Shown here one piece after another: positions 1 to 64,000 of a stretch of 64,000 nt of DNA. Both the position numbers and the translations under genes were made by a program. The stretch's first letter is position 1. Every line of letters starts with the position of its first letter. The DNA is taken from the NCBI RefSeq assembly GCF_018390605.1, contig NZ_JAHBGD010000005.1, forward strand, positions 682,001-746,000. The letters are read 5' to 3'. Under the pieces are notes generated by a model. That model had not been told where the DNA came from, ran no database searches, and saw only the letters and a program-made list of their open reading frames with translations. Origin of the DNA: Ancylobacter defluvii (GTDB lineage Bacteria; Pseudomonadota; Alphaproteobacteria; Rhizobiales; Xanthobacteraceae).

Positions 1-843
1 ATGATGTCGAAAGAGCGCTCGTTTTTAACCCGCGTGCGACAGGCTCTTCCCAGCCTTCACCCGGCCGAGCGCCGCCTTGGTGATTTCGTGTGCGACTTTC
101 CCGGCGAGCTCGCCAGCTATTCCGCACAGGAACTGGCCTCGCTCGCCCATGTCTCCAAGGCGACAGTCTCGCGCTTTGTCCAGCGCCTCGGCTATGAGAA
201 TTACGAGGAGGCCCGGCGCCATGCCCGGGCGGAGAAGCAGACTGGCTCGCGCCTGTTCCTATCCACCTCGGTCGATGCTGCCGGCGAGCAGTCGGTAGCC
301 GCGCATATCGCACAGGCCGTCGCCAATCTGGAGGCCACCTTCCTCGCCATTACCGATGCTCAGGCGAGCGCCATTGCCGATGCTATCCTCGGCGCGCGCA
401 AAACCTGGGTGATCGGCTTCCGTGCCAATGCCTCCTTCGCCAGCTACCTGCAATGGCAGCTCACGCAGGTCGTGGAGAATATCGTCGCGATTCCCGGCGC
501 AGGCCAGACTCTCGGGGAGTATCTGGTGAGCATTGCGCCAGACGACGCCGTGATTGTATTCGGCCTGCGCCGGCGCATCGCGCGCCTGCCGCTGATTCTC
601 GAGCAGATCCACAAAAGCGGTGCGAAGCTGGTCTACATCACCGATGAAGGCGAAGGGTTTCTGTCCAGCGCCACCTGGCATCTGCGCTGCCAGACGCTGG
701 CTCCGGGCCCGCTGTTCAGCCATGTCGCGGTGATGGCGGTGTGCCAGCTTCTGGCCACACGCTGCATCGAAAGAGCCGCCTTCGCCGGGCGCACACGGCT
801 GCGCGGCATCGAGACATTGAACGACGCACTCGAAGAGCTTTGA
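1..843 (+). CDS. MurR/RpiR family transcriptional regulator
   Basis: This is a sugar-isomerase-linked transcription factor. Residues about 1-77 form the RpiR helix-turn-helix, with the recognition region around SKATVSRFVQRLGY. Residues about 120-260 form a SIS phosphosugar-binding domain (TWVIGFRANASF, DDAVIVFGLRRR, GAKLVYITDEG). At 280 residues the length is normal for the family. The first base of the window is an ATG followed directly by a second ATG; an upstream start cannot be excluded because the sequence is cut there. The TRAP transporter and racemase-like genes follow on the same strand after a 262-bp gap that holds two identical-core palindromes, so the protein probably controls that operon. 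The ligand is unknown; RpiR proteins usually sense phosphorylated sugars or sugar acids. Confidence 0.9.
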   Translation: MMSKERSFLTRVRQALPSLHPAERRLGDFVCDFPGELASYSAQELASLAHVSKATVSRFVQRLGYENYEEARRHARAEKQTGSRLFLSTSVDAAGEQSVAAHIAQAVANLEATFLAITDAQASAIADAILGARKTWVIGFRANASFASYLQWQLTQVVENIVAIPGAGQTLGEYLVSIAPDDAVIVFGLRRRIARLPLILEQIHKSGAKLVYITDEGEGFLSSATWHLRCQTLAPGPLFSHVAVMAVCQLLATRCIERAAFAGRTRLRGIETLNDALEEL

Positions 844-891
844 CTGATCGTTGTGCAAATGCTCGAAACCTGGCGCCATTATGCAGTCACA

Positions 892-907
892 TGAAACTGC
901 GGTTTCA
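892..907. promoter_or_regulatory. Candidate RpiR operator O1 (TGAAAC-N4-GTTTCA)
   Basis: An inverted repeat TGAAAC-TGCG-GTTTCA lies 49 bp after the regulator stop codon. It has the same half-sites and spacer length as the second site 62 bp downstream. RpiR-family proteins commonly bind palindromes in intergenic regions of the operons they flank. Assignment to this regulator is inference from position and symmetry. Confidence 0.6.
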
Positions 908-948
908 CGCTCGCAGAGAGGGGAGAAGTGCCTCAACTAATTGAATTA

Positions 949-974
949 AAATATGAAACCATGGTTTCATATTT
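949..974. promoter_or_regulatory. Candidate RpiR operator O2, perfect 26-bp palindrome
   Basis: A perfect 26-bp palindrome centred on CATG, with core TGAAAC-CATG-GTTTCA at 954-969. It shares both hexamer half-sites and the 4-nt spacer with O1. The centres of O1 and O2 are 62 bp apart, close to six helical turns, which would suit cooperative binding or looping. It sits 132 bp upstream of the dctP start codon. Confidence 0.65.
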
Positions 975-1105
975 GTTGGCATGAAATCTGTATTCCTTGT
1001 CCGGCAAGGAAGTGCAGCGGCAATCGACCCCGGCAGCTCGGCGGCGCTTCCACAGCTTACGCAGGAACCGTTCACCGCCTCATCGCCAGAGCAAGGATTC
1101 CCCGC

Positions 1106-2137
1106 ATGCCCACGAAGCTCATCGTCGCCGTCTTCGCCACCCTCATGATCACCCCGGCCAGCGCCGAGACCATCACGCTGCGCGTGCTCGGCCAGCCCTC
1201 GGGTTCCGGCCTCATCGCCCAGCAGAAGGAGCGGCCCTTCTTCGAGAAACTCGCCGAGAAGACCGGCCTTGACGTCAAGGTCGAGTATCTCCCCGTCGAC
1301 GTCGCCGGCATCCCGGACACGGACGGGCTGCGCATCCTGAAATCCGGCCTGTTCGACATCGTCTCGATCCGCGGGCCGCAGGTAAGCCGCGACGAACCCT
1401 CCGTGCTCGGGCTCGACCTCGTGGGCCTCAACACCAGCTATGTCGCCGGCAAGCAGCATATCGCCGCCTTCCAGCCCTTCGTCGACAGCCGGCTTCAGAC
1501 CCAGTTCAATGCCAAGCTGCTCGGCGTCTGGCCCGCGGGCCCACAGGTCATCTTCTGCAAGCCGGAAGTAACCGGCCTTGCCGATCTTAAGGGCCTCAAG
1601 GTCCGCGTCGGCGACCAGAGCGCGGCGAACTTCGTCGCCAAGCTGGGCGCCACGGGCATTTCGATGCCCTTCGGCGAGGTCCAGCAGTCGCTGGCGCGCG
1701 GGGTGGTCGATTGCGCCATCACCGGCCCGGCCTCGGCCAATTCCGGCGGCTGGCCGGAAGCCACCACGACCGTGCTGCCGATCGCGCTGCAACTCGCGGT
1801 GAATGGCTACGCCGTCAACCAGAACAGCCTGAAGAAGTTCACGCCCGATCAGCAGGCCAAGCTGACCGCCGCCATCGCCGAGTTGACCACCGACATCTGG
1901 GCCTTCTCCGAAGAGCTGTACGAGGATGCGATGCGCTGCAACACCGGCGCGACCCCGTGCAATCGCGGCGTGTCGTACAAGCTGAAGGAGGCCCCTGCGT
2001 CCGAGGCCGACCTCAAGGCCGTGGCGGGCGCTGTCAGTGACGTCTCGCTGCCGATCTGGGCCAAGCAGTGCAACGCGGTCGCCCCGGCATGCGAGCAGAG
2101 CTGGCGGACCACCGTCGGCGCCCAGCTCGGCCTCTGA
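1106..2137 (+). CDS. dctP: TRAP transporter substrate-binding protein (DctP family)
   Basis: This is the periplasmic solute receptor of a TRAP transporter, 343 residues. The first ~20 residues are a cleavable Sec signal ending in PASA-ET. The DctP fold is recognisable from the internal LADLKGLKVRVGDQSAANFVAKLGA segment (family pattern 'l.dlkGlk.Rv') and the following GEVQQSLARGVVDCAITGP stretch. The start is set at 1106 because the signal peptide begins there; an in-frame ATG at 953 would add 51 residues of non-signal sequence and lies inside operator O2. It is the first gene of a dctP-dctQ-dctM-racemase operon. The ligand is probably a carboxylate but cannot be read from sequence. Two cysteine pairs in the C-terminal third suggest disulfides. 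Confidence 0.88.
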   Translation: MPTKLIVAVFATLMITPASAETITLRVLGQPSGSGLIAQQKERPFFEKLAEKTGLDVKVEYLPVDVAGIPDTDGLRILKSGLFDIVSIRGPQVSRDEPSVLGLDLVGLNTSYVAGKQHIAAFQPFVDSRLQTQFNAKLLGVWPAGPQVIFCKPEVTGLADLKGLKVRVGDQSAANFVAKLGATGISMPFGEVQQSLARGVVDCAITGPASANSGGWPEATTTVLPIALQLAVNGYAVNQNSLKKFTPDQQAKLTAAIAELTTDIWAFSEELYEDAMRCNTGATPCNRGVSYKLKEAPASEADLKAVAGAVSDVSLPIWAKQCNAVAPACEQSWRTTVGAQLGL

Positions 2138-2163
2138 TCCGCCCTGAGGAGCAGGAGCCAGCC

Positions 2164-2745
2164 ATGAAAACCTATTCGCGCTTTCTCGGCGTCCTTTTCG
2201 GGGCGCTGATGATCCTTCTGTCGGTGGCCATCACAGTGGAGACGCTGCTGCGCAAGTTGTTCTCCGTCTCGCTCGGCGGCGTCGACGAACTCGGCGGCTA
2301 TGCCATCGCGATCGCCGCTCCGCTCGCCTTCACCGTCGCGCTGGTGGAGAACGCCCATATCCGCATCAACCAGCTCACCACGCTTTTTCCGAAGCCCGTG
2401 CAGGCGGTTCTGGATGCGGTGTCGGTGGCCTCGATGGCGGTGCTCGCCGGCTATTTCTTCTACTTTACTGTCGACACGGTGATCGACACGTTCGAATACC
2501 AGTCCATCGCACCGACGCCCTGGGCGACACCGCTGATCTATCCGCAGACCGTCTGGCTGATAGCCAGCGCCACCTTTCCGATCGCCGCGCTCATACTTGC
2601 CGCACAGGCCCTGCGCCTGCTGGCGCTCGGTGACCTGCGGTCGTTGATGCGTCGCTTCGGCCCCGTCTCCCCGGAGGAGGAGCTTAAGGCCGAGCTCGAC
2701 GACCTCAAGCGGCGCGAAGCGCTGATTCACGAAGGAGCCCGGTGA
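2164..2745 (+). CDS. dctQ: TRAP transporter small permease (DctQ family)
   Basis: The small membrane subunit of the TRAP transporter, 193 residues. It has four hydrophobic segments (around residues 8-28, 45-62, 80-105 and 130-160) and the family-typical loops LGGVDELGGYAIAIAAPLAFTV and VENAHIRINQL. It joins the large permease in an inner-membrane complex that receives substrate from the DctP protein and uses a sodium gradient. The ATG at 2164 has GAGGAGCAGGAG upstream as ribosome binding site. The C-terminus is hydrophilic and helical (EEELKAELDDLKRREALI). Its stop codon overlaps the next start (TGATG). Confidence 0.87.
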   Translation: MKTYSRFLGVLFGALMILLSVAITVETLLRKLFSVSLGGVDELGGYAIAIAAPLAFTVALVENAHIRINQLTTLFPKPVQAVLDAVSVASMAVLAGYFFYFTVDTVIDTFEYQSIAPTPWATPLIYPQTVWLIASATFPIAALILAAQALRLLALGDLRSLMRRFGPVSPEEELKAELDDLKRREALIHEGAR

Positions 2746-4049
2746 TGAGCATCGCTATCGTTGGACTTGGCTTCTCGGTCATGCTGCTGCTGATGTTCCT
2801 CAGCATCCCCGTGGCCGTCACCATCATCGCCGTCGGCGCCTATGGCGGCTACTTGATGTACGGCATGCCGCTCGTCGACATGATGGGCGGGGTGATCTGG
2901 TCGAGCGTCAACAGCCCGGCCATTCTCGCCATCCCGCTCTTCATGCTGCTCGGCGAATTGCTGCTGCGGGGCGGCATAGCGGACCGCATGTATGACGCGA
3001 TGGCGGTGTGGCTGGCGCGCCTGCCGGGCGGGCTGCTGCACACCAATATCGCGACCTGCGCACTTTTCTCGGCAACGTCCGGCTCGTCGGTCGCGACCGC
3101 GGCGACGGTCGGTACCATCGCCCTGCCGGCACTCCAGCAATACAAATATCCGATGTCGCCCGCGCTGGGGTCTCTGGCGGCGGGGGGTACGCTCGGCATT
3201 CTCATTCCGCCGAGCGTGAACCTGCTGGTCTACGGTTCGCTGGCCAATACCTCGGTCGGCCAGCTCTTCGCCGGTGGTGTGATTCCGGGCATCCTGCTGG
3301 CGCTGTCCTTCTCGCTCTACATCTTTATTTTCCACGGCAAGGCCGGCGCGCAGGCGACCGAGTTGATCGACATGCCGCTGCGCGACAAGCTCGTGCTTGG
3401 CAAATACCTCGTCCCGCCGATGGTGATCTTCGGAGTGGTGATGGGGTCGATCTATGGCGGGCTGGCGACCCCTACGGAATCGGCGGCCATCGGCGTGATC
3501 ATGGCGCTCGGCTTCGTCGCCTTGAACCGCCGGCTGACGCCGGATCTGCTGATCGAATGCTCGATCCAGGCCGCCAAGACCAGCGGCATGGTCATCATCG
3601 TGCTGGTGTGCTCGCTGTTGCTGAACGTCACCATCTCGATGACAGGCGCGGCGCAGACCATGACCCAGTGGATCGCCGCCTTCGACCTCAGCCAGTTCTC
3701 GCTGCTGCTGGTGTTGCTGCTGTTCTACGTGTTGCTCGGCACGTTCATGGACGCGATGTCGATGCTGGTATTGACGGTTCCGATCGTCATTCCGGTTGTC
3801 GCCGCCGCGGGGATAGATCCGGTCTGGTTTGGCATCTTCATCGTGCTCATGTGCGAGATCGCCCTGATCACCCCACCCGTGGGCATGAACCTGTTCGTGG
3901 TCCACGGCGTGCGCACCGATGGCGGCAGCTATTCGGATGTGACGCGGGGTTCGTGGCCCTATGTCTTCGTCATGATGATTTTCACCCTGCTACTGATGGT
4001 GTTTCCGCAACTGGTGATGTGGTTGCCCGACATGCTGGCGGGTCGATAA
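2745..4049 (+). CDS. dctM: TRAP transporter large permease (DctM family)
   Basis: The large transport subunit, 434 residues with about 12 hydrophobic segments. It has the DctM signatures: AILAIPLFMLLGELLLRGG near residue 60, the glycine/serine-rich FSATSGSSVATAATVG loop near 105, LAAGGTLGILIPPS near 145 and the C-terminal ITPPVGMNLFVV. The ATG at 2745 shares its A with the preceding TGA, so translation is coupled; a GTG one codon earlier is possible. It ends in TAATG, overlapping the racemase-like gene. Confidence 0.9.
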   Translation: MSIAIVGLGFSVMLLLMFLSIPVAVTIIAVGAYGGYLMYGMPLVDMMGGVIWSSVNSPAILAIPLFMLLGELLLRGGIADRMYDAMAVWLARLPGGLLHTNIATCALFSATSGSSVATAATVGTIALPALQQYKYPMSPALGSLAAGGTLGILIPPSVNLLVYGSLANTSVGQLFAGGVIPGILLALSFSLYIFIFHGKAGAQATELIDMPLRDKLVLGKYLVPPMVIFGVVMGSIYGGLATPTESAAIGVIMALGFVALNRRLTPDLLIECSIQAAKTSGMVIIVLVCSLLLNVTISMTGAAQTMTQWIAAFDLSQFSLLLVLLLFYVLLGTFMDAMSMLVLTVPIVIPVVAAAGIDPVWFGIFIVLMCEIALITPPVGMNLFVVHGVRTDGGSYSDVTRGSWPYVFVMMIFTLLLMVFPQLVMWLPDMLAGR

Positions 4050-4789
4050 TGTCATGTCCTCCCAGCTCTGATCAGGAGGCTCGCGGTGCGAGCCTCCTGA
4101 TCATCAATCCCAATACCAATTCCCGGGTCACCGGCAACATCCGTGCGGCGGTGGAGCGGGTGATCGCCCAGGCGACCACGGTCCGCGTGGTCAATCCCGC
4201 AGAAGGCCCGTTCGCGATCGAGAACGAGGCGGACCGCGACATTGCCGAGCCGCATGTGCTGGCTCTGGTGCGCGAGAGCCTCACGTCGCGGCCTGATGCC
4301 TATGTGCTCGCCGCCTTCGACGATATCGGCCTTTCTACCGCGCGCGGCATGGTGGCCGTGCCGGTGGTCGGTGCCGTCGAGGCTGGCATTGCGGCGGCGC
4401 GCACCATGGGGCGGCGCTTTTCCATCGTCACCACGGTCGAGGCGGCGCTGCCCGGCATTCGCGCGCAACTCGCCCGCCACGGCGCGGCGGACATCGCGAC
4501 GGCACGTGCGGCCGGCATCGGCGTGGCGGAGGCCGCCGACGGCACCCGCTTCGCTCGGGAACGGCTTCTGCGCGCTATAGATCTCGCTGTGAGAACAGAT
4601 GGCGCGGATGCCATCATGCTCGGCTCTGGCGGCCTCACCGGCTGCGCCGACATGCTGCGCAACCATACCAGCGTGCCGATTGTCGATGCGGTGCTCGCTG
4701 CTGTGAAGATGGCAGAAGCGTTGGCACCTGCCTGTCAACGTAGTTATACCCTGAGATTACCGGAGGCTAAGACGAACGCGCGCGCCTGA
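4049..4789 (+). CDS. Asp/Glu/hydantoin racemase-like protein without the usual catalytic cysteines
   Basis: A 246-residue member of the Asp/Glu/hydantoin racemase superfamily, the last gene of the first TRAP operon. The N-terminal LIINPNTNSRVT, the central FSIVTTVEAALPGI and the C-terminal VPIVDAVLAAVKMAEAL match hydantoin racemases and set the register. In hydantoin racemases the two catalytic cysteines lie in ACFDD and LGCAG; here the same places read AAFDDIGL and LGSGGLTG, so the residues are Ala and Ser. Racemisation by the two-thiol mechanism is therefore unlikely. A cysteine three residues past the second site (TGCADML) might substitute, or the protein may be an isomerase, decarboxylase-like enzyme or binding protein. 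The ATG overlaps the dctM stop (TAATG). It presumably acts on the transported compound. Confidence 0.8.
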   Translation: MSCPPSSDQEARGASLLIINPNTNSRVTGNIRAAVERVIAQATTVRVVNPAEGPFAIENEADRDIAEPHVLALVRESLTSRPDAYVLAAFDDIGLSTARGMVAVPVVGAVEAGIAAARTMGRRFSIVTTVEAALPGIRAQLARHGAADIATARAAGIGVAEAADGTRFARERLLRAIDLAVRTDGADAIMLGSGGLTGCADMLRNHTSVPIVDAVLAAVKMAEALAPACQRSYTLRLPEAKTNARA

Positions 4790-4968
4790 GTCCCCGGAGC
4801 ATGTCTTCTTCCGGAAAATGTTGGATTTCCGCATCTGGCGCCAGGCGGTCGGTCGCCAAATCGGCGACCTCTCGGGAGCGTCGCGTGCACAATCGCGAGG
4901 CCTCTGAAAATGCTCTCGATCTTTGCGCTCGCCACGCGCGCGCCGCCTGGACCGGCGGCGGATCGCTG

Positions 4969-5679
4969 CTACGCCGGCAGAACGACCACTTTCGTCTTGA
5001 CCGGGGTGCGATCGTACAGGTCGATCATATCTTGGCTCAGGAGGCCGACGCAGCCGCTGGTGACGCCAGTGCCGATCGATTCGGGATCGCTGGTCGCGTA
5101 GATGGTGTAGAGCGTGTAGGCGCCGTTCTGATAGAGATAGAGCGTGCGGGCGCCGAGCGGGTTATCGAGGCCGCCCGGCATGCCGCGAGCGTATTTGGCC
5201 GCTTCGGGCTGGCGCTGGATCATTTCCTTGGGTGGTGTCCAGGTCGCCCATTCGCCTTTGCGTCCGATATAGGCGTCCCCACTCCACCGGAACCCGTCGC
5301 GGCCGACATTGGCACCATAGCGGGTGGCGAGCCCGTCCTCCTCGATGCGGTAGACGTAGTAATTGGCAGGATCGACGATGATCGTGCCGGGCGCTTCCTC
5401 GGTCTCGTAGCGAACGGTTCGGCGATAGTATTTCCGATCGACCTTGCTGACATCGACCGCCGGGATCGGGAACTTCTCTTCGGGCACCGGGCCGTAGAGC
5501 TTCTGCGCCTCGGCGACGCTCAGACCGTCGGGTGTCGCACAGCCGGCCAGCCCGAAGGCGCCGAGACCGGCGGCCGAGCCGACCAGAAACGACCGGCGGC
5601 TGATCAGCCTCGCCCCGTGCCCGCGCATGGCGATCTCGTGGATTCTGCCGGCGTCGGCATTCCGACCGTTCATGTTCAT
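4969..5679 (-). CDS. L,D-transpeptidase-family (YkuD) protein, exported, with altered active-site motif
   Basis: About 236 residues. The N-terminal SRRSFLVGSAAGLGAFGLAGC combines a twin-arginine-like motif with a lipobox (GLAGC), so it is probably exported, perhaps as a lipoprotein. The rest is a YkuD domain, recognisable from TIIVDPANYYVY, NPLGARTLYLY and the terminal SGCVGLLSQDMIDLYDRTPVKTKVVVL. YkuD enzymes cross-link peptidoglycan or attach proteins to it through a cysteine in S(H/S)GCIRM. The cysteine is present (TSGCVGLL), but the usual Arg after it is Gly, and the upstream His of IHGT is Tyr (IYATSD). Activity is uncertain. The start at 5679 precedes the signal; other in-frame ATGs are at 5673 and 5628. 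It is convergent with the upstream operon. Confidence 0.78.
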   Translation of the reverse strand: MNMNGRNADAGRIHEIAMRGHGARLISRRSFLVGSAAGLGAFGLAGCATPDGLSVAEAQKLYGPVPEEKFPIPAVDVSKVDRKYYRRTVRYETEEAPGTIIVDPANYYVYRIEEDGLATRYGANVGRDGFRWSGDAYIGRKGEWATWTPPKEMIQRQPEAAKYARGMPGGLDNPLGARTLYLYQNGAYTLYTIYATSDPESIGTGVTSGCVGLLSQDMIDLYDRTPVKTKVVVLPA

Positions 5680-5834
5680 TATCTTGGATTTCCTAATCTT
5701 GACGCCTGTTTGCCGTCCTGCTGAACGGAATTTGCCGGCCCGCGGCTCGACTGGCAAGCTCATTGCCGTCGATACCCGCTCCTGGCCGTTGCCCGGACAT
5801 CCGCAGCCGTGAAGGGTTTCGGATGCCGGCCCGA

Positions 5835-6012
5835 TCATGAGGTGGGACCCGTCGGCTCATCTTCGACCGTCCGGCGGGATTCGCCACTTTCTCGCGGTCT
5901 TCTCGTTGATCCCGAAGCGTCGCGCGAGCTCCGCGGCCGAAGCTTGCGATCGTTGAAGCTCCGCTCGAACGGTGGGCGTGGTCTTCGCGCTCCCGTGAAG
6001 AACCTGGCCGAT
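5835..6012 (-). pseudogene. Remnant of an IS481-family transposase (5' end, frameshifted)
   Basis: On the minus strand from 6009 one frame reads GQVLHGSAKTTPTVRAELQR followed by an HTH with RRFGINEKTARKWR. This is the characteristic N-terminus of IS481-type transposases (family form GQVLHGSATTT...YGIN.KTVAKW). The expected initiator codon is ATC instead of ATG. The frame stops at 5857, but the next family block, VEDxPTGP, continues in another frame as VEDEPTGPTS and stops at 5835. The DDE catalytic domain is absent. The element is dead and has lost most of its length; no terminal repeats were recognised. Confidence 0.72.
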
Positions 6013-6081
6013 AGCGTGTCCCTCTCCAGCAGAGATAACGATACGCCATCACACCGTGGGACTAAACACGCTTCAGACGGG

Positions 6082-7671
6082 TCAAAATCCCATCGCGGCA
6101 CCGTCGCTTCGCGGATCTCCCGCACCTTCAAGCCGGCCATCCCCATGGCGGGCAATGGCGCCTGCATGTCCCATCATCGCGTCGAACGGCGCGACGATTT
6201 CCACATCGTGTCCCGCCGAACGCAGGGCCGCGACGAGTTCCGGCGTGAACCGATCCTCAAGCTTCAGGGATACCGTCTCCGCGCCCCATGTACGTCCGAG
6301 CAGCCAGCGCGGGGAGGTTATCGCGGCCTGAAGCTCCTCGCCGAAGAACGCATAGCGCGAGAACAGTGCGGCCTGTGTCTGTGGCTGGCCCTCACCGCCC
6401 ATGGTGCCATAGACCATGTGGCGACCATCATTGAAGGAGGCCATGGCGGGGTTCAGCGTATGGAAAGGCCTGCGGCCGGGCGCCAGTACACGCGGTCCGC
6501 TACCGCTGAGCAGGAAGCTGGAGCCGCGATTCTGCCAGACGATGCCGGTCTGCGGCAGCACGACGCCGGAACCGAACTCGAAATAGATGCTCTGGATGAA
6601 GCTGGTCGCCAGTCCGTCGCCATCGATGGCGCCGAGCCATACGGTGTCACCGGCGGAAGGCGGCGCGGGCCAGGGCAGGGCGGACTCTCGGTCGATCTGC
6701 GCCGCGAGGCGATCGAGCGCCGCATCGGTGAGCCAGTCCGCCGGTTTCTCTGTCATGGCGTCGGGGTCGCCGATGATGCGGTCGCGCACGAGGAACGCCT
6801 GCTTCGTCGCCTCAACCAACCCATGGACATGATCGAAGCCTTCCGCTTCGGTCACGCCGAGTCGGCGGAACAAGGCGAGGATCATCAGCGAGGAAAGGCC
6901 CTGCGTCGGTGGCGGAAAATTGAACAGCCGCATGCCGGGAAGGTCGACCGACAGAGGGGCGACGCGACGGGCTCGGCAGGCGGAGAGATCGTCCAACGTC
7001 ACCGGCGTACCGGCCCGTGCGAGATCGTCGGCGATCTCGCGGGCCAGCGCGCCGCGATAGAAGCTCTCGGTGCCCTCGACGCCGAGACGATGCAGCGTCT
7101 CGCCCAGTGCCGGCAGCTTCATCACCGAGCCTGTGGCCGGCGCCTCGCCGTCGACGAGGAAGCTGGCGGCGAATCCCGACACGTCGGCGAGTTCGGGCAT
7201 CTTTTGCGTGGTGAGTTCGTTCTGGCTGCGGGCAACGGCGAAGCCGTTGCCCGCATGCCAGACCGCATCTTCGAGAAGCCGCGCGAGCGTTAGCCGGCCG
7301 CCGCGCTTGCCGCTCACCGCCAGCGCCTCGCCCCAGCCTGCCACGGTGGCTGCCGTCGTGTTGGCGGCGAGCGGTCCGCGCTGGGGAATGGTGGTCAGCC
7401 CGGCCCGGAGATAGAGCTCCGGCGTTGCGGCGGCCGCCGCACGGCTGCAGGCGTCGATACCGACGGGCGTCTCGCCGGGCGCGCCGATCAGCCAGAAGCC
7501 GTCGCCGCCTATGGCGGTCATGTGCGGATAGACCACGGCCAGCGTTGCCGCCATTGCGACCGTGGCCTCGACCGCATTTCCGCCCTCGCGCAGGACGCGC
7601 AGCCCGGCCTCACTGGCGAGATGGTGCGGGGACGTCACCATGCCACGACGGGCACGAACGGTGTTCAACAT
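6082..7671 (-). CDS. Gamma-glutamyltransferase family protein, no signal peptide
   Basis: A 529-residue Ntn-hydrolase of the gamma-glutamyltransferase/YwrD type, expected to self-cleave and to hydrolyse or transfer gamma-glutamyl groups, or related amides. The N-terminus (MVTSPHHLASEAGLRVLREGGNAVEATVAMAA) is the classical GGT opening without a secretion signal, so it is predicted cytoplasmic. The nucleophile threonine is retained in GDTVWLGAIDGDG, aligning with TTHYSVVD of E. coli Ggt, although the second Thr and the His are Val and Trp. RRPFHTLNPAM and the final DPRSDG match the substrate-binding and C-terminal blocks. It is last in the dctP-dctQ-dctM-ggt operon, 15 bp after dctM, so it probably processes the imported compound. 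Confidence 0.87.
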   Translation of the reverse strand: MLNTVRARRGMVTSPHHLASEAGLRVLREGGNAVEATVAMAATLAVVYPHMTAIGGDGFWLIGAPGETPVGIDACSRAAAAATPELYLRAGLTTIPQRGPLAANTTAATVAGWGEALAVSGKRGGRLTLARLLEDAVWHAGNGFAVARSQNELTTQKMPELADVSGFAASFLVDGEAPATGSVMKLPALGETLHRLGVEGTESFYRGALAREIADDLARAGTPVTLDDLSACRARRVAPLSVDLPGMRLFNFPPPTQGLSSLMILALFRRLGVTEAEGFDHVHGLVEATKQAFLVRDRIIGDPDAMTEKPADWLTDAALDRLAAQIDRESALPWPAPPSAGDTVWLGAIDGDGLATSFIQSIYFEFGSGVVLPQTGIVWQNRGSSFLLSGSGPRVLAPGRRPFHTLNPAMASFNDGRHMVYGTMGGEGQPQTQAALFSRYAFFGEELQAAITSPRWLLGRTWGAETVSLKLEDRFTPELVAALRSAGHDVEIVAPFDAMMGHAGAIARHGDGRLEGAGDPRSDGAAMGF

Positions 7672-7686
7672 GCGACTGTACTCCGA

Positions 7687-9012
7687 CTACCAGCCGATCG
7701 CCTTCGGCAGCCAGGTCGCCACCGCCGGGAACGTGAACACCAGCGCCACCGCCGCGAGTTGCAGCACGATGAAGGGAATGACGCCGCGATAAATATCGGC
7801 GGTCGCCACCTCGGGAGGAGCCACTCCGCGCAGATAGAACAGCGCCCAGCCGAAGGGCGGCGTCAGGAACGAGGTCTGGAGCACAGTGGCGATCAGCGCG
7901 GCCGCCCAGACGAGATCGACACCGGCCGCCTGCATCAGCGGCAGGAACATCGGCACGACGATGTAGCTGATTTCGATCCACTCGATGAAGAAGCCGAGCA
8001 CGAAGATGATCAGCAGCATGAAGATGAGGATGCCGTCCGTGCCACCCGGCACGAAAGCGAAGGCGTCGTGCACCAGCCGCTCGCCGCCGAGACCGCGGAA
8101 GGCCAGCGCGAACACCTGCGAGCAGATCAGCACGAAAAACATCATCGCGGTGATGCGCGCGGTGGACTGCACGGTGTCGACCAGAGTCTTCCAGGTGAAG
8201 CGCCCGGCGATGGAGGCGACGAGGATCGAGCCGAGCGCGCCCATGCTGGCGGCTTCGGTCGGCGCGGCAATGCCGCCGATGATCGAGCCGAGCACCACAA
8301 GCACAAGCCCGACGGGCGGAAGGCCGACCTTAAGCGCCTTCATCCAGAGTTCGCGGCGCGGCATGGCACGGCGTTCTTCCAGCGGAATGGCAGGCACCTT
8401 CTCGGGCGAGATGATGCCGACCACGATCATGTAGATGCAGAAGATGACGGTAAGCAGCAGGCCGGGCATCAGGGCGGCGGCGAACAGCGTGCCGACCGAT
8501 TCGCCGAGAATATCCGCCAGCAGGATCAGGATCGTGCTCGGCGGGATGAGCTGGCCGAGCGTTCCCGACGCGCAGATCGCGCCGCAGGACAGGCTCTTGT
8601 CATAGCCGCGGCGCAGCAGCGTCGGCAGGGTCAGCAGGCCGAGCGTGACGATGGTGGCACCGACGATACCGGTGGTGGCGCCCATCAGCATGCCGACCAG
8701 CACGATTCCAAGCCCCATGCCGCCGCGCAATCCGCCCGACAGATGGCCGATCACTTCCATCAGTTCGTCGGCGAGGCGTGATTTCTCAAGCATCACGCCC
8801 ATGAACACGAAGAGCGGGATGGCGATCAGCGTGTAATTTGCGGTGACGCCATAGATGCGGGCGGGCAGCAGGCCGAACAGGCTGGTGCCGAAGCCGAGCC
8901 AGCCGAAGAAGAAGCCGCTGATCGCGAGGGTAAGCGCCACCGGCACGCCGATGAACAGCATGACGAAGAACGACGCGATGCACGCGATCGCCAGGATTTC
9001 GTTATAGGGCAT
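7687..9012 (-). CDS. dctM: TRAP transporter large permease (DctM family), second system
   Basis: The 441-residue large membrane subunit of a second TRAP transporter. Hydrophobic segments run through the whole length. Signatures are PLFVFMGVMLEKSRLADELM, GATTGIVGATIVTLGLLTLP, GTLGQLIPPSTILI and FLTPPFGWALFYLRGVAP. The long insert and FIEWIEISYIVVPMFLPLM resemble the FcbT3/YiaN-like branch with a large fourth block. It overlaps the small permease gene by 11 bp. It should form a sodium-coupled importer with the DctQ and DctP proteins upstream. It is not a recent copy of the 2745-4049 gene. Confidence 0.9.
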   Translation of the reverse strand: MPYNEILAIACIASFFVMLFIGVPVALTLAISGFFFGWLGFGTSLFGLLPARIYGVTANYTLIAIPLFVFMGVMLEKSRLADELMEVIGHLSGGLRGGMGLGIVLVGMLMGATTGIVGATIVTLGLLTLPTLLRRGYDKSLSCGAICASGTLGQLIPPSTILILLADILGESVGTLFAAALMPGLLLTVIFCIYMIVVGIISPEKVPAIPLEERRAMPRRELWMKALKVGLPPVGLVLVVLGSIIGGIAAPTEAASMGALGSILVASIAGRFTWKTLVDTVQSTARITAMMFFVLICSQVFALAFRGLGGERLVHDAFAFVPGGTDGILIFMLLIIFVLGFFIEWIEISYIVVPMFLPLMQAAGVDLVWAAALIATVLQTSFLTPPFGWALFYLRGVAPPEVATADIYRGVIPFIVLQLAAVALVFTFPAVATWLPKAIGW

Positions 9013-9547
9013 CGGGCGTCACTCGTGCGGAAGGTTCGCCCTTGCCGCCAAGAAAGGGCTGGATCGCGCGCAGCGTCGCGGCGAGGCTCTGAAGCAGCAG
9101 CAGCATGAAGCCGGCCGGGATCATCGCCTTGAGGATGAAGCGGTAAGGCAGGCCGCCGGGGTCGGGCGAGCCTTCGCCGATCCGGTAGGATTGCATCATG
9201 TAGGGCCAGGAAAGCCGGACGATGATGACCGCCAGCGCCACCACGGCCAGAGCCGAGAAGAGGTCGATGATGTTTCGCACGCCAGCGGGGAAGCGGGCAT
9301 AGACGATGTCTACCCGCACATGGCCTTCATGCTTGATCGTATAGGCGATGCACAGCAGCGTGAGCGGCGACATCAGGTGCCACTCCAGCTCCTGCATCGC
9401 GACCGAGCCGGTGTGGAACAGATAGCGCAGCAGTACATTGCCGGCCATGACGAGGACGAGCGCGAAGCCCGTCCACGCCGCGACCCAGCCGCACACCTCG
9501 ACGATCGCATCGAGGCGTGCGGCCCATTTTTCCAGTGTGGCGGCCAT
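9002..9547 (-). CDS. dctQ: TRAP transporter small permease (DctQ family), second system
   Basis: A 181-residue small permease with four hydrophobic stretches. The motif MQELEWHLMSPLTLLCIAYTIKHEGHVRVDIVY is the DctQ core, the dicarboxylate/2-oxoacid TRAP version of 'v.e.....lf...f.G.a....g.HvrvD'. It begins 2 bp after the dctP stop and overlaps the large permease by 11 bp, so the three transport genes are translationally coupled. Confidence 0.87.
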   Translation of the reverse strand: MAATLEKWAARLDAIVEVCGWVAAWTGFALVLVMAGNVLLRYLFHTGSVAMQELEWHLMSPLTLLCIAYTIKHEGHVRVDIVYARFPAGVRNIIDLFSALAVVALAVIIVRLSWPYMMQSYRIGEGSPDPGGLPYRFILKAMIPAGFMLLLLQSLAATLRAIQPFLGGKGEPSARVTPDAL

Positions 9548-9549
9548 GA

Positions 9550-10638
9550 TCAGGTGCGAATCTGGGTCTGGTATACCGCTTCAGACAGGCCGGCCCACTG
9601 ACTGTGCTTGGCTGCGAAGTCCGTGAAGCTGTCATAGACTGTCTTCACCTTCGGATCGGCCGCCGCCATGTCGGCCAGCGTCTTCTTGGTGATCTCCCGC
9701 AGCTTTTCCACCACCGGCGCCGGCAGCGGCCCGGCAATGACACCCTGATTCTTGACGAGATCGGTCATCGCCTCGCCATTGGTCGCCTCGCACCAAGTGT
9801 GGCTCAGCACATTGCAGGCAGCGGCGGCGGCACGCACGATTTCCTTGAGGTCGTCCGGCAGGCTGTCCCAGGCGACCTTGTTCACCACAAGTTCGGTAAC
9901 GTTGTTCGGTTCGTGCCAGCCAGTGGTGTAATAATACTTCGCCGCCTTCTGCAGGCCGAGGCGACGATCCTGATAGGGGCCGACGAACTCGGCCGCGTCG
10001 ATCACGCCGCGCTCCAGCGCCGGGAAGATTTCGCCACCGGGCAGCAGCTTCACGTCGACGCCGAGTTGGGCGTAGACCTTTCCGGCGAGGCCGGGGATGC
10101 GCATCTTCAGGCCCTTGAAGTCCTCGACCTTCTCGATCGGCTTGCGGAACCAGCCGGACATCTGCACACCGGTATTGCCGAGCGGCATGGGCACGAGATT
10201 GAAGGGCTCGTACAGGTCTTCCCAGAGCTTGAGGCCGCCGCCGTGATAGATCCAGGCGTTCTGGCCTTGGAAATTGAGGCCGAAGGGCACGCAGGTGAAG
10301 AACTGCGCGGCCGGCACCTTGCCGGCCCAGAAATAGGAGTTCGCCGCGTTCATCTCGACAGTACCGGAGGAGACGGCGTCGAAGCCTTCCAGCGCCGGGA
10401 TCAGTTCGCCGGCGGCGAAATGCTGGATGTTGAGCCGCCCGCCCGACATCTTGCCGACCAGTTCGCAGAAATAGGTCGGGCTGCCGGGGCCAGCCACATA
10501 GAAGGGCGCACCGGGGCCATAGGCATTGGTCATCTTCCAGTTGAACGTCTGCTGCGCCCGGGCCACGTGTGGCGCGGCGATGGTGGCGACAGCCGCCGTG
10601 CCGGCAAGGCCGGCTCCAAGAAATCCACGACGATCCAT
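9550..10638 (-). CDS. dctP: TRAP transporter substrate-binding protein (DctP/TakP-like), second system
   Basis: A 362-residue periplasmic receptor and first gene of the second TRAP operon. The N-terminus MDRRGFLGAGLAGTAAVAT...HVARA is a twin-arginine signal ending in ARA-QQ. The mature part has GPGAPFYVAGPG, the DctP helix VEDFKGLKMRIPGLAGKVYAQLG and GVIDAAEFVGPYQDRRLGLQKAAKYYY, typical of the TakP/2-oxoacid and lactate-type subfamily. The start at 10638 is chosen because GAGGGATCGAA lies just upstream; an in-frame start at 10734 would add 32 residues before the Tat motif. It is divergent from the AraC-amidase gene. Confidence 0.88.
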   Translation of the reverse strand: MDRRGFLGAGLAGTAAVATIAAPHVARAQQTFNWKMTNAYGPGAPFYVAGPGSPTYFCELVGKMSGGRLNIQHFAAGELIPALEGFDAVSSGTVEMNAANSYFWAGKVPAAQFFTCVPFGLNFQGQNAWIYHGGGLKLWEDLYEPFNLVPMPLGNTGVQMSGWFRKPIEKVEDFKGLKMRIPGLAGKVYAQLGVDVKLLPGGEIFPALERGVIDAAEFVGPYQDRRLGLQKAAKYYYTTGWHEPNNVTELVVNKVAWDSLPDDLKEIVRAAAAACNVLSHTWCEATNGEAMTDLVKNQGVIAGPLPAPVVEKLREITKKTLADMAAADPKVKTVYDSFTDFAAKHSQWAGLSEAVYQTQIRT

Positions 10639-10709
10639 TTCGATCCCTCTGATTATGTGCGCCCGAGCGATTGTTCCCCTGGCGATGCGTAGTCGGACTA
10701 TCCGGTTTA

Positions 10710-10724
10710 TGCCGCAGTGCGGCA
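10710..10724. promoter_or_regulatory. Inverted repeat TGCCGCA-G-TGCGGCA in a divergent promoter region
   Basis: Seven-base arms are perfectly symmetric about one base in the 278-bp space between dctP (minus) and the AraC-amidase gene (plus). A second, weaker pair (TGCC...GGCA) follows at about 10726-10742. It could be an operator for either operon. AraC proteins usually bind direct repeats, so the binder is uncertain. Confidence 0.35.
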
Positions 10725-10916
10725 ATGCCTCCAAAAGGGCAGTCGAGCAGAAGAACGAATGAAAAAGAGAAGATAATTCGGAGATTTAATTATAAAATTC
10801 AATTGGTTGATCGATTTTGCCGTGGAATAGGGCAACGCAGCGGTTCTGGCGCGAGACAAGTTTTTGTGCGCCAATCGTCAAAGGGCTTCGCGGCCCACAT
10901 CGCTAGCCTCCTGTTG

Positions 10917-13256
10917 ATGAAGATCCAAGCCATGAGCCGAACTGTTCCCGTCTCGATCAACGCCTTTCCCGCAAGCAAGCAGGAAGCCGCGTGGCGCGAG
11001 ACGCTTGCCACGCTTTCGCTCGTCGACCAGTGGCCGAAGGATGTCGCGTTTCATTTCGGCGAGATTTCCATCAAGCGCTCGCCGACGCTCGCCACGCTCG
11101 CTCTGTTGCGCTCGACGGCGCAGGGCCTGAAGACCCATGTCGCCGATGCCGACTGCGTTCTCGTCGGTTTCGTGCATTATGGACGCGGTCATCTCACCGA
11201 TACGGGCCGGCGCGCATTTGAATTCGCGGATGGCGATCTGTGGGTCTGCGACCCGCTGGCCTCGGGCACCATTCAGTTTCGGAATGATTTCGAGTTGCTG
11301 CTGCTGCAGGTGCCGCGAGAAAGGCTGGCCGGGCGTATTGGCCGGGGTGCGGGCGTGCCGACCATCGTGCTTGGTGAATCCGTTTCGGCCGCCGCCGCGC
11401 GGCCGATGATGCGGGCATTGGCTGCTAATTTCGCGATGATGGAGCATGGCGACCTTATCGCCGCCGAGACGGCGATAACCGAACTGGTGCTGTCGGCGCT
11501 ACTGGCCGAGGCGCGCCCGGAGGAAGACAACGCTACCCAGGTGCAGGTCGCCCATCTCGCCCGCGTCTGCGCGCAGATCGAAGCACGCCTGTGCGAACCG
11601 GAGCTTTCGGTCGCCGACATCGCGAAGGCGGAGGGACTGTCGCCGCGCTATGTGCAGCGCCTGTTCGAAGGGCAGGACCGCGCTTTCTCCGACTATGTGC
11701 GCCACCGCCGGCTGGAGCATTGCCGGCTGGATCTGATCAACCCGCAATACGCCGACCGCAGCATCGCCGAGATCGGCTATCGCTGGGGGTTTACCGATCA
11801 GGCGCATTTCAGCCGTGTGTTCAGCGCGGCCTATGGCATCTCGCCACGCGAGTTCCGCAAGTCGAGCAGCGGCTCGGTGGAAACGCGCTGGACCCGTGGC
11901 CGGCCGGTTCATAGCGGCGTCCGGCCCCAGCGGCCGGCGCTTTCTGCCTCACCCGCACCGAGCGAGGCGGAGAGTGCCCCGCCGGCGATCCCCGTCACGC
12001 CGGCGCCTCCCGAACCCGGCCGCCACCATCTTCCGGTCTCGCGCGAGACGGTGCATTGGGGCTTTCTCAGCCGCTCCATTCCCCCAGTGCTGCGGGTGCG
12101 CTCCGGCGCGGTCATCACCGTGGAGACGCTTACCCAGCACGCCTATGACGACCATGAGCGGATGATAAAGGGCGATGCCGGCGCCGAGAGCGTGTTCCGC
12201 TGGAGTAGGGACTACAAGGCGGTCGATCGGCGCGGGGCCGGGCCGATGAATGCCAGCATCTTCGGGCGCGGCGCCGGCGAGGGGTTCGGCGTGCATATCT
12301 GCACCGGGCCGATCTTCGTTCATGGTGCCGAACCGGGCGACGTGCTGGAGGTCCAGATCCTCGACCTCAAGCCGCGCCCCTGCGCCAATCCGGCCTATGA
12401 GGGGCAGGCCTTTGGCAGCAATGCCGCCTCCGCCTGGGGCTTTCACCATGACGACCTGCTGGACGAGCCGCGCAAGCGCGAGGTCGTCACCATCTATCGC
12501 ACCGACGCGGCCGGAGAGAGCGGCTACGCCGAGGCCGTCTATTCCTTCCGCTGGGCGCCGCAGACCGATCCGTTCGGTGTGGTGCATGAGACGATCGACT
12601 ATCCCGGCATCCCGGTCGACCACGCGAAGCTGGTCGAGCGTCACGGCGTGCTGAACGGCGTGCGCGTCCCCGTACGCCCGCATTTCGGGTTCATCGCCGT
12701 GGCGCCGCGTGAAACCGACATCGTCGATTCCGTGCCTCCCGGCTATTTCGGCGGCAACATTGACAATTGGAGGGCCGGCAAGGGCTCATCGACCTATCTT
12801 CCGGTGACCGTGCCGGGGGCGCTCCTCTCGCTCGGCGACCCGCATCTGGCGCAGGGCGACGGCGAGATCAGCGGTACGGCGCTGGAATGCTCGCTGACCG
12901 GAGAGATTCGTCTGGTGCTGCACAAGCGGGGCGAAACGGAAAAGCTCTTTCTCAACGGGCTCAACGCCCCGCTGATCGAGACCGAAGACGCCTGGTTGCT
13001 GCACGGCTTCAGCTATACGAACTATCTGCGCGAACTTGGCCGCAACGCGCAATCCGAGGTGTTCAAGCGCTCGTCGCTGAGCCGGGCGCTGCGGAGCGCC
13101 ATGCGCGAGACCCGTAAATTCCTGATGGGGCACTATGGCCTCGATGAGGACGAGGCCATCTCGCTGATGTCGGTGGCGGTCGATTTCGGCGTGACGCAAG
13201 TCGCCGACGGCAATTGGGGCGTCCACGCAAAGGTCAATAAGGGCATCTTTCCCTAG
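10917..13256 (+). CDS. AraC-family regulator fused to acetamidase/formamidase
   Basis: One uninterrupted reading frame of about 779 residues with two complete parts. Residues ~40-200 resemble the AraC-binding-like sensor domain. Residues ~224-318 are an AraC DNA-binding domain with both HTH motifs (LSVADIAKAEGLSPRYVQRLF; RSIAEIGYRWGFTDQAHFSRVF...GISPREFR). A Pro/Ala-rich linker (~320-372) leads to residues ~374-779, a full-length acetamidase/formamidase (FmdA/AmdA) domain opening with SRETVHWGFLSRSIPP and containing GPIFVHGAEPGDVLEVQILD and PHFGFIAVAP. The enzyme would release ammonia from formamide, acetamide or a related small amide. Start candidates are ATGs at 10917 and 10932; neither has a strong Shine-Dalgarno. 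It is divergent from the TRAP-GGT operon, which it may regulate. Confidence 0.85.
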   Translation: MKIQAMSRTVPVSINAFPASKQEAAWRETLATLSLVDQWPKDVAFHFGEISIKRSPTLATLALLRSTAQGLKTHVADADCVLVGFVHYGRGHLTDTGRRAFEFADGDLWVCDPLASGTIQFRNDFELLLLQVPRERLAGRIGRGAGVPTIVLGESVSAAAARPMMRALAANFAMMEHGDLIAAETAITELVLSALLAEARPEEDNATQVQVAHLARVCAQIEARLCEPELSVADIAKAEGLSPRYVQRLFEGQDRAFSDYVRHRRLEHCRLDLINPQYADRSIAEIGYRWGFTDQAHFSRVFSAAYGISPREFRKSSSGSVETRWTRGRPVHSGVRPQRPALSASPAPSEAESAPPAIPVTPAPPEPGRHHLPVSRETVHWGFLSRSIPPVLRVRSGAVITVETLTQHAYDDHERMIKGDAGAESVFRWSRDYKAVDRRGAGPMNASIFGRGAGEGFGVHICTGPIFVHGAEPGDVLEVQILDLKPRPCANPAYEGQAFGSNAASAWGFHHDDLLDEPRKREVVTIYRTDAAGESGYAEAVYSFRWAPQTDPFGVVHETIDYPGIPVDHAKLVERHGVLNGVRVPVRPHFGFIAVAPRETDIVDSVPPGYFGGNIDNWRAGKGSSTYLPVTVPGALLSLGDPHLAQGDGEISGTALECSLTGEIRLVLHKRGETEKLFLNGLNAPLIETEDAWLLHGFSYTNYLRELGRNAQSEVFKRSSLSRALRSAMRETRKFLMGHYGLDEDEAISLMSVAVDFGVTQVADGNWGVHAKVNKGIFP

Positions 13257-13746
13257 AGATTCGCGGGTTCGCTTGCGGTTCACCGGAAGCGGACATTCGA
13301 GATGTCGCTTAGGGGGCCTCATCCGTCATGGGGCTATGGCGAGCACATGGTTCTTTTCCTGGTCGCTCGCGGACCGCCATTAATTATTTGAATTCACTTA
13401 TATAAAATGAACGCTGCCGGATGCGCTGCCGACGGCGGACGCGGCTGGCTGTGCGGGCTCACGCCATTCGACGGCCATTTCCGCGGCAGTCGCCCGGAAG
13501 GGCGTGGAGCGACGCCCGGTGGCGCTGACGATCACCGCCTCCGGGGATGAGGCGGACAGCGCCAGGATGATGACCGGGACCGGCGAGCGGCGAGCGCGCG
13601 ACGCCGCCATCCGCGGGGTGTTCGCCATTTTCCCCGGCACCGGCGCCGGTACCGGAACGGGTTTCAACCCCGGCATTGTTCCGGTGAATCGGCTATGTCG
13701 GAACGTGGTCGAGATCGGCCGTGAGGTTGCGAGGGAGAGAGGGGAC
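13257..13746. other. 490-bp intergenic region, no gene recognised
   Basis: An AT-rich segment at about 13378-13411 (TTAATTATTTGAATTC, then TTATATAAAA) stands out in otherwise GC-rich sequence and is the best promoter candidate for the FAD oxidase downstream. Open frames exist on both strands between 13398 and 13805, but they show no family match that I trust and overlap the start of the next gene. Confidence 0.4.
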
Positions 13747-15171
13747 ATGTCCGACGAGATGCTGAACAGCCTGCGCGACGCGCTTGGCGACGCCGGCGTG
13801 CTCACCGATCCCGAGCGGCTCGCGACCTATCTGGTCGATCAGCGCGATCTGGTGAAGGGCCGCACCCCGGCCGTGCTGCGTCCCGCGACCACCGAGCAGG
13901 TGATGGCGATCATGCGCCTCGCCACCCGGCACCGTGTCGGCATCGTGCCGCAGGCCGGCAATACCAGCTATTGTGCCGGCGCGACGCCGGACCGTTCGGG
14001 CACCCAGTTCGTGCTCAGCCTCGAGCGCCTCGACAAGATCCGCTCGGTCGATCCGCTCGACGCCGCGCTGTCGGTCGATTCCGGCGTCATCCTCAAGCAC
14101 GCGCAGGAGGCGGCCGAAAGGGCAGGGCTGTTCCTGCCGCTGAGCCTCGGCTCGGAGGGAAGCTGCCGCATCGGCGGCGTCATCGGCACCAATGCCGGCG
14201 GCCTTTCGGTGCTGCGCTACGGCATGACGCGCGACCTGGTCCTCGGCCTGGAGATCGTGCTGCCGGACGGCACGCTGGTCTCGGACATGAAGAGGCTGCG
14301 CAAGAACAATACCGGCTACGACATCAGGCAAAACTTCATCGGCGCCGAAGGCACGCTCGGTGTCGTCACCGGGGCGGTGCTCAAGCTCATTCCCACGCCG
14401 AGCCGCCGGGCGACCGCGTGGATCGAACTGGCGCCGGACGTGCCGCTGCCGGACATGCTGGCGCTGGTGCGCCGCGAGACCAGCGAGCTGGTCTCGTCCT
14501 TCGAGTTCATCACCGCGCGTTCGCTGGCGCTGGTGAGGGATCCGGGCGGACGCCTCAAGAGCGGCAGCGGCGGCGTCATCCTCATCGAGCTGTCATCCTC
14601 CTCCCGGCACCTGCCGATCGACGAGGTGCTGGAAGGTACCATGGGCGAGGTGGTGGAGAAGGGGTGGGCCGAGGACATCATTATCGCGCAGACCGAGGCC
14701 CAGCGGGCGGATATGTGGCAGATCCGCGAGACCATCCCCGAGGGCGAGAAGCGGGCCGGCGGTTCGGTGAAGCACGACATTTCCGTGCCGTTCAGCCGGA
14801 CGGTGGATTTCCTGAAACAGGGCGGCGCCGCCGTGGCCGCCTATGACCCGCGCCTCGAATTGTCGGTCTACGGCCATGTCGGCGACGGCAATCTCCACTA
14901 CAACATCATGGTGCCCGCCGGCGAAGAGCGCCTCGCCTTCACCGATCGGATCGGCCGAGAACTGGCGCCGACGCTGTACGACATCGCGGCGGAGATGGGC
15001 GGCACCTTCAGTGCCGAGCATGGCGTTGGACGGTTCAAGCGGGCGCTGTTGCAGCACTATGCCGATCCCGGCCGCTACCGTGTGCTGCGCGGCATCAAGG
15101 GGCTGTTCGATCCGCACGGCGTCATGAACCCCGGCGCCATGGTGGATCCCGCGGAAGGGTTGCCGTCCTAG
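13747..15171 (+). CDS. FAD-linked oxidase (glycolate oxidase GlcD / D-2-hydroxyacid dehydrogenase type)
   Basis: A 474-residue flavoprotein of the VAO/PCMH superfamily, probably oxidising a D-2-hydroxyacid such as glycolate, D-lactate or D-2-hydroxyglutarate. The FAD-binding domain (~1-220) has RPATTEQVMAIMRLATRHRVGIVPQAGNTSYCAGA, SLGSEGSCRIGGVIGTNAGG and RKNNTGYDIRQNFIGAEGTLGVVT. The C-terminal cap contains GHVGDGNLHYNIMVP and FSAEHGVGRFKR, with the His residues that hold the substrate or metal in this family. The ATG at 13747 follows GAGGGAGAGAGGGGAC. It is a monocistronic-looking gene followed by a strong hairpin. Its exact substrate is not visible. Confidence 0.88.
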   Translation: MSDEMLNSLRDALGDAGVLTDPERLATYLVDQRDLVKGRTPAVLRPATTEQVMAIMRLATRHRVGIVPQAGNTSYCAGATPDRSGTQFVLSLERLDKIRSVDPLDAALSVDSGVILKHAQEAAERAGLFLPLSLGSEGSCRIGGVIGTNAGGLSVLRYGMTRDLVLGLEIVLPDGTLVSDMKRLRKNNTGYDIRQNFIGAEGTLGVVTGAVLKLIPTPSRRATAWIELAPDVPLPDMLALVRRETSELVSSFEFITARSLALVRDPGGRLKSGSGGVILIELSSSSRHLPIDEVLEGTMGEVVEKGWAEDIIIAQTEAQRADMWQIRETIPEGEKRAGGSVKHDISVPFSRTVDFLKQGGAAVAAYDPRLELSVYGHVGDGNLHYNIMVPAGEERLAFTDRIGRELAPTLYDIAAEMGGTFSAEHGVGRFKRALLQHYADPGRYRVLRGIKGLFDPHGVMNPGAMVDPAEGLPS

Positions 15172-15191
15172 ACTGCCGGTATAGGCTCCGG

Positions 15192-15213
15192 GGCGAGCGC
15201 CGCCGCGCTCGCC
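15192..15213. terminator. GC-rich hairpin after the FAD oxidase gene
   Basis: Perfect 9-bp stem GGCGAGCGC/GCGCTCGCC with a 4-nt loop, 20 bp after the stop codon at 15171. There is no T-tract, so it may be a Rho-assisted terminator or a 3' stabilising structure. Confidence 0.5.
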
Positions 15214-15243
15214 TGCCGTGCCTGGAATGCGCAGGGAAGTCCG

Positions 15244-15375
15244 ATGATCGAAACGATGTCGCTGATCTTGATTGCCGTGTTGGCGGTGCCGCTCATCGCC
15301 CTGGCGGCGGTGCTGCTTTATCTGCTGCTCATCGGCGTCGGCGGTGTCTGGTGGGCGCTGAAAGGCAATGACTGA
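15244..15375 (+). CDS. Small single-span membrane protein, 43 residues
   Basis: An ATG at 15244 preceded by AGGGAAGTCCG opens a 43-residue frame starting MIETMSLILIAVLAVPLIAL and ending WWALKGND. Residues 6-36 are almost entirely hydrophobic, giving one long membrane helix with a short polar C-terminus. I recognise no family. The good ribosome binding site and membrane-peptide composition argue for expression; its small size makes it uncertain. It lies between a likely terminator and a convergent gene. Confidence 0.45.
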   Translation: MIETMSLILIAVLAVPLIALAAVLLYLLLIGVGGVWWALKGND

Positions 15376-15384
15376 TCCGTCGAG

Positions 15385-15786
15385 CTATTCGACCGAGGCG
15401 AGGCAGGGGTCGAGCATGACGTGGTGGGCGTCCACCCGGCTATAGCCGCCGCCAAACACCACGACGTCGCCGCGCACCCGCCCATTGATGCCGTAGGTGA
15501 CGCACATCACCTGTATGTCGGCCGGCTCGCACATCAGCAGATAGGCCATGACACCATCGAAATGCACCCCGGTCAGCTTCCCCTTGATGCCGAGGGTGAT
15601 CCGATCGTCGGTCTTGGGCGCCCGGTCCGCCCAATGCCTCAAGGTCTCGCAGGTGGCCAGCGTCTCCGGATACGCCTCGCCGAGGCCGAACGGGCCGGCG
15701 GGATCGCAACATTCCTCTTCTGCCGATGACGAAGGCTGCGCCGCGAGCAGGAAAGCCGCAGCGAGCAATATCGGGCCGGCGAACAT
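15385..15786 (-). CDS. Small exported cysteine-rich protein, unknown function
   Basis: About 133 residues with a clear signal peptide (MFAGPILLAAAFLLAAQPSSSA) and then EEECCDP. The mature part has six cysteines (CC, TCET, LMCEP, MCVTYG, DPCLAS), suggesting disulfides in the periplasm or outside. The ATG at 15795 lies directly against GGAG, so the ATG at 15786, spaced nine bases from GGAG, is the likelier start. I do not recognise the family; it is a hypothetical exported protein. Confidence 0.6.
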   Translation of the reverse strand: MFAGPILLAAAFLLAAQPSSSAEEECCDPAGPFGLGEAYPETLATCETLRHWADRAPKTDDRITLGIKGKLTGVHFDGVMAYLLMCEPADIQVMCVTYGINGRVRGDVVVFGGGYSRVDAHHVMLDPCLASVE

Positions 15787-15795
15787 GCGCGTCAT

Positions 15796-16133
15796 CTCCG
15801 GCGGAAGCCGCTACTGCCGGGTCAGGGACCAGCAGGCCACGACCTTGGCAAGCTTGGCGCCGCCCAAGGTAGGGGTGGCGATGAGGAGCGATCCGAGCGC
15901 GTTCATGCGTTTCCCATCCCTGTTCCAGACGATGCCGGACGAATTGCCGGCTCATCGACATTTGAGCATGGCGACCCGAAGCCGGGGAGGTATCCACTGC
16001 CGCGTGGATTGGTACGGATGACGGATCCGGCCAGACGGCGGACATGTGCCACCGCCGCGGTGATGGATCTATTCTTTTAGGCGGCTTATCGTTTTATCGA
16101 TGGCCAGCGCGATGGTCGCCGACCTCGGTGGGA
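15796..16133. other. 338-bp region with one doubtful 31-codon frame
   Basis: On the minus strand 15906-15811 a 31-residue frame begins MNALGSLLIATPTLGGAKLA after a weak GGGA ribosome site. It might be a small peptide or a trailer of the exported-protein transcript. Otherwise I see no gene, RNA or repeat here. Confidence 0.25.
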
Positions 16134-16529
16134 CTAGCCGCCATATTCGGCGTCGGTGACCTTCTCCATCCAGTCGACCGCCTTGCCGTCGAGCCGCTCC
16201 TGGATGGCGATGTGGGTCATCGCCATCGTAGGGGAGGCGCCGTGCCAGTGTTTCTCGCCGGGAGGGAACCAGACGACATCGCCGGCGCGGATCTCTTCCA
16301 CCGGGCCGTCCTTGCGCTGCACCCGGCCGACGCCGGCGGTTACGATGAGGGTCTGGCCGAGCGGATGCGTGTGCCATGCCGTCCGGGCGCCGGGCTCGAA
16401 GGTGACGGATGCGCCGGCCACGCGCGCGGGATCCTCGGCGGAGAAAAGCGGATCGATCCGCACGGTCCCGGTGAACCAGTCTTCCGGACCCTTGCCGGAC
16501 GGCTGCGAGCCAAGTCGCTTGATATCCAT
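16134..16529 (-). CDS. Cupin-domain protein
   Basis: A 131-residue single cupin barrel, begun at the ATG at 16529 ([19 protein letters not shown]); another ATG lies one codon earlier. The metal-binding motifs are present: motif 1 [20 protein letters not shown] (two His plus Gln in place of Glu) and motif 2 around [14 protein letters not shown]. The WFTGTVRID opening and HxHPxGQ pattern match the cupins found beside carboxymuconolactone decarboxylase-like proteins, one of which is a hydroxynitrile lyase. The reaction here is not known. It follows the hydrolase gene on the same strand after ~160 bp and may be the last gene of that long operon. Confidence 0.8.
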
Positions 16530-16688
16530 CATGCACCTCGCGCAATGCGACGCCACCGCCGCACCGCTCCTTTCCAGCGTCAGTGTAGCCGCTTGCGGTC
16601 GATCTGGTGAACTCCCTCAGTGCGTGTGGACTTATCGGCTGATTTCTTGAGCGGCGATCGCCGGCGGCGCGGCGGCGGGCGGTTCCCT

Positions 16689-18467
16689 TCAGGGTACGAA
16701 CGGAAGTAGCAGCAAGGCTGGCGCCGCGCCGCCGAGATGCAGCGTCGTCGTGCCGGCGAAGATGGCTGGCGGCCGATCGAGCGGATCGTCGTGCAGGAAC
16801 GGTCCGCAGCCGGTCAGTTCGTTCTTGAAAGCGGAGAGCCGGCCGCCGCTGCCGCCGCCATAGACATAGTCCTTGCCGCGTATCGTGAGCCCGATGCGGT
16901 AGCCTGCCGGGATCACCAGCGAGGTCGGCCAGATCTCGATGTCGACCGCCACGCGCTCGCCCGGTCGCAGCGGCTCGATGGCGTCATGAACGTGATACGG
17001 CCGATAGGGCCGCGACAGCGCCGGATCGGTCTTGCGGTGCGAGGCGCGCAGCCACCCCTGGGCAATCGGCGTGTGCGGATCGATAGCGCCCTGGAACACG
17101 ATCTCCTTCATGTCGGCCGCGAACACCCGCAGCACGGCGAAGAGATCGCAATCGGTGGTGCTTGAAGACACGGCAAGCTTGAGCGCCGAAGGGCCGGTGA
17201 GCTCGGTCGGCGCGCCGAGCGGGTCGGAGAGGAACGTCACGCCCTCGCCCACGGCCTCGAAGCTCACGGCGCCGGTACGCGGCGGCGCCTCGCGGGTGAG
17301 GCGCAGGCCGTCGGGGTCGAGGTAAAGCTCGCTCCAGCGGGTGCGGGCGATCGGCCATTCGTTCTCCTGGCGCGGTACGAAGCGCTCGCCGGGATGGCGC
17401 ACCTGCAGCAGCACCGGCGGCTCGCGGTCCCAGCCATTGTCCTCGCCCTTGAGGAAGTGGTCGAAGAAGCGCAGCTGCAGGTTCCGGCCGTAGTCGGTGT
17501 AGAATTCGGTCCAGTGCTCGATGCCGTGGACCTCCAGCCATTTCTGCCCGGCGGCCGCGCGGACGAACCCCTCGAAATTACCCCGCGCATGCAGGCCCGC
17601 GCCGCCCCAATTGGCGCAGGACAGCAGCGGCGTCACCACCCGGCTCCAGTCCGGCGAGCGCGCCTTATGATAGGCATCGTCGAGGGGATGGGCGCGGATC
17701 TCGGCGCCGAAGTCGCAGCGGTTGCGCTCCAGCTCCGCCGCCCCGAGTTCCACCGGGCCGCAGACCAGCCCGCCATGCACCCGCGAACGCCGTCCGCGCT
17801 CGCCGATGCCGTGCTGCACGGTCTTGACCTGCATGTCGTACCAGTTGGCCCAGAAGGTGGAGAGAATGCCGCCATGGTGGGTCATGTCGCGGTACCAGTC
17901 GGCCGCGCCTTCCCAGATGCACATGGCGGCGAGATGCGGCGGCTGCAGGCTCGCCACATGCCACTGGTTGCTGCCGAAATAGGAGATGCCGTTCAGCCCC
18001 ACCTTGCCGTTCGACCAGGGCTGGGTGCCGGCCCATTCTATGCAGTCGTGGTAGTCGCGGGTCTCGCGTGGCGAGAAGGGATCGATATAGCCCGGCGAGC
18101 AGCCGCAGCCGCGCGAATCCACCCGCACGCAGGCATAGCCCTGCGACACCCATTTCTCCGGGTCGACCACTTCCCAGCTCTGGTAGAGATTACTGGAATT
18201 GGCGGTGACGTCGGGATGCTTGGTCGACATGCGCTCCCAGGCGCTGGGATACCCCTCCTGGAAGGAGAGGCCCTTGGCATAGGGACCGTAGGTGATCAGC
18301 ACCGGATAGGTCCCATCGGCCACCGGACGATACACGTCGGCGCGCAGCACCAGCCCGTCATCCATCGTGATCGGCACGTCCCAGTCGATGCGCATGCCGT
18401 CGCGGATGTCGGAAGCCGGTACGGTGGTGTCCGGCGCGGCGCGGCCGGTCGTGGTTCGCTCGTCCAT
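16689..18467 (-). CDS. CocE/NonD-family serine hydrolase (first copy)
   Basis: A 592-residue alpha/beta hydrolase of the X-Pro dipeptidyl-peptidase/cocaine-esterase family, which cleaves esters and amides. An opening module (MDDGLVLRADVYRP) leads into the fold, with the nucleophile serine in NGISYFGSNQWH and a candidate catalytic histidine in HGIEHWTEFYTDYG. The C-terminal jelly-roll domain (WSELYLDPDGL...YRIGLTIRGKDY) is typical. It shares long colinear blocks with the hydrolase at 23531-25234, so the two are paralogues in one operon. No signal peptide is seen. Its position at the end of the tct-hydroxylase operon suggests it releases a fragment from the imported compound. Confidence 0.85.
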   Translation of the reverse strand: MDERTTTGRAAPDTTVPASDIRDGMRIDWDVPITMDDGLVLRADVYRPVADGTYPVLITYGPYAKGLSFQEGYPSAWERMSTKHPDVTANSSNLYQSWEVVDPEKWVSQGYACVRVDSRGCGCSPGYIDPFSPRETRDYHDCIEWAGTQPWSNGKVGLNGISYFGSNQWHVASLQPPHLAAMCIWEGAADWYRDMTHHGGILSTFWANWYDMQVKTVQHGIGERGRRSRVHGGLVCGPVELGAAELERNRCDFGAEIRAHPLDDAYHKARSPDWSRVVTPLLSCANWGGAGLHARGNFEGFVRAAAGQKWLEVHGIEHWTEFYTDYGRNLQLRFFDHFLKGEDNGWDREPPVLLQVRHPGERFVPRQENEWPIARTRWSELYLDPDGLRLTREAPPRTGAVSFEAVGEGVTFLSDPLGAPTELTGPSALKLAVSSSTTDCDLFAVLRVFAADMKEIVFQGAIDPHTPIAQGWLRASHRKTDPALSRPYRPYHVHDAIEPLRPGERVAVDIEIWPTSLVIPAGYRIGLTIRGKDYVYGGGSGGRLSAFKNELTGCGPFLHDDPLDRPPAIFAGTTTLHLGGAAPALLLLPFVP

Positions 18468-18488
18468 CGGTGATCCAGCTCCGTGCGG

Positions 18489-18890
18489 TCAGGCGGCCTT
18501 GATGCCGTGCAGGCTGTGCGTGGTGTCCTTCACGGTGAAGAACACCACGTCGGCGTCGGCACCCGCCTTGCCCTCGTGCAGCGTGTTCGAGGGGATGTAG
18601 ATCAGCGTTCCCGGTGTCGCGGCGATCGAGGTGCCACCCACGGTGGCGTGGAACGTGCCCTCGAGAATGAAGATCCATTGCTCGTTGGGATGCGAATGCG
18701 GCTCGGCCCCGGTGCCGGCCTTCATGCGCATCAGCGCCACCATCATGCGGTCGCCCTCGACGCAGGAGCCGGCGGCGCTGGAATAATCCGGCCCGCCAAG
18801 CAGGTGGTTCACCGTCGCCAGCTCGAAGGCGTAATCCTGTGGCCCGGCCCTGAGTGCGCCCGGGGTGCGGGCCTTTTCCGTCGCGGTCAT
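18489..18890 (-). CDS. Cupin-domain protein
   Basis: A 133-residue small-barrel cupin with motif 1 GAEPHSHPNEQWIFILEGTF (H-x-H-x3-E-like) and motif 2 TPGTLIYIPSNTLHEG. These residues can bind Fe, Mn or Zn. It lies between the molybdenum hydroxylase gene and the hydrolase gene, separated by about 36 and 21 bp, so it belongs to the operon. Possible roles are an isomerase, a decyclising dioxygenase or a ligand sensor for this pathway. It is only distantly similar to the cupin at 16134. Confidence 0.82.
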   Translation of the reverse strand: MTATEKARTPGALRAGPQDYAFELATVNHLLGGPDYSSAAGSCVEGDRMMVALMRMKAGTGAEPHSHPNEQWIFILEGTFHATVGGTSIAATPGTLIYIPSNTLHEGKAGADADVVFFTVKDTTHSLHGIKAA

Positions 18891-18926
18891 GTGCGTGTCT
18901 CCCGTTTCATTTGTTTCTGGGCCGCC

Positions 18927-21035
18927 TTACAGCAGCGCCTCCATGATGCGGGCGCGGCTGAGGGGCAGGTCGCGAATGCGCGCGCCAAGAGCCCGCGCCA
19001 CCGCATTGCCGATCGCCGCCGCCGTCGGACCCTGCGCCACCTCGCCGAGTCCGAGCGCCGGTTCGCTGGCCATGTCGATGAATCTCACCTCGACCTCCGG
19101 CACTTCGGAGAAGCGCAGGATCGGGTAGTCGTCCCACTGGGAGCAGGTGGCTCGGCCGTTTTCGAAGCGCACGGCCTCCTTGAGCGTCCAGCTCGCGGCC
19201 TGGATGACGCCGCCCTCAACCTGGTTCGCCGCGCCGTCGGGGTTGATCACCAGGCCGGCGTCCACCGCGCACCACACCCTGGTGACGCGCACCTCTTCGT
19301 CGAGCGCGACCTCGGCGACAGCGGCCATGTAGGCGGCCTTGTTCTTGTAGCGCGAGAAGCCGAAGCCTTTCGCCGTGCCTTCGCCGATGGCGGCGTCGGG
19401 CGACCAGCCCGCCATGGCCGCCGCGGCCTCGATCACACCGCGCGCGCGGGGATCGGACGACAGCGACAGGCGATAGGCCACCGGATCCTGCCCAGTGGCT
19501 TCCGCCAGTTCGTCGATGAAACTCTCAATGGCGAAGACATTGGCGAAGGCGCCGAGCCCGCGCAGCGAGGAGGTACGGACCGGATGGCCGGCAACGAAGT
19601 GGGTGACGATGCGCTGTGCCGGCAGATCGTAGAAGGCGATGGCGTTGCGTGCGGCGCCGAAGCCGTTGGCGTCCGGTACGTCGCCCGGCGGCACGCGCGG
19701 CGGTGCGCCCGGCAGCGCCTCGGCGCCGATCAGATTGATGGCGCGGTGCATGCCGGGACGCTGGCCATGCGGCGCCGACCAGATCTCGATGCCCCAATCC
19801 GCCGGTCGGCCCTCGGGATCAAGCACGGCGTCGAGCTTGACCGTCATGGGGGCGCCGAAGGGGGAGGCGGTGAGTTCGTCGGCGCGGGTCCATTGCGCCC
19901 GCACGGTGTGGCCCGGCCGCTTCAGCGCCAGGAAGGCGGCATCGAAGGCGGCGTCGTCCGCCCCGTTGTGCCCGTAGCATCCTGCTGCCTGGCGATGCCG
20001 CACGCTGACCGAGGCGAGATCGAGCCCGAGCGCGGCGGCCAGCGACTGCCGCAGCGGGTAGACACCCTGCGAATGCGTCCACACCTCAAGCGCCGCCCCA
20101 TCCCAGCGGGCCAGTGCACAGCTGGGGCCGATTGAACCGTGGGCAATGAAGCCACGGGAATAGGTGGCCTCGACCCGTTCGCCTGCCGCTGGTTTGCCGT
20201 TGGCGATCACCCGGTCGACCGCTGGCTGCGTCGTCAGCCAATCGGGTTGCACCACCGCGTCGGGGGGAATCTCGCCGCCGGTCCATCGCGCCTTCTCGCG
20301 GGCGAGGACGGCCGCAGCCTCGACGCTGGCTTCGTCCTCGCCCAGCAGCGCGACGAGGCTGCCCTCGCGCAGCACCTCGATCGGTCGCCGTGCAGCACGG
20401 TGCAGGGCGCGCTCGTCGAGTTCGCCGAGAATGGCGCCTCGCCAGGGCTGGCGCAGCACCCGCGCGTGCAGCATGCCGGGCATGACCATGTCGTGGATGA
20501 AGGCGCCGCCGCCGATTTTTTCCGGCAGATCGGTTCGCGGCAGGGAGGTGCCGACAAGCCGACAGGCGGTGGCAGGCTTCGCCGAGGCTCCACCTGTCGA
20601 CGCGCACGATAGGTCGATATCCCCGGCCAGCCGCCAGTAGTCGAAGCCCGTGCCCTTGCCGCTACGCCGGAATGCGCCGTCCTCGATGCTCAGTTCCTCC
20701 GTGCCGCAGGCGAGCAGCGATGCCGTGCGGTCGAGGAACAGCGCGCGCACCTCGGCGCAGACGATGCGGATCGCGCCGCCGGAATTCTCCACGGAGTAGC
20801 TTCCGGCGGTGTATCCCTCGTTCGGCCCTTCTCCCGCCTCGCCCGAGACGAGGCGCAGGCGGGTCGGCTCCACGTCGAGTTCCTCGGCCGCGATCTGGAC
20901 GAGGGCGGTGAGAACGCCCTGGCCGAGCTCGACCTTGCCGGTGGAGATGCGCACGCGGCCCGGCGTCTCGAAGCCGATCCACGCATCGAGCCGCGGATTG
21001 TCGGCGAGGCTGCGCGGCAGCTGGTTGGCGATCAT
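18927..21035 (-). CDS. Molybdenum hydroxylase large subunit (xanthine dehydrogenase / isoquinoline oxidoreductase type)
   Basis: A 702-residue molybdopterin-binding subunit that hydroxylates an activated carbon next to nitrogen or an aldehyde carbon, using water as oxygen donor. It starts directly with the molybdopterin-binding part (TPGRVRISTGKVELGQGVLTALVQIAAEELDV). It has GYTAGSYSVENSGGAIR, RGLGAFANVFAIESFIDELA and, near the C-terminus, the catalytic-glutamate region LGLGEVAQGPTAAAIGNAVARA. The architecture and the absence of an FAD subunit place it with two-subunit IorAB/NicAB-type enzymes. It overlaps the [2Fe-2S] subunit gene by 4 bp. Substrates of that group include N-heteroaromatics; the one here is unknown. 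Confidence 0.87.
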   Translation of the reverse strand: MIANQLPRSLADNPRLDAWIGFETPGRVRISTGKVELGQGVLTALVQIAAEELDVEPTRLRLVSGEAGEGPNEGYTAGSYSVENSGGAIRIVCAEVRALFLDRTASLLACGTEELSIEDGAFRRSGKGTGFDYWRLAGDIDLSCASTGGASAKPATACRLVGTSLPRTDLPEKIGGGAFIHDMVMPGMLHARVLRQPWRGAILGELDERALHRAARRPIEVLREGSLVALLGEDEASVEAAAVLAREKARWTGGEIPPDAVVQPDWLTTQPAVDRVIANGKPAAGERVEATYSRGFIAHGSIGPSCALARWDGAALEVWTHSQGVYPLRQSLAAALGLDLASVSVRHRQAAGCYGHNGADDAAFDAAFLALKRPGHTVRAQWTRADELTASPFGAPMTVKLDAVLDPEGRPADWGIEIWSAPHGQRPGMHRAINLIGAEALPGAPPRVPPGDVPDANGFGAARNAIAFYDLPAQRIVTHFVAGHPVRTSSLRGLGAFANVFAIESFIDELAEATGQDPVAYRLSLSSDPRARGVIEAAAAMAGWSPDAAIGEGTAKGFGFSRYKNKAAYMAAVAEVALDEEVRVTRVWCAVDAGLVINPDGAANQVEGGVIQAASWTLKEAVRFENGRATCSQWDDYPILRFSEVPEVEVRFIDMASEPALGLGEVAQGPTAAAIGNAVARALGARIRDLPLSRARIMEALL

Positions 21036-21529
21036 GCCGTCGCCCCCGCATCCGAGAGTCTTGCGGCGGCGCGCTGCACCGCGCGGATGATGCGGTTATG
21101 CGCGCCGCAGCGGCACAGATTTCCGTCGAGCGCGGCGGCGATGCTGGCGCGGTCCGGCGCCGGTTGGCGGGCAAGCAGTGCCCGCGCCCGCATGACGATG
21201 CCGGAAAGACAATAGCCGCACTGCCCGGCTTGTTCCTCGACAAAGGCCTGCTTCAGCGCCGCGAGCATCGGGTCGCGCCCAGCATCCTCGATCGTCATCA
21301 CCCGACGACCGGCGACGGTCCAGGCCGGGCGCGAGCAGGCATAGGCCGGCTCGTCGTCGAGGAGGACGGTGCAGGCGCCGCACTGCTCGAGCCCGCAGCC
21401 GAAGCGGGAGCCAGTGAGGCCGAACTCCCCGCGCAGGACCGCGAGCAGGGGCACGTCGCCGGCCGCGTCCGCCTCGACGGGTTGCCCGTTCACGGTGAAG
21501 CGCACCATCTGGGTCGCGAGGTCGCTCAT
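21032..21529 (-). CDS. Molybdenum hydroxylase [2Fe-2S] subunit
   Basis: A 165-residue iron-sulfur subunit that transfers electrons from the molybdenum subunit. The plant-type ferredoxin cluster is CGLEQCGACTVLLDDEPAYAC, and the second, helical cluster is QCGYCLSGIVMRA with NLCRCGAHNRIIRAV. Both are intact. Length and order match the NicA/IorA/CoxS family. It overlaps tctA by 4 bp upstream and the large subunit by 4 bp downstream. No FAD (CoxM-like) subunit is encoded, so electrons probably pass to a cytochrome or another acceptor. Confidence 0.92.
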   Translation of the reverse strand: MSDLATQMVRFTVNGQPVEADAAGDVPLLAVLRGEFGLTGSRFGCGLEQCGACTVLLDDEPAYACSRPAWTVAGRRVMTIEDAGRDPMLAALKQAFVEEQAGQCGYCLSGIVMRARALLARQPAPDRASIAAALDGNLCRCGAHNRIIRAVQRAAARLSDAGATA

Positions 21530-23043
21530 GCGCCCTCCGGCTCCTGGAAGGCGACGGCGCGGGTCTGCCGGACCGCCGGCAGCACGATCAGCGCGAGCAG
21601 CACGGCCGAGGCGATGACGAGGCCGAGGCAGATCGGCCGCGTCAGGAAGATCGACGGGTCACCGCCCGAGATCAGCATGGAGCGCCGCAGGTTCTCTTCC
21701 ATTAGCGGGCCCAGCACGAAGCCCAGCAGCAGCGGAGCCGGCTCGCAGCGCAGCCTTAGGAAGACGTAGCCGAGCACGCCGAAGCCGGCGGCGAGCAGTA
21801 CGTCGAAGGTGGAGTTGTTCACCGTGTACACGCCGATGGCGCAGAACAGCAGGATGGCGAGATAGAGCAGCCGATAGGGGATACGCAGCAGGCTGACCCA
21901 CAAGCCGATGAGCGGCAGGTTGATGACCACCAGCATCAGATTGCCGATCCACATGCTGGCCACGATGCCCCAGAACAGCTGGGGGTTCTCGGTCATCACC
22001 ATCGGCCCGGGCTGGATGCCGTGGATGGTGAGCGCCCCGATGATCAGCGCCATGGTCGCATTGCCGGGGATGCCGAGCGTGAGCATGGGGATGAAGGAGG
22101 TCTGGGCGCCGGCATTGTTCGCCGCCTCCGGCGCGGCGACGCCCTCGATCGCGCCCTGGCCGAAGCGTTGCGGCTGGCGCGAGATCTTCTTCTCGAACAT
22201 ATAGGCGGCGAAAGAGCTCAGCGTCGCGCCCCCGCCCGGCAGCACGCCGAGCAGCGAACCGATGGCGGTGCCGCGCGCCACGGCGGGAAAGCCGCGCCGG
22301 AAGTCCTCGCGGCTCGGCCACAGATGCGAGATCTTCCCACCCAGCACGGAACGGTCCTGCGACCCGTGGGCCAGCGTGACGATGATCTCGCTCAGCCCGA
22401 ACAGGCCGATGGAGAGCGGCACGAAATTGATGCCGTCGGCTAGGTTGGCGATGCCGAGATCGAAGCGGGCATTGCCGGTATTGACGTCGGTTCCGACCAT
22501 GCCGAGCAGGATGCCGAGGAAGATCATCGCCACCGCCTTTGGCACCGAGCCGCTGGCAAGGACCACGGTGGCGAGCAGCCCGAACATCATCAGCGAGAAA
22601 TATTCCGGCGCGCCGAACGAGCGCCCGATCATCGCCAGCGGCGGCGCGGCGACCGCGATCAGCAGCGTCGCCACCGTGCCGGCGAAGAAGGAGCCCAGCG
22701 CCGCGGCCGCCAGCGCCGGGCCGGCGCGTCCTCGACGCGCCATCTGGTAGCCGTCGAGACAGGTGACGACGGCGGACGTCTCTCCCGGCAGGTTGACCAG
22801 GATCGCGGTGGTCGAGCCGCCATATTGCGCGCCGTAGAAGATGCCGGAGAGCATGATCAGGCCCGACACCGGGGTGAGATAGAATGTCAGCGGCAGCAGC
22901 ATGGCCACTGTCGCCACCGGCCCGATCCCCGGCAGCACGCCGATCAGCGTGCCGACCAGGCAGCCGACAAGGGCGAAGCCGAGATTGGCCGGCGTCAGGG
23001 CGGCGTCGAAGCCGAGCGCGAGATGGGCGAGAAGGTCGTGCAT
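21526..23043 (-). CDS. tctA: Tripartite tricarboxylate transporter large permease (TctA)
   Basis: A 505-residue inner-membrane permease with about 11 hydrophobic segments. It carries TctA signatures: LPGIGPVATVAMLLPLTFYL, the GIFYGAQYGGSTTAILVNLPGE loop, and SFIPMLTLGIPGNATMALIIGAL with VMTENPQLFWGIVASMW. It abuts tctB and overlaps the [2Fe-2S] gene by 4 bp, which joins transport and hydroxylation in one transcript. Substrates of TTT systems are carboxylates and aromatic acids. Confidence 0.93.
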   Translation of the reverse strand: MHDLLAHLALGFDAALTPANLGFALVGCLVGTLIGVLPGIGPVATVAMLLPLTFYLTPVSGLIMLSGIFYGAQYGGSTTAILVNLPGETSAVVTCLDGYQMARRGRAGPALAAAALGSFFAGTVATLLIAVAAPPLAMIGRSFGAPEYFSLMMFGLLATVVLASGSVPKAVAMIFLGILLGMVGTDVNTGNARFDLGIANLADGINFVPLSIGLFGLSEIIVTLAHGSQDRSVLGGKISHLWPSREDFRRGFPAVARGTAIGSLLGVLPGGGATLSSFAAYMFEKKISRQPQRFGQGAIEGVAAPEAANNAGAQTSFIPMLTLGIPGNATMALIIGALTIHGIQPGPMVMTENPQLFWGIVASMWIGNLMLVVINLPLIGLWVSLLRIPYRLLYLAILLFCAIGVYTVNNSTFDVLLAAGFGVLGYVFLRLRCEPAPLLLGFVLGPLMEENLRRSMLISGGDPSIFLTRPICLGLVIASAVLLALIVLPAVRQTRAVAFQEPEGA

Positions 23044-23538
23044 CTAGAACTCCGGCCAGATCGGCATGCTGAGCCCGAGCCCCCAGACAAAGACCAACAC
23101 GGAGCCGGCGATCAGTGCGGCGCCGAGGATCAATGTCTCAAGCGGCCGGATGCCTCGCCCGGCAAGGGCGCCGATGAAGATGAGACCGGCGGCGGCGGCG
23201 ACAAGGCCGATGCGCTCCACCAGCAGGCCGAAGGCGATGATGGAGAGCGGCACCAGGACGAGCGGCCGCCAGGCAATGGGCTCCTGGTCGTCCTCGCGCT
23301 CCGAATGAAGACCACGCGCGGCGACCAGGGCCCCGAGCCCGAGCAGCACCCAGCACACCAGGCGCGGCGCGTAGCCCGTTCCCATCCGCGCCGCGGTGCC
23401 CATGTCGTAGCCGCGCAGCAGGTAGAGGCCAAACAGCCCGATGGCGGCGAACATGGCGCCGGCCACCAGGTCGGGGCGCCCGGAAACCCGCGAGCGGCCC
23501 GGCGCCGGCACCGGATCGGGAGCGGAGCGCTCAGCCAT
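23044..23538 (-). CDS. tctB: Tripartite tricarboxylate transporter small permease (TctB)
   Basis: A 164-residue membrane protein with four hydrophobic segments, matching the small, poorly conserved TctB subunit. The family-typical TGYAPRLVCWVLLGLGALVAARGL segment and the C-terminal GLGLSMPIWP support the call. The start at 23538 (MAERSAPD) overlaps the upstream hydrolase gene by 8 bp. It is required with TctA for transport. Confidence 0.88.
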   Translation of the reverse strand: MAERSAPDPVPAPGRSRVSGRPDLVAGAMFAAIGLFGLYLLRGYDMGTAARMGTGYAPRLVCWVLLGLGALVAARGLHSEREDDQEPIAWRPLVLVPLSIIAFGLLVERIGLVAAAAGLIFIGALAGRGIRPLETLILGAALIAGSVLVFVWGLGLSMPIWPEF

Positions 23539-25234
23539 GGGAACCGGCCGGAATGATCGGCAGCAGCAGGTAGGATTCGTGCGCGCCACCCGCATGGATG
23601 GTGTTATGTCCGGTGTTGTAGTCGGCGTGATAGTGCGTGTAGTGGATGCTGCCGAGACCGTCGCGCGGCTGGATGTCCAGCCGGATTCGGTGTCCCTTCC
23701 GGAACACCATGCTGGTCGGCCATACCTCGACCTGCACTTCCACCTTCTCGCCCGGCGTCAGCCACAGTCGGCGTTTATGCGCGTGATAGGGGCGGTAGGG
23801 CCGGCTCAGCTCGGGATCGAGCTCGCGGTGCGAGACGCGCAGCCAGCCTTTGGCGACCGGAACCTGCTGGCCCTGCTGGCCGACCTCGAACACGTCGTTC
23901 CCGTCGGGATCGATGTTGCGCAGCGTCAGGAACAGATCCATGTCCTCGGTGGAGCTTTCCACCCAGAACTTCGCCATGACCGGCCCGGTGACCTCGACAT
24001 CCTCCTCGAGCGGCGGCGTCTCCAGCGCGATCCCCATCCCCGCCATCATCGCTCCGGCGGCCAGGAAGGTGGAGGAGGCCGAAGCCTGCCCCGCCTTGCC
24101 GGCGCCGCTGGCGAAATACGTCCGTGAAGCGGCCTCCGTCGGCGGCTCCAGTATCAGGCCGCCGCTGTTCTTGGGCTGATCGGCCCGCGGCGGGGCGAGA
24201 TCGAAATGGAACTTCGTCCACTTGGTGCGCGCGAGCGGCCATTCATTCTCGTGCCGCCAGAACCCCTTGCTGTCGCCCTGGCGGATCCAGAGCTTCACCG
24301 GGGGCTCGTCCATCACCCCGTTCGCTTCGCCCTTCAGCCAGTGGTCGAAGAAGCGCAGCTGATCGTTGCGTCCGTCCTCGGTGTAGAAGGGATGCACGTG
24401 GTTGCCGGCATGCATGCGCAGCTTCTTGTGCCGTGATGCCGCGCGCATGAACGCTTCGCTGTTGCCGCGCATGTGCAGGCCCATGCCGGACCAGTTGCCG
24501 ACCGTGAGGAAGGGCACGGTGATCTTGTCCCACTGCGCCTGCTCGCCGCGGAAGGCGCCGCTGTCGAGGCTGTTGCGTATCCACTTCCATAGGGTGTTGG
24601 TCTGGAAGGTGTCGGGGTTGTGCCGGTAGGCCCGTCCCAGCAGGTGGTGCATCATGTGGGTCACGAACCAGTTCGTCATGAACAGGTTCAGGATGCCGCC
24701 GTGGAACAGCGCGTCGCGGTAGAGGTCGGCGAACCCCTCCCACGGAATCATCGCCTTGAGCGAAGGCGGCTGTAGATTGGCGACGAACCACTGGTTGATG
24801 GCGAAATAGGAGATGCCGCTCAGGCCGATTCGGCCGCTCGACCAGGGCTGTTTCGCGGCCCATTCGATGGCGTCGTAATAGTCGACCGCCTCCTGATGGG
24901 ACCAGGGCTCGCCCTGGCCGGGTGACTTGCCGGTGCCGCGGGCATCGACCCGTATCAGCGCATAGCCGCGCGGCACCCACCATTCGGGATTGACCGTCTC
25001 CCAGTTCATCAGCGGGTTGGCCTTCTCCGCCAGATCGTCCGGCGGCACCCAGATCTTGTCCTTCTGATAGGGGCCGAGATTCATGATCACAGGGAACGGA
25101 CCGTCGCCTTCCGGCCGGAAGATATCGGCCTTGAGCGTGACGCCGTCGCGCATCGGGATGTCGACATCCCGTTCGATCACAATGCGGGCGGCGGTATCGG
25201 CGGGCTGAGCGGCAATGGTCGTGGGCGCGTTCAT
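23531..25234 (-). CDS. CocE/NonD-family serine hydrolase (second copy)
   Basis: A 567-residue paralogue of the 16689-18467 hydrolase. Shared blocks include the entry MRDGVTLKADIFRP, the nucleophile loop SGISYFAINQWFVANLQPP, WEGFADLYRDALFHGGIL and the C-terminal jelly-roll (YRPYHAHKRRLWLTPGEKVEVQVEVWPTS). A candidate catalytic histidine lies in GNHVHPFYTEDGRN. It is inserted between tctC and tctB, an unusual place, and overlaps tctB by 8 bp. No secretion signal is seen, so it likely acts in the cytoplasm on an ester or amide. The two copies differ enough to suggest different bonds or substrates. Confidence 0.86.
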   Translation of the reverse strand: MNAPTTIAAQPADTAARIVIERDVDIPMRDGVTLKADIFRPEGDGPFPVIMNLGPYQKDKIWVPPDDLAEKANPLMNWETVNPEWWVPRGYALIRVDARGTGKSPGQGEPWSHQEAVDYYDAIEWAAKQPWSSGRIGLSGISYFAINQWFVANLQPPSLKAMIPWEGFADLYRDALFHGGILNLFMTNWFVTHMMHHLLGRAYRHNPDTFQTNTLWKWIRNSLDSGAFRGEQAQWDKITVPFLTVGNWSGMGLHMRGNSEAFMRAASRHKKLRMHAGNHVHPFYTEDGRNDQLRFFDHWLKGEANGVMDEPPVKLWIRQGDSKGFWRHENEWPLARTKWTKFHFDLAPPRADQPKNSGGLILEPPTEAASRTYFASGAGKAGQASASSTFLAAGAMMAGMGIALETPPLEEDVEVTGPVMAKFWVESSTEDMDLFLTLRNIDPDGNDVFEVGQQGQQVPVAKGWLRVSHRELDPELSRPYRPYHAHKRRLWLTPGEKVEVQVEVWPTSMVFRKGHRIRLDIQPRDGLGSIHYTHYHADYNTGHNTIHAGGAHESYLLLPIIPAGSHG

Positions 25235-25286
25235 GGGCAGGTTTCCGGGCTGGGATCGGGACGTCGGCTGCGATGCGCGAGGTCGT

Positions 25287-26273
25287 TCATTCCAGCGAGA
25301 CGTTGGCGTCGGCCACCGTCTTGCGCCATTTCTCGATCTCGCTGTTCAGCCATGCCTGGGCGTCGTCCGGCGAGGCGCTCGGGTCGGCGGCGATGACCTG
25401 CTTCTGGAACGCCGCGACGATCTCTGGCGAGGCCAGCGCGTCGGTGATCGCCTTGTGCAGCGTGTCGAGCACCGGCTTCGGGGTTCCCGCCGGCGCGAAC
25501 AGGCCCTGCCAGTTGAAGGTGCCGATGCCGGCATAGCCCAGCTCCTTCAGCGTGGGCACGTCGGGATACTCCTTCATCCGGGTGTCGGTGATGACGGCGA
25601 GCGGCTTGAGGTCGCCGGACTTCACCATGCCCATCGAGCTCGCTACGTTGATGAAGGCGGCCTGCACGTCTCCGGTGATAAGGTCATTGATCATGCCCGC
25701 CGCACCCGCCTTGGTGGGCACGTGCACGGCATCGAAGCCGGCCTTCTTGGCGAACACCGCCATGTCGAAATGCGGATAGCTGCCGACGCCGGCGCTGGTG
25801 TAGCGCAGCTTGCCGGGGTTCTGCTTGGCGTATGCGACGAGGTCGGCGAGGGTTTCAACCTTGAAGCCGTTGGCCGTGGTCGCCACCACCACCGCGGGGA
25901 TGACCGCCAGCCGCGCAACGGCGATCACGTCCTTCTGGTAGTCTATCTTGAACTTGTTGGCGTAGATGATCGGCGTGATGGCGTTGGTGGAGACGTTGCC
26001 CACCATCAGCGTGTAACCGTCCGGCTTGGCGCGAACCATTTCCTCGATGGCGAGGATGCCGAAAGCACCCTGCTTGTTCTCGACCACGAAGGACTGGCCC
26101 AGCGACGCGCGCAGCCGGTCGGCGAGCAGGCGCGCCACGATATCGGTGGCGCCGCCCGGTGCGTAGGGCACCAGGATCTTCACCGGCTTCGACGGATAGG
26201 TATCGGCCGATGCCGCGCCGACGGCCAGACCGGCGCCGATGAGGCCACATAGCAATGTACGGATAAATTTCAT
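25287..26273 (-). CDS. tctC: Tripartite tricarboxylate transporter substrate-binding protein (TctC/Bug family)
   Basis: A 328-residue periplasmic receptor with signal peptide MKFIRTLLCGLIGAGLAVGA...ASA. The Bug signatures are YPSKPVKILVPYAPGGATDIVARLL, GYTLMVGN, AGVGSYPHFDMAVFAKKAG and DVPTLKELGY. It is the promoter-proximal gene of the operon. The start at 26273 follows GGGAGGCGGCACC on the coding strand, a good ribosome site; an earlier in-frame start at 26321 would place extra residues before the signal. Confidence 0.92.
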   Translation of the reverse strand: MKFIRTLLCGLIGAGLAVGAASADTYPSKPVKILVPYAPGGATDIVARLLADRLRASLGQSFVVENKQGAFGILAIEEMVRAKPDGYTLMVGNVSTNAITPIIYANKFKIDYQKDVIAVARLAVIPAVVVATTANGFKVETLADLVAYAKQNPGKLRYTSAGVGSYPHFDMAVFAKKAGFDAVHVPTKAGAAGMINDLITGDVQAAFINVASSMGMVKSGDLKPLAVITDTRMKEYPDVPTLKELGYAGIGTFNWQGLFAPAGTPKPVLDTLHKAITDALASPEIVAAFQKQVIAADPSASPDDAQAWLNSEIEKWRKTVADANVSLE

Positions 26274-26700
26274 GGTGCCGCCTCCCAGGCTCAGCACCGC
26301 GAGCCGACAGGGCGGAATCATCGGGTGCGGCGGGCGACGCCCGCACTTGCACCTGCGCAGCCTTCATTCCGGCCATCTGCGTCAAGGACGAAGAGACAGG
26401 TCCGAGGGCTACCTCCGTCTTACTGTCCGGCAGCGGATGGTTTTGGCGTTTCCTCCCGCTGCCTCGTGTCTCCGAGGTCAGCAGAATGCCGATGTGTCAT
26501 CACCGACAAGGAGAGCGTGCGGACTGGAGGCGATATTATCCAATGATAAGATATAATCTTTCGGATCATGAATCCTAATGGGGAGGCTGGCGAAGCCGGG
26601 TAGGTTTGCCTGCGGCGAAGAGCAAACCGACACCGACATCCACCCGATCACCGGGACCTTGGGCACCCGATGGCTTCCGCTGGCTGTTCTTTCCGCTAGC
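26274..26700. other. 427-bp intergenic region, probable promoter of the tctC operon
   Basis: The region separates the tctC start from the end of the SulP gene. AT-rich sequence around 26532-26575 (ATGATAAGATATAATCTTTC) could hold a promoter or operator. I see no gene, no sigma-54 core and no strong palindrome. Confidence 0.35.
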
Positions 26701-28182
26701 TCAGTGCGGGTTTGTTGCAGCAGGCATTTCCTTGTCGTGACGGGCGAAGCGGTCGACCATGGTTGCGCTCGCCGCGTTGAGGCCGTGCACGGCAACGGTG
26801 GCACCGGCCTTGCGCAGCTTCAGCACCGCCTTGTCGAGGGCGCCGATCGCCGTGATGTCCCAGAAGTGCGCTTTGCTGACGTCGATCATCACCTCGCGGT
26901 GTGGCTCGTCGAAGTCGAAGCCGCGCAGGAACACTTCCGCCGAGGCGAAGAAAATCTGGCCGGTGACGATGTAGGTGATGCGATCCTGCGCCTCTTCGAT
27001 GCGGGCGTGCACATGGACGAGCTGCGCCACCTTGCCGGCGAAGAACACGCCGGAAAGCAGCACGCCCACTAGCACCCCGAGGGCGAGGTCGTGCGTCGCC
27101 ACCACGGTGATGACGGTGGCCAGCATCACCACCGACGAGGAGCGTGGGTTTTTCCGCAGATCCAGCAGCGAGCGCCAGGAGAAGGTGCCGATCGACACCA
27201 TGATCATGACCGCGACCAGCGCTGCCATCGGGATGATACGCACCAGATCGTCCAGCACCAGGATGAGGAACAGCAGGAAGGCGCCGGCGACGAAGGTGGA
27301 AAGCCGACCACGTCCGCCCGAGGAGACGTTGATCACCGACTGGCCGATCATGGCACAGCCGCCCATGCCGCCGATCAATGCCGAGGCGATGTTGCTGGTG
27401 CCCTGACCGATGCATTCCTGGCTCTTGTTGCTCATCGTATCGGTCATGTCGTCGACGATCTGAGCGGTGAGCAGCGATTCCAGCAGGCCGACGGCGGCCA
27501 GAGTCAGCGAATAGGGCAGGATGATCTGCAATGTTTCCAGCGTCAGCGGCACGGCGGGCAGCGCGAAGACCGGCAGGCCGGAGGGCAACTCGCCGAGATC
27601 GCCGACGGTGCGCAGATCGATGCCGCTCCACCAGGCGAAAACGGTGAGGGCGGCAATGGCGACGAGCGGCGAGGGGACCGCCTTCGTCAGCCGCGGGAAC
27701 AGATAGATGATGGCGAGGCCGGCGGCGATCATCGGATAGGTTTGCAGGGGCACCCCGACCAGTTCCGGCAGCTGCGCCATGAAGATGAGAATGGCGAGGG
27801 CATTGACGAAGCCGGTGATCACCGAGCGCGAAACGAAGCGCATCACCCGCCCGAGCCGGAGAAAACCGGCGAGGATCTGGATCAGCCCCATCAGGATGGT
27901 TGCCGCGAACAGGTACTGCAGGCCGTGGTCGCGCACGAGGCTGACCATCACCACGGCGGTGGCGGCGGTGGCGGCCGAGATCATGCCCGGGCGTCCGCCG
28001 ACGACCGCCGAGACGCAGGCGATGGCGAAGGAGGCGAACAGGCCCACCTTCGGATCGACCCCGGCGATCACCGAGAAGCCGATGGCCTCCGGAATAAGGG
28101 CGAGGGCGACGACGATGCCGGCGAGGATGTCGCCGCGAATATTGGAACTCCAGTCACGGAGATAGCGGGAAGAGGATGTCAT
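26701..28182 (-). CDS. SulP-family anion permease with STAS domain
   Basis: A 493-residue secondary transporter for sulfate, bicarbonate or another anion. The membrane part (~1-365, about 12-14 segments) contains [23 protein letters not shown] and, mid-protein, [34 protein letters not shown]. The C-terminal STAS domain (~390-485) includes [21 protein letters not shown] and [23 protein letters not shown]. The start is ATG 28182 ([11 protein letters not shown]); an earlier start would add a non-conserved 36-residue leader. A Na+/HCO3- or sulfate role cannot be separated from sequence alone. Confidence 0.88.
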
Positions 28183-28419
28183 GGGGAATCTTCGCAAAGA
28201 GCGGACAGCCGCCGGTGACGGCGGTTGAAGTGGCGCTGCATATGCGTGGTCCGGCGGATCGGCGGCCGGAAGAGCCACCCGGAATTTCACCGGGTCCAGA
28301 CGAATGCACCCGACCTAAAACAATTCGTGCCGCATCGCAATAAGTGCGTGCCGGCGTGCCTCGGAGGAGAGGTAGGAGCCTTTCCCTCCGGCATCATGGC
28401 GGCGCGCCGGCACCGTCGG

Positions 28420-29637
28420 TCATCGCGCCCCGGCGGCGGACCGTTCACGATGACCGAGATTGGGGAGGAACGCGGCGAGGATACCGATCGCCGGCAGATA
28501 GGCGCATGCCTCGAAGACGAAGGCGATGCTTGTCCGGTCGGCCAGCACGCCGAGCATCGCCGCGCCGATGCCGCCGAGCCCGAAGGCCAGGCCGAAGAAC
28601 AGCCCGGACACCATGCCGACGCGGCCCGGCATCAGATCCTGCGCATAGACGACGATGGCAGAGAACGCCGACGCCAGGATCAGGCCGATGGCCACACTCA
28701 GCACCAATGTCGCTACCAGCCCCACATAAGGCAGCACGAGCGAGAACGGCAGCACGCCGAATATCGAGCCCCAGATGATGGCCTTGCGGCCGACGCGGTC
28801 ACCCAGCGGGCCGCCGATCAGGGTGCCGGCGGCGACGGCGGCCAGGAAGACGAACAGATAGAGCTGCGCCTGCTCTTCCGAGGTGCCGAAATGCTGCATG
28901 AGGTAGAAGACATAGAAGCTGGTGAAGCTGGCGAGATAGAACCACTTCGACACCAGCAGGCAGATCAGGATCGCGAGGGCACCGAGGACTTTGCCCCTGC
29001 CGAGGCGAGCGGAGGCGATCACGGGGCCGGTGCGCCGGCGCGCGTGGCCATTGGACTTGTACCAATAGCCGAGGCCGGCCAGCAGGATGATGCCGCCGAG
29101 GGCGGCGAGGGCGAACCATGCGAGGCTGGCCTGCCCGTGCGGCAGTATGAACATCACCAGCAGGAGCGGCCCGAGCGCGCTGCCGACATTGCCGCCGACC
29201 TGGAACGTCGACTGCGCGAGACCATGGGCGCCGCCCGAGGCCAGGCGGGCAATGCGCGAGGATTCCGGGTGGAAGATCGACGAGCCGATGCCGAGCAGCA
29301 CCGCGCCCAGAAGCAGCACTGAAAAAGAACCGGCAAAGGCCAGCACCAGCAGCCCCAGCAGCGACATCATCATGCCGAACGGCAGCGAATAGGGCTGCGG
29401 ACGATGGTCGGTATAGAGCCCGACAAGAGGCTGCAGCAGCGAGGCGGTCACGTTGTAGACCAGCGTCAGCAGCCCGATCTGAGCATAGTTGAGATCGAAA
29501 GTGTCCTTGAACATCGGATAGGCGGCGATGAAGAGCGACTGCAGCATGTCGTTCAACAAGTGGCAGAAGCTGGCAGCGCCGAGGACGAGATAGGCGGCCC
29601 GGTTCTGCGGGGACCGGTCGGCAACGATGTCGGACAT
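28420..29637 (-). CDS. MFS transporter, fosmidomycin-resistance (Fsr) type
   Basis: A 405-residue major facilitator with about 12 transmembrane helices. Fsr-subfamily blocks are CHLLNDMLQSLFIAAYPMFKDTFDLNYAQIGLLTLVYN, SSIFHPESSRIARLASGG and QVGGNVGSALGPLL. Proteins of this group export fosmidomycin or other small compounds. It is divergent from an AraC-family gene starting at 29756, with 118 bp between them, an arrangement known for drug exporters controlled by their neighbour. The start at 29637 (MSDIVADRS) is preferred over 29679. Confidence 0.87.
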   Translation of the reverse strand: MSDIVADRSPQNRAAYLVLGAASFCHLLNDMLQSLFIAAYPMFKDTFDLNYAQIGLLTLVYNVTASLLQPLVGLYTDHRPQPYSLPFGMMMSLLGLLVLAFAGSFSVLLLGAVLLGIGSSIFHPESSRIARLASGGAHGLAQSTFQVGGNVGSALGPLLLVMFILPHGQASLAWFALAALGGIILLAGLGYWYKSNGHARRRTGPVIASARLGRGKVLGALAILICLLVSKWFYLASFTSFYVFYLMQHFGTSEEQAQLYLFVFLAAVAAGTLIGGPLGDRVGRKAIIWGSIFGVLPFSLVLPYVGLVATLVLSVAIGLILASAFSAIVVYAQDLMPGRVGMVSGLFFGLAFGLGGIGAAMLGVLADRTSIAFVFEACAYLPAIGILAAFLPNLGHRERSAAGAR

Positions 29638-29755
29638 GGCGAAAGCGCCCACCCTTGTTGGCGCCGCCGGGCGGCGCATCGATCATGGGGCTGTCATAGC
29701 GGTTGGATCGCGGCCCGCTACTGCGTTAAGGTCATTTTCTTACGCGAGTGGGCCA

Positions 29756-30535
29756 ATGAGCGCGGGCGGTAGGGTCGAGAACGCCTTCATGGAGGTTGCC
29801 CGCCCGGTGATCGCGCTTGGCCGCGATTATTCGGACGGGCACGTCATCGCGCCGCATCATCATCGGCGCGACCAGTTGCTCTATGGCGCCACCGGGGTGG
29901 TGATGGTCGCCACGGGCCAGGGCGCCTGGGTCATGCCGCCCGAGCGCGGCATGTGGATTCCCGCCGGCATCGTTCATGACGTGCGCATCATGGGCACGGT
30001 CAGGATGCGGAGCCTCTACATCGAGCCGGGCGTCATCAAGGCCATGTCCGGGCATTGCCAGGTGCTGGGCATCACGCCGTTGATGCGCAGCCTTCTGGCC
30101 GAGGCGGTGATGGTTCCGGCAGAGTATGATGAGCAAGGTCGTGACGGAGCGCTGATGGCGCTCATCCAGCATGAGGTTCCGCTGTTGCCGGTTCTGCCGC
30201 TGTCGCTCCCGCTCCCTGCGAGCCGGGCGCTGGCGCAGCTCTGCCGGGCCTTCCTTCTCGATCCGACGCCGCATACCACGATTGATGGCTGGAGCGCCGC
30301 GATCGGCCTCAGCCGCCGCACCTTCACCCGGCTGTTCCGCAAGGAAACCGGCCTGAGCTTCGTCGCCTGGCGCCAGCAGGCGTGCGTGATGGCCGCCTTG
30401 CCGCGCCTCGCTGCCGGGCATCCGGTGACCGCCGTCGCCATCGATCTCGGCTATGACAATCCGGCGGCCTTCACCTCGATGTTCAAGCGCATCCTGGGCA
30501 CCCCGCCCGCCGCCTATATCCAGCGAGAGCGCTGA
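29756..30535 (+). CDS. AraC-family regulator with N-terminal cupin
   Basis: A 259-residue regulator. Residues ~20-90 form a cupin-like sensor (HVIAPHHHRRDQLLYGATGVVMV...PPERGMWIPAGIVHDVR), and residues ~160-255 are the AraC DNA-binding domain (TTIDGWSAAIGLSRRTFTRLFRKETGLSFVAWRQQ; VTAVAIDLGYDNPAAFTSMFKRILGTPPAAY). The layout matches NimR-like regulators that control a divergent MFS exporter. The likely target is the Fsr-like gene. The start could also be the ATG at 29789. Confidence 0.87.
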   Translation: MSAGGRVENAFMEVARPVIALGRDYSDGHVIAPHHHRRDQLLYGATGVVMVATGQGAWVMPPERGMWIPAGIVHDVRIMGTVRMRSLYIEPGVIKAMSGHCQVLGITPLMRSLLAEAVMVPAEYDEQGRDGALMALIQHEVPLLPVLPLSLPLPASRALAQLCRAFLLDPTPHTTIDGWSAAIGLSRRTFTRLFRKETGLSFVAWRQQACVMAALPRLAAGHPVTAVAIDLGYDNPAAFTSMFKRILGTPPAAYIQRER

Positions 30536-30783
30536 TCGGGCCGCACCCGACCGATGCTATCGTCTTTAGCCTGTGCGTCCACACCGCCGGCCATACGAGG
30601 TGCGGTGACGTGACCGCTGCCGGCGATTACGGACGCACCAGGGAGGTGGTTTTCGGCGAAGTGAGTTCCTGCCGCAGCGGGGGATGGGCGGCGCAGCAGG
30701 CTTTCATGGCTGCGCTGACCGGCGTATCTATTCCCGACGCGGCTGAGAGACAGGCAATGCGCCGCGATTCTGGGGGGCGAGCC

Positions 30784-31566
30784 ATGTTTCGACCACTTCG
30801 CGGTTTCTCGTCCGTCATGTTGTTGGCCGCGATGGCGGGCTCGGGCCTTGCCGCGGATATGCCGACCGCCGCCGCCCCGTCGCCCGTTGGCACGGACGGA
30901 TGGACCTACACCATCGCTCCCTATTTCTGGGCGGCCGGCCTGTCCGGGGACGTCGGCCAGTTCGGGCTTCCTGCCGTTCACGTCGATGCCGACTTCGGCG
31001 ATATCTTCAAGAACCTCGACTTTGCCGCCATGGCCACCGGCGAGGCGCGCAATGGTCGGTTCAGCGTGTTCGGCGATGTCCTCTATACCAAGCTGTCGTC
31101 GGACGTGACGACGCCACGCCACGTCCTTGCCGATGAGGTGGCGATCTCCTCGGAGACCTTCGCCGGCCTCGCCGCGGTCGGCTACGCGATCTGGGACGGC
31201 CCGCAGGGGCATCTCGATGTGGTCGGCGGCGCGAGGGTCTGGTACGTCGGCACTGACATTTCGTTCAGGGGCCAGGCCCTCGATGGGCGCAGCGCCAGCG
31301 ACAATGCGAGCTGGGTCGATGGTATCGCCGGCCTGAGGGGACGCTACAGTCTCACCGACAAGGTCTATCTCACCGGCTGGGGTCTTGTCGGTGCCGGCGG
31401 CGCCGATATCGATTGGGATGTCGGTGCCGGTGTCGGATACGCATTCAATCAGCGGCTGTCGTTCGTGCTGGGTTATCGCGCGCTGGGGGTGGACTACGAA
31501 AAGGATGGTTTCCTCTTCGATGTGGTCGAGCAGGGACCGATATTGGGCACCGTCATAAAATTCTGA
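30784..31566 (+). CDS. Outer-membrane beta-barrel protein
   Basis: A 260-residue protein with signal peptide MFRPLRGFSSVMLLAAMAGS...LAA and alternating polar/hydrophobic strands. Strand-like segments WTYTIAPYFWAAGLSG, GRFSVFGDVLYTKL, LDVVGGARVWYVGT and LSFVLGYRALGVDYEKDG are typical of small porin-like barrels. The last residue is phenylalanine (GTVIKF), the usual BAM recognition signal. GGGGGGCGAGCC precedes the ATG at 30784. Its function is unknown; this fold is often annotated only as 'outer membrane protein'. Confidence 0.75.
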   Translation: MFRPLRGFSSVMLLAAMAGSGLAADMPTAAAPSPVGTDGWTYTIAPYFWAAGLSGDVGQFGLPAVHVDADFGDIFKNLDFAAMATGEARNGRFSVFGDVLYTKLSSDVTTPRHVLADEVAISSETFAGLAAVGYAIWDGPQGHLDVVGGARVWYVGTDISFRGQALDGRSASDNASWVDGIAGLRGRYSLTDKVYLTGWGLVGAGGADIDWDVGAGVGYAFNQRLSFVLGYRALGVDYEKDGFLFDVVEQGPILGTVIKF

Positions 31567-31635
31567 GATTGACGGCGAGAACGGTTTCTCGTGCCGAAGT
31601 GACGACGTTCTGGTTTGAAGCACCGTTGCGGCGAT

Positions 31636-31654
31636 GCGTCTTTCGAAAGGACGC
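31636..31654. terminator. Hairpin between convergent genes
   Basis: GCGTCTTTCGAAAGGACGC folds into an 8-bp stem (one G-T pair) with a 3-nt loop, 70 bp after the outer-membrane gene and 116 bp after the oxidase gene that approaches from the other side. There is no T-tract; it may terminate both transcripts. Confidence 0.35.
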
Positions 31655-31770
31655 GTCCCCATTGCTTCCAACGTCCGGGCCCGTTCGCCGCTGCATCGAT
31701 ACTTTAGGTGCCGCTGGCGCAAGAGCTGGTAGCGGCCAACGCTTTGTAACTCGATGAGCGTCGTCCGTCT

Positions 31771-32937
31771 TTAATCGGCAGCCGGAACCGGTTGCTTGCC
31801 CTGCAACTGCTGGAAGCTGAAGGCATCGATCGGCCAGCCGGTGGCTCCGTTTTCGGCAAGATCGGCGAGTATTTCCCCCACGACGCTGGCGAACTTGTAG
31901 CCGTGGCCGGAACAGGGCGAGGCGACGACGATGTTCGGCTCGCCCGGAAGTTGGTCCAGCAGGAAATCTTCGCCCGGCAGCATGGTGTAGCGGCAGGTCG
32001 CGGTGTCGCGTCGCGCCCCCGCCGCCAGCGGCAGGCGGCGGGCGATGAAGTCGTCCAGCAACGCCGTGTCGGCCTCGTTGACGGGAGCGTTCGGATGATC
32101 CGGGTCGCCGATGGCTTCGCGGAAATGCGCATGCTTGCCGACCTTCACGCCGGCGCCGTCGAGAGCGGGGAAGCCGAAGAAGGAGCCGACGAGCCCGGCA
32201 TCGCGCAAAAACACCGGCATGGTGCCGAGGGCGGTCGCCGCCGCATCCTTCGGCTCGTACCAGGCGACCACTTGACGGATCGGCGTCGCCAGCGCTGCCA
32301 GCGCCGGCACCAGCTCGGCGATCCACGGCCCGGTCGCCACCACCACGCGCCTCACCCGGATGCGCTCGGCGCCGAGCCGGAGCGTCACGCCGGCGTCGTC
32401 GGGTTCGAGCGCCGTCACGCGGGTCGCCAGCCGCAGGGCGGCACCATGGCGTCGGCCGAGCGCGAGATGCGCCGCAACTGCCGCTTCCGGGCGCACGAAA
32501 CCGCCTTGCGCCTCGAACACGGCAATCTCGTCGGGGTCGAGCGCGAAGGCGGGATAGCGCTGCGCCATGGCGCCGGCATCGAGCACCTGATGGTCGAGCC
32601 CATAGGCGCGGCAGGAGGCGAGCGTACCGGAGACGATGGGGCTGTCGGGTCGGCCGATCTGCAGCACGCCGGTGATGGTGAGCACGTCGGTGCCGGTGTC
32701 TCGCTCCAGCGCCCGCCAGTTTTCATAGGCACGGCGCAGCAGCGGCACATAGCTCGGATCCTCGAAATAGCCGAGCCGGATGATGCGACTGTCGCCATGC
32801 GAAGAACTGAGGCTGTGTGCCGGCGAGAATGCCTCGAAACCGATCACCTTCCGCCCGCGTGCGGCAAGATGCGCCAGCGCCGCGCTGCCCATGGCTCCGA
32901 GGCCGATGACCGCAGCATCGAAGTCGAAGGGGATCAT
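31771..32937 (-). CDS. Monomeric sarcosine oxidase / N-methyl-L-tryptophan oxidase family flavoprotein
   Basis: A 388-residue FAD enzyme that oxidises secondary N-methyl amino acids to formaldehyde, H2O2 and the amino acid, or an analogous amine. The Rossmann motif is AAVIGLGAMGSAALAHLAARG near the N-terminus, and FSPAHSLSSSHGDSRIIRLGYFEDPSYVPLL is the MSOX/MTOX signature. The cysteine that holds FAD covalently in MSOX is present in TCRYTMLPGEDFLLD, and the C-terminal SGHGYKFASVVGEILADL matches. It is divergent from the peptide-type ABC operon, 163 bp apart, suggesting the two act on the same compound, perhaps an N-methylated peptide or amino acid. Confidence 0.9.
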   Translation of the reverse strand: MIPFDFDAAVIGLGAMGSAALAHLAARGRKVIGFEAFSPAHSLSSSHGDSRIIRLGYFEDPSYVPLLRRAYENWRALERDTGTDVLTITGVLQIGRPDSPIVSGTLASCRAYGLDHQVLDAGAMAQRYPAFALDPDEIAVFEAQGGFVRPEAAVAAHLALGRRHGAALRLATRVTALEPDDAGVTLRLGAERIRVRRVVVATGPWIAELVPALAALATPIRQVVAWYEPKDAAATALGTMPVFLRDAGLVGSFFGFPALDGAGVKVGKHAHFREAIGDPDHPNAPVNEADTALLDDFIARRLPLAAGARRDTATCRYTMLPGEDFLLDQLPGEPNIVVASPCSGHGYKFASVVGEILADLAENGATGWPIDAFSFQQLQGKQPVPAAD

Positions 32938-33100
32938 GAAAGCCTCCCGGCGGTTTCAGGACGGTCCGGCGCGGTTCCGATGCTTTTCAGCTTGCGGCCC
33001 TCATCGCTACCGACAAAGATATTGCAACATGCTCTCCATGGCATAGGATTTGTATAGATATAAACACGTTCTTCCCGAAGTGTCGAAGAGGAGCCGTGCC

Positions 33101-34759
33101 ATGCCGAAGCTATTTAAGTCCTTGAATCAGTGGAGAGAAGGCAGGGGCGGGCTGGAAAACGAGGTCATCGACCAGTTTCTCCTCGGGCATCTGGATCGCC
33201 GCGCCTTCTTGCGTCACGGCAGCCGCGTCGGCCTGTCGATGGCGGTGATGGCCGGGGTGCTCCAGGCCACCGGCTTCGCGCCGATCGGCCGGGCGCAGGC
33301 GCAGGGCAAGCCTGGCGGCACCATCCGGCTGGCGCAGATCACGCCGTCGGGCGCCATCGAGCCGGTCTCGGTCGCCGATCAGGGCGGGCTGCTGCCGCTG
33401 CAGCAGGCGGGCGACTTTCTGGTCATGGACGGGCCGGACCTGGTGCTGCGCCCGATGCTGGCGACCTCCTGGAAGCCGAACGCGGATGGCAGCGTCTGGA
33501 CCTTCACCCTGCGTTCCGGCGTCAAGTTCCATGACGGCCGCACCATGACCGCCGACGACGTGGTGGCCTCCATCGACCGGCTCGCCGATCCGGCCAACGG
33601 CTCCAACGCGTTGTCGGCCTTCAAGGGCGTGCTGTCCAAGGGCGGCACCACCAAGGTCGACGACCTCACGGTGCGCTTCACCCTCGACGCGCCGAACGGA
33701 AATTTCCCCTATTACGTCTCCTCCGACAATTACAACGCCATCATCCTGCCGGCTGATTACAAGGGTGATTTCGAGAAGACCTTCAACGGCACCGGCCCCT
33801 TCAAGATGGTGAGCTACACGCCGAAGGTCGGCGCGAGCTTCGTGCGCAATCCGGATTACTGGGCCGGGCCGGCGCTGGTGGAAAAGCTGGAACTCAGCTT
33901 CTACGCCGATCAGCAGCCGCAGGTGCTCGCCTTGCTTGGCGGGCAGATCGACCTGATCCAGCAGGTGGTGGTGCAGGGCTCGCAGAGCCTGTTCGACAAT
34001 CCGGCGGTGAAGATCCTGCGCCTCAAGTCGAATGCCCACCGCCAGATCCACATGAAGAACACCGGCCCGTTCGCCGACAAGCGCGTCCGCCAGGCCATGG
34101 CGTTGACGCTGGATCGTCCGGCCATCGTCAAGGGCCTGTTCCGCGGCATGGCCGATCTCGGCAATGACAGCCCCTTCGCGCCGGTCTTCCCCTCCACCGA
34201 CACCTCGGTGCCGCAGCGCGTCAAGGATATCCCCAAGGCCAAGGAACTGATGGCCGCTGCCGGCATGTCGAGCGGCTTCGAGGTGACGCTCACCACCATG
34301 CAGCTGCAGGAGCTGCCGGCGATCGCCAGCCTGATCCGCAACGCCGCCGCCGAGATCGGCGTCAAGGTGACGCTGAAGCTGGAAGATGTCGGCGCCTATT
34401 ACGGCGATGCGGTGCCCGGCAAATCGGACTGGCTCGACAGCCAGTTCGGCATCACCGATTACGGCCACCGCGGCACGCCCAACGTGTTCCTCGCCGCGCC
34501 GCTGCTCAGCACCGGCACCTGGAACTCCGCGGAGTTCAAGAACCCGGAATACGACAAGCTGGTGGCTTCCTACATCGCCGCCCTGGATCCTGCTGCCCAA
34601 AAGGCGCAGGCCGGCGCGATCCAGAAGCTGCTGCTCGACGAGACGCCGGTCATCTTCCCCTATTTCTACGATTACATGACCGCCACCTCGGCCACGCTGC
34701 AGGGCGTGGAGGGCACGGCCATGGGGCAGATGTTCCTTCACAAGGCCGGCTTCGCCTGA
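33101..34759 (+). CDS. ABC transporter substrate-binding protein, family 5 (peptide/opine type)
   Basis: A 552-residue periplasmic binding protein. The twin-arginine signal lies inside an N-terminal extension (LDRRAFLRHGSRVGLSMAVM...RAQA). SBP family 5 blocks are LATSWKPNADGSVWTFTLRSGVKFHDGRTMTADDVVASI, NGTGPFKMVSYTPK and KRVRQAMALTLDRPAIVKGLFRG. AGAGGAGCCGTGCC precedes the ATG at 33101. It is the first gene of a complete SBP-permease-permease-ATPase operon. The ligand is not deducible. Confidence 0.9.
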   Translation: MPKLFKSLNQWREGRGGLENEVIDQFLLGHLDRRAFLRHGSRVGLSMAVMAGVLQATGFAPIGRAQAQGKPGGTIRLAQITPSGAIEPVSVADQGGLLPLQQAGDFLVMDGPDLVLRPMLATSWKPNADGSVWTFTLRSGVKFHDGRTMTADDVVASIDRLADPANGSNALSAFKGVLSKGGTTKVDDLTVRFTLDAPNGNFPYYVSSDNYNAIILPADYKGDFEKTFNGTGPFKMVSYTPKVGASFVRNPDYWAGPALVEKLELSFYADQQPQVLALLGGQIDLIQQVVVQGSQSLFDNPAVKILRLKSNAHRQIHMKNTGPFADKRVRQAMALTLDRPAIVKGLFRGMADLGNDSPFAPVFPSTDTSVPQRVKDIPKAKELMAAAGMSSGFEVTLTTMQLQELPAIASLIRNAAAEIGVKVTLKLEDVGAYYGDAVPGKSDWLDSQFGITDYGHRGTPNVFLAAPLLSTGTWNSAEFKNPEYDKLVASYIAALDPAAQKAQAGAIQKLLLDETPVIFPYFYDYMTATSATLQGVEGTAMGQMFLHKAGFA

Positions 34760-34762
34760 TCG

Positions 34763-35731
34763 ATGATGAAGGGCGCGTTGGGGCGTTTCTTCCTGAAAAG
34801 ACTGGCGCTGAGCCTGCTCACTCTCTGGCTGCTCAGCGTCGTGGTCTTCTTCGGCTGCCAGGTTCTCCCGGGCGATCCAGCCCGGGCGATCCTCGGTCCC
34901 CTGGCCGATCCGCGGGCGGTCGCGGCTTTGAACCAGAAGCTCGGCGCCGATCGGCCTCCGGTCGAGATCTATCTCTCCTGGGTCGGCGGCCTGCTTTCCG
35001 GCGACATGGGACAGTCCTACGCCTATCGCTCGCCGGTGGCGCCGTTCATCGGCAGCGCGCTGGTCAATTCGCTGAAGCTGGCGGCGATGGTGTTCGCCAT
35101 CGTGGTGCCGATCGGCATCGGGGCCGGGGTGCTCGCGGCGCTGCGGGCCGGCCGGCCACTCGACCGGGTGATCAGCGTTGCCGGGCTGTCGCTGACGGTC
35201 ATTCCCGAATTCGTGTCCTCGATCGCGCTGATCCTGGTATTCGCGGTGATATTGCGCTGGTTGCCGCTCTCGGCGAGCTGGCCACCCGGTAGCGGGCCGC
35301 TGGTGCAGATCCAGCATCTCATCCTGCCGGCATTGCCGCTGGTGATCGTGCTGTTCGGCTATATCGCCCGCATGACCCGCGCCGGCATGGTGGAGGCGCT
35401 GGCCGCCGACTACACCCGCACCGCCGTGCTCAAGGGCCTGCCGTGGCGTACGGTGCTGTCGCGCCATGTGCTGCGCAATGCGCTGCTGCCGACCATCACC
35501 GTCATCGCGGCGCAGATGGGCTACGCGCTCGGCGGTCTCGTCGTGGTGGAATCGTTGTTCCGCTATCAGGGGATCGGCAGCCTCGTGCTCGGCGCCGCTC
35601 GCGCCAAGGATTTCGCCATGCTGCAGGCCGGCATCCTGACCGTCGGTGCCTTCTTCATCGTGACGACGCTCGCCGCCGACCTGCTGACGACCCTGCTCGA
35701 TCCCAGGCTGCGCACGGGTGGCCGCCGATGA
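34763..35731 (+). CDS. ABC transporter permease (DppB/OppB family)
   Basis: A 322-residue inner-membrane permease with six predicted helices. The DppB N-terminal block RLALSLLTLWLLSVVVFFGCQVLPGDPA and the EAA-type loop EALAADYTRTAVLKGLPWRTVLSRHVLRNALLPTITVIA are present. It starts 3 bp after the binding-protein gene and overlaps the next permease by 4 bp (ATGA). Confidence 0.92.
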   Translation: MMKGALGRFFLKRLALSLLTLWLLSVVVFFGCQVLPGDPARAILGPLADPRAVAALNQKLGADRPPVEIYLSWVGGLLSGDMGQSYAYRSPVAPFIGSALVNSLKLAAMVFAIVVPIGIGAGVLAALRAGRPLDRVISVAGLSLTVIPEFVSSIALILVFAVILRWLPLSASWPPGSGPLVQIQHLILPALPLVIVLFGYIARMTRAGMVEALAADYTRTAVLKGLPWRTVLSRHVLRNALLPTITVIAAQMGYALGGLVVVESLFRYQGIGSLVLGAARAKDFAMLQAGILTVGAFFIVTTLAADLLTTLLDPRLRTGGRR

Positions 35732-36621
35732 CCGACACCGTGCCCCTTGCCGAACCGTCACTGCCTGTCGTGCCGGCGCCTGCGCGTGCCGAAGGCCGAG
35801 GACGCGGCATTGTCGGCGTGCTGCTGCGCTCGCCGGGTTTCCTGGTGGGCGCGCTGATCCTGCTGTTCTGGACCACCTGCGCGTTGTTCGCGCCGTCCTT
35901 CGTGCCCTACGATCCCTATGCCGACGATCTGTTGAACACGCTCGTGCCGCCTTCCGTCGAACATTGGTTCGGCACCGACCAGCTCGGGCGCGACGTGTTC
36001 TCGCGCGTGCTGGTCGGGGCGCGCGACATCCTGACCATCGCCCCGCTGGCGACCATCGTCGGCACCGTCGCTGGCACCGCCATCGGCCTGATCACCGGCT
36101 ATTTCGGCGGCTGGGTGGACGCCGTCATCGGCCGGCTGCTCGAGGTCATGCTCTCGCTGCCGCTCATCATCGTCGCCCTGCTGGTGCTGGTGGCGCTCGG
36201 GCCCTCTACGCCGACCGTGGTGGTGGTGGTCGGGCTGGTGTTCGCGCCGCTGGTCGCCCGCACCGTGCGCGCCGCGGTGCTCACCGAGCGGCATCTCGAC
36301 TATGTCGCCGCGGCCGCGGTGCGCGGCGAGGGCGCCTTCTACATCATGGTCGCCGAGATCCTGCCGAACATCCTGCCGCCGATCATCGTCGAGGCCACGG
36401 TGCGGCTGGGCTACGCCATCTTCACCATCGCGTCGCTGAGCTTTCTCGGTTTCGGCGTGCAGCCGCCATCGCCGGATTGGGGCCTGTCGATCGCCGAGAA
36501 CTACGGCGTGCTGGTCGGCGGCTATTGGTGGACGGTGGTGTTCGACACCATCGCCACCGCCTCGCTGATCGTCGGGGTGAATCTCGTCGCGGAATCGCTG
36601 CAGAGGGCGCTGGCCGAATGA
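35728..36621 (+). CDS. ABC transporter permease (DppC/OppC family)
   Basis: A 297-residue permease. The motif HWFGTDQLGRDVFSRVLVGARDIL near residue 75 is the classical DppC signature, and TERHLDYVAAAAVRGEGAFYIMVAEILPNILPPIIVEA is the coupling-helix loop. A variable cytoplasmic N-terminus (~35 residues, Pro/Ala-rich) precedes the first helix. It overlaps both neighbours by ATGA. Confidence 0.92.
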   Translation: MTDTVPLAEPSLPVVPAPARAEGRGRGIVGVLLRSPGFLVGALILLFWTTCALFAPSFVPYDPYADDLLNTLVPPSVEHWFGTDQLGRDVFSRVLVGARDILTIAPLATIVGTVAGTAIGLITGYFGGWVDAVIGRLLEVMLSLPLIIVALLVLVALGPSTPTVVVVVGLVFAPLVARTVRAAVLTERHLDYVAAAAVRGEGAFYIMVAEILPNILPPIIVEATVRLGYAIFTIASLSFLGFGVQPPSPDWGLSIAENYGVLVGGYWWTVVFDTIATASLIVGVNLVAESLQRALAE

Positions 36622-38654
36622 CCGATGTCACCGTTTCGCCGCCGGTACTCGAGCTCCGGGATGTGAGCGTCTGCTACCGTATTCGCGGCCGTGCGGTGCC
36701 GGTGCTGAGCCGCGTCAGTCTCTCGCTCGGCAAGGGCGAAGTCTATGGCCTCGTCGGCGAATCCGGCTCGGGCAAGTCCACCGTGGCGCTGGCGGTGCAG
36801 CGGGTGCTGCCGTCGAACGGCTATGTGTCGGGCGGGCAGGCGCTGGTCAACGGGCGCGACGTCGCGACCCTCGACCGTGCCGCCCTGCGCCAGATGCGCG
36901 CGCGCGACGTCGCCATGGTGTTTCAGGATCCCGGCCGCGCCCTGAACCCCTCGCTCACCATCGGCCGCCAGCTGGCCGAGGTGTTCGAGATTCTGGGATC
37001 GGCCGGCGGCGAGGCGCTGCGGCGGGCGGAAGCCATGCTCGAGCGCGTGCGCATCTCGGCGCCGGCGCGGGTCATGGAGCGCTACCCGCACCAGCTGTCC
37101 GGCGGCATGCAGCAGCGGGTGGTGATCGCCATGGCGCTCGCCAAGGATCCTTCGCTGCTGATCCTCGACGAGCCGACGACTGGCCTCGACGCCACCATCG
37201 AGGCGGAGATCCTCGACCTCGTCGACACGCTGCGGCGGGAATTCGGCGCCTCGATCCTGTTCATCAGCCACAATCTCGGCGCCATCGCCGGTCTGTGCGA
37301 CCGGGTCGGCGTGCTCTATGCCGGCCGCCTGGTGGAGGAGGGGCCGGTGCGGCCGCTGTTCCGCGCGCCGCGCCATCCCTACACCGTGGGCCTGCTGCGC
37401 TGCCTGCCGCGGCCCGGCCTGCGCAAGAGCCTCGCGCCGCTCGACACCATTCCCGGCTTTCCGCCGGCGCCGGGCTCGATCACCGCGGGCTGCGTCTTCG
37501 CGCCGCGCTGCGGACTGGCGGACGAGACCTGCCGGACCGTCGATCCGCCGCAGGTGGAGCTTGGCGAGGGGCGGGTGAGCCGCTGCCACCATCATGACCG
37601 GATCGGGTCCCTGCCGCATGAGGTGGTCCGCCCGCTCCCGACGGCGCCGCAGCCGGCCGAACACGCAGCCGGAACGCCGGTGCTCGAACTGGCGTCGCTG
37701 TCGAAAACCTATGGCGCCGCGCCCTATGCGGTGCACGCGCTGCGCGACGTCTCGCTCCGGCTGATGCCGGGTCAGACGCTTGGGCTGGTCGGCGAATCCG
37801 GCAGCGGCAAAAGCACGCTGGCCCATGCTTTGCTTGGCCTCATCGCCCCCGATGCCGGCGGACGCATGGCGCTCGACGGCGCGACGCTGGCCCCTGAAGT
37901 GCGCAGGCGCTCGCCGGAGCAGATAAAGACACTGCAGATCGTGTTTCAGAACCCTGATTCGGCGCTCAACCGCTCGCATACGGTTCGCCGGCTGATCGGC
38001 CGGGCGGTGACACGCCTCGGCGGCCTGGCGGGCGCGCTGCGCGAGGCGCAGGTGACGCGGCTGCTGGAAGCGGTGCGGCTCACCGCCCGCCAACTCGCCG
38101 CCCGCCCGCGCCAGCTGTCCGGCGGCATGAAGCAGCGCGTCGCCGTCGCCCGCGCCTTCGCCGGCAATCCACGCCTCGTGGTCTGCGACGAGCCGACCTC
38201 GGCGCTCGACGTCTCCGTGCAGGCGGCCATCCTCAACCTGCTCGCCGATCTGCAGGCGGAACGGCAGGTCGCCTATCTGCTGATCTCCCACGATCTCGGT
38301 GTCGTCCGCTATCTATCCGACGCCATTGCGGTGCTCTATCTCGGGCGGCTACTGGAGGTGGGACCGGCGGCGAACGTCCTTGATGGCCCGCATCATCCCT
38401 ATACCGAAGCGCTGCTCTCCGCCGCGCCGTCCGTCACCGGCGAACGCAGCGGCCGCATCCGCCTCACCGGCGCGATTCCCAGCGGCATCAATCCGCCCTC
38501 GGGCTGCCTGTTCCATACGCGCTGCCCGCGGCGTTTCGGTCCGATCTGCGAAACCGAGGAGCCGCCCTTCGTCGCCGATGCGGCCGGCCATGCGATACGC
38601 TGCCATCTCCCGCGCGAAAAGCTGGGCCGCAGCATGGCCGCCATGCCGGCCTGA
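36618..38654 (+). CDS. ABC transporter, two fused ATP-binding domains (DppD-DppF type)
   Basis: A 678-residue tandem ATPase that energises the peptide-type transporter. Domain 1 has Walker A GESGSGKS at ~48, signature LSGGMQQR, Walker B LLILDEPTTGLDA and ISHNLG. Domain 2 has Walker A at ~392, LSGGMKQR, LVVCDEPTSALDV and ISHDLG. Each domain ends in the oligopeptide-type C-terminal module with cysteines (CVFAPRCGLADETCR; CLFHTRCPRRFGPICETEEPPF), which in this family can bind an iron-sulfur cluster. Opp/Dpp systems usually encode the two domains as separate genes. Confidence 0.92.
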   Translation: MTDVTVSPPVLELRDVSVCYRIRGRAVPVLSRVSLSLGKGEVYGLVGESGSGKSTVALAVQRVLPSNGYVSGGQALVNGRDVATLDRAALRQMRARDVAMVFQDPGRALNPSLTIGRQLAEVFEILGSAGGEALRRAEAMLERVRISAPARVMERYPHQLSGGMQQRVVIAMALAKDPSLLILDEPTTGLDATIEAEILDLVDTLRREFGASILFISHNLGAIAGLCDRVGVLYAGRLVEEGPVRPLFRAPRHPYTVGLLRCLPRPGLRKSLAPLDTIPGFPPAPGSITAGCVFAPRCGLADETCRTVDPPQVELGEGRVSRCHHHDRIGSLPHEVVRPLPTAPQPAEHAAGTPVLELASLSKTYGAAPYAVHALRDVSLRLMPGQTLGLVGESGSGKSTLAHALLGLIAPDAGGRMALDGATLAPEVRRRSPEQIKTLQIVFQNPDSALNRSHTVRRLIGRAVTRLGGLAGALREAQVTRLLEAVRLTARQLAARPRQLSGGMKQRVAVARAFAGNPRLVVCDEPTSALDVSVQAAILNLLADLQAERQVAYLLISHDLGVVRYLSDAIAVLYLGRLLEVGPAANVLDGPHHPYTEALLSAAPSVTGERSGRIRLTGAIPSGINPPSGCLFHTRCPRRFGPICETEEPPFVADAAGHAIRCHLPREKLGRSMAAMPA

Positions 38655-38666
38655 CGCGCGTGCCGG

Positions 38667-39620
38667 TCAGACTTCCGCGCTGCGGGCCGGCTCCGGCGTG
38701 TCGCGCTCGCCGTGTCGGGCGCCGAGCACGACCAGCACGGCGGAAGCGCCGATCAGCACGGCGCCGATCAACGCCGGTGGCGCCGGCCATTCGGCATAGA
38801 AGACGGCGCCGAACAGCAAGGCCCACACCAGGCGGGAGACATCGAGCGGAATGACGATGGTCGCGCTGGCGCGGCGCATCGCCTCCAGAAAGAACACCTG
38901 GCCGAGCACGTTGCACAGCGCGAAGAAGCCGAGCCAGGCGAACTGCTCCGGGCTCGGCCATGCCCAGACCGGCACCGCGAGCACGCCGGCGAGCGTGCCC
39001 ATGCCGAGCGCCAGCAGCAGCGCGCTCACCGCGCTGCCGTCGCTGCGGGATTGCAGCTTGGCGACCAGCATCGAGGCGGCGAACAGCACCGCCGAGCCGA
39101 GCGCGGCCGTCGCCCCGAAGGCGCCGGCGTTCTCAAGGCCGGTATCAAGGCCGAGGCCGGGCCCGACGATGAGCGCCGCGCCGACGAGGCCGGCGGCGAT
39201 GGCGATCCATTGCAGCGGAAACACCCGCTCGCCGAGCACCGCACGGCTGCCCATCGCCGCGAACAGGATGGCGGTGAAGCCGAGGGCGGTGGCCTCGGCG
39301 AGCGGCAGGCTGCGCAAGGCGAGATACCACGTCAATATGGCGCCGCCATTGAGCAGCGAGCGCAGCAGGTGCAGCGGCAGCCGGCGCCGGGCGACACGCG
39401 GCCGGCCGACGCTCATCCAGAGCGGCAACAGCAGCAGGACGCTGAACACTTCGCGCCAGAACACCAGGACGAAGGGGTGTAGCGTCTGACTGACGCCGCG
39501 CACCGCCGCCTCCATGAAGGCGACCACCGCCCCTGAGGCCAGCATGAAGGCGACGCCGGTCAAGGTGCTGCGTGAGACGCTGCCGCGAGAGGTCGCGCCA
39601 AGCCCGGCGGTAAATCTCAT
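38667..39620 (-). CDS. EamA/DMT-family transporter
   Basis: A 317-residue drug/metabolite transporter with about ten hydrophobic segments in two EamA repeats (TGVAFMLASGAVVAFMEAAVRGVSQ; FGATAALGSAVLFAASMLVAKLQSR). Members export amino acids, nucleotides, S-adenosylmethionine or other metabolites. It overlaps the desaturase gene by 4 bp, so the two are co-transcribed. It is convergent with the ABC ATPase, with only 12 bp between the stops. Confidence 0.85.
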   Translation of the reverse strand: MRFTAGLGATSRGSVSRSTLTGVAFMLASGAVVAFMEAAVRGVSQTLHPFVLVFWREVFSVLLLLPLWMSVGRPRVARRRLPLHLLRSLLNGGAILTWYLALRSLPLAEATALGFTAILFAAMGSRAVLGERVFPLQWIAIAAGLVGAALIVGPGLGLDTGLENAGAFGATAALGSAVLFAASMLVAKLQSRSDGSAVSALLLALGMGTLAGVLAVPVWAWPSPEQFAWLGFFALCNVLGQVFFLEAMRRASATIVIPLDVSRLVWALLFGAVFYAEWPAPPALIGAVLIGASAVLVVLGARHGERDTPEPARSAEV

Positions 39621-40564
39621 TGATCGAGAGGCGCGCGGCCGTGGGGATGCTCCGGCTGGTCGTGCGGCCTCACCAGGAAACGGCGGAACACGTCGCCATA
39701 GCCACGGTAGAGCAGGCCGCCATTGCCTTCGAGGACCGCTGCGCGATTGGCGCGGTAGTGGTCCGGCAGCCGGTACCAGGGCAGCGTCGGATGCGTATGG
39801 TGCACGGCATGCAGATTGTTATTGAGGAACAGCAAGCCGAGCACCGGCGAGTTCTCCACGATGGCGGTTCGCCGGGAGACCTCGCTCTCCGCCTTATGCT
39901 CGGCGAAGGAGCGGACCATCTGCAGCGCTGTGCCAGGATAGAGGAACAGCAGCACATAGGCGAGCGGATCGAAGTCGCAGACCAGCACCAGCCAGAGCAG
40001 GATGCCGACGCAGCCGGCAAGGTGATGCGCCCAGATGCGGATCAGCAGCCGGTCGCCGGCCAGCATCGCCTTGGCCTCCGACGCCAGGAAGCGCCCGACC
40101 GACCAGAACGGGCCGATCACCAGCCGGCCGACCAGCCGCGTCTGCGCCTTCACCAGCCAGCGCCCGACGCTCCCGAGCCGCGTCCAGTCCGCCTCGGTCC
40201 AGTAATAGGATTCCGGGTCGTCGAGCGGATCGGTGAGCCGCTCGTCCCGATGATGGCAGAGATGCAGCATGCGGTAGCGCTGGAACGGCAGCCAGAGCGA
40301 CAGCGGGATCGAGCCCAACACCCGGTTGAACACGCGCCAGCGGGTGGGATGGCCGTGGATGATCTCGTGCTGCAGCGATCCCTGCCAGGCGATGATCCAG
40401 GCCCCGAGCGGAATCAGCACGAAAACGGGCAGGCTAGCGTGGAAAAATGTCAACAACCCCCAGCCGCCGTAAATGGCGATGGAAAGGCTGAGCGTCGGCC
40501 ATTCGACGGCGGCGCGGAGGGCCGTTCTGGTGCGGGTCTGGGGCAGGGATTCGATGATCGACAT
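39617..40564 (-). CDS. Fatty acid desaturase / carotenoid hydroxylase-like membrane di-iron enzyme
   Basis: A 315-residue membrane protein with the histidine clusters of the desaturase superfamily: HEIIHGH at ~67, HLCHHRDE at ~100 and NLHAVHHTHP at ~252. These bind a di-iron centre that desaturates or hydroxylates an acyl or lipid chain. Four to five hydrophobic segments surround them. It is the first gene of a two-gene operon with the EamA transporter, divergent from a HTH regulator at 40694. Its lipid substrate cannot be told from sequence. Confidence 0.88.
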   Translation of the reverse strand: MSIIESLPQTRTRTALRAAVEWPTLSLSIAIYGGWGLLTFFHASLPVFVLIPLGAWIIAWQGSLQHEIIHGHPTRWRVFNRVLGSIPLSLWLPFQRYRMLHLCHHRDERLTDPLDDPESYYWTEADWTRLGSVGRWLVKAQTRLVGRLVIGPFWSVGRFLASEAKAMLAGDRLLIRIWAHHLAGCVGILLWLVLVCDFDPLAYVLLFLYPGTALQMVRSFAEHKAESEVSRRTAIVENSPVLGLLFLNNNLHAVHHTHPTLPWYRLPDHYRANRAAVLEGNGGLLYRGYGDVFRRFLVRPHDQPEHPHGRAPLDQ

Positions 40565-40630
40565 GGTACGATCATCCCTCCCGCCCTCGGCTCATACAAT
40601 GTGGGACAACGAAGCGAGGCGAGGGAATAG

Positions 40631-40685
40631 TCGCATAAAATGTACAGTTGTTGATAATATGCCGCTTCTGCTGACGATTATGCGA
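40631..40685. promoter_or_regulatory. Inverted repeat TCGCATAA ... TTATGCGA in the desaturase/regulator intergenic space
   Basis: Eight-base arms at 40631-40638 and 40678-40685 are perfectly complementary and 39 bp apart, within the 129-bp divergent intergenic region. The right arm ends 8 bp before the regulator start codon. The segment between is AT-rich (TGTACAGTTGTTGATAAT). This is a plausible pair of operator half-sites for autoregulation. Confidence 0.35.
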
Positions 40686-40693
40686 GAGATGCG

Positions 40694-41542
40694 GTGCGAC
40701 GACAGGTTGTCCAGATTTTCCGGGAGCGTCTCGCGCTGGTGATGCAGCGCTCGCATCTGACGCCGGCGGCATTCGCCCGCTCGCTGGGCATCGACCGCTC
40801 CACGCTGTCGCAGGTGCTCTCGCCGAGCCATGACCGGCTGCTGCGCGCCGAGACGCTGGCGGTGCTCTCCACGCGCTATGGCGTCTCGGTCGACTGGCTG
40901 CTCGGCCTGACCAGCCAGGAGCGGCCCGGCGCCGATGTCGTCGAGCAGGTGCGGGTGGAAGGGCAGGCGGGCTCGCCGACCGACGACCGCTTCCTGCGCT
41001 GGTATGCCGAGGCCGAGAATGCCGGCTACCCGATCCGCACCGTGCCACGCAGCTTCCCGGACTTCCTCAAGCTGGCCGACGTCATCGCCTATGAATATGC
41101 CGGCTGGCCGGAGATCGACACCGATGCCAGCGTGCGCTGGGCGCAGGAGCGGCTCGCCAGCATGCGCTCGTCCGACCTGTCGCAGGAGGCCTGCCTGTCG
41201 CTTCAGGGGTTGCAGGTCTTCGCGCGCGGCGAGGGGCAGTGGAGCAAGCTGCCGGCGTCGCTGCGCCGGGAGCAGTTGCGGGCGATGAGCGAGACCTGCC
41301 GCGCGCTCTATCCCGGCCTGCGGGTGCATCCCTTTGACCTGCGGCACACCTATTCGGCGCCGTTCACGGTGTTCGGGCCGCAGCGGGCCATCCTCTACAC
41401 CGGCGGGCTGTTCTTCGTGTTCACCGCCACCAAGCATGTGCGGCTGCTCAACCAGCGCTTCGACGATTTGATCCGCGCCGCAGTGGTGCAGCCCGCCGAC
41501 GTGCCGGACCTGCTCGCCGCGCTGGCGCGCGAAGTAACCTGA
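40694..41542 (+). CDS. XRE-type HTH regulator with unknown C-terminal domain
   Basis: A 282-residue protein that starts with GTG. Residues ~5-75 are a Cro/CI-like helix-turn-helix (RLALVMQRSHLTPAAFARSLGIDRSTLSQVL...LAVLSTRYGVSVDWLLGL). The rest (~80-282) is hydrophilic to amphipathic, conserved-looking and without a domain I can name; it contains YAEAENAGYPIRTVPRSFPDFLKLADVIAYEY and FTVFGPQRAILYTGGLFFVF, perhaps a ligand-binding region. It is divergent from the desaturase-EamA operon, which it probably controls. Confidence 0.75.
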   Translation: MRRQVVQIFRERLALVMQRSHLTPAAFARSLGIDRSTLSQVLSPSHDRLLRAETLAVLSTRYGVSVDWLLGLTSQERPGADVVEQVRVEGQAGSPTDDRFLRWYAEAENAGYPIRTVPRSFPDFLKLADVIAYEYAGWPEIDTDASVRWAQERLASMRSSDLSQEACLSLQGLQVFARGEGQWSKLPASLRREQLRAMSETCRALYPGLRVHPFDLRHTYSAPFTVFGPQRAILYTGGLFFVFTATKHVRLLNQRFDDLIRAAVVQPADVPDLLAALAREVT

Positions 41543-41566
41543 AGGCGTGGGCTGGCCGGGGGCGGC

Positions 41567-42724
41567 TTAGCCCGCAAGCTCCGGTGCCGCGGCGCTCGTC
41601 TCCGCCAGATCGAGCAGGCCGGCCGCCCGGCGCGTCGTCTCCTCCGCCGAGCGCTCGCCGGCGATCGCCGCGGCAACGCCGTCGCCGATCAGCGGCCCGA
41701 GCTTGAAGCCGTGGCCCGAGCAGGCGCTGACCACCCAGGCCCGCGCCCCCCATGGCCGCACCGCGAAACGCTCGGAATCGTCGCGGGTGACGGTGTAGAA
41801 GCAGATCTTGCGCTCCAGCACCTGATAGCGGTCGAAGTCGCGATAGGCGAGGCGCGCCGCGCTCTCCAGCCGGGCGACATCCGCCGGCGTGGCGATACGG
41901 TCGCCATCCGCGTCGCCCGAGCGGGTGAACACATGGTCGCCGATCTTGAGCCGCGTGCCGCGGCGCGGCGGCAGCGTGTAGGTGCCGCTCTGAAGCCCCA
42001 TGTCGATCAGCACCGGCGCCTCGGCCCAGAGCCTGGCCAGCTCCGGCGGCGGGGCGAGATACATCACCGCCTGGCGTGAGGGGACAACGGTGTCCTGCAG
42101 CAGCGGCGTCAGCTTGTTCACCCAGGCGCCGGCGGCGATCACCACATGATCGGCGCGATGCTCCGCCCCATTGGCGACCACCGTGCCCGCTTCCGGATCG
42201 ACCTCGGTGACGCGGCTGTCGGCATAAAAGCGCACGCCGCGCGCGCCGAGCGTGACAGTGAGATCGGTGAGGATGCGGATCGGGAACAGCATGCCGCCAT
42301 CGTCGGTCTCGATGGCGCGGGTGAGCCCGGCGGTCTCCACCATCGGGAAGCGCTCGGGCACCTCGGCGAGCGGGATGTCGCGGAAGCCGGCGCCGAGCCG
42401 GGTGAGCGAGCGCACCGTCGGCTCGTGCCAGCCCACCTCTTCGCGCAGGAAATACACCACCTTGGAGCGGGCGAAATGGTCGGCGCCGATGTCGGCGAAC
42501 ATCCGCTCGTACAGGGCGAAGGCCTGCGGCATCAGATAGGCGTAGCCCTCATGGGCGCCATAGGCGTAGCGGGTGATGCGGTGCTCGTCATGCGAGGTGG
42601 CGCGGGGATTGGGGATCGGCCCCTGCTCGAACACCGAGACGTCGAAGCCGCGCCGGTTCAGCGCCCAGGCGGTCGACAGGCCGGCAATGCCGGCGCCGAC
42701 GACGATGACGGAACCCTTGGACAT
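41567..42724 (-). CDS. FAD-dependent amine/amino-acid oxidoreductase (DAO family)
   Basis: A 385-residue flavoprotein with GSVIVVGAGIAGLSTAWALNRRG at the N-terminus and the sarcosine-oxidase-like SHDEHRITRYAYGAHEGYAYLMP. The C-terminal block is SACSGHGFKLGPLIGDGVAAAI. A cysteine in ERKICFYTVTRDD sits where monomeric sarcosine oxidase binds FAD covalently. The ATG at 42724 shares one base with the upstream TGA. It is the last gene of the Rieske-CGS-HcnB-DAO operon and likely oxidises an N-methyl amino acid released by the earlier steps. Confidence 0.85.
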   Translation of the reverse strand: MSKGSVIVVGAGIAGLSTAWALNRRGFDVSVFEQGPIPNPRATSHDEHRITRYAYGAHEGYAYLMPQAFALYERMFADIGADHFARSKVVYFLREEVGWHEPTVRSLTRLGAGFRDIPLAEVPERFPMVETAGLTRAIETDDGGMLFPIRILTDLTVTLGARGVRFYADSRVTEVDPEAGTVVANGAEHRADHVVIAAGAWVNKLTPLLQDTVVPSRQAVMYLAPPPELARLWAEAPVLIDMGLQSGTYTLPPRRGTRLKIGDHVFTRSGDADGDRIATPADVARLESAARLAYRDFDRYQVLERKICFYTVTRDDSERFAVRPWGARAWVVSACSGHGFKLGPLIGDGVAAAIAGERSAEETTRRAAGLLDLAETSAAAPELAG

Positions 42725-43896
42725 CAGCGGGAGGCTCCCTGCGAGGCGGCGGCAGTTTCGGGCGGCAGCCAGTTGAGCTCGCGGCGCCAATCCGGCGACA
42801 GCTCGGCGAAGCGGGCGAGCGACAGCTTGGACAGGTCGGCGAAGGAGCAGACGCCATCGACGACGAGGTCGCGAATGGCATGCCCGCTGGCCGGCGACAG
42901 CCCGAAGCCGACGCTCGACATGGTGGCGAGCGTCACATTGTCCGGCGACGACAGCCGCTCGATCACCGGGCGGCCGTCCGGGGTGTTCTCGATCACCCCC
43001 GCCCATGAGCGGATCACCCGCGCATGCGCCGCCCGCGGCAGCAGCTCGGCGACACGCTTGGCGAGGCCGCGCAGCACGCTGCCCGAGGGGCGCGGCGGCG
43101 GGCTCTCCAGCGCGATGTCGTCATACCATTCATGCGGGCCGCCGCCATAGGCGAGGTTGCCGCGCAGCGTCTGCCGGCCATAGAGGCCGTGGCCATCGAC
43201 GCCGCCCATCGGCATCAGCGGCAGCGGCTCGGTGACGATCATCTCCGCCCGCGCCGGCGCCATCGGCAAGTGGTGGCCGAGCATGGCGGCGAGCTGGCCG
43301 GTCTGCGGCCCGGCGGCGATCACCAGCGCGTCGCAGCCGAAGCGCCCCTGCGAGGTTTCGACCGCGCTGACGCGCCCGCCCGCCATCTCGAAGCCGCGCA
43401 CCGCCACATGCTGGCGGATGCGGGCGCCATGGTCCTGCGCCGCCCAGGCATAGGCCTGCGAGGTGCGCTGCGGATTGGCATGGCCGCCGAAATGCAGCTG
43501 CACGCCGGAAATCGCGTTGTCGCCGGCGAGCGGCACCCGCTCGCGCACCTGCTTGCCGTCCAGCACCTCCCACGCGTAGCCGGCCGGGATGCGCATGGCG
43601 AGGCCCTCGTGGAAGTTCGCCTTGCGCTCGTCGACCTGGAACACGATGCGGCCGGAACGGTGCTCGGTGGGATAGCCGAGCAGCTCGTCCATCTGCGGCC
43701 ACAGCCGCTGTTCCTCATGGAACAGCGGGCTCTGGTAATGCGTGCAGCCGCCGCCATTGCGGCCGGAGGCCTCGAAGCCGACGATGCCCTTTTCCAGCAC
43801 CGTCACCTCGACGCCGGAGCGCGCCAGCCACCAGGCGGCGGACAGGCCGGTGACGCCGCCACCGACCACCACCACGGAAGACCCGGACTTCGCCAT
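42724..43896 (-). CDS. FAD-dependent oxidoreductase, SoxB/HcnC-like (DAO family)
   Basis: A 390-residue flavoprotein with SSVVVVGGGVTGLSAAWWLARSGVEVTVLEKG and the following VGFEASGRNGGGC, the pattern of sarcosine oxidase beta, opine oxidase OoxB and HcnC. The C-terminal SWAGVIENTPDGRPVIERL and SSVGFGLSPASGHAIRDLVV blocks are intact. It starts 11 bp after the HcnB-like gene, so the two may form the heteromeric dehydrogenase typical of opine/HCN-synthase-like enzymes. Confidence 0.85.
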   Translation of the reverse strand: MAKSGSSVVVVGGGVTGLSAAWWLARSGVEVTVLEKGIVGFEASGRNGGGCTHYQSPLFHEEQRLWPQMDELLGYPTEHRSGRIVFQVDERKANFHEGLAMRIPAGYAWEVLDGKQVRERVPLAGDNAISGVQLHFGGHANPQRTSQAYAWAAQDHGARIRQHVAVRGFEMAGGRVSAVETSQGRFGCDALVIAAGPQTGQLAAMLGHHLPMAPARAEMIVTEPLPLMPMGGVDGHGLYGRQTLRGNLAYGGGPHEWYDDIALESPPPRPSGSVLRGLAKRVAELLPRAAHARVIRSWAGVIENTPDGRPVIERLSSPDNVTLATMSSVGFGLSPASGHAIRDLVVDGVCSFADLSKLSLARFAELSPDWRRELNWLPPETAAASQGASR

Positions 43897-43907
43897 CTCG
43901 CGCCCCT

Positions 43908-45494
43908 TCAGTAAGGCATGCCGGCGCGAAGCTGCTCGGCCTCGCGCTCGGTGCCGATGTCGTCATAGGAGATCCACTGGGTGACGATGCCGAACCACAC
44001 GTTCCAGTTCTCCGCCATCGCCGCCGGCTCGTCGGCATCGGCGAGCACGGAGAGCGGCAGCGGCCGCACCGGCGCCCGGTAGCCGGCGAGCGGGATCGAT
44101 TGCGCCGGCACGCCGGCGCCGAGCGCCATCATCAGCGCCACCTGCTCGCGGCAGCGACGCGCCTGGCAGGCGCCCATGCAGGCGCGGGTGAGGCGCTTGA
44201 TCTGGTCCTGGTCGAGCGGGCCGTCCTCGGCGAGGGTGCCGAGATCGCGCCGGGCGATGGCGTTGGAGCTCCAGCCGAGATAGCGCGGCGGCTGCACGGC
44301 GAGCAGTTCGCCGCGGGTGACATCCTCGCAGATGCAGGCCAGCACCTCCGGACCGCCGGTCGACAGCAGCGCCCGCGCCCAGTCGAGCTGGTAGGCGAGG
44401 GCATCCGGACCGGGCGGGACGAGGCGCGGAAGCTCGGCTTCCGCCGGGCGGCCGAGCGAGCGGAGCGCCGCCCGCGCCGCCGCGCCGCCGGCCTCGACCG
44501 CATCGCTGCCGAGGCCGGTGCAGTCGCCGGCGGCAAACACCTCGGCGAGCGAGGTGCCGCCATCGGCGCCGACCACCGGCACATGGCCGCCGCGTTCCGT
44601 CACCAGAGTGCGCTTCGCCCCCAGCACGTCGAACAGCTCGATCACCGGCACCGCGCCGATGGCGAGGCACACCGTGTCGCAATCGATGTGGCGATGGCGC
44701 TCCGGCGCGGCGATGTTGGCGAGCACCAGGCCGGTGACGCCGTCCGGCCCGCCCTCGGCGGCGAGGGGCACATGGCCGGCGATGATCTCGACGCCCTGCG
44801 CCGCCAGCGCCGCCAGCCGCGCGGGATCGCCGACACCGGCTTCGCGGGCCTCGACGAGCGCCGCCACCTCCAGCCCATGCGCAAGGGCGAGTTCGGCCGC
44901 ATCGAGGGCGAGCGAGCCGGTGCCGAGGATCGCCAGCCGCCGCCCGGCGAAGGCGCCGTAGCGGGCGATCAGCGCGTGCAGCGCCTGCGCGCCCATCACG
45001 CCCGGCTGGTCGGAGCCGGCGAAGGACAGGTTGAGGTCGCGGGCGCCGGTGGCGAGGATCAGCCGGTCGAAGCCCAGCGTCCAGCTCCGCGTCTCGTCGG
45101 CGAGGCCGATAATGCCGGTGGCAAGGCCGCGCAGCCCCGGCCCGTTCACCCAGGCGCCCCAGGCATAGGTCGAGAGGCGGACATCGACGCCGAGCTCGAA
45201 GGCTTCGCCCAGCGCCGGATTGGCCTCCAGCACCCGCTCGACCAGACGTTCCGGCGTCTGCACCGCGGGGGTGGCGCGGCCGCCATACTGCAACGGCACG
45301 TCCATGCCGATCAGGCCGGGCGCGACCGGGTTCTCGTCGATCAGCACCACTTGCGCGCCGGCCTTCGCCGCCTCGATGGCGGCGGCGCAGCCGGCGGGGC
45401 CGGCGCCGATCACCACGATTTCCGCGCGCTCGTCCGGCGTAGCCGTCTTGCCGGCGATCGAGAAGCGGTCGGGGGCGGGCAGGGTCAGTTTCAT
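43908..45494 (-). CDS. FAD/NAD(P)-binding oxidoreductase with BFD-like [2Fe-2S] domain (HcnB/OoxA-like)
   Basis: A 528-residue pyridine-nucleotide-disulfide-reductase-type flavoprotein. The FAD site is EIVVIGAGPAGCAAAIEAAKAG (~28-50), a second nucleotide site is RRLAILGTGSLALDAAELALAHG, and EVFAAGDCTGLGSDAV follows. The C-terminal part carries cysteines CICEDVTRGEL and CMGACQARRC in the spacing of a BFD-like [2Fe-2S] centre. This architecture is shared by HcnB, opine oxidase and D-nopaline dehydrogenase subunits. The small ferredoxin subunit (HcnA type) that usually precedes it is not present in this operon. Confidence 0.87.
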   Translation of the reverse strand: MKLTLPAPDRFSIAGKTATPDERAEIVVIGAGPAGCAAAIEAAKAGAQVVLIDENPVAPGLIGMDVPLQYGGRATPAVQTPERLVERVLEANPALGEAFELGVDVRLSTYAWGAWVNGPGLRGLATGIIGLADETRSWTLGFDRLILATGARDLNLSFAGSDQPGVMGAQALHALIARYGAFAGRRLAILGTGSLALDAAELALAHGLEVAALVEAREAGVGDPARLAALAAQGVEIIAGHVPLAAEGGPDGVTGLVLANIAAPERHRHIDCDTVCLAIGAVPVIELFDVLGAKRTLVTERGGHVPVVGADGGTSLAEVFAAGDCTGLGSDAVEAGGAAARAALRSLGRPAEAELPRLVPPGPDALAYQLDWARALLSTGGPEVLACICEDVTRGELLAVQPPRYLGWSSNAIARRDLGTLAEDGPLDQDQIKRLTRACMGACQARRCREQVALMMALGAGVPAQSIPLAGYRAPVRPLPLSVLADADEPAAMAENWNVWFGIVTQWISYDDIGTEREAEQLRAGMPY

Positions 45495-46765
45495 GGAAGG
45501 GCGTCCAGCGCTGAAGCGAGGTCGGCGACAAGGTCGTCGGGATGTTCGATGCCGATGGAGATGCGCAGCGTGGCGTCGTCCACCCCCACCTCGCGGCGGA
45601 TCTCCGGCGGCACCGAATAATGCGTGGTGGTCGCCGAATGGCAGATCAGGCTCTCGGTGCCGCCGAGGCTGACCGCCATGCGGAACACCTGCAATCGGTC
45701 CAGCATGGCGAAGGCCTCCGCTTCGCCGCCGCGAATGCGGAAGGAGAAGGTCGAGCCGGCGCCCGAGCACTGGCGCACGAACACCGCGCGGGCCGGCGTC
45801 CCGGCCTCGAGGAAGCCGAGATAGCTGACGCTGGCCACCTTGGGATGGTCGCGCAGGAAGCTGGCGACGATGGCGGCATTGGCATTGGCGCGGCGGTTGC
45901 GCAGCGGGAAGGTTTCCAGCGAGCGCAAGGCGAGCCATGAGGTGAACGGGTCGAGATGGCTGCCGAGCAAGGTGCGCAGCCGCCGCAGCGGGCCGATCAT
46001 CGCCCTGCCGCCGGAGACCGCGCCGCCGATCAGGTCGCTGTGCCCGCCGGCATATTTGGTCAGCGAGGTCATGGCGAGATCGGCGCCATGCGCCAGCGGC
46101 GCCTGCAGCAGCGAGCCGAGGAAGGTGTTGTCGACCACCAGCAACGGCCGCCGTCCGCCTTGCCGTTCGGCCAGCGTGTCGGCGGTGCGGGCGATGAGCG
46201 CGATGTCGGCGATGCCGTTGGTGGGATTGGCCGGCGTTTCCACGAAGATGAGCGCGACCGGGCCATGGCGGGAGGCCGCCTCGGCCGCCTCGGCGACGCT
46301 GGCGGGATCGAGCGCATCGCCTATGGCGACCGGCGTCACGCCGATGCCGGCGATCGGGCCGTGCAACAGCCCATGCGTGCCGCCATAGAGCGGGCGGGTA
46401 TGCAGCACGCTGTCGCCGGGTTTGAGATGCGCCAGCAGGATGGCGGAGATCGCCGCCATGCCGGAGGCGAAGGCGGCGGCATCCTCGGCACCCTCCAGCG
46501 CGGCGAAGCGCTTTTCCAGTAATGCGAGGTTGGGATGATCGAGCCGCGCATAGATGAAGGCGGCGTCGCGGCCCGGTCCGGCGCCGTCGAAATAGTCCCG
46601 GTGCGCCTGCTTCGCCGCCGCCGCGGACGGGTAGGCGAAGGTCGAGGTGAGCATGACCGGCGGCTTCACCGCCCCGGACGCGCTCTGCGGATCATAGCCG
46701 AAGCCGACGGCGAGCGTGTCGGGATGGAAGGCGTCCGGTGGGTCGTCGCGCCGGTCGGTGCTCAC
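45491..46765 (-). CDS. Cys/Met metabolism PLP enzyme (cystathionine gamma-synthase / methionine gamma-lyase family)
   Basis: A 424-residue PLP enzyme that performs gamma- or beta-elimination or replacement on a sulfur- or oxygen-substituted amino acid. The PLP lysine lies in SLTKYAGGHSDLIGGAV, the phosphate/tyrosine region in ARLDHPNLALLEKRFAALEGAEDAAAFASGMAA, and FVETPANPTNGIADI and LGGTESLICHSATTTHYSV are family blocks. A 12-residue acidic N-terminal extension is unusual but small. It overlaps both flanking genes by 4 bp (ATGA), so it is truly part of this oxidative operon, an uncommon partner for a Rieske oxygenase. Confidence 0.88.
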   Translation of the reverse strand: MSTDRRDDPPDAFHPDTLAVGFGYDPQSASGAVKPPVMLTSTFAYPSAAAAKQAHRDYFDGAGPGRDAAFIYARLDHPNLALLEKRFAALEGAEDAAAFASGMAAISAILLAHLKPGDSVLHTRPLYGGTHGLLHGPIAGIGVTPVAIGDALDPASVAEAAEAASRHGPVALIFVETPANPTNGIADIALIARTADTLAERQGGRRPLLVVDNTFLGSLLQAPLAHGADLAMTSLTKYAGGHSDLIGGAVSGGRAMIGPLRRLRTLLGSHLDPFTSWLALRSLETFPLRNRRANANAAIVASFLRDHPKVASVSYLGFLEAGTPARAVFVRQCSGAGSTFSFRIRGGEAEAFAMLDRLQVFRMAVSLGGTESLICHSATTTHYSVPPEIRREVGVDDATLRISIGIEHPDDLVADLASALDALP

Positions 46766-48096
46766 GCGGGCTCCGCCTTGGACTGGGCATCGGAGGCGGG
46801 CTTCGCCGCAAAGGCCGGCATGTGTTCGGCCGGCGTCGTCGCCGGCGGCGGCTCACGCAGCGCGATCGGCCTCCCGTCGATGCCGGTGCCGGCGGCGATG
46901 TAGTCGAGCGCCTTGTCGCAATACCAGTCGATGAAGCGCAGCACGTAGGATTCGTCGCTTTCGCTATAGGGACCAGGCAGATAGCCGACCGAGTTCACGC
47001 CCCGCTGATTGTTCTCGACGAGGTCGCGATCCTGTAGATTGGTGACGTTCCACAGCGCGGTGAGATGCTCGACATCGTAATCGATCCCCTCCACCGCATC
47101 CTTGTGGACCAGCCATTTGCAGGTCACCAGCGTCTCGCCGGTGGCGGTGGGCATGGCGCTGAAATAGACGGTGGTGTCGGCCGTCGAATGGCAGAAGCTG
47201 TGCGGCTCGATGGCCCAGCGCAGCGAGCCGATATCCTCCTCGTCGCCGGCGGTCATCAGCTTCTTGCAGGCGAGTGCGCCGTCGATGGTCAGCGACAGCT
47301 GTCCCTCGTTGAGCGGGAAGCGCTCGACCTGCCACCAGGGGCCGATGAAGGGACCGCGCGCGAGCCCGGCCGCGGCGATGCGGGCGGCGAAGGCGTCGTG
47401 GCGCGGGTCACCGTCCTGGGCGAAATGGCCGCCGGAAGCGTCCTCGATGGGGAAGGTGAGGCACAGCTCGGGATGGCCGACGCCGCAGTGATAGCACTCG
47501 CGGGCGTTCTCCATGACCAGCTTCCAGTTGCCCTTCTCCACCAGCGTGTTCTGGAAGGCCAGCTTGGCCTCTTCCAGCCGGTGCGGGGCCAGCAGCGGCT
47601 CCAGTTCCTCGCGGAAGCGGGCGAAGGACGGCGGCGTCTGCGCGAGACAGACGAACAGCGCGCCGGCGACGTTCTGCACATGCACCGGCCGCAGGCCGTG
47701 CTCGGCCGGATCGAAGCTCGCCTGCATGTGGCGGGCATGCACCAGCTTGCCGTCGAGGTCGTAGACCCACTGGTGATAGGGGCAGGTCAGGCGTCCGCGC
47801 GCGCCCGCGCCTTCGGCGCAGATCTGCGCGCCGCGGTGGCGGCAGGAATTGTGGAAGGCGCGATAGATGCCCTCGCGGTCGCGCGTCACCACCACCGGCG
47901 ACTGGCCGACGGTGACGGCGAGATAGCCGCGCGGCTGCGGGATCTCGCAGGTGAAGCCGACCAGTATCCAGGATTGGCCGAAGATGGCGTCGAGATCGAA
48001 GGCGAGAACGTCCGGGCTGTTGTAGAGTGCCTGCGGCAGCGAATATCCCGGCCGGCGCCCGGCGACGAGCGCACGGATTCTCTCAAGATCGAGCAT
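46762..48096 (-). CDS. Rieske non-heme iron oxygenase (quaternary-amine demethylase/GbcA-like)
   Basis: A 444-residue oxygenase alpha subunit. The Rieske ligands are CRHRG...LTCPYHQW (~82-107), and the mononuclear iron site is ENARECYHCGVGHPEL with a later Asp in NLQDRDLVENNQRGVNSVGY. The overall look matches the group that removes a methyl from glycine betaine, stachydrine or carnitine-like amines rather than ring dioxygenases. It is the first gene of the operon, divergent from a LysR gene. No dedicated reductase (GbcB-like) is encoded beside it, unless a flavoprotein of the operon does that job. Confidence 0.87.
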   Translation of the reverse strand: MLDLERIRALVAGRRPGYSLPQALYNSPDVLAFDLDAIFGQSWILVGFTCEIPQPRGYLAVTVGQSPVVVTRDREGIYRAFHNSCRHRGAQICAEGAGARGRLTCPYHQWVYDLDGKLVHARHMQASFDPAEHGLRPVHVQNVAGALFVCLAQTPPSFARFREELEPLLAPHRLEEAKLAFQNTLVEKGNWKLVMENARECYHCGVGHPELCLTFPIEDASGGHFAQDGDPRHDAFAARIAAAGLARGPFIGPWWQVERFPLNEGQLSLTIDGALACKKLMTAGDEEDIGSLRWAIEPHSFCHSTADTTVYFSAMPTATGETLVTCKWLVHKDAVEGIDYDVEHLTALWNVTNLQDRDLVENNQRGVNSVGYLPGPYSESDESYVLRFIDWYCDKALDYIAAGTGIDGRPIALREPPPATTPAEHMPAFAAKPASDAQSKAEPA

Positions 48097-48156
48097 GCCT
48101 GTTCCCCTTTTCGGCGATCTTGGCAGAGCGTCTGGAACCGTTCAAATTACGTTTTT

Positions 48157-48170
48157 CGATAGGCCTATCG
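48157..48170. promoter_or_regulatory. Perfect 14-bp palindrome CGATAGGCCTATCG between divergent operons
   Basis: The palindrome lies in the 75-bp space between the Rieske gene (start 48096) and the LysR gene and ends 1 bp before the first possible LysR ATG. A position over the regulator's own start fits LysR autorepression. It lacks the usual T-N11-A form, so this is a candidate only. Confidence 0.5.
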
Positions 48171-48171
48171 C

Positions 48172-49173
48172 ATGGAGGCAAAAGGCTTGCCGTTCCCCCG
48201 TCCCGATGTCGTCGAGCCTGCGCGGTCCACGGAAGCGGAGCCGCCGGACGGCGGGCGGGTCTGGCTGCCGCTGAACGCGCTCCGGGCCTTCGAGGCGGTC
48301 GGCCAGCGACTGAGCTTTACCGGGGCGGCGGCGGCGCTGCACATCTCGCAGAGCGCACTGAGCCGCCATGTCGGGCGCCTGGAGGAGTATCTCGGCTGCC
48401 GGCTGCTGGAGCGTCGCTCGCAGGGCATGGCGCTGACCGCCGCCGGCGCGGCGCTGCTGCCGGTGGTGGCCCAATCCTTCGACCGCATCGAGGAAACCCT
48501 GAAGGGGCTGCGGCGCCAGCCCGGCCAGGGCGGCCGGGTGCTCAAGGTGCACATGCCGCCGACCTTCCTGCACGTGGTCGGCCTGTCCTTGCTCGCCGAA
48601 TTCCGCCGCGCCTTCCCCGACGTGCCGATCGACGTGTCGAGCAGCAACGGCATCGGCCTGCCGGCGGGACGCAGCGTCGATCTCGCGGTGGTGTTCGACC
48701 GGCCGCATCTCGGCGACGCCATTCGCGATCCTTTGTGGATGGTCAGCCAGACCCCGGCTTGCGCGCCGGAGGTGGCGGCCCGCGCGACCGGCCTCGACCT
48801 CGCCGCCTTCCTGCGCGCCAACGAGCTGTTGCATGTGAAGCTAGAGGGCGAGCCCTTCGGCACGCTGTGGTCGGTCTATACGCGCCAGCGCGGCATCGAC
48901 ATCGCGGTCTCGCGCGGGCTGGCCTTCGAAACCGAGGCTCTGGCGGTGCAATGCGCGGTGGCGGGCGGCGGGGTGACGCTGGTCGATGTCGACCTGTTCG
49001 CCTCCGAGCTCGCCGACGGACGCCTCGTCACGCCGTTCGCCAATGCCACCAGCCAGAGCGGCTTCGGCTATTATCTCGCCGTCCATCCCGACGACATGGC
49101 CGATCCCGCGGTGGCGCTGTTCCGCTCCTGGGTGGTGCGGCGCTACGCGCAGCTGCCGTCCGTGCCGGGCTGA
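48172..49173 (+). CDS. LysR-family transcriptional regulator
   Basis: A LysR protein of up to 333 residues. The winged HTH (LPLNALRAFEAVGQRLSFTGAAAALHISQSALSRHVGRLEEYLG) is of the GcvA type, followed by a LysR substrate domain (LKVHMPPTFLHVVGLSLLAEFRRAFPDVPIDV...). The first ATG at 48172 has no upstream Shine-Dalgarno and touches the palindrome. GGAGG at 48174-48178, eight bases before a TTG at 48187, suggests that TTG as the real start. It is divergent from and probably controls the Rieske operon. Confidence 0.88.
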   Translation: MEAKGLPFPRPDVVEPARSTEAEPPDGGRVWLPLNALRAFEAVGQRLSFTGAAAALHISQSALSRHVGRLEEYLGCRLLERRSQGMALTAAGAALLPVVAQSFDRIEETLKGLRRQPGQGGRVLKVHMPPTFLHVVGLSLLAEFRRAFPDVPIDVSSSNGIGLPAGRSVDLAVVFDRPHLGDAIRDPLWMVSQTPACAPEVAARATGLDLAAFLRANELLHVKLEGEPFGTLWSVYTRQRGIDIAVSRGLAFETEALAVQCAVAGGGVTLVDVDLFASELADGRLVTPFANATSQSGFGYYLAVHPDDMADPAVALFRSWVVRRYAQLPSVPG

Positions 49174-49394
49174 TCATTGCGGGGGAGGTGGCGCGGCCGT
49201 TCGCGGTGCCGCCCGCGCCATCGCCGTGTTCCAATATCGAGCCGGGGACCCTGGCCGCACGGATAGGGTGGAGCTGCGGCGGGTCCGGCGACGGATCACG
49301 GGGATCGAGGCCGGGGCGGAACATCCGTGTTGACGATGTCGCGCGGCGCGGTCTTAACAGGCGTGACAGGATCGTCAGGGCAGGGGCGCCGCGC

Positions 49395-50402
49395 ATGACC
49401 AGCTCGCATTCGACACCGGCCCCCGCGCTGCTCTGCGTGGGCGAGGCGCTCATCGACATGGTGCCGCGACAGACGCCGGAAGGGCAGGCCTTCCTGCCGC
49501 TACCCGGCGGGGCGGTGTTCAACACCGCCATCGCCGCCGCCCGCCTCGGCCTGCCGACGTGGTTCTGGTACGGCCTGTCGACCGACATGTTCGGCGACCG
49601 GCTGCGTGAGGCGCTGGCCGCCGCCGGCGTCGATGCCAGCCTGTGCCGGCCGGCCGACCGTCCCTCGACGCTGGCCTTCGTGACGCTGGTCGCGGGGCAG
49701 GCGCGCTATCTGTTCCTCGACGAGAACACCGCTGGCCGGATGCTGACCCCGGCGGATATTCCCGCGGTGCCGGCGCAGGTGGGCGCGTTGTTCCTCGGCG
49801 GCATCAGCCTGGTGGTGGAGCCGGTCGGCACCACCATCGAGGCGATGGCGACCGCCTTCGCCGGCGACGGGCGCGGGCGGCTGATCATGCTCGACCCCAA
49901 TGTGCGGCCGGGTTTCATCCGCGACGAGGCCGCCTATCGCGCCCGGATCCGGCGGCTGATCGGCCTCAGCCACATCGTCAAGCTCTCCGACGAGGATCTC
50001 GGTTGGCTGATCGGCCCCGGCGACCTCGCCGATCAGGCCCGCACGGTGCTGGCGATGGGGCCGCGCCTGGTGCTGGTGACCCTGGGCGGCCGGGGCGCGC
50101 ATGCCTTCACCGCCACCTTCGACGGGCAGGTCGCCGCGCCGGCGGTGGTGGTCGCCGACACCGTGGGTGCCGGCGATACCTTCAATGCCGGCTTCCTCGC
50201 CGCGCTGGCGGAGCAGGGGGCGCTCGATCCCGCCGCGTTGGCGAGCATCGGGGCCGAGGCCCTGCTCGCCGCTTTGGCCTTCGCCATCCGGGCGGCGGCG
50301 GTCTCCGTCACCCGGATCGGCGCCGATCCGCCCTGGCGGCACGAGCTTGCGGCGGAGCCGGGCTCTCAGGCGCCGGCCGTCTCCTCGACGGGGGCGTCGT
50401 AG
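49395..50402 (+). CDS. PfkB-family carbohydrate kinase (fructokinase-like)
   Basis: A 335-residue ribokinase/PfkB kinase transferring phosphate from ATP to a sugar. PfkB signature 1 is LPGGAVFNTAIAAARLGLPT with an LCVGEALIDMVP opening, and signature 2 with the catalytic Asp is ADTVGAGDTFNAGFLAAL. The 221-bp gap after the LysR gene makes separate transcription likely. Its last 37 bp overlap the end of the convergent class IV aminotransferase gene, which may cause transcriptional interference. The preferred sugar is not deducible; fructose is the default of this branch. Confidence 0.87.
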   Translation: MTSSHSTPAPALLCVGEALIDMVPRQTPEGQAFLPLPGGAVFNTAIAAARLGLPTWFWYGLSTDMFGDRLREALAAAGVDASLCRPADRPSTLAFVTLVAGQARYLFLDENTAGRMLTPADIPAVPAQVGALFLGGISLVVEPVGTTIEAMATAFAGDGRGRLIMLDPNVRPGFIRDEAAYRARIRRLIGLSHIVKLSDEDLGWLIGPGDLADQARTVLAMGPRLVLVTLGGRGAHAFTATFDGQVAAPAVVVADTVGAGDTFNAGFLAALAEQGALDPAALASIGAEALLAALAFAIRAAAVSVTRIGADPPWRHELAAEPGSQAPAVSSTGAS

Positions 50403-51307
50403 TTCACCGGCGTGGCGTGCCAGCCCTCGGCGCGCCGCGCCCAGAACAGATCCTTCAGCTTCGACGAGATGACGCCCGGCCGGTCATTGCCCATGATGCG
50501 GCCGTCGATCCGCGACACTGGCATGATGCCGCCGGCGGTGGTGCAGGTGAAGATCTCGTCGGCCTGGCGCAGCTCCTCCGCCGGCACCGCTCGGGCGACG
50601 CAGGGAATGCCCAGCTCGCCGCACAGCTCGAACACCGATTGCCGCGTCATGCCGTCGAGCCCGCCGCGGATCGGCGTCGCCACCACCCCGTCGGTGATGG
50701 AGAACACGTTGAAGCCCGGTCCCTCGGTGACGTTGCCGTCGGTGTCGAGCAGCACGGCGGTGTCCGCCCCCTGGTCCAGCGCCTCGAACAGGCCGGCGGT
50801 CAGGTCGCCCCAGTGGAAATTCTTCACCCGCGGGTCGAAGCTCTCCGGCGGAATGCGCAGCGTCCTGGCGATGATCATGTGCACGCCGCGCTCATACTGT
50901 TCCTCTGTGACGATGGAGATCCACGGCACCGCATAGGCGACGAGGTAGTTGCGCGCGTTGGCCGGGTGGCGCGGCTTGCCGGGCACGGGAACGCCGCGCA
51001 GGCAATCCATCGCCACATAGGCCGAGCGCAGGCCGGTAAGGCGCACCAGCTTGTGCAGGATGTCCTTGATCGTGTCGTTGCTCTCCGGCGGCTGGAGCCG
51101 CAGGGCGTTCATCGAGTTGCGGAAGCGGGCGATGTGGTCGTCGAGCCGGAAGAAATTGCCTTCCCACACCCCGACGACATCATAGGTGACGTCGGAGCGG
51201 CGGTAGCCGAAATCGTTCACCGGAATGACGGCCTCGGCCATCGGCTTGAACACGCCGTCGACATAGGCGGCTCCGGCGGCAAAGCGGTTGGTCTGCATCT
51301 CGCTCAT
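50366..51307 (-). CDS. Class IV aminotransferase (D-amino acid / branched-chain type)
   Basis: A 313-residue PLP transaminase. The catalytic lysine is in the DPRVKNFHWGDLTAG segment; AVLLDTDGNVTEGPGFNVFSI and FTCTTAGGIMPVSRIDGR are family blocks. The N-terminal extension (~45 residues, with VIPVNDFGYRRSDVTYDVVGVWEG) is normal for fold-type IV. It follows the hyuB genes after 87 bp on the same strand and probably belongs to the hyu operon, where it could deaminate or make a D- or omega-amino acid. Confidence 0.87.
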   Translation of the reverse strand: MSEMQTNRFAAGAAYVDGVFKPMAEAVIPVNDFGYRRSDVTYDVVGVWEGNFFRLDDHIARFRNSMNALRLQPPESNDTIKDILHKLVRLTGLRSAYVAMDCLRGVPVPGKPRHPANARNYLVAYAVPWISIVTEEQYERGVHMIIARTLRIPPESFDPRVKNFHWGDLTAGLFEALDQGADTAVLLDTDGNVTEGPGFNVFSITDGVVATPIRGGLDGMTRQSVFELCGELGIPCVARAVPAEELRQADEIFTCTTAGGIMPVSRIDGRIMGNDRPGVISSKLKDLFWARRAEGWHATPVNYDAPVEETAGA

Positions 51308-51394
51308 CTCATGCTGGTTCTGGGGACGCGACGGTGGGAGCGGCGGAGAGCGCCTCCGCCGCCTGTCTCGATACCGGCCTTTCGGTGCTCCGGG

Positions 51395-53191
51395 CTAGCC
51401 GCCGGCGCGCAGCGCCGCGGTGGCGGCGGCGTCGATGGCGAACGTGTCGTCTTCGGCCGTGCCGCTCACCGCGAGGCTGTAGACCTCGCGGGCGCGTTCC
51501 GGCGAGATCCAGCCTTCCCGGACGTCGGCGAGCACGCTTTCCGCCTTGCGTTGCCTGGGTTCGCCATAGCCACCGCCGCCGGCCGAGACCGAGACGACGG
51601 TCTCCCCCGGCTTCAGCTCGACGCCATAGCAGCCCGGCAGCCGGGTGAGGCTGCCGTCCAGCTCGCGCTTGAAGGCGTCCGACAGCCCGCCGGACCCGCC
51701 GCCCAGCGCACCGACCGCCGGGTTGATCGTGCCGTCGGCGGTGTAGATCACCTTCATGGTGCAGCCCTCGATGGGACCGAACTCGGCCCGCATCGAGGGC
51801 GCGCCGCGATAGGTGCCGGCGCCCTCGGTGTCGGCCAGCAGGCGACGGTCGGCAACGAACAGCGGATGGTGCAATTCGTCCACCTCGATGCTGTCCTGCC
51901 GGCAGAGGCCGGCATTGCCACAATGGATGATGGTGAGGAAGCCGTCGGTCACCGGCGTGCCGGCGCCACCGGTGACGCCGAGGAATATCTGGTTGACGAA
52001 GGACTCGCCGGTGCGTGGGTCCTTGCCGGAGATCACCCCCATGGCCGGCGGCATGATCGGCCCGGTTTCCGCCATGCCGAAGCCGGGGGCGATCTCGGCG
52101 ATCGCCCGCTGCACCGGCGTCGAGACGCGGTCGGCGAGGTTGGTGGTCGCCACCGAGCAGGAATGCGGGTGGCTGGGTATGCCGACCACGCAGTTCTCGC
52201 GCAGCTTGATGTCGACGCGGCGGAAGCTGCCGGCATTGGGCGGCACGCTGTGGTCGATCAGCCCGTTATAGATGCCGATCATCGCCGCCGTGCGGGCGCA
52301 GCCCTCCGACAGATTGAGGCCGCTGGGCTGGCAGTCGATATTGTCGGTCAGGTCGACGGTGATCCGGCCGGCTGCCGCGTCCACCTCGACGGTGACGTTG
52401 ACCGGGATGCCGTCCGGCACGCCGGGGAAGGGGTCGTGGCCGGAATGCACCGTCACCTTGCCGGAGGGCAGCCGGGAGATGGCCTGCGCCATCTTGTCCT
52501 CGGAATACTGGAACCAGGAGTCGGCGTAGTCGTCGAGCGCCTGCCAGCCGATCTCCTTGCCGAGCGCCAGCAGCTCGCGCTCGCCGATGCGCACCGCGCC
52601 GAGGGTGGCGAGGTAGTCGCCCCACCACTGCTCGGGCACGCGGATGCGTGACCGGCACATGCGGATCAGATCCTGGTTGTCCTCGTAGCCGGACTGGATC
52701 TTGGCCGCCGAGAAGATCAGCGCGCCTTCCTCGAACACGTCGCGGGCGCCGCCCATATAGGTGGTCGGCTGCGAGTTGCCGCAATCGGCCTGGTGCGCCT
52801 TGGCCAGCACGAAGAAGCGGGTGATGCCGGCATCGTCGACCACCGGCACGATGAGGCAATGATCGGCGGCATGCGAATCGCCCTCATAGGGGCTGTTGTG
52901 CAGGTAGCAATCGCCGGCCTTCAGTACCGGGTGGTACTTCTTCACGTACTGGCACATCAGGTCGGGGCCGATCAGGGTGTGGATCGGCAGGCTTTCCGCC
53001 GTGGCCAGCAGCTGGCAATCGGCGGTGAGGATGACGCAGGAGAAGTCGTGCGCCGTGTTCAGCACGCCCGAACGCGCGGTGCGGAACAGCGTGTTCTGCA
53101 TCTTCCGCGCGATGCCCTCCATGCGGTTGGAGATGATCGCCATCCGCACGCCGGTGGCCGGTGCTTCGAGTGTCTTGGTTATCATCGACAT
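51395..53191 (-). CDS. hyuB: Hydantoinase B/oxoprolinase family protein, copy 2
   Basis: A 598-residue HyuB-type subunit. It works with HyuA in ATP-dependent hydantoinases, oxoprolinases, caprolactamases and acetone/acetophenone carboxylases. Family blocks are EGIARKMQNTLFRTARSGVLNTAHDFSCVILTADCQLL, HNSPYEGDSHAADH, AKAHQADCGNS and GGGGYGEPRQRKAESVLADVREGWIS. Here the common DPYxGGTHLPD motif reads SPYEGDSHAAD. It is closely similar to the copy just upstream; in 61 residues from ARKMQN only 8 differ. The start at 53191 is 14 bp after the upstream copy's stop. Confidence 0.9.
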   Translation of the reverse strand: MSMITKTLEAPATGVRMAIISNRMEGIARKMQNTLFRTARSGVLNTAHDFSCVILTADCQLLATAESLPIHTLIGPDLMCQYVKKYHPVLKAGDCYLHNSPYEGDSHAADHCLIVPVVDDAGITRFFVLAKAHQADCGNSQPTTYMGGARDVFEEGALIFSAAKIQSGYEDNQDLIRMCRSRIRVPEQWWGDYLATLGAVRIGERELLALGKEIGWQALDDYADSWFQYSEDKMAQAISRLPSGKVTVHSGHDPFPGVPDGIPVNVTVEVDAAAGRITVDLTDNIDCQPSGLNLSEGCARTAAMIGIYNGLIDHSVPPNAGSFRRVDIKLRENCVVGIPSHPHSCSVATTNLADRVSTPVQRAIAEIAPGFGMAETGPIMPPAMGVISGKDPRTGESFVNQIFLGVTGGAGTPVTDGFLTIIHCGNAGLCRQDSIEVDELHHPLFVADRRLLADTEGAGTYRGAPSMRAEFGPIEGCTMKVIYTADGTINPAVGALGGGSGGLSDAFKRELDGSLTRLPGCYGVELKPGETVVSVSAGGGGYGEPRQRKAESVLADVREGWISPERAREVYSLAVSGTAEDDTFAIDAAATAALRAGG

Positions 53192-53205
53192 GAAACCGTC
53201 TCCCT

Positions 53206-55011
53206 TCACGCGGCGGCGGCCAGCGCGGCCCGGCGGGCCGTGGTGGCGGCAATGTCGACGGCCAGCGTGTCGTCCTCGGTGCGGCCGGTGGTGACGAGGC
53301 CGTAGACCTCGAAAGCGCGGCCGGCGGTGATCCAGCCCTCGCGCAGGTCGTGCAGCACCCGCTCGGGCTCCCGCTGCAGCGGCGAGCCGTAGCCGCCGCC
53401 GCCGGAGGAATAGGAGACGATCATCTCGCCCGCATTGAGTTCGGCGCCGTAGCAGGCCGGCAGCTCGGTGAGGCTGCCGTCCAGTTCGCGCTTGCGCGCC
53501 TTGGTCTTGCCGCCCTCGCCGCCGCCGCGCGTGCCGAGCGCCGGGGTGATGGTGCCATCCGCCGTGTAGAGCACCTTCATCGCGCAATCGTCGATCGGCC
53601 CGAACTCGGCCAGCATGGACGGCGCGCCGCGGAAGGTGCCGGCACCTTCGGTGTCCGGCACCAGCCGGCGGCCGGCGATGAACACCGGGTGGTGCAACTC
53701 GTCCACCTCGATGCAGTCGAGATGACACATGCCGGCATTGCCGACATGGATGATGGATAGGAAGCCGTCTGTCACCGGGGTGCCGGCGCCGCCGGTGACG
53801 CCGATATGCACCTGGTTGACGAAGGGCTCGTTGTCATGGCGCGGATCGCGGCCGGAAATGACGCCCATGCCCGGCGGCATGATCGGCCCGGTCTCCGCCA
53901 TGCCGTAGCCCGGCGCGATCTCGGCCAGCGCGCGCTGCACCGGGTTGGCGACGCGGTCGGCGAGGTTGGTGGTCGCCACCGAGCAGGAGGCGGGATGCTG
54001 CGGGATGCCGACGCAGCAATTCTCCCGGATCCTGATGTCGAGGCGGCGGAAGCTGCCGGCGTTCACCGGCACGGTATGGTCGATCAGGCTGTTGAAGATC
54101 GCCACCATGGCGGCGCTCATCGAGGTGCCCTCGGTGAGGTTGAGGCCGCAGGGCTGGCAGTCCGGATTGTCGGTGAGGTCGACGCGGATCATGCCGGCTT
54201 CGCTGTCGATCTCGACCGCCGCCTTCACCGGGATGCCGTCGGGAATGCCGGGGAAGGGATCGTGCGCGGTGGTGACGAGGCGCTTGCCGGAGGGCAGCTT
54301 GCAGACGGCGTCGGCCATCTTGCGCTCGGAATAGTCGAACCAGCTCTCGGCATAATCCTCCAGCTCGTCCCAGCCGAAACTCTTGCCGAGCTCCAGTATC
54401 TCGCGCTCGCCGATGCGCACCGAGCCGAGCGTGGCGAGGTAGTCGCCCCACCATTGTTCCGGCACGCGGATGCGGGCGCGGCACATGCGGATCAGGTCTT
54501 CATTGTCCTGGTAGTCGGACTGGATCTTCGCCGCCGAGAAGATCAGCGCGCCTTCCTCGAACACGTCGGCGACGTCGCCGAGATAGGTCGAGGGGCGGGA
54601 ATTGCCGCAATCGGCCTGGTGCGCCTTGGCGAGGACGAAGAAGCGCAGGATGCCGTCCTCGTCGATCACCGGCACGATCAGGCAATGGTCGGCGGCGTGC
54701 GAGTTGCCCTCATAGGGGCTGTTGTGCAGGAAGCAGTCGCCCCGGCGCAGCTTCGGATGATACTTCATCACGTAGCGGCACATGATGTCCGGCCCGGTCA
54801 GCGTGTGGCTGGGCAGGCTCTCCGCCGCCGCCAGCAGACGGCAATCGGCGGTCAGGATCACGCAGGAAAAATCGTGCGCCGTATTCAGGATGCCCGAGCG
54901 GGCGGTGCGGAACAGCGTGTTCTGCATCTTGCGGGCGATGCTCTCGAAACGGCTGGCGAGGATCGCGGTCTTCACGCCGTCGGTGCGGCGGATGCTGACA
55001 TTCACATTCAT
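53206..55011 (-). CDS. hyuB: Hydantoinase B/oxoprolinase family protein, copy 1
   Basis: A 601-residue HyuB subunit, second gene of the hyu operon, 14 bp after hyuA. It shares domain order and nearly all motifs with copy 2: ARKMQNTLFRTARSG, HNSPYEGNSHAADH, KAHQADCGNS, MGVISGRDPR and GGGGYGSPLQREPERVLHDLREGWIT. The ATG at 55011 (MNVNVSIRR) follows GAGGCGGAACGCG on the coding strand. Retention of two full-length, intact copies suggests a heteromeric A-B-B' enzyme or two B subunits with different substrates sharing one HyuA. Confidence 0.9.
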   Translation of the reverse strand: MNVNVSIRRTDGVKTAILASRFESIARKMQNTLFRTARSGILNTAHDFSCVILTADCRLLAAAESLPSHTLTGPDIMCRYVMKYHPKLRRGDCFLHNSPYEGNSHAADHCLIVPVIDEDGILRFFVLAKAHQADCGNSRPSTYLGDVADVFEEGALIFSAAKIQSDYQDNEDLIRMCRARIRVPEQWWGDYLATLGSVRIGEREILELGKSFGWDELEDYAESWFDYSERKMADAVCKLPSGKRLVTTAHDPFPGIPDGIPVKAAVEIDSEAGMIRVDLTDNPDCQPCGLNLTEGTSMSAAMVAIFNSLIDHTVPVNAGSFRRLDIRIRENCCVGIPQHPASCSVATTNLADRVANPVQRALAEIAPGYGMAETGPIMPPGMGVISGRDPRHDNEPFVNQVHIGVTGGAGTPVTDGFLSIIHVGNAGMCHLDCIEVDELHHPVFIAGRRLVPDTEGAGTFRGAPSMLAEFGPIDDCAMKVLYTADGTITPALGTRGGGEGGKTKARKRELDGSLTELPACYGAELNAGEMIVSYSSGGGGYGSPLQREPERVLHDLREGWITAGRAFEVYGLVTTGRTEDDTLAVDIAATTARRAALAAAA

Positions 55012-55025
55012 CGCGTTCCGCCTCC

Positions 55026-57083
55026 TCAGAAGGTGATCTTCAGGCCGCCGCCATCGGTGCGCAGCGCATGCGTGCCCGGATCGACGACGACGGTGGTGAA
55101 GGAGGATTCGATGATGGCGGGGCCGGTGACCGGCGCGTTCGGCGGCATGCTCTCGAAGCGCAGCACCTGCGCGTTGGTCCAGCCGGTCTGGCTGAAATAG
55201 ATCGGCCGCTTGTCGATCTGCGCTGCCACCTCCTGCGTCGGCAGGCGTCCGGTGCCGCCCTCGCGGATCTTGCAGCTCACTTTGGCGCGCCAGGTGACGA
55301 ACTCGATGTCGGAATCCGGGTCGGTGATCTCGAAGATCATCTTGTGGGTGGCGTGGAACGCCTCCTTCAGCGCCTCGAGGTCGGCCTCGTCCTTGACGCG
55401 GCTCAGGCCCATCGGCACCTCGATCTCCCAGATCTGGTGCATGTAGCGCGCCTCGACCGAGAATTCGGTGGTCACCTTCAGCGCGCCGGCGCCGGGGCCC
55501 TCGGCGAACGCCTTGCAGCGCGCCTCCAGCTCGGCGAGCACGGCGTTGACCTGATCGAAGGCGAAGCGCCGGCTGGTGGTGTAGTGCATCTGCGCGTAGT
55601 CGGAGGAGATGTCCGACATCAGCGCGCCGGCCGCCGACAGCACTGAGCCGGCTTCGGGGATCAGCACGCCGGCGCAGCCGAGACGGCGGCCGACCGCCAC
55701 CGCGTTCAGCCCCGCCGCGCCGCCGCCGCCGATCAGCACGGCGTTGGAGGGGTCGATTCCCTGGTTGATGGTGATCTCGTCGATGGCGCCCACCATCTTC
55801 TCGGTGGCCAGCGTCAGCACCGAGGCCGCGGCCTCTTCCACGCTGAGGCCGAGCCGGTCGGCGATCTTCTCCTTCAGCACCTTCCGCGCCGCCTCGCGGT
55901 CGAGCACCATGGTGCCGCCGAGGAAGAAGTCGGGGTCGATATAGCCGAGGATGATCGAGCAGTCGGTCACGGTCGGCTCGGTGCCGCCCTTGCCATAGGC
56001 GACCGGGCCGGGGGTGGAGCCGGCGCTCTGCGGGCCGACGCGCAGCAGCCCGCCATCGTCGACCCAGGCGATCGAGCCGCCGCCGGCGCCGATGCTCTTG
56101 ACGTCGACCGAGGGGAAGCCGGTCATGTGGCCGCGGAAGCGCTGGCCGATCCAGGTCTCGCGCGTCCACGGAATGCGGCCGTCGCGCACCAGGCTGACAT
56201 CGTAGGTGGTGCCGCCGGTATCGGCGACGATGGCCTCGGCATGGTCGAAGTCGCGGTCGGTGTAGAAGCGGCCGGCGATCGGCGCCATGGCCGGGCCGGA
56301 ATTGATCGAATGGATCGGCGCCCGCGCCACCGCCTCGGCGTCCATGATGCCGCCGCCGGAGGTGACCATCAGCGTCCGGCCGGCAAAGCCCGCCTCGCGC
56401 AGGCGGCGGGTCAGGCTGTCGAGATAGTCGAACATCAGCGGCTTCAGCGAGGCGTCGATCGCGGTGGCCGAGGCGCGGCGATATTCGCGCAGCGTCGGGT
56501 TGAGCGCGTGTGACAGCGTGAACGGCACGCCCGGCAGGTGCTCGGCCAGCAGCTCGCCCATCCGCTTCTCATGCGCGGCATTGACGATCGACCACAGGAA
56601 GCAGACGGCCACCGCCTCCACCTTCAGCGTCTTCAGCTTCTCGATCACTGCCAGGGCGGCCGCCTCGTCGAGCGGGGTGCGGATATTGCCGGTGGCCTCG
56701 ATGCGCTCGGGAATCTCGAAGGTGAGCCGGCGCGGCACATAGGGCTCGGGGTAGGGGACGGTGAAGTTGAACGGCTCGATGCGCCCGCCTTCGCGGATCA
56801 CCAGCACGTCGGGATGGCCCTCGGTGGTGAGGAAGGCGGTGCGCGCGGTGTTGCCGGTCAGGATGGCGTTGATGGCGCGGGTGGTGCCGTGGATGAACAT
56901 GTCCGCGCGGGCGAGGAAGTCCGTGCGGTCCTCGCCGAAATGCTCGGCGGCCAGCGTCAGGGCGTTGAGGACGCCCCGGACCGGATCGTCCGGCGTCGTC
57001 GACGCCTTGAAGAGACGGATTTCTTCACCGTTCTCGACGACGAGGTCCGTGAAGGTACCTCCTGTATCACACGCCAGACGCAT
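55026..57083 (-). CDS. hyuA: Hydantoinase A/oxoprolinase family protein (ATP-dependent subunit)
   Basis: A 685-residue ASKHA-fold ATPase subunit that phosphorylates the substrate carbonyl. Phosphate-binding motifs are DTGGTFTDLVVENG at the N-terminus and VADTGGTTYDVSLVRDG in the middle, with GAGGGSIAWVDDGGLLRVGPQSAGSTPGPVAYG and AVLIGGGGAAGLNAVAVGRRLG. Relatives act on hydantoins, 5-oxoproline, caprolactam, acetone or acetophenone; which applies is not clear. The start at 57083 has GAGG nine bases upstream; earlier in-frame starts (ATG 57098, TTG 57119) lack this. It is the first gene after the sigma-54-like promoter at 57163-57177. Confidence 0.92.
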   Translation of the reverse strand: MRLACDTGGTFTDLVVENGEEIRLFKASTTPDDPVRGVLNALTLAAEHFGEDRTDFLARADMFIHGTTRAINAILTGNTARTAFLTTEGHPDVLVIREGGRIEPFNFTVPYPEPYVPRRLTFEIPERIEATGNIRTPLDEAAALAVIEKLKTLKVEAVAVCFLWSIVNAAHEKRMGELLAEHLPGVPFTLSHALNPTLREYRRASATAIDASLKPLMFDYLDSLTRRLREAGFAGRTLMVTSGGGIMDAEAVARAPIHSINSGPAMAPIAGRFYTDRDFDHAEAIVADTGGTTYDVSLVRDGRIPWTRETWIGQRFRGHMTGFPSVDVKSIGAGGGSIAWVDDGGLLRVGPQSAGSTPGPVAYGKGGTEPTVTDCSIILGYIDPDFFLGGTMVLDREAARKVLKEKIADRLGLSVEEAAASVLTLATEKMVGAIDEITINQGIDPSNAVLIGGGGAAGLNAVAVGRRLGCAGVLIPEAGSVLSAAGALMSDISSDYAQMHYTTSRRFAFDQVNAVLAELEARCKAFAEGPGAGALKVTTEFSVEARYMHQIWEIEVPMGLSRVKDEADLEALKEAFHATHKMIFEITDPDSDIEFVTWRAKVSCKIREGGTGRLPTQEVAAQIDKRPIYFSQTGWTNAQVLRFESMPPNAPVTGPAIIESSFTTVVVDPGTHALRTDGGGLKITF

Positions 57084-57129
57084 GGCTTTCGACCTCATCT
57101 CGTAGTGAATTCCGGGCAAAAATCGGAAT

Positions 57130-57145
57130 AACTGTGATCACAGTT
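57130..57145. promoter_or_regulatory. Palindromic operator AACTGTGATCACAGTT (hyu operon)
   Basis: A perfect 16-bp palindrome between the hyuA start (57083) and the sigma-54-type promoter. Its core TGTGATCACA (57133-57142) is repeated exactly in front of the ABC operon at 59002. The site falls just downstream of the predicted transcription start, so a bound repressor would block elongation. A direct repeat AAATCGGAA (57120-57128 and 57154-57162) flanks it. The half-sites abut without the 6-bp spacer of CRP sites and look more like a GntR-type operator. Confidence 0.65.
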
Positions 57146-57162
57146 TTCCCTTGAAATCGGAA

Positions 57163-57177
57163 GCAACCATCGTGCCA
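57163..57177 (-). promoter_or_regulatory. Sigma-54 (-24/-12) promoter for the hyu operon
   Basis: Read on the minus strand the sequence is TGGCACG-ATGG-TTGC followed by T, an exact match to the sigma-54 consensus TGGCACG-N4-TTGCW. Transcription would start near 57151, about 68 bases before hyuA. The same core exists in front of the ABC operon. An enhancer-binding activator would be needed; none is encoded in the window. Confidence 0.75.
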
Positions 57178-57243
57178 TATTGCCCGTCGGCGCGTGGACG
57201 ACGGCGGATGGCGTGGCAGGAATTGCAGGAAAAGGAGCGGGAT

Positions 57244-58812
57244 GTGAGCGGAGCGACGGTGCGGTTCGACGCGGAGGCAAGACGGCCGCTCATGCGGGGC
57301 GTCGATATCCTGGCCGATCTGGTGGCCTCGAATATCGGCCCGGCCGGCCGGGCGGTGCTGTCGTCGCGCCAGCATGCGGCGCCGGTCCTGTTGCGCGGCG
57401 GCTATACGATCGCCAAGGAGGTCGAGTTCGATCGGCCGGGGCTGCGGGCGGGAGCGGTGGCGATGCGCCAGCTCGCCGCCGACGTCCACGCGCAGGCGGG
57501 GGACGGAACCTCGCTCGCCCTGCTTCTCGCCCGCTCGCTATTGCACGGTGCAAGCTGCCGATTACAAACAGGAATTTCCGTCCCGACTCTGCGCGAGGCG
57601 ATGCTCGCCCATGGCGCGTGCATCGCCGGCGCCATCGAGGCGGCGGCCCGTCCTTTGACGACGGCCGGCGACGTGGAGGCGATTGCCGTGCGCGCGGCGG
57701 GTGGCGATCGCGACATCGGCCGGCTCGTCCTCCAGGCGCATGAGCGGGCAGGGCCGGAAGGCATGGTCGTCGTCGAGACGGGGCACGGAATCGGCGACGA
57801 ACTGGCCGTCGAGACCGGCATGAGCTTCCCGCAGGGCTGGCTGTCGCCGCACTTCCTCACCGATGCCGAGACCGAGCGCGTCGAGCTGTCCAACCCGTTG
57901 ATCCTGCTGCACCACGGCGCCATCGACAGCTTCGCCGATATGGCCCGGATCCTCGAAATGATCGCCCAATCCGGCAACGAGTTGCTGATCGTCGCCGATA
58001 GTTTCGAGGCGGAGGCGATGGCGACGCTGATCGCCAACCGGCGCGAGCGCGGATTCAAGGTCGCGCCGATGAAGGCGCCGGGCGCCGGGCCGTGGCGGGC
58101 GCTGCAACTGGAGGACATCGCCGTCGCCACCGGCGCGACGGTGATTGGCCCTGCGCTCGGCACCACGTTGCAGGGCCTGCGCCCGGCCATGCTGGGGCGG
58201 GCGGACGCGGTAACAATGACCCGCCAGGCCACCAGCCTGATCGGTGGAAACGGCGACCAATCCGCCATTTCCGCGCGATGCGAGGCCATCCGGCAGTCTA
58301 TCCGCACGGAGCTGTATCTCGGCTTCGATCGCGAGCAGCATCAGGCCCGGCTGGCGCGGTTCGGCGCCGGTATCGCCCGATTGCGGATCGGCGGCGCCAC
58401 CGCCACGGAAATCGCCGTCCGCGACGCGCGCGCCCGGTCGGCCGCGGCGGCGCTGCGCGCTGTGGCGGCCGGCGGCGCCGTGCCCGGCGGCGCGGCGGCG
58501 CTCATTCACGCGGTCCGGCGCGGGCGGGCGGCGCTGCCGGCCGGCGAGCTCGGACGGGCGGTCGGCAGTCTCTTCGCCACGGCGGCGGCGCAGCCCATGG
58601 CCGCCATCGTGTCGAATGCCGGCCTCGATGGGCCGTCGATCGTCCGCATGCTGGCGGCATCCGAGGAAGATCACTCCTTCGACGTCGAGACGCGGGTGCT
58701 TGTCGATGGCGCTTCGGCCCCGGAGCCGGCCCGGCTTCTCGCCGTCGCCCTACGGGCGGCGGTGTCCTTCGCGGCGAACTTCATGGCCGTCGAGGTGTCG
58801 GTCTCGACCTAG
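57244..58812 (+). CDS. Divergent chaperonin (GroEL/Cpn60-like), ATPase residues missing
   Basis: A 522-residue GroEL homologue. The start is the GTG at 57244, six bases after GGAG and matching the normal GroEL N-terminus (VRFDAEARRPLMRGVDILADLV). AGDGTS keeps the D87 region, and the apical segment ELAVETGMSFPQGWLSPHFL matches GroEL's ELDVVEGMQFDRGYLSPYF. But the TKDG motif is LRGG (D52 to Gly, K51 to Arg), and the D398 position in ARVEDALHATR is Ser (ARARSAAAALR). The GGM tail is absent, and there is no groES. ATP hydrolysis is therefore doubtful. It sits between the hyu operon (divergent) and the ABC operon (co-oriented), suggesting a dedicated role in assembling the Hyu complex. Confidence 0.85.
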   Translation: MSGATVRFDAEARRPLMRGVDILADLVASNIGPAGRAVLSSRQHAAPVLLRGGYTIAKEVEFDRPGLRAGAVAMRQLAADVHAQAGDGTSLALLLARSLLHGASCRLQTGISVPTLREAMLAHGACIAGAIEAAARPLTTAGDVEAIAVRAAGGDRDIGRLVLQAHERAGPEGMVVVETGHGIGDELAVETGMSFPQGWLSPHFLTDAETERVELSNPLILLHHGAIDSFADMARILEMIAQSGNELLIVADSFEAEAMATLIANRRERGFKVAPMKAPGAGPWRALQLEDIAVATGATVIGPALGTTLQGLRPAMLGRADAVTMTRQATSLIGGNGDQSAISARCEAIRQSIRTELYLGFDREQHQARLARFGAGIARLRIGGATATEIAVRDARARSAAAALRAVAAGGAVPGGAAALIHAVRRGRAALPAGELGRAVGSLFATAAAQPMAAIVSNAGLDGPSIVRMLAASEEDHSFDVETRVLVDGASAPEPARLLAVALRAAVSFAANFMAVEVSVST

Positions 58813-58931
58813 GCGCGGGCGGCTTGCAGGCGGCGGTCGACGGGTTGCCAGCGGGTCGGAGGCACAAAACTGCCTTCCAGCCTTAGGCAATTGACCAATT
58901 ACGAAGCACTTTTAATCAAGCCCATGAAATA

Positions 58932-58989
58932 GCCAGAAACGGCAATCGGGGTGTCGTTTTGCCAGAAAGGCCATTTTTTACCTCTGGCA
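58932..58989. promoter_or_regulatory. Repeated GCCAGAAA elements upstream of the ABC-operon promoter
   Basis: GCCAGAAA occurs at 58932-58939 and 58961-58968, 29 bp apart. The reverse arm TCTGGCA lies at 58983-58989 and overlaps the -24 element; with TGCCAGA (58960-58966) it forms a 7-bp inverted repeat. These could be activator binding sites for sigma-54-dependent transcription. Identity of the binding protein is unknown. Confidence 0.45.
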
Positions 58990-58999
58990 CGATCATTGC
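58985..58999 (+). promoter_or_regulatory. Sigma-54 (-24/-12) promoter for the ABC operon
   Basis: TGGCACG-ATCA-TTGC matches the sigma-54 core at every fixed base, on the plus strand. Transcription would begin near 59011, about 31 bases before the GTG start of the ATPase gene. It has the same core as the hyu-operon promoter at 57163-57177. Confidence 0.75.
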
Positions 59000-59001
59000 C
59001 T

Positions 59002-59011
59002 TGTGATCACA
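59002..59011. promoter_or_regulatory. Operator TGTGATCACA overlapping the ABC-operon start site
   Basis: Identical to the core of the palindrome in front of hyuA. It begins 2 bp after the -12 element, so it covers about -10 to +1 and a bound protein would compete with polymerase. The shared operator implies one regulator for both operons. Confidence 0.65.
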
Positions 59012-59041
59012 GATTGCGATGCCCACGCCGTCTGGAGGTCC

Positions 59042-60172
59042 GTGTCCTTGTCCAGCTCAACGACGTTCGCAGATGCCGCTCCCGCACCCCGGCATGCGCC
59101 CCCCATTCTCGAGATCGTCAACGCCGTCCATGCCTATGACGGCGTCGTCGCGCTGGACAATGTCAGCGTGTCCGCGGCGCCCGGCGAGTTCCTCACCATT
59201 CTCGGCGAGAGCGGCTCGGGCAAGACGACGCTGCTGCGGCTGATTTCCGGGCTGGAGAAGCCCTACCGGGTCGGCACGCTCAAGCTCGAGGGCGTCGATG
59301 TGCGCGAGGTGCCCGCCTTCCAGCGCAACTGCACCACCGTGTTCCAGAACTACGCGCTGTTCCCGCACATGAGCGTCGGCGCCAATGTCGAATACGGCCT
59401 GAAGGTGCGCGGCCTGCCGCCGAAGGAGCGCGAGGCGCGGGCCCGCGAGGCGCTGCGGCTGGTGCAATTGCAGGAGATGTACGACCGCAAGGTGCACCAG
59501 CTCTCCGGCGGCCAGCGCCAGCGGGTGGCGCTCGCCCGCGCCCTGGTGCCGCGCCCGGCGATCCTGCTGCTCGACGAGCCGCTGGGCGCCCTCGACGAGA
59601 AGCTGCGCGTCGACATGCAGGTGGAGCTGATGCAGCTGCACAAGCAGCTCGGCATGACCTTCATCTACATCACCCACAGCCAGGAAGAGGCGCTCACCAT
59701 GAGCGACCGCATCATCCTGATGCGCAAGGGCAAGATCGAGCAGGCCGGCCCGCCGGCGGAGATCTTCGACAGCCCGATCAGCAGCTTCGCCGCCAAGTTC
59801 ATGGGCGTCGACAACTGCTTCGAGGGCGAGCTCGACGCGCTGGCCGACGGCTGGGCGAGCGTGTCGGTCGGCGGCCGCCGCATCGACGGGCGCTGGACCG
59901 GCAAGGCGGCGCCGAAGCTCGGCAGCAAGGTGGCGGTCGGCATGCGCGCGGAATGGCTGCAACTGGCCGATACGTCGCCCGAGCCCTCCACCGGGCACAA
60001 CGTGCTCGACTGCGTGGCCGAGGCCTCGATCTACAAGGGCAAATATCTCGACCGAACGGTCAAGACCCCGCTTGGCCCGCTGAAGGCCCGCATCTGGGAT
60101 GCGGCTTCGTCGGCCCGGAACCCGTCCTTCGTCCGGTGGAAGAAGGGCGACTGCATCGTGATGAACGCCTGA
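59042..60172 (+). CDS. ABC transporter ATP-binding protein (PotA/spermidine-putrescine type)
   Basis: A 376-residue ATPase with a C-terminal TOBE-like regulatory region. Walker A is GESGSGKTT at ~55, the Q-loop VFQNYALFPHMSV, the signature LSGGQRQR, Walker B ILLLDEPLGALDE and the H-loop ITHSQEEA. The GTG at 59042 is chosen because GGAGG lies at 59034-59038; the spacer is short (3 nt), so a TTG at 59048 is an alternative. A further upstream GTG at 59003 falls inside the operator and is unlikely. It is the first gene of a PotABCD-like operon. Confidence 0.9.
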   Translation: MSLSSSTTFADAAPAPRHAPPILEIVNAVHAYDGVVALDNVSVSAAPGEFLTILGESGSGKTTLLRLISGLEKPYRVGTLKLEGVDVREVPAFQRNCTTVFQNYALFPHMSVGANVEYGLKVRGLPPKEREARAREALRLVQLQEMYDRKVHQLSGGQRQRVALARALVPRPAILLLDEPLGALDEKLRVDMQVELMQLHKQLGMTFIYITHSQEEALTMSDRIILMRKGKIEQAGPPAEIFDSPISSFAAKFMGVDNCFEGELDALADGWASVSVGGRRIDGRWTGKAAPKLGSKVAVGMRAEWLQLADTSPEPSTGHNVLDCVAEASIYKGKYLDRTVKTPLGPLKARIWDAASSARNPSFVRWKKGDCIVMNA

Positions 60173-60235
60173 AGAGTACCGATTTCGCGAAAAACAACAC
60201 CCTTCCAGCACGCCTCACCGGCGAAGGAGACCGTA

Positions 60236-61441
60236 ATGACAGACGGCAAGATCGCAAAACCCGACTTCGACATGTCACGCCGCGACTTCATGAGTACCGT
60301 GCTTTCGGTGTCCGCCCTCGGCGCCGCCGCTTCCATCATGCCGGGCATCTCGCAGCAGGCGTGGGCGGCCGGGCAGGCGGTCAAGGGCTACGGCGTCACC
60401 ACCGCCCAGCTCAAGGACTGGTCGATCATGACCAAGTCCACCGGCGTCGGCATCGACTACACGCCGACCAACGCCGATATCGGCGTGTTCATGCGCGACG
60501 TCATGGGCAACAATCTCGGCGCCACCCATGACATCTTCATCTTCGACGGCGGATCGGAAGACATCCTCGGCCCCGAGGGCTTCTTCGCCGAGATCGACGA
60601 GAAACACCCGCAGCTGACGTTGTGGGAGCGCACCCCCGACAGCTGGAAGCGCGCCGCCTATCTGCGGGCGAACGACAAGCAGTACGGCGTGCCGGTGATC
60701 GGCAATGGCGACTGCTTCGGCTACTTCCCCGCCGCGATCGACGCCAACCCCAACGGCATGGACGAGATCCCCTGGACCACCTTCTTCGAGGGCGAGAAGG
60801 TCAAGGGCCGCGTCGCAATCGACCGCAGCTGGCTGCAATCGATGTCGGAGACGGCCAACTTCCTCAAGCATCACGGCCGGCTCGACGTCGAGGATCCCGC
60901 CGACCTGCCGGCGGAGAAGGCGCGCGTGGTCGCCGACTATCTCGTCGAGCGCAAGAAGGCCGGCCATTTCCGCACCATCTTCTCGGCCTTCGAGGAGCAG
61001 GTTCAGCTGCTCTCCAACAAGGAGGTCGACATGATCAACTGTTGGGAGCCGGCCACCAAGGAGGCGAACAACGCGCTGGGGCCGAATGCCACCATCTACG
61101 CCTTCACCGTCGAGGGCTATTACCTCTGGGGCCACGGCGCCAACGTCGCCACGGCGGCGATGCAGCGCGACAATGTCGACAACATCTACAAGCTGCTCAA
61201 CTACTTCCTCGGTGGCGAGTACCGCGCCTACCAGGCGAAGGAGCGCGGCTATGCCGGCCCGAACATGGATCTCGGCGTGCAATACGCCATCGACCATGGC
61301 TGGTCGCAGGCCGACATCGACAACCTGAAATGGACCGATGAGAAGGTGAAGCGCAAGTTCCAGAAGCCCTTCTATTGCAAGGTCGTACCGGAAAATGCGG
61401 CGGTGATGGAAGAGGAGTGGCAGCGCTTCCTCAACGCCTGA
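60236..61441 (+). CDS. ABC transporter substrate-binding protein (PotD-like)
   Basis: A 401-residue periplasmic receptor of the family that binds spermidine, putrescine and other small cationic or amino compounds. A twin-arginine signal (MSRRDFMSTVLSVSALGAAASIMPG...AWAAG) lies after a ~12-residue lead. Sequence around VGIDYTPTNADIGVFMRD, YGVPVIGNGDCFGYFPAAID and EVDMINCWEPATKEANNAL fits the fold. GAAGGAGACCGTA precedes the ATG. A strong GC hairpin follows the gene. The ligand could be a diamine, betaine or amino acid. Confidence 0.87.
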   Translation: MTDGKIAKPDFDMSRRDFMSTVLSVSALGAAASIMPGISQQAWAAGQAVKGYGVTTAQLKDWSIMTKSTGVGIDYTPTNADIGVFMRDVMGNNLGATHDIFIFDGGSEDILGPEGFFAEIDEKHPQLTLWERTPDSWKRAAYLRANDKQYGVPVIGNGDCFGYFPAAIDANPNGMDEIPWTTFFEGEKVKGRVAIDRSWLQSMSETANFLKHHGRLDVEDPADLPAEKARVVADYLVERKKAGHFRTIFSAFEEQVQLLSNKEVDMINCWEPATKEANNALGPNATIYAFTVEGYYLWGHGANVATAAMQRDNVDNIYKLLNYFLGGEYRAYQAKERGYAGPNMDLGVQYAIDHGWSQADIDNLKWTDEKVKRKFQKPFYCKVVPENAAVMEEEWQRFLNA

Positions 61442-61486
61442 GGCGAGGCCCGCTCCGGCCTGGCCGGGGTGGGCTGCATCCGCGTG

Positions 61487-61519
61487 CCGGTGCCGCCGCG
61501 AAGCCGCGCGCGGCACCGG
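61487..61519. terminator. Intercistronic hairpin after the binding-protein gene
   Basis: CCGGTGCCGC (61487-61496) pairs perfectly with GCGGCACCGG (61510-61519). It lies between the receptor stop (61441) and the permease start (61596). Such structures often protect the upstream message or attenuate the permease genes so that the receptor is made in excess. There is no T-tract. Confidence 0.5.
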
Positions 61520-61595
61520 GCGAGGCGGGCGGGCCTTGTGCCCCTTGTCCGCGCCCTTCTCGTCCCGACCCCACCCAATTCCAGGAGCCTTGCCG

Positions 61596-62528
61596 ATGGC
61601 CGCGATACTGGATCACCAAGAGGTCGGTCCGCGCCGACCGTTCCTGCAACGCGCGCTCGACAGGCTGGCGCCGTCGAAGCTGATGGTGCCGGGCTTCCTG
61701 CTGGCGTGGTCGCTCCTGGTCATCGTGCCGCTGGTGGTCATCGTGCTGTTCAGCTTCCTGCAGGTGCGGCAGTTCCGCGTCGTCTACGAGCCGACGCTGG
61801 CGACCTGGCTCTCGCTGATCGATTCCGGCCGCTGGATGGCGGTGGTCCGCACGCTGCGGATCGCCATCACCCTGACGATCCTCGAATTCCTGCTCGCCTT
61901 TCCCTTTGCGCTCTGGCTCGCCAAGGGGTGCCGGTCGAAGACATTCAAGGCGGCGGTCATCACCCTGCTGACCATCCCGTTCTTCCTCGACGCGGCGTCG
62001 CGGATCATCGTCTGGCGCTCGATCCTCGGCACCAACGGCGCCATCAACACGGCGCTGGTCTGGCTGGGCGTCGTCGACCAGCCGGTGGAATGGCTGCTCT
62101 ATTCCGAGTTCGCCGTGCATTTCGGCCTGCTCGGCACGCACTTCCCCACCATGGTGTTCCCGATCTTCATGTCGATCGCGCTGATCGACGATGATTTCAT
62201 CCAGGCCAGCAGCGATCTCGGCGGCAGCCCGGCGCAGACGCTGTTCAACGTCATCGTGCCGCTGGCGCTTCCTGGCATCGTCGCCGGCGTGGTGTTCACG
62301 CTGGTGCCGCTGATGGCCGCCTTCGTCGAGCCGCAGCTGCTCGGCGGCGGCTTCGTCGATCTGCTCGGCAACTCGGTCAACTCGGCGCTGCAGCAGCTGA
62401 AATATCCGACGGCGGCGGCGCTTTCGACGCTGGTGATCCTGCTGCTCGGCATCTGCCTGGCGGCGCTGATCCTCGTCGCCCGCCGGCGAACCGACATCGC
62501 CGCCATGTTCGTCGCGATGCGCCGCTGA
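61596..62528 (+). CDS. ABC transporter permease (PotB family)
   Basis: A 310-residue permease with six helices. The EAA-like loop DDDFIQASSDLGGSPAQTLFNVIVPLALPGIVAG is diagnostic, and the periplasmic LRIAITLTILEFLLAFPFALWLAKG segment matches PotB. CAGGAGCC precedes the ATG at 61596. The start at 61536 would add 20 residues not typical for the family. It is followed by potC after 11 bp. Confidence 0.9.
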   Translation: MAAILDHQEVGPRRPFLQRALDRLAPSKLMVPGFLLAWSLLVIVPLVVIVLFSFLQVRQFRVVYEPTLATWLSLIDSGRWMAVVRTLRIAITLTILEFLLAFPFALWLAKGCRSKTFKAAVITLLTIPFFLDAASRIIVWRSILGTNGAINTALVWLGVVDQPVEWLLYSEFAVHFGLLGTHFPTMVFPIFMSIALIDDDFIQASSDLGGSPAQTLFNVIVPLALPGIVAGVVFTLVPLMAAFVEPQLLGGGFVDLLGNSVNSALQQLKYPTAAALSTLVILLLGICLAALILVARRRTDIAAMFVAMRR

Positions 62529-62539
62529 GGGAGGTTCAC

Positions 62540-63397
62540 ATGTCCACCGCCGCCATGGAAACCTATTCCGAGCGCACCGCCGCGCCGCCGCGTGCCCGCC
62601 GTCGGCTGGGAACTTCCCGCCACTGGACGACGCTGGCCAAGTTCGCCGGCGGCTTCGCCATCGTGATGATCTACATCCCGCTGGTCTGGCTGGCGGTGAT
62701 GTCGTTCACCGCCAACCCGCTTTCGGGCGTGCCCTATCCGCTGACGCTGCAGAACTACGCCACGCTGTTCGCCGATACGCGCTGGCGCCCGCCGCTCAAC
62801 ACCAGCCTGCTGATGAGCGCCGGGGTGGCGCTGGTGTGCATGGTGCTGTCGACGCTGGTCGGCCGCGCGCTGACGCGGATGCCGCGGCCGGGTGCCTCGC
62901 TGCTGCTGGTGCTGATGCCGCTCTTCGTGCCCGGCCTCACCATGGGCGCGGCGCTGTTCATCTTCCTGCGCACCATGCTCAATTTGACGCTGGGCCTGTG
63001 GTCGATCTTCCTTGCCCAGCTGGTGTGGGCGCTGCCGTTCTGCATCTTGCTGGTGCTGGTGGTCGCCAGCCGCTTCGACCTCCGGCTGCTCGATGCGGCG
63101 GAGGATCTCGGCGCCTCGCCCTGGCGGCGCTTCTGGGACATCGAGATGCCGATCCTGCGCCCCGGCATCCTCGGTTCCGGCATCTTCGGCTTCCTGCTGT
63201 CGTTCAACGAATTGCCGCGCTCGCTGTTCGTGCGCGGCATCGAGACCACCATGCCGATCTACAACTGGGCGATGGCGGCGTCGCAGCAATCGCAGGTGCC
63301 GATCATCTTCTCGCTCACCACCATCCTGCTGGCAGTGACGCTGCCGGTGATGGGCGCCTTCTTCTGGGTCCTTTTCGTGAAGCTCGACAAGAACTGA
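62540..63397 (+). CDS. ABC transporter permease (PotC family)
   Basis: A 285-residue permease partner with six helices. The EAA loop is LLDAAEDLGASPWRRFWDIEMPILRPGILGSGIFGFLLSFNELPRSLF. GAGGTTCAC precedes the ATG at 62540. About 30 cytoplasmic residues precede the first helix. The aminotransferase gene follows after 80 bp, with no hairpin in between. Confidence 0.9.
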   Translation: MSTAAMETYSERTAAPPRARRRLGTSRHWTTLAKFAGGFAIVMIYIPLVWLAVMSFTANPLSGVPYPLTLQNYATLFADTRWRPPLNTSLLMSAGVALVCMVLSTLVGRALTRMPRPGASLLLVLMPLFVPGLTMGAALFIFLRTMLNLTLGLWSIFLAQLVWALPFCILLVLVVASRFDLRLLDAAEDLGASPWRRFWDIEMPILRPGILGSGIFGFLLSFNELPRSLFVRGIETTMPIYNWAMAASQQSQVPIIFSLTTILLAVTLPVMGAFFWVLFVKLDKN

Positions 63398-63477
63398 TCC
63401 CCAGCCTCTCCGATTTCCTTGAGCCGGCGCCGCCCAGGCCCAGCCCCTCATGCCGCGTGCCATAGAAAGCCAGTGAA

Positions 63478-64000
63478 ATGCTCGATCTCGATACACCCGA
63501 CAGCAATTATTCGCTCGAGGAGATGGACCGCAACAGCCTGTTCCATCCGCTGACCTCCATCTCCCAGCATATGGCCAACGGCCCGCAGATCATGGGGAAG
63601 GCCAAGGGCGTGCGCCTCACCGACCACAAGGGCAAGCCGATCCTCGATTGCTCCGGCGGCCTGTGGTGCGTGAATGTCGGCTATGGCCGGCCGGAGATCG
63701 CCGAAGCGGCCAAGCAGGCGATCCTCGATCTCAATTACTGGCACCTGTTCGGCTCGGCCTCCAACGAGGCGACCATCCGGCTGTCCGACCGCATTCTCGG
63801 CCTGTTCCACGACCATGCCGGTGCCGATCATCTGGCGCGGGTGTTCTACGGCACCTCGGGTTCGGACGCCAACGACACCAATTTCAAGCTGGTGCGCTAT
63901 TACGCCAATCTGCGCGGCACGCCGGAGAAGAAGAAGATCATCTCCCGCATGGGCGCCTATCACGGGCTGACCATGGCGGCGGCCCAGCTCACCGGCATTC
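63478..64000 (+). CDS. Class III aminotransferase (omega-amino acid type), partial at the window end
   Basis: The first 174 residues of a fold-type I PLP transaminase, beginning MLDLDTPDSNYSLEEMDRNS. The PLP-phosphate loop GTSGSDANDTNFKLVRYY and the aromatic YHGLT, which stacks on the cofactor, are visible; the catalytic lysine lies beyond the window. The subfamily resembles beta-alanine/putrescine/taurine-pyruvate transaminases. It is the last visible gene of the ABC operon and would deaminate the imported amine or omega-amino acid. Confidence 0.88.
   Translation, partial: MLDLDTPDSNYSLEEMDRNSLFHPLTSISQHMANGPQIMGKAKGVRLTDHKGKPILDCSGGLWCVNVGYGRPEIAEAAKQAILDLNYWHLFGSASNEATIRLSDRILGLFHDHAGADHLARVFYGTSGSDANDTNFKLVRYYANLRGTPEKKKIISRMGAYHGLTMAAAQLTGI

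Follow-up and report, generated by a model that had tools for sequence, protein, structure and literature searches.

What does a complete enzyme fold do at the end of a complete transcription regulator? The question is raised by an AraC-amidase fusion gene at 10917-13256 on the forward strand of the window, the 64,000-nucleotide stretch of Ancylobacter defluvii DNA analysed here, which encodes 779 amino acids and a stop codon in one frame with complete domains. We consider it fairly likely that an AraC regulator and a C-terminal FmdA/AmdA enzyme, probably joined once, have been kept together with the amidase as a second, enzyme-derived sensor in a one-component regulator.

One frame with two complete parts

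The order of domains is an AraC-type regulator, a disordered linker and a complete FmdA/AmdA-family amidase domain. The regulator consists of a cupin-like N-terminal AraC_binding_2 domain (residues 67-196, 11115-11504, forward strand; Pfam PF14525, 32.2 bits against a cut-off of 27) and a double helix-turn-helix of AraC type (residues 235-315, 11619-11861, forward strand; HTH_18, PF12833, 70.9 bits against 33.6), which at this C-terminal position places it in AraC/XylS, and both domains match the fold of CuxR (5nla, TMt 0.58, Foldseek). The Pro/Ala-rich linker (residues 318-364, 11868-12008, forward strand; pLDDT <50) contains an RGxP motif whose R327, G328 and P330 are invariant across the 34 sequences of the structure alignment, made from 33 of the 80 collected loci and the window. 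An AT-hook, suggested by the RGRP-like form of this motif, is not supported because its third residue is variable (RGRP in 63 of 96 fused rows, GRP only in 5, neither in 28, many of those reading RGWP); the conserved RGxP remains.

The amidase domain (residues 368-779, 12018-13253, forward strand) belongs to the acetamidase/formamidase family by profile and by full fold, scoring 97.1 bits against the PF03069 (FmdA_AmdA) cut-off of 27, aligning end to end with the solved structure 3b9t (E 2.3e-169), and matching it in Foldseek with a TMt of 0.92. The name acetamidase/formamidase given in the sequence-only reading therefore stands at the level of the family and fold but not for the FmdA equivalog type, for which the domain scores 61.2 bits where NCBIfam NF045496 requires 500. 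That reading's layout of regulator, linker and full-length FmdA/AmdA domain in a single frame is borne out by Pfam, by the end-to-end match to 3b9t and by pLDDT. The true start of the protein may be the second ATG, at residue 6; alignments with close relatives begin from residues 1-6, and those with distant relatives mostly from 10-16.

The 779 residues of the frame are uninterrupted by any internal stop. That an assembly or sequencing artefact had deleted a stop between two genes is scarcely credible, since an identical single-frame layout recurs in 20 of 30 genus genomes (the window's own genome at 100% identity, the others at 81-91%, with no stops inside) and in distant genera, and conservation of this kind is not that of a sequencing error. 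A hidden stop or frameshift in the linker, and close homologues that are all split, were the two outcomes by which the fusion was to be refuted; both are ruled out by these genomes. The proposed search for the fused architecture elsewhere found relatives mainly in alpha- and betaproteobacteria, with 80 loci kept in named genomes, and some fused member of any group in 28 of the 30 genus genomes. At least 342 open residues lie ahead of the amidase match in 105 of 108 fused rows, which include near-copies from different collections; the exceptions are L116 (208 residues, frame broken upstream) and L088 and L117, whose records begin inside the gene.

In a tree built from 139 of 164 rows, after removal of those with 95% or higher identity to a retained row or fewer than 300 residues, the fused amidase domains fall on one side of a single branch (81 of 81 rows, support 98), and no free-standing protein was found within the fused group among loci gathered by searching with the fused protein. 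Matches covering fewer than 330 residues of the amidase domain, identical sequences, and L008, a copy of L002, had been dropped from the rows; the loci are related, and counts across them are not independent. Because all fused domains group together, there was probably a single fusion event. This is an old, unnamed bacterial family that combines AraC_binding_2, an AraC helix-turn-helix and FmdA/AmdA.

The divergent operon and the intergenic repeat

On the reverse strand, divergent from the fusion, lie the genes for a TRAP solute-binding protein of the DctP family (9550-10638; PF03480, 183 bits), for small (9002-9547) and large (7687-9012) TRAP membrane subunits, both open frames named from sequence and position, and for a 5hft-like Ntn hydrolase of the GGT superfamily (6082-7671; PF01019). 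This TRAP-'GGT' operon stands beside the fusion in 13 of 13 loci of the window's group, which we call group A, that have 5-kb flanks. The 'GGT' orthologue (81-87% identical, its own genome 100%) is present in exactly the 20 of 30 genus genomes that hold the fusion orthologue and absent from the other 10. The earlier suggestion of a link between fusion and operon is supported by this pattern, in which orthologue, repeat and 'GGT' co-occur in the same 20 genomes. The gamma-glutamyl-type chemistry suggested for the partner is not supported: we reject true gamma-glutamyl chemistry as the default, since the protein scores 305.4 bits against TIGR00066, below the gamma-glutamyltransferase equivalog cut-off of 357.85, and its closest solved relative is 5hft (284 + 272 bits) and not a standard GGT (175 bits for E. 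coli GGT, 2e0w). The 5hft entry is titled Gamma-glutamyltranspeptidase, and a search of the open literature found no structural paper on it; we take it to be HpxW, an oxamate amidohydrolase.

Between the two transcription units, alignment of 14 upstream regions revealed a 24-bp operator-like core, AAGTTTTTGTGCGCCnnTCGTCAA (10858-10881, forward strand), with CAAG/CAAA repeats 22 bp apart. These CAAG...CAA repeats, spaced by about two helical turns, are conserved and linked to the fusion gene, and form a putative operator. Using a pattern drawn from the group-A alignment, we found a single copy of the 24-bp repeat in every one of the 20 genus genomes that carry the orthologue, and none in the 10 that lack it. 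The core lies 36-59 bp from the fusion ATG and 220-243 bp from the TRAP start at 10638; being much nearer the former, it may serve chiefly in autoregulation of the fusion gene. Some 36 bp upstream of the candidate operator lies a third half-site, clearest in L044, L045 and L047; in the window it is degenerate and was left uncounted. The alignment of upstream regions also contains a second conserved element, GGCAATGCC...GGGCA (10721-10741), nearer the TRAP operon.

A related motif occurs upstream of fusions in other Rhizobiales, where 16 of 19 loci score 11 or 12 out of 12 and L052, L063 and L081 score 9, compared with control segments scoring 12 in 0 of 400 and 11 in 4 of 400, a score that is partly circular because the motif was written after viewing the alignment. 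In Burkholderiales or sphingomonads, the GTTTTTGTGCG part of the repeat, with at most one mismatch allowed, was found before no fusion except that of L104, whose copy lies about 220 bp upstream on the opposite strand.

Taken together, the fusion probably senses an amide-like compound via its borrowed enzyme domain, and the evidence supports the amidase domain as the putative informant of DNA binding. The AraC part would bind the repeats around 10857-10900, 22 bp or two helical turns apart, while an amide-like substrate, or its product, would bind the amidase domain, and the resulting change in dimer arrangement would switch both the regulator's own gene and the TRAP-amidohydrolase operon divergent from it. 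Specificity would come from the borrowed domain, and bulk hydrolysis from the neighbouring enzyme.

Partner enzymes and conservation of the fused domain

Outside group A, a second, free-standing amidase is present in 59 of 67 loci (that of L110 only 30% alike), lying less than 200 bp from the fusion in L065, L067, L071, L073, L074, L083 and L110; examination of the DNA did not find one in the other 8, two of which are on short records. A second group of fusions within the genus has a second amidase adjoining in 20 of 20 cases. No FmdA-type paralogue was found alongside the fusion in the 13 group-A loci with 5-kb flanks, and L020, a group-A locus with short flanks, has a 30% amidase match just downstream. 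Partners of at least three kinds accompany the one regulator lineage: FmdA-type amidases of two kinds and an HpxW-like Ntn hydrolase. At a Caballeronia locus a nitrile hydratase, an amidase and a transporter are divergent from the fusion, and neighbours in other lineages are an amino-acid ABC transporter with RidA, and a Rieske oxygenase with LigB. Because neighbours differ between lineages, we chose no ligand among the candidates formamide, acetamide, oxamate, amino-acid amides and nitrile-derived amides; for the formamide or acetamide of the sequence-only reading, the evidence speaks neither for nor against. In the available part of PMC11573777, an AraC-type regulator adjoins an amidase of the amidase-signature family, and no fusion is mentioned in that part.

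These partners bear on a rival account in which AraC_binding_2 is the sole sensor and the amidase is a tethered, co-expressed working enzyme with no input to DNA binding. Such a protein would fit an N-terminal half that is by itself a complete AraC regulator of CuxR-like fold, and a linker that is long and disordered. We nonetheless find it unlikely, as the loci usually hold a separate gene for an amidase, making the fused copy often redundant as an enzyme, and the fused group of the tree, from loci collected with a fused query, contains no free-standing protein.

We then compared fused and free-standing domains, scoring positions as invariant in free-standing relatives and not as catalytic residues; the available part of PMC10781810 gives no residues for the active site of the FmdA/AmdA fold. 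Eighteen polar positions are invariant in 67 free-standing domains, and 14 of these are retained in every fused row. K670, T760, D764 and N502, invariant in 67 of 67 free-standing rows, are altered in 18, 15, 20 and 8 fused rows, respectively, nearly all of them outside group A. All 22 group-A rows retain the same 17 of the 18 positions, and 21 of them the eighteenth, K670, so a dead sensor, or pseudo-enzyme, is not supported for this group. In the two nearer free-standing sets 37 polar positions are invariant, and 30 of these are kept in at least 95% of fused rows; every one of 96 fused domains has L in place of Y628, and 77 have Q in place of H407, among them 22 of 22 in group A. Three positions adjoining conserved motifs set the fused group apart. 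F457 and F611 are markers of this group, the latter being found as well in 3b9t and in 3 of 38 nearer free-standing rows. Amide hydrolysis by the fused domain is putative, with most invariant polar positions retained and some altered, and the domain could sense by binding or by turnover.

A stronger form of our preferred explanation is a true trigger enzyme, in which, as in PutA or BirA, the fused amidase would remain active on its substrate and its catalytic state would govern DNA binding. Retention of the invariant positions in group A is consistent with it, as is strong purifying selection (across 105 group-A pairs the median dN/dS is 0.120 in the amidase segment and 0.166 in the AraC segment), and with no FmdA-type paralogue alongside in group A the fused domain could work ahead of the HpxW-like enzyme. 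Against it stand the altered positions described above, including Y628, H407 and the marker residues F457 and F611, as well as the separate enzyme at most other loci. The free-standing partner is also more conserved than the fused domain in 135 of 136 pairs of the Rhizobiales set, though in just 9 of 36 of the Burkholderiales set (45 loci in four chosen sets, partial matches left out). On balance, we regard a trigger enzyme as possible but somewhat improbable. More speculatively, and with little confidence, we suggest that the family's amidase domain could be a catalytically live sensor in which slow turnover of the neighbouring enzyme's amide determines how long induction lasts; if so, the regulator would gauge flux and not only concentration.

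Relation to known systems

The preferred reading, of an enzyme-derived sensor, has its nearest parallel in MocR/GabR regulators, and by analogy with them the fusion is best read as a one-component regulator of amide use whose effector domain derives from an enzyme. As described in the available part of PMC5320631, MocR/GabR proteins fuse a GntR helix-turn-helix to an aminotransferase-like domain, and the likeness to that description lies in an enzyme-derived effector domain joined to a DNA-binding domain, targets in related metabolism and repeat operators, putative in our case. The fusion differs in having an AraC part with its own AraC_binding_2 domain and an FmdA/AmdA fold; Pfam gives an AraC helix-turn-helix with FmdA_AmdA in place of the GntR and aminotransferase-like pair, and no PLP-binding domain was found in the protein. 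On its domain content, it can at most work like MocR and does not belong to MocR/GabR. PutA and BirA, trigger enzymes that combine enzymatic and transcription-regulating roles in one protein according to the available part of PMC6978683, differ in that the fusion's enzyme activity is putative and its enzyme fold is added onto a complete AraC regulator.

The closest solved relative over the whole amidase domain, 3b9t, is an acetamidase/formamidase-family protein of Methylobacillus flagellatus with the same fold. It is unfused and was deposited as a Tat-signal protein, whereas in the fusion the domain comes after a DNA-binding protein and is expected in the cytoplasm.

Enzyme-derived sensors are known for aminotransferases, in MocR/GabR, and titles and abstract openings in the open literature yielded no description of an acetamidase-derived sensor. 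Since the regulator lies beside a free-standing relative of its sensor at most non-group-A loci and a likely operator is defined, the route from enzyme to sensor, and whether catalysis must be lost along it, becomes directly testable in harmless soil bacteria. The family also offers a handle on the substrates of this amidase subfamily and on biosensors for amides, and it corrects database names that show just one half of the protein.

Among NCBIfam models, the AraC part is matched best by FeaR (NF007243), at 123.8 bits and under the equivalog cut-off of 199; FeaR is presumably without an amidase domain. Ada, which we take to couple an AraC-type helix-turn-helix to a methyltransferase, resembles the fusion in carrying an AraC helix-turn-helix and an enzyme in one chain and differs in that its enzyme is unrelated; the Ada model (NF011964) matches weakly, at 19.8 bits against a cut-off of 345, through the helix-turn-helix alone.

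The fused gene and its distribution

The gene at 10917-13256 (+ strand) is a single open frame of 779 codons followed by a stop, with Pfam matches above cut-off to AraC_binding_2 (residues 67-196), the AraC-type HTH_18 (residues 235-315) and, in its C-terminal part, FmdA_AmdA. The sequence-only reading had proposed a true fusion of an AraC regulator to an amidase, and this was borne out: the orthologue is a stop-free single frame in 20 of 30 Ancylobacter genomes, excluding an artefact, with identities of 100% in the source genome (5.28 Mb; closest relatives by name, Ancylobacter) and 81-91% in the others. Some fused member was present in 28 of the 30, with G003 and G023 giving no fusion match at E 1e-60; some fusions of a second group within the genus matched only from about residue 104-118 onward.

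A genome scan yielded 162 relatives of the fusion. Among the best 80 of these 162 loci, which were retained, nearly all aligned from residue 16 or earlier through residue 778, and fusions came from Ancylobacter, Bradyrhizobium, Rhizobium, Devosia, Novosphingobium, Parvibaculum, Variovorax, Rubrivivax, Thiomonas and others. Plasmid-borne fusions with at least 80% of the query at one place were found in 10 records. The distribution is patchy, with a full-length fusion in 2 of 289 genomes spread over the class (the source genome and G100; E 1e-60, scoring limited to the top three candidates in each genome). The amidase match was preceded by 342 or more open residues in 105 of 108 fused rows; of the other three, the records of L088 and L117 start within the gene, and in L116 (Bradyrhizobium pachyrhizi) the frame is interrupted ahead of the amidase part, through either gene decay or an error of assembly. 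The L116 locus is otherwise typical.

In a sequence search, the amidase part (residues 368-779) aligned along its full length with the solved structure 3b9t (E 2.3e-169), an acetamidase/formamidase-family protein of Methylobacillus flagellatus. An AlphaFold2 model built from 34 fused sequences (mean pLDDT 79.5, pTM 0.58, the relative placement of the halves not being readable from it) gave pLDDT below 50 for residues 318-364, a predicted loose linker joining two mostly well-formed halves, and likewise for stretches 440-457 and 507-510 of the amidase domain. Foldseek matched the amidase half to 3b9t (TM-score by target 0.92) and the front half to the AraC-like CuxR 5nla (TM-score by target 0.58). 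An RGxP motif at residues 327-330 (11895-11906) is invariant across the 34 aligned sequences, within linker that is disordered and otherwise unconserved.

Conservation and origin of the amidase domain

We compared 96 fused rows with 18 polar positions invariant across all 67 rows of free-standing amidases, which lack the regulator part, and found that 14 of the 18 were retained in every fused row, including H460, D475, N614, D616, D641, H643, D648, E650, E657 and E688. Changes occurred at N502 (8 rows), K670 (18), T760 (15) and D764 (20), and the 22 rows of group A, the window's own group, kept all 18 positions save K670 in one row. Two nearer free-standing sets (63 rows), in which 37 polar positions are invariant, provided a second reference: 25 of the 37 were retained in all fused rows, and 30 in at least 95% of them. 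By these comparisons the amidase domain of the fusions appears largely intact. Y628 is replaced by L in all 96 fused rows, and H407 by Q in 77, all of group A among them.

Three residues mark the fused group: F457 (95/96), F611 (95/96) and L628 (96/96), at which the nearer free-standing set of 38 has mostly L/V/Q, T and Y and the farther set P, H and Y; F611 also occurs in 3 of those 38 rows and in 3b9t. F457 lies three residues ahead of invariant H460 and F611 three ahead of invariant N614, and both are presumably near the pocket in space. Both halves are under purifying selection, with a median dN/dS of 0.120 for the amidase part and 0.166 for the AraC part (105 pairs from 15 group-A sequences). 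Conservation was higher in the free-standing partner than in the fused domain for 135 of 136 Rhizobiales, 79 of 91 sphingomonad and 7 of 10 Parvibaculum pairs, but for only 9 of 36 from Burkholderiales.

A quick-method tree of 139 amidase domains, with several long branches and rooted for drawing only, placed all 81 fused domains on one side of a branch with support 98. Next to them lie free-standing amidases that share 54-62% identity with the window's domain, and another kind of free-standing partner (37-40% identity) is distant. No free-standing protein fell within the fused group of this tree, for which loci had been gathered using the fused protein as query, biasing towards that outcome. 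The fused domains probably share one origin.

Neighbouring genes and the partner enzyme

Thirteen of the best 80 of 162 loci belong to group A, and in all 13 the fusion is divergent from a three-gene TRAP transporter and a GGT-superfamily gene (window 6082-10638, - strand), with no second amidase within 5-kb flanks. Outside these 13, one short-flank locus, L020, has a 30% amidase match directly downstream. Among the 67 other loci, a second FmdA/AmdA match lies nearby in 59, divergent, convergent or tandem (the L110 match only 30% alike, those of L089 and L100 truncated where their records stop), and none was found in eight (L075, L088, L091, L099, L101, L104, L113 and L117, of which L088 and L117 are short records). 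Second-group fusions within the genus had a free-standing amidase partner in 20 of 20 genomes.

The divergent TRAP operon of the sequence-only reading was upheld across group A, and the gene that it labelled GGT does not score as a plain GGT: the 6082-7671 product reached 305.4 bits, below the GGT equivalog cut-off of 357.85, and among solved structures it is nearest to 5hft (284 and 272 bits with the two chains), versus 175 bits for 2e0w, the GGT of E. coli. Its small subunit aligned gap-free with 5hft_B over 187 of 187 residues and begins with Thr, the residue expected there in an Ntn hydrolase. By sequence, the product is best read as an Ntn amidohydrolase of the 5hft type and not as a standard gamma-glutamyltransferase. 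If 5hft is, as we assume, Klebsiella HpxW, an oxamate amidohydrolase, the TRAP operon again concerns an amide-splitting enzyme and an importer. The orthologue of this 6082-7671 enzyme (100% in the source genome, 81-87% elsewhere) is found in exactly the 20 genus genomes that have the window's fusion and lies within a few kb of the fusion gene, and all 30 genomes have more distant relatives. A GGT-superfamily gene with 56% identity to the window's also accompanies the fusion in Thiomonas, where at L082 it follows an MFS transporter.

An amino-acid ABC transporter and RidA are recurring companions of fusions. On Caballeronia zhejiangensis plasmid p2 (L119), nitrile hydratase, a GTP-binding protein, a free-standing amidase and an amino-acid ABC transporter are divergent from the fusion, likely a nitrile/amide catabolic island. 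In Parvibaculum (L080, 1598-3606) a Rieske ring-hydroxylating oxygenase, accompanied by a LigB-type gene, precedes the free-standing amidase, and in Novosphingobium (L094, 3670-4875) another stands between free-standing amidase and fusion; the substrate at these two loci may be aromatic or N-methylated. Downstream of the window's fusion is a GlcD-like FAD oxidase (13504-15171), which probably lies outside the fusion unit, since the 13 group-A loci showed no relative of it within their 5-kb flanks.

A candidate operator and a proposed mechanism

Aligning the spacer upstream of the window's fusion with that of 13 relatives revealed an almost invariant block within otherwise fast-changing sequence. 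Its core, the candidate operator AAGTTTTTGTGCGCCnnTCGTCAA (10858-10881, 36-59 bp upstream of the fusion ATG), occurs once in its own genome at up to 3 mismatches (reversed control, 0) and, at up to 2 mismatches, once per genome in all 20 orthologue-bearing and none of the 10 other genus genomes (reversed control, 0 in 30). CAAG and CAAA within it are 22 bp apart, a spacing that would fit an AraC-type direct repeat. A related CAAG-N3-TTG-N2-CG-N8-CAA motif lies upstream of fusions in 16 of 19 loci from other families of Rhizobiales, in a partly circular test, and its GTTTTTGTGCG part was absent at up to 1 mismatch ahead of Burkholderiales and sphingomonad fusions. A second conserved element, GGCAATGCC...GGGCA (10721-10741), lies nearer the TRAP start and is present in most of the aligned group-A relatives.

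From the observed parts, conservation, linkage and conserved repeat, we infer the following as the most likely mechanism, including its DNA binding, the sensory role of the amidase domain, the direction in which control acts and the ligand. The fusion would bind the repeats between the divergent genes, and a TRAP-imported amide-like compound, or a product of it, would bind in the amidase domain, itself probably derived from an enzyme that belonged to a pathway of this kind; binding would alter the dimer and switch the operon, probably along with the fusion gene. The bulk work would fall to neighbouring free-standing amidases in other lineages and to the HpxW-like enzyme in group A.

In MocR/GabR regulators (PMC5320631), an enzyme fold serves as effector domain; the fusion would resemble them in this respect, although its DNA-binding family and enzyme differ, placing it outside that family. 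We found no account of an AraC-amidase fusion in titles and abstract openings from the open literature. Public annotation names one half only, as either 'acetamidase/formamidase family protein' or 'AraC family transcriptional regulator'.
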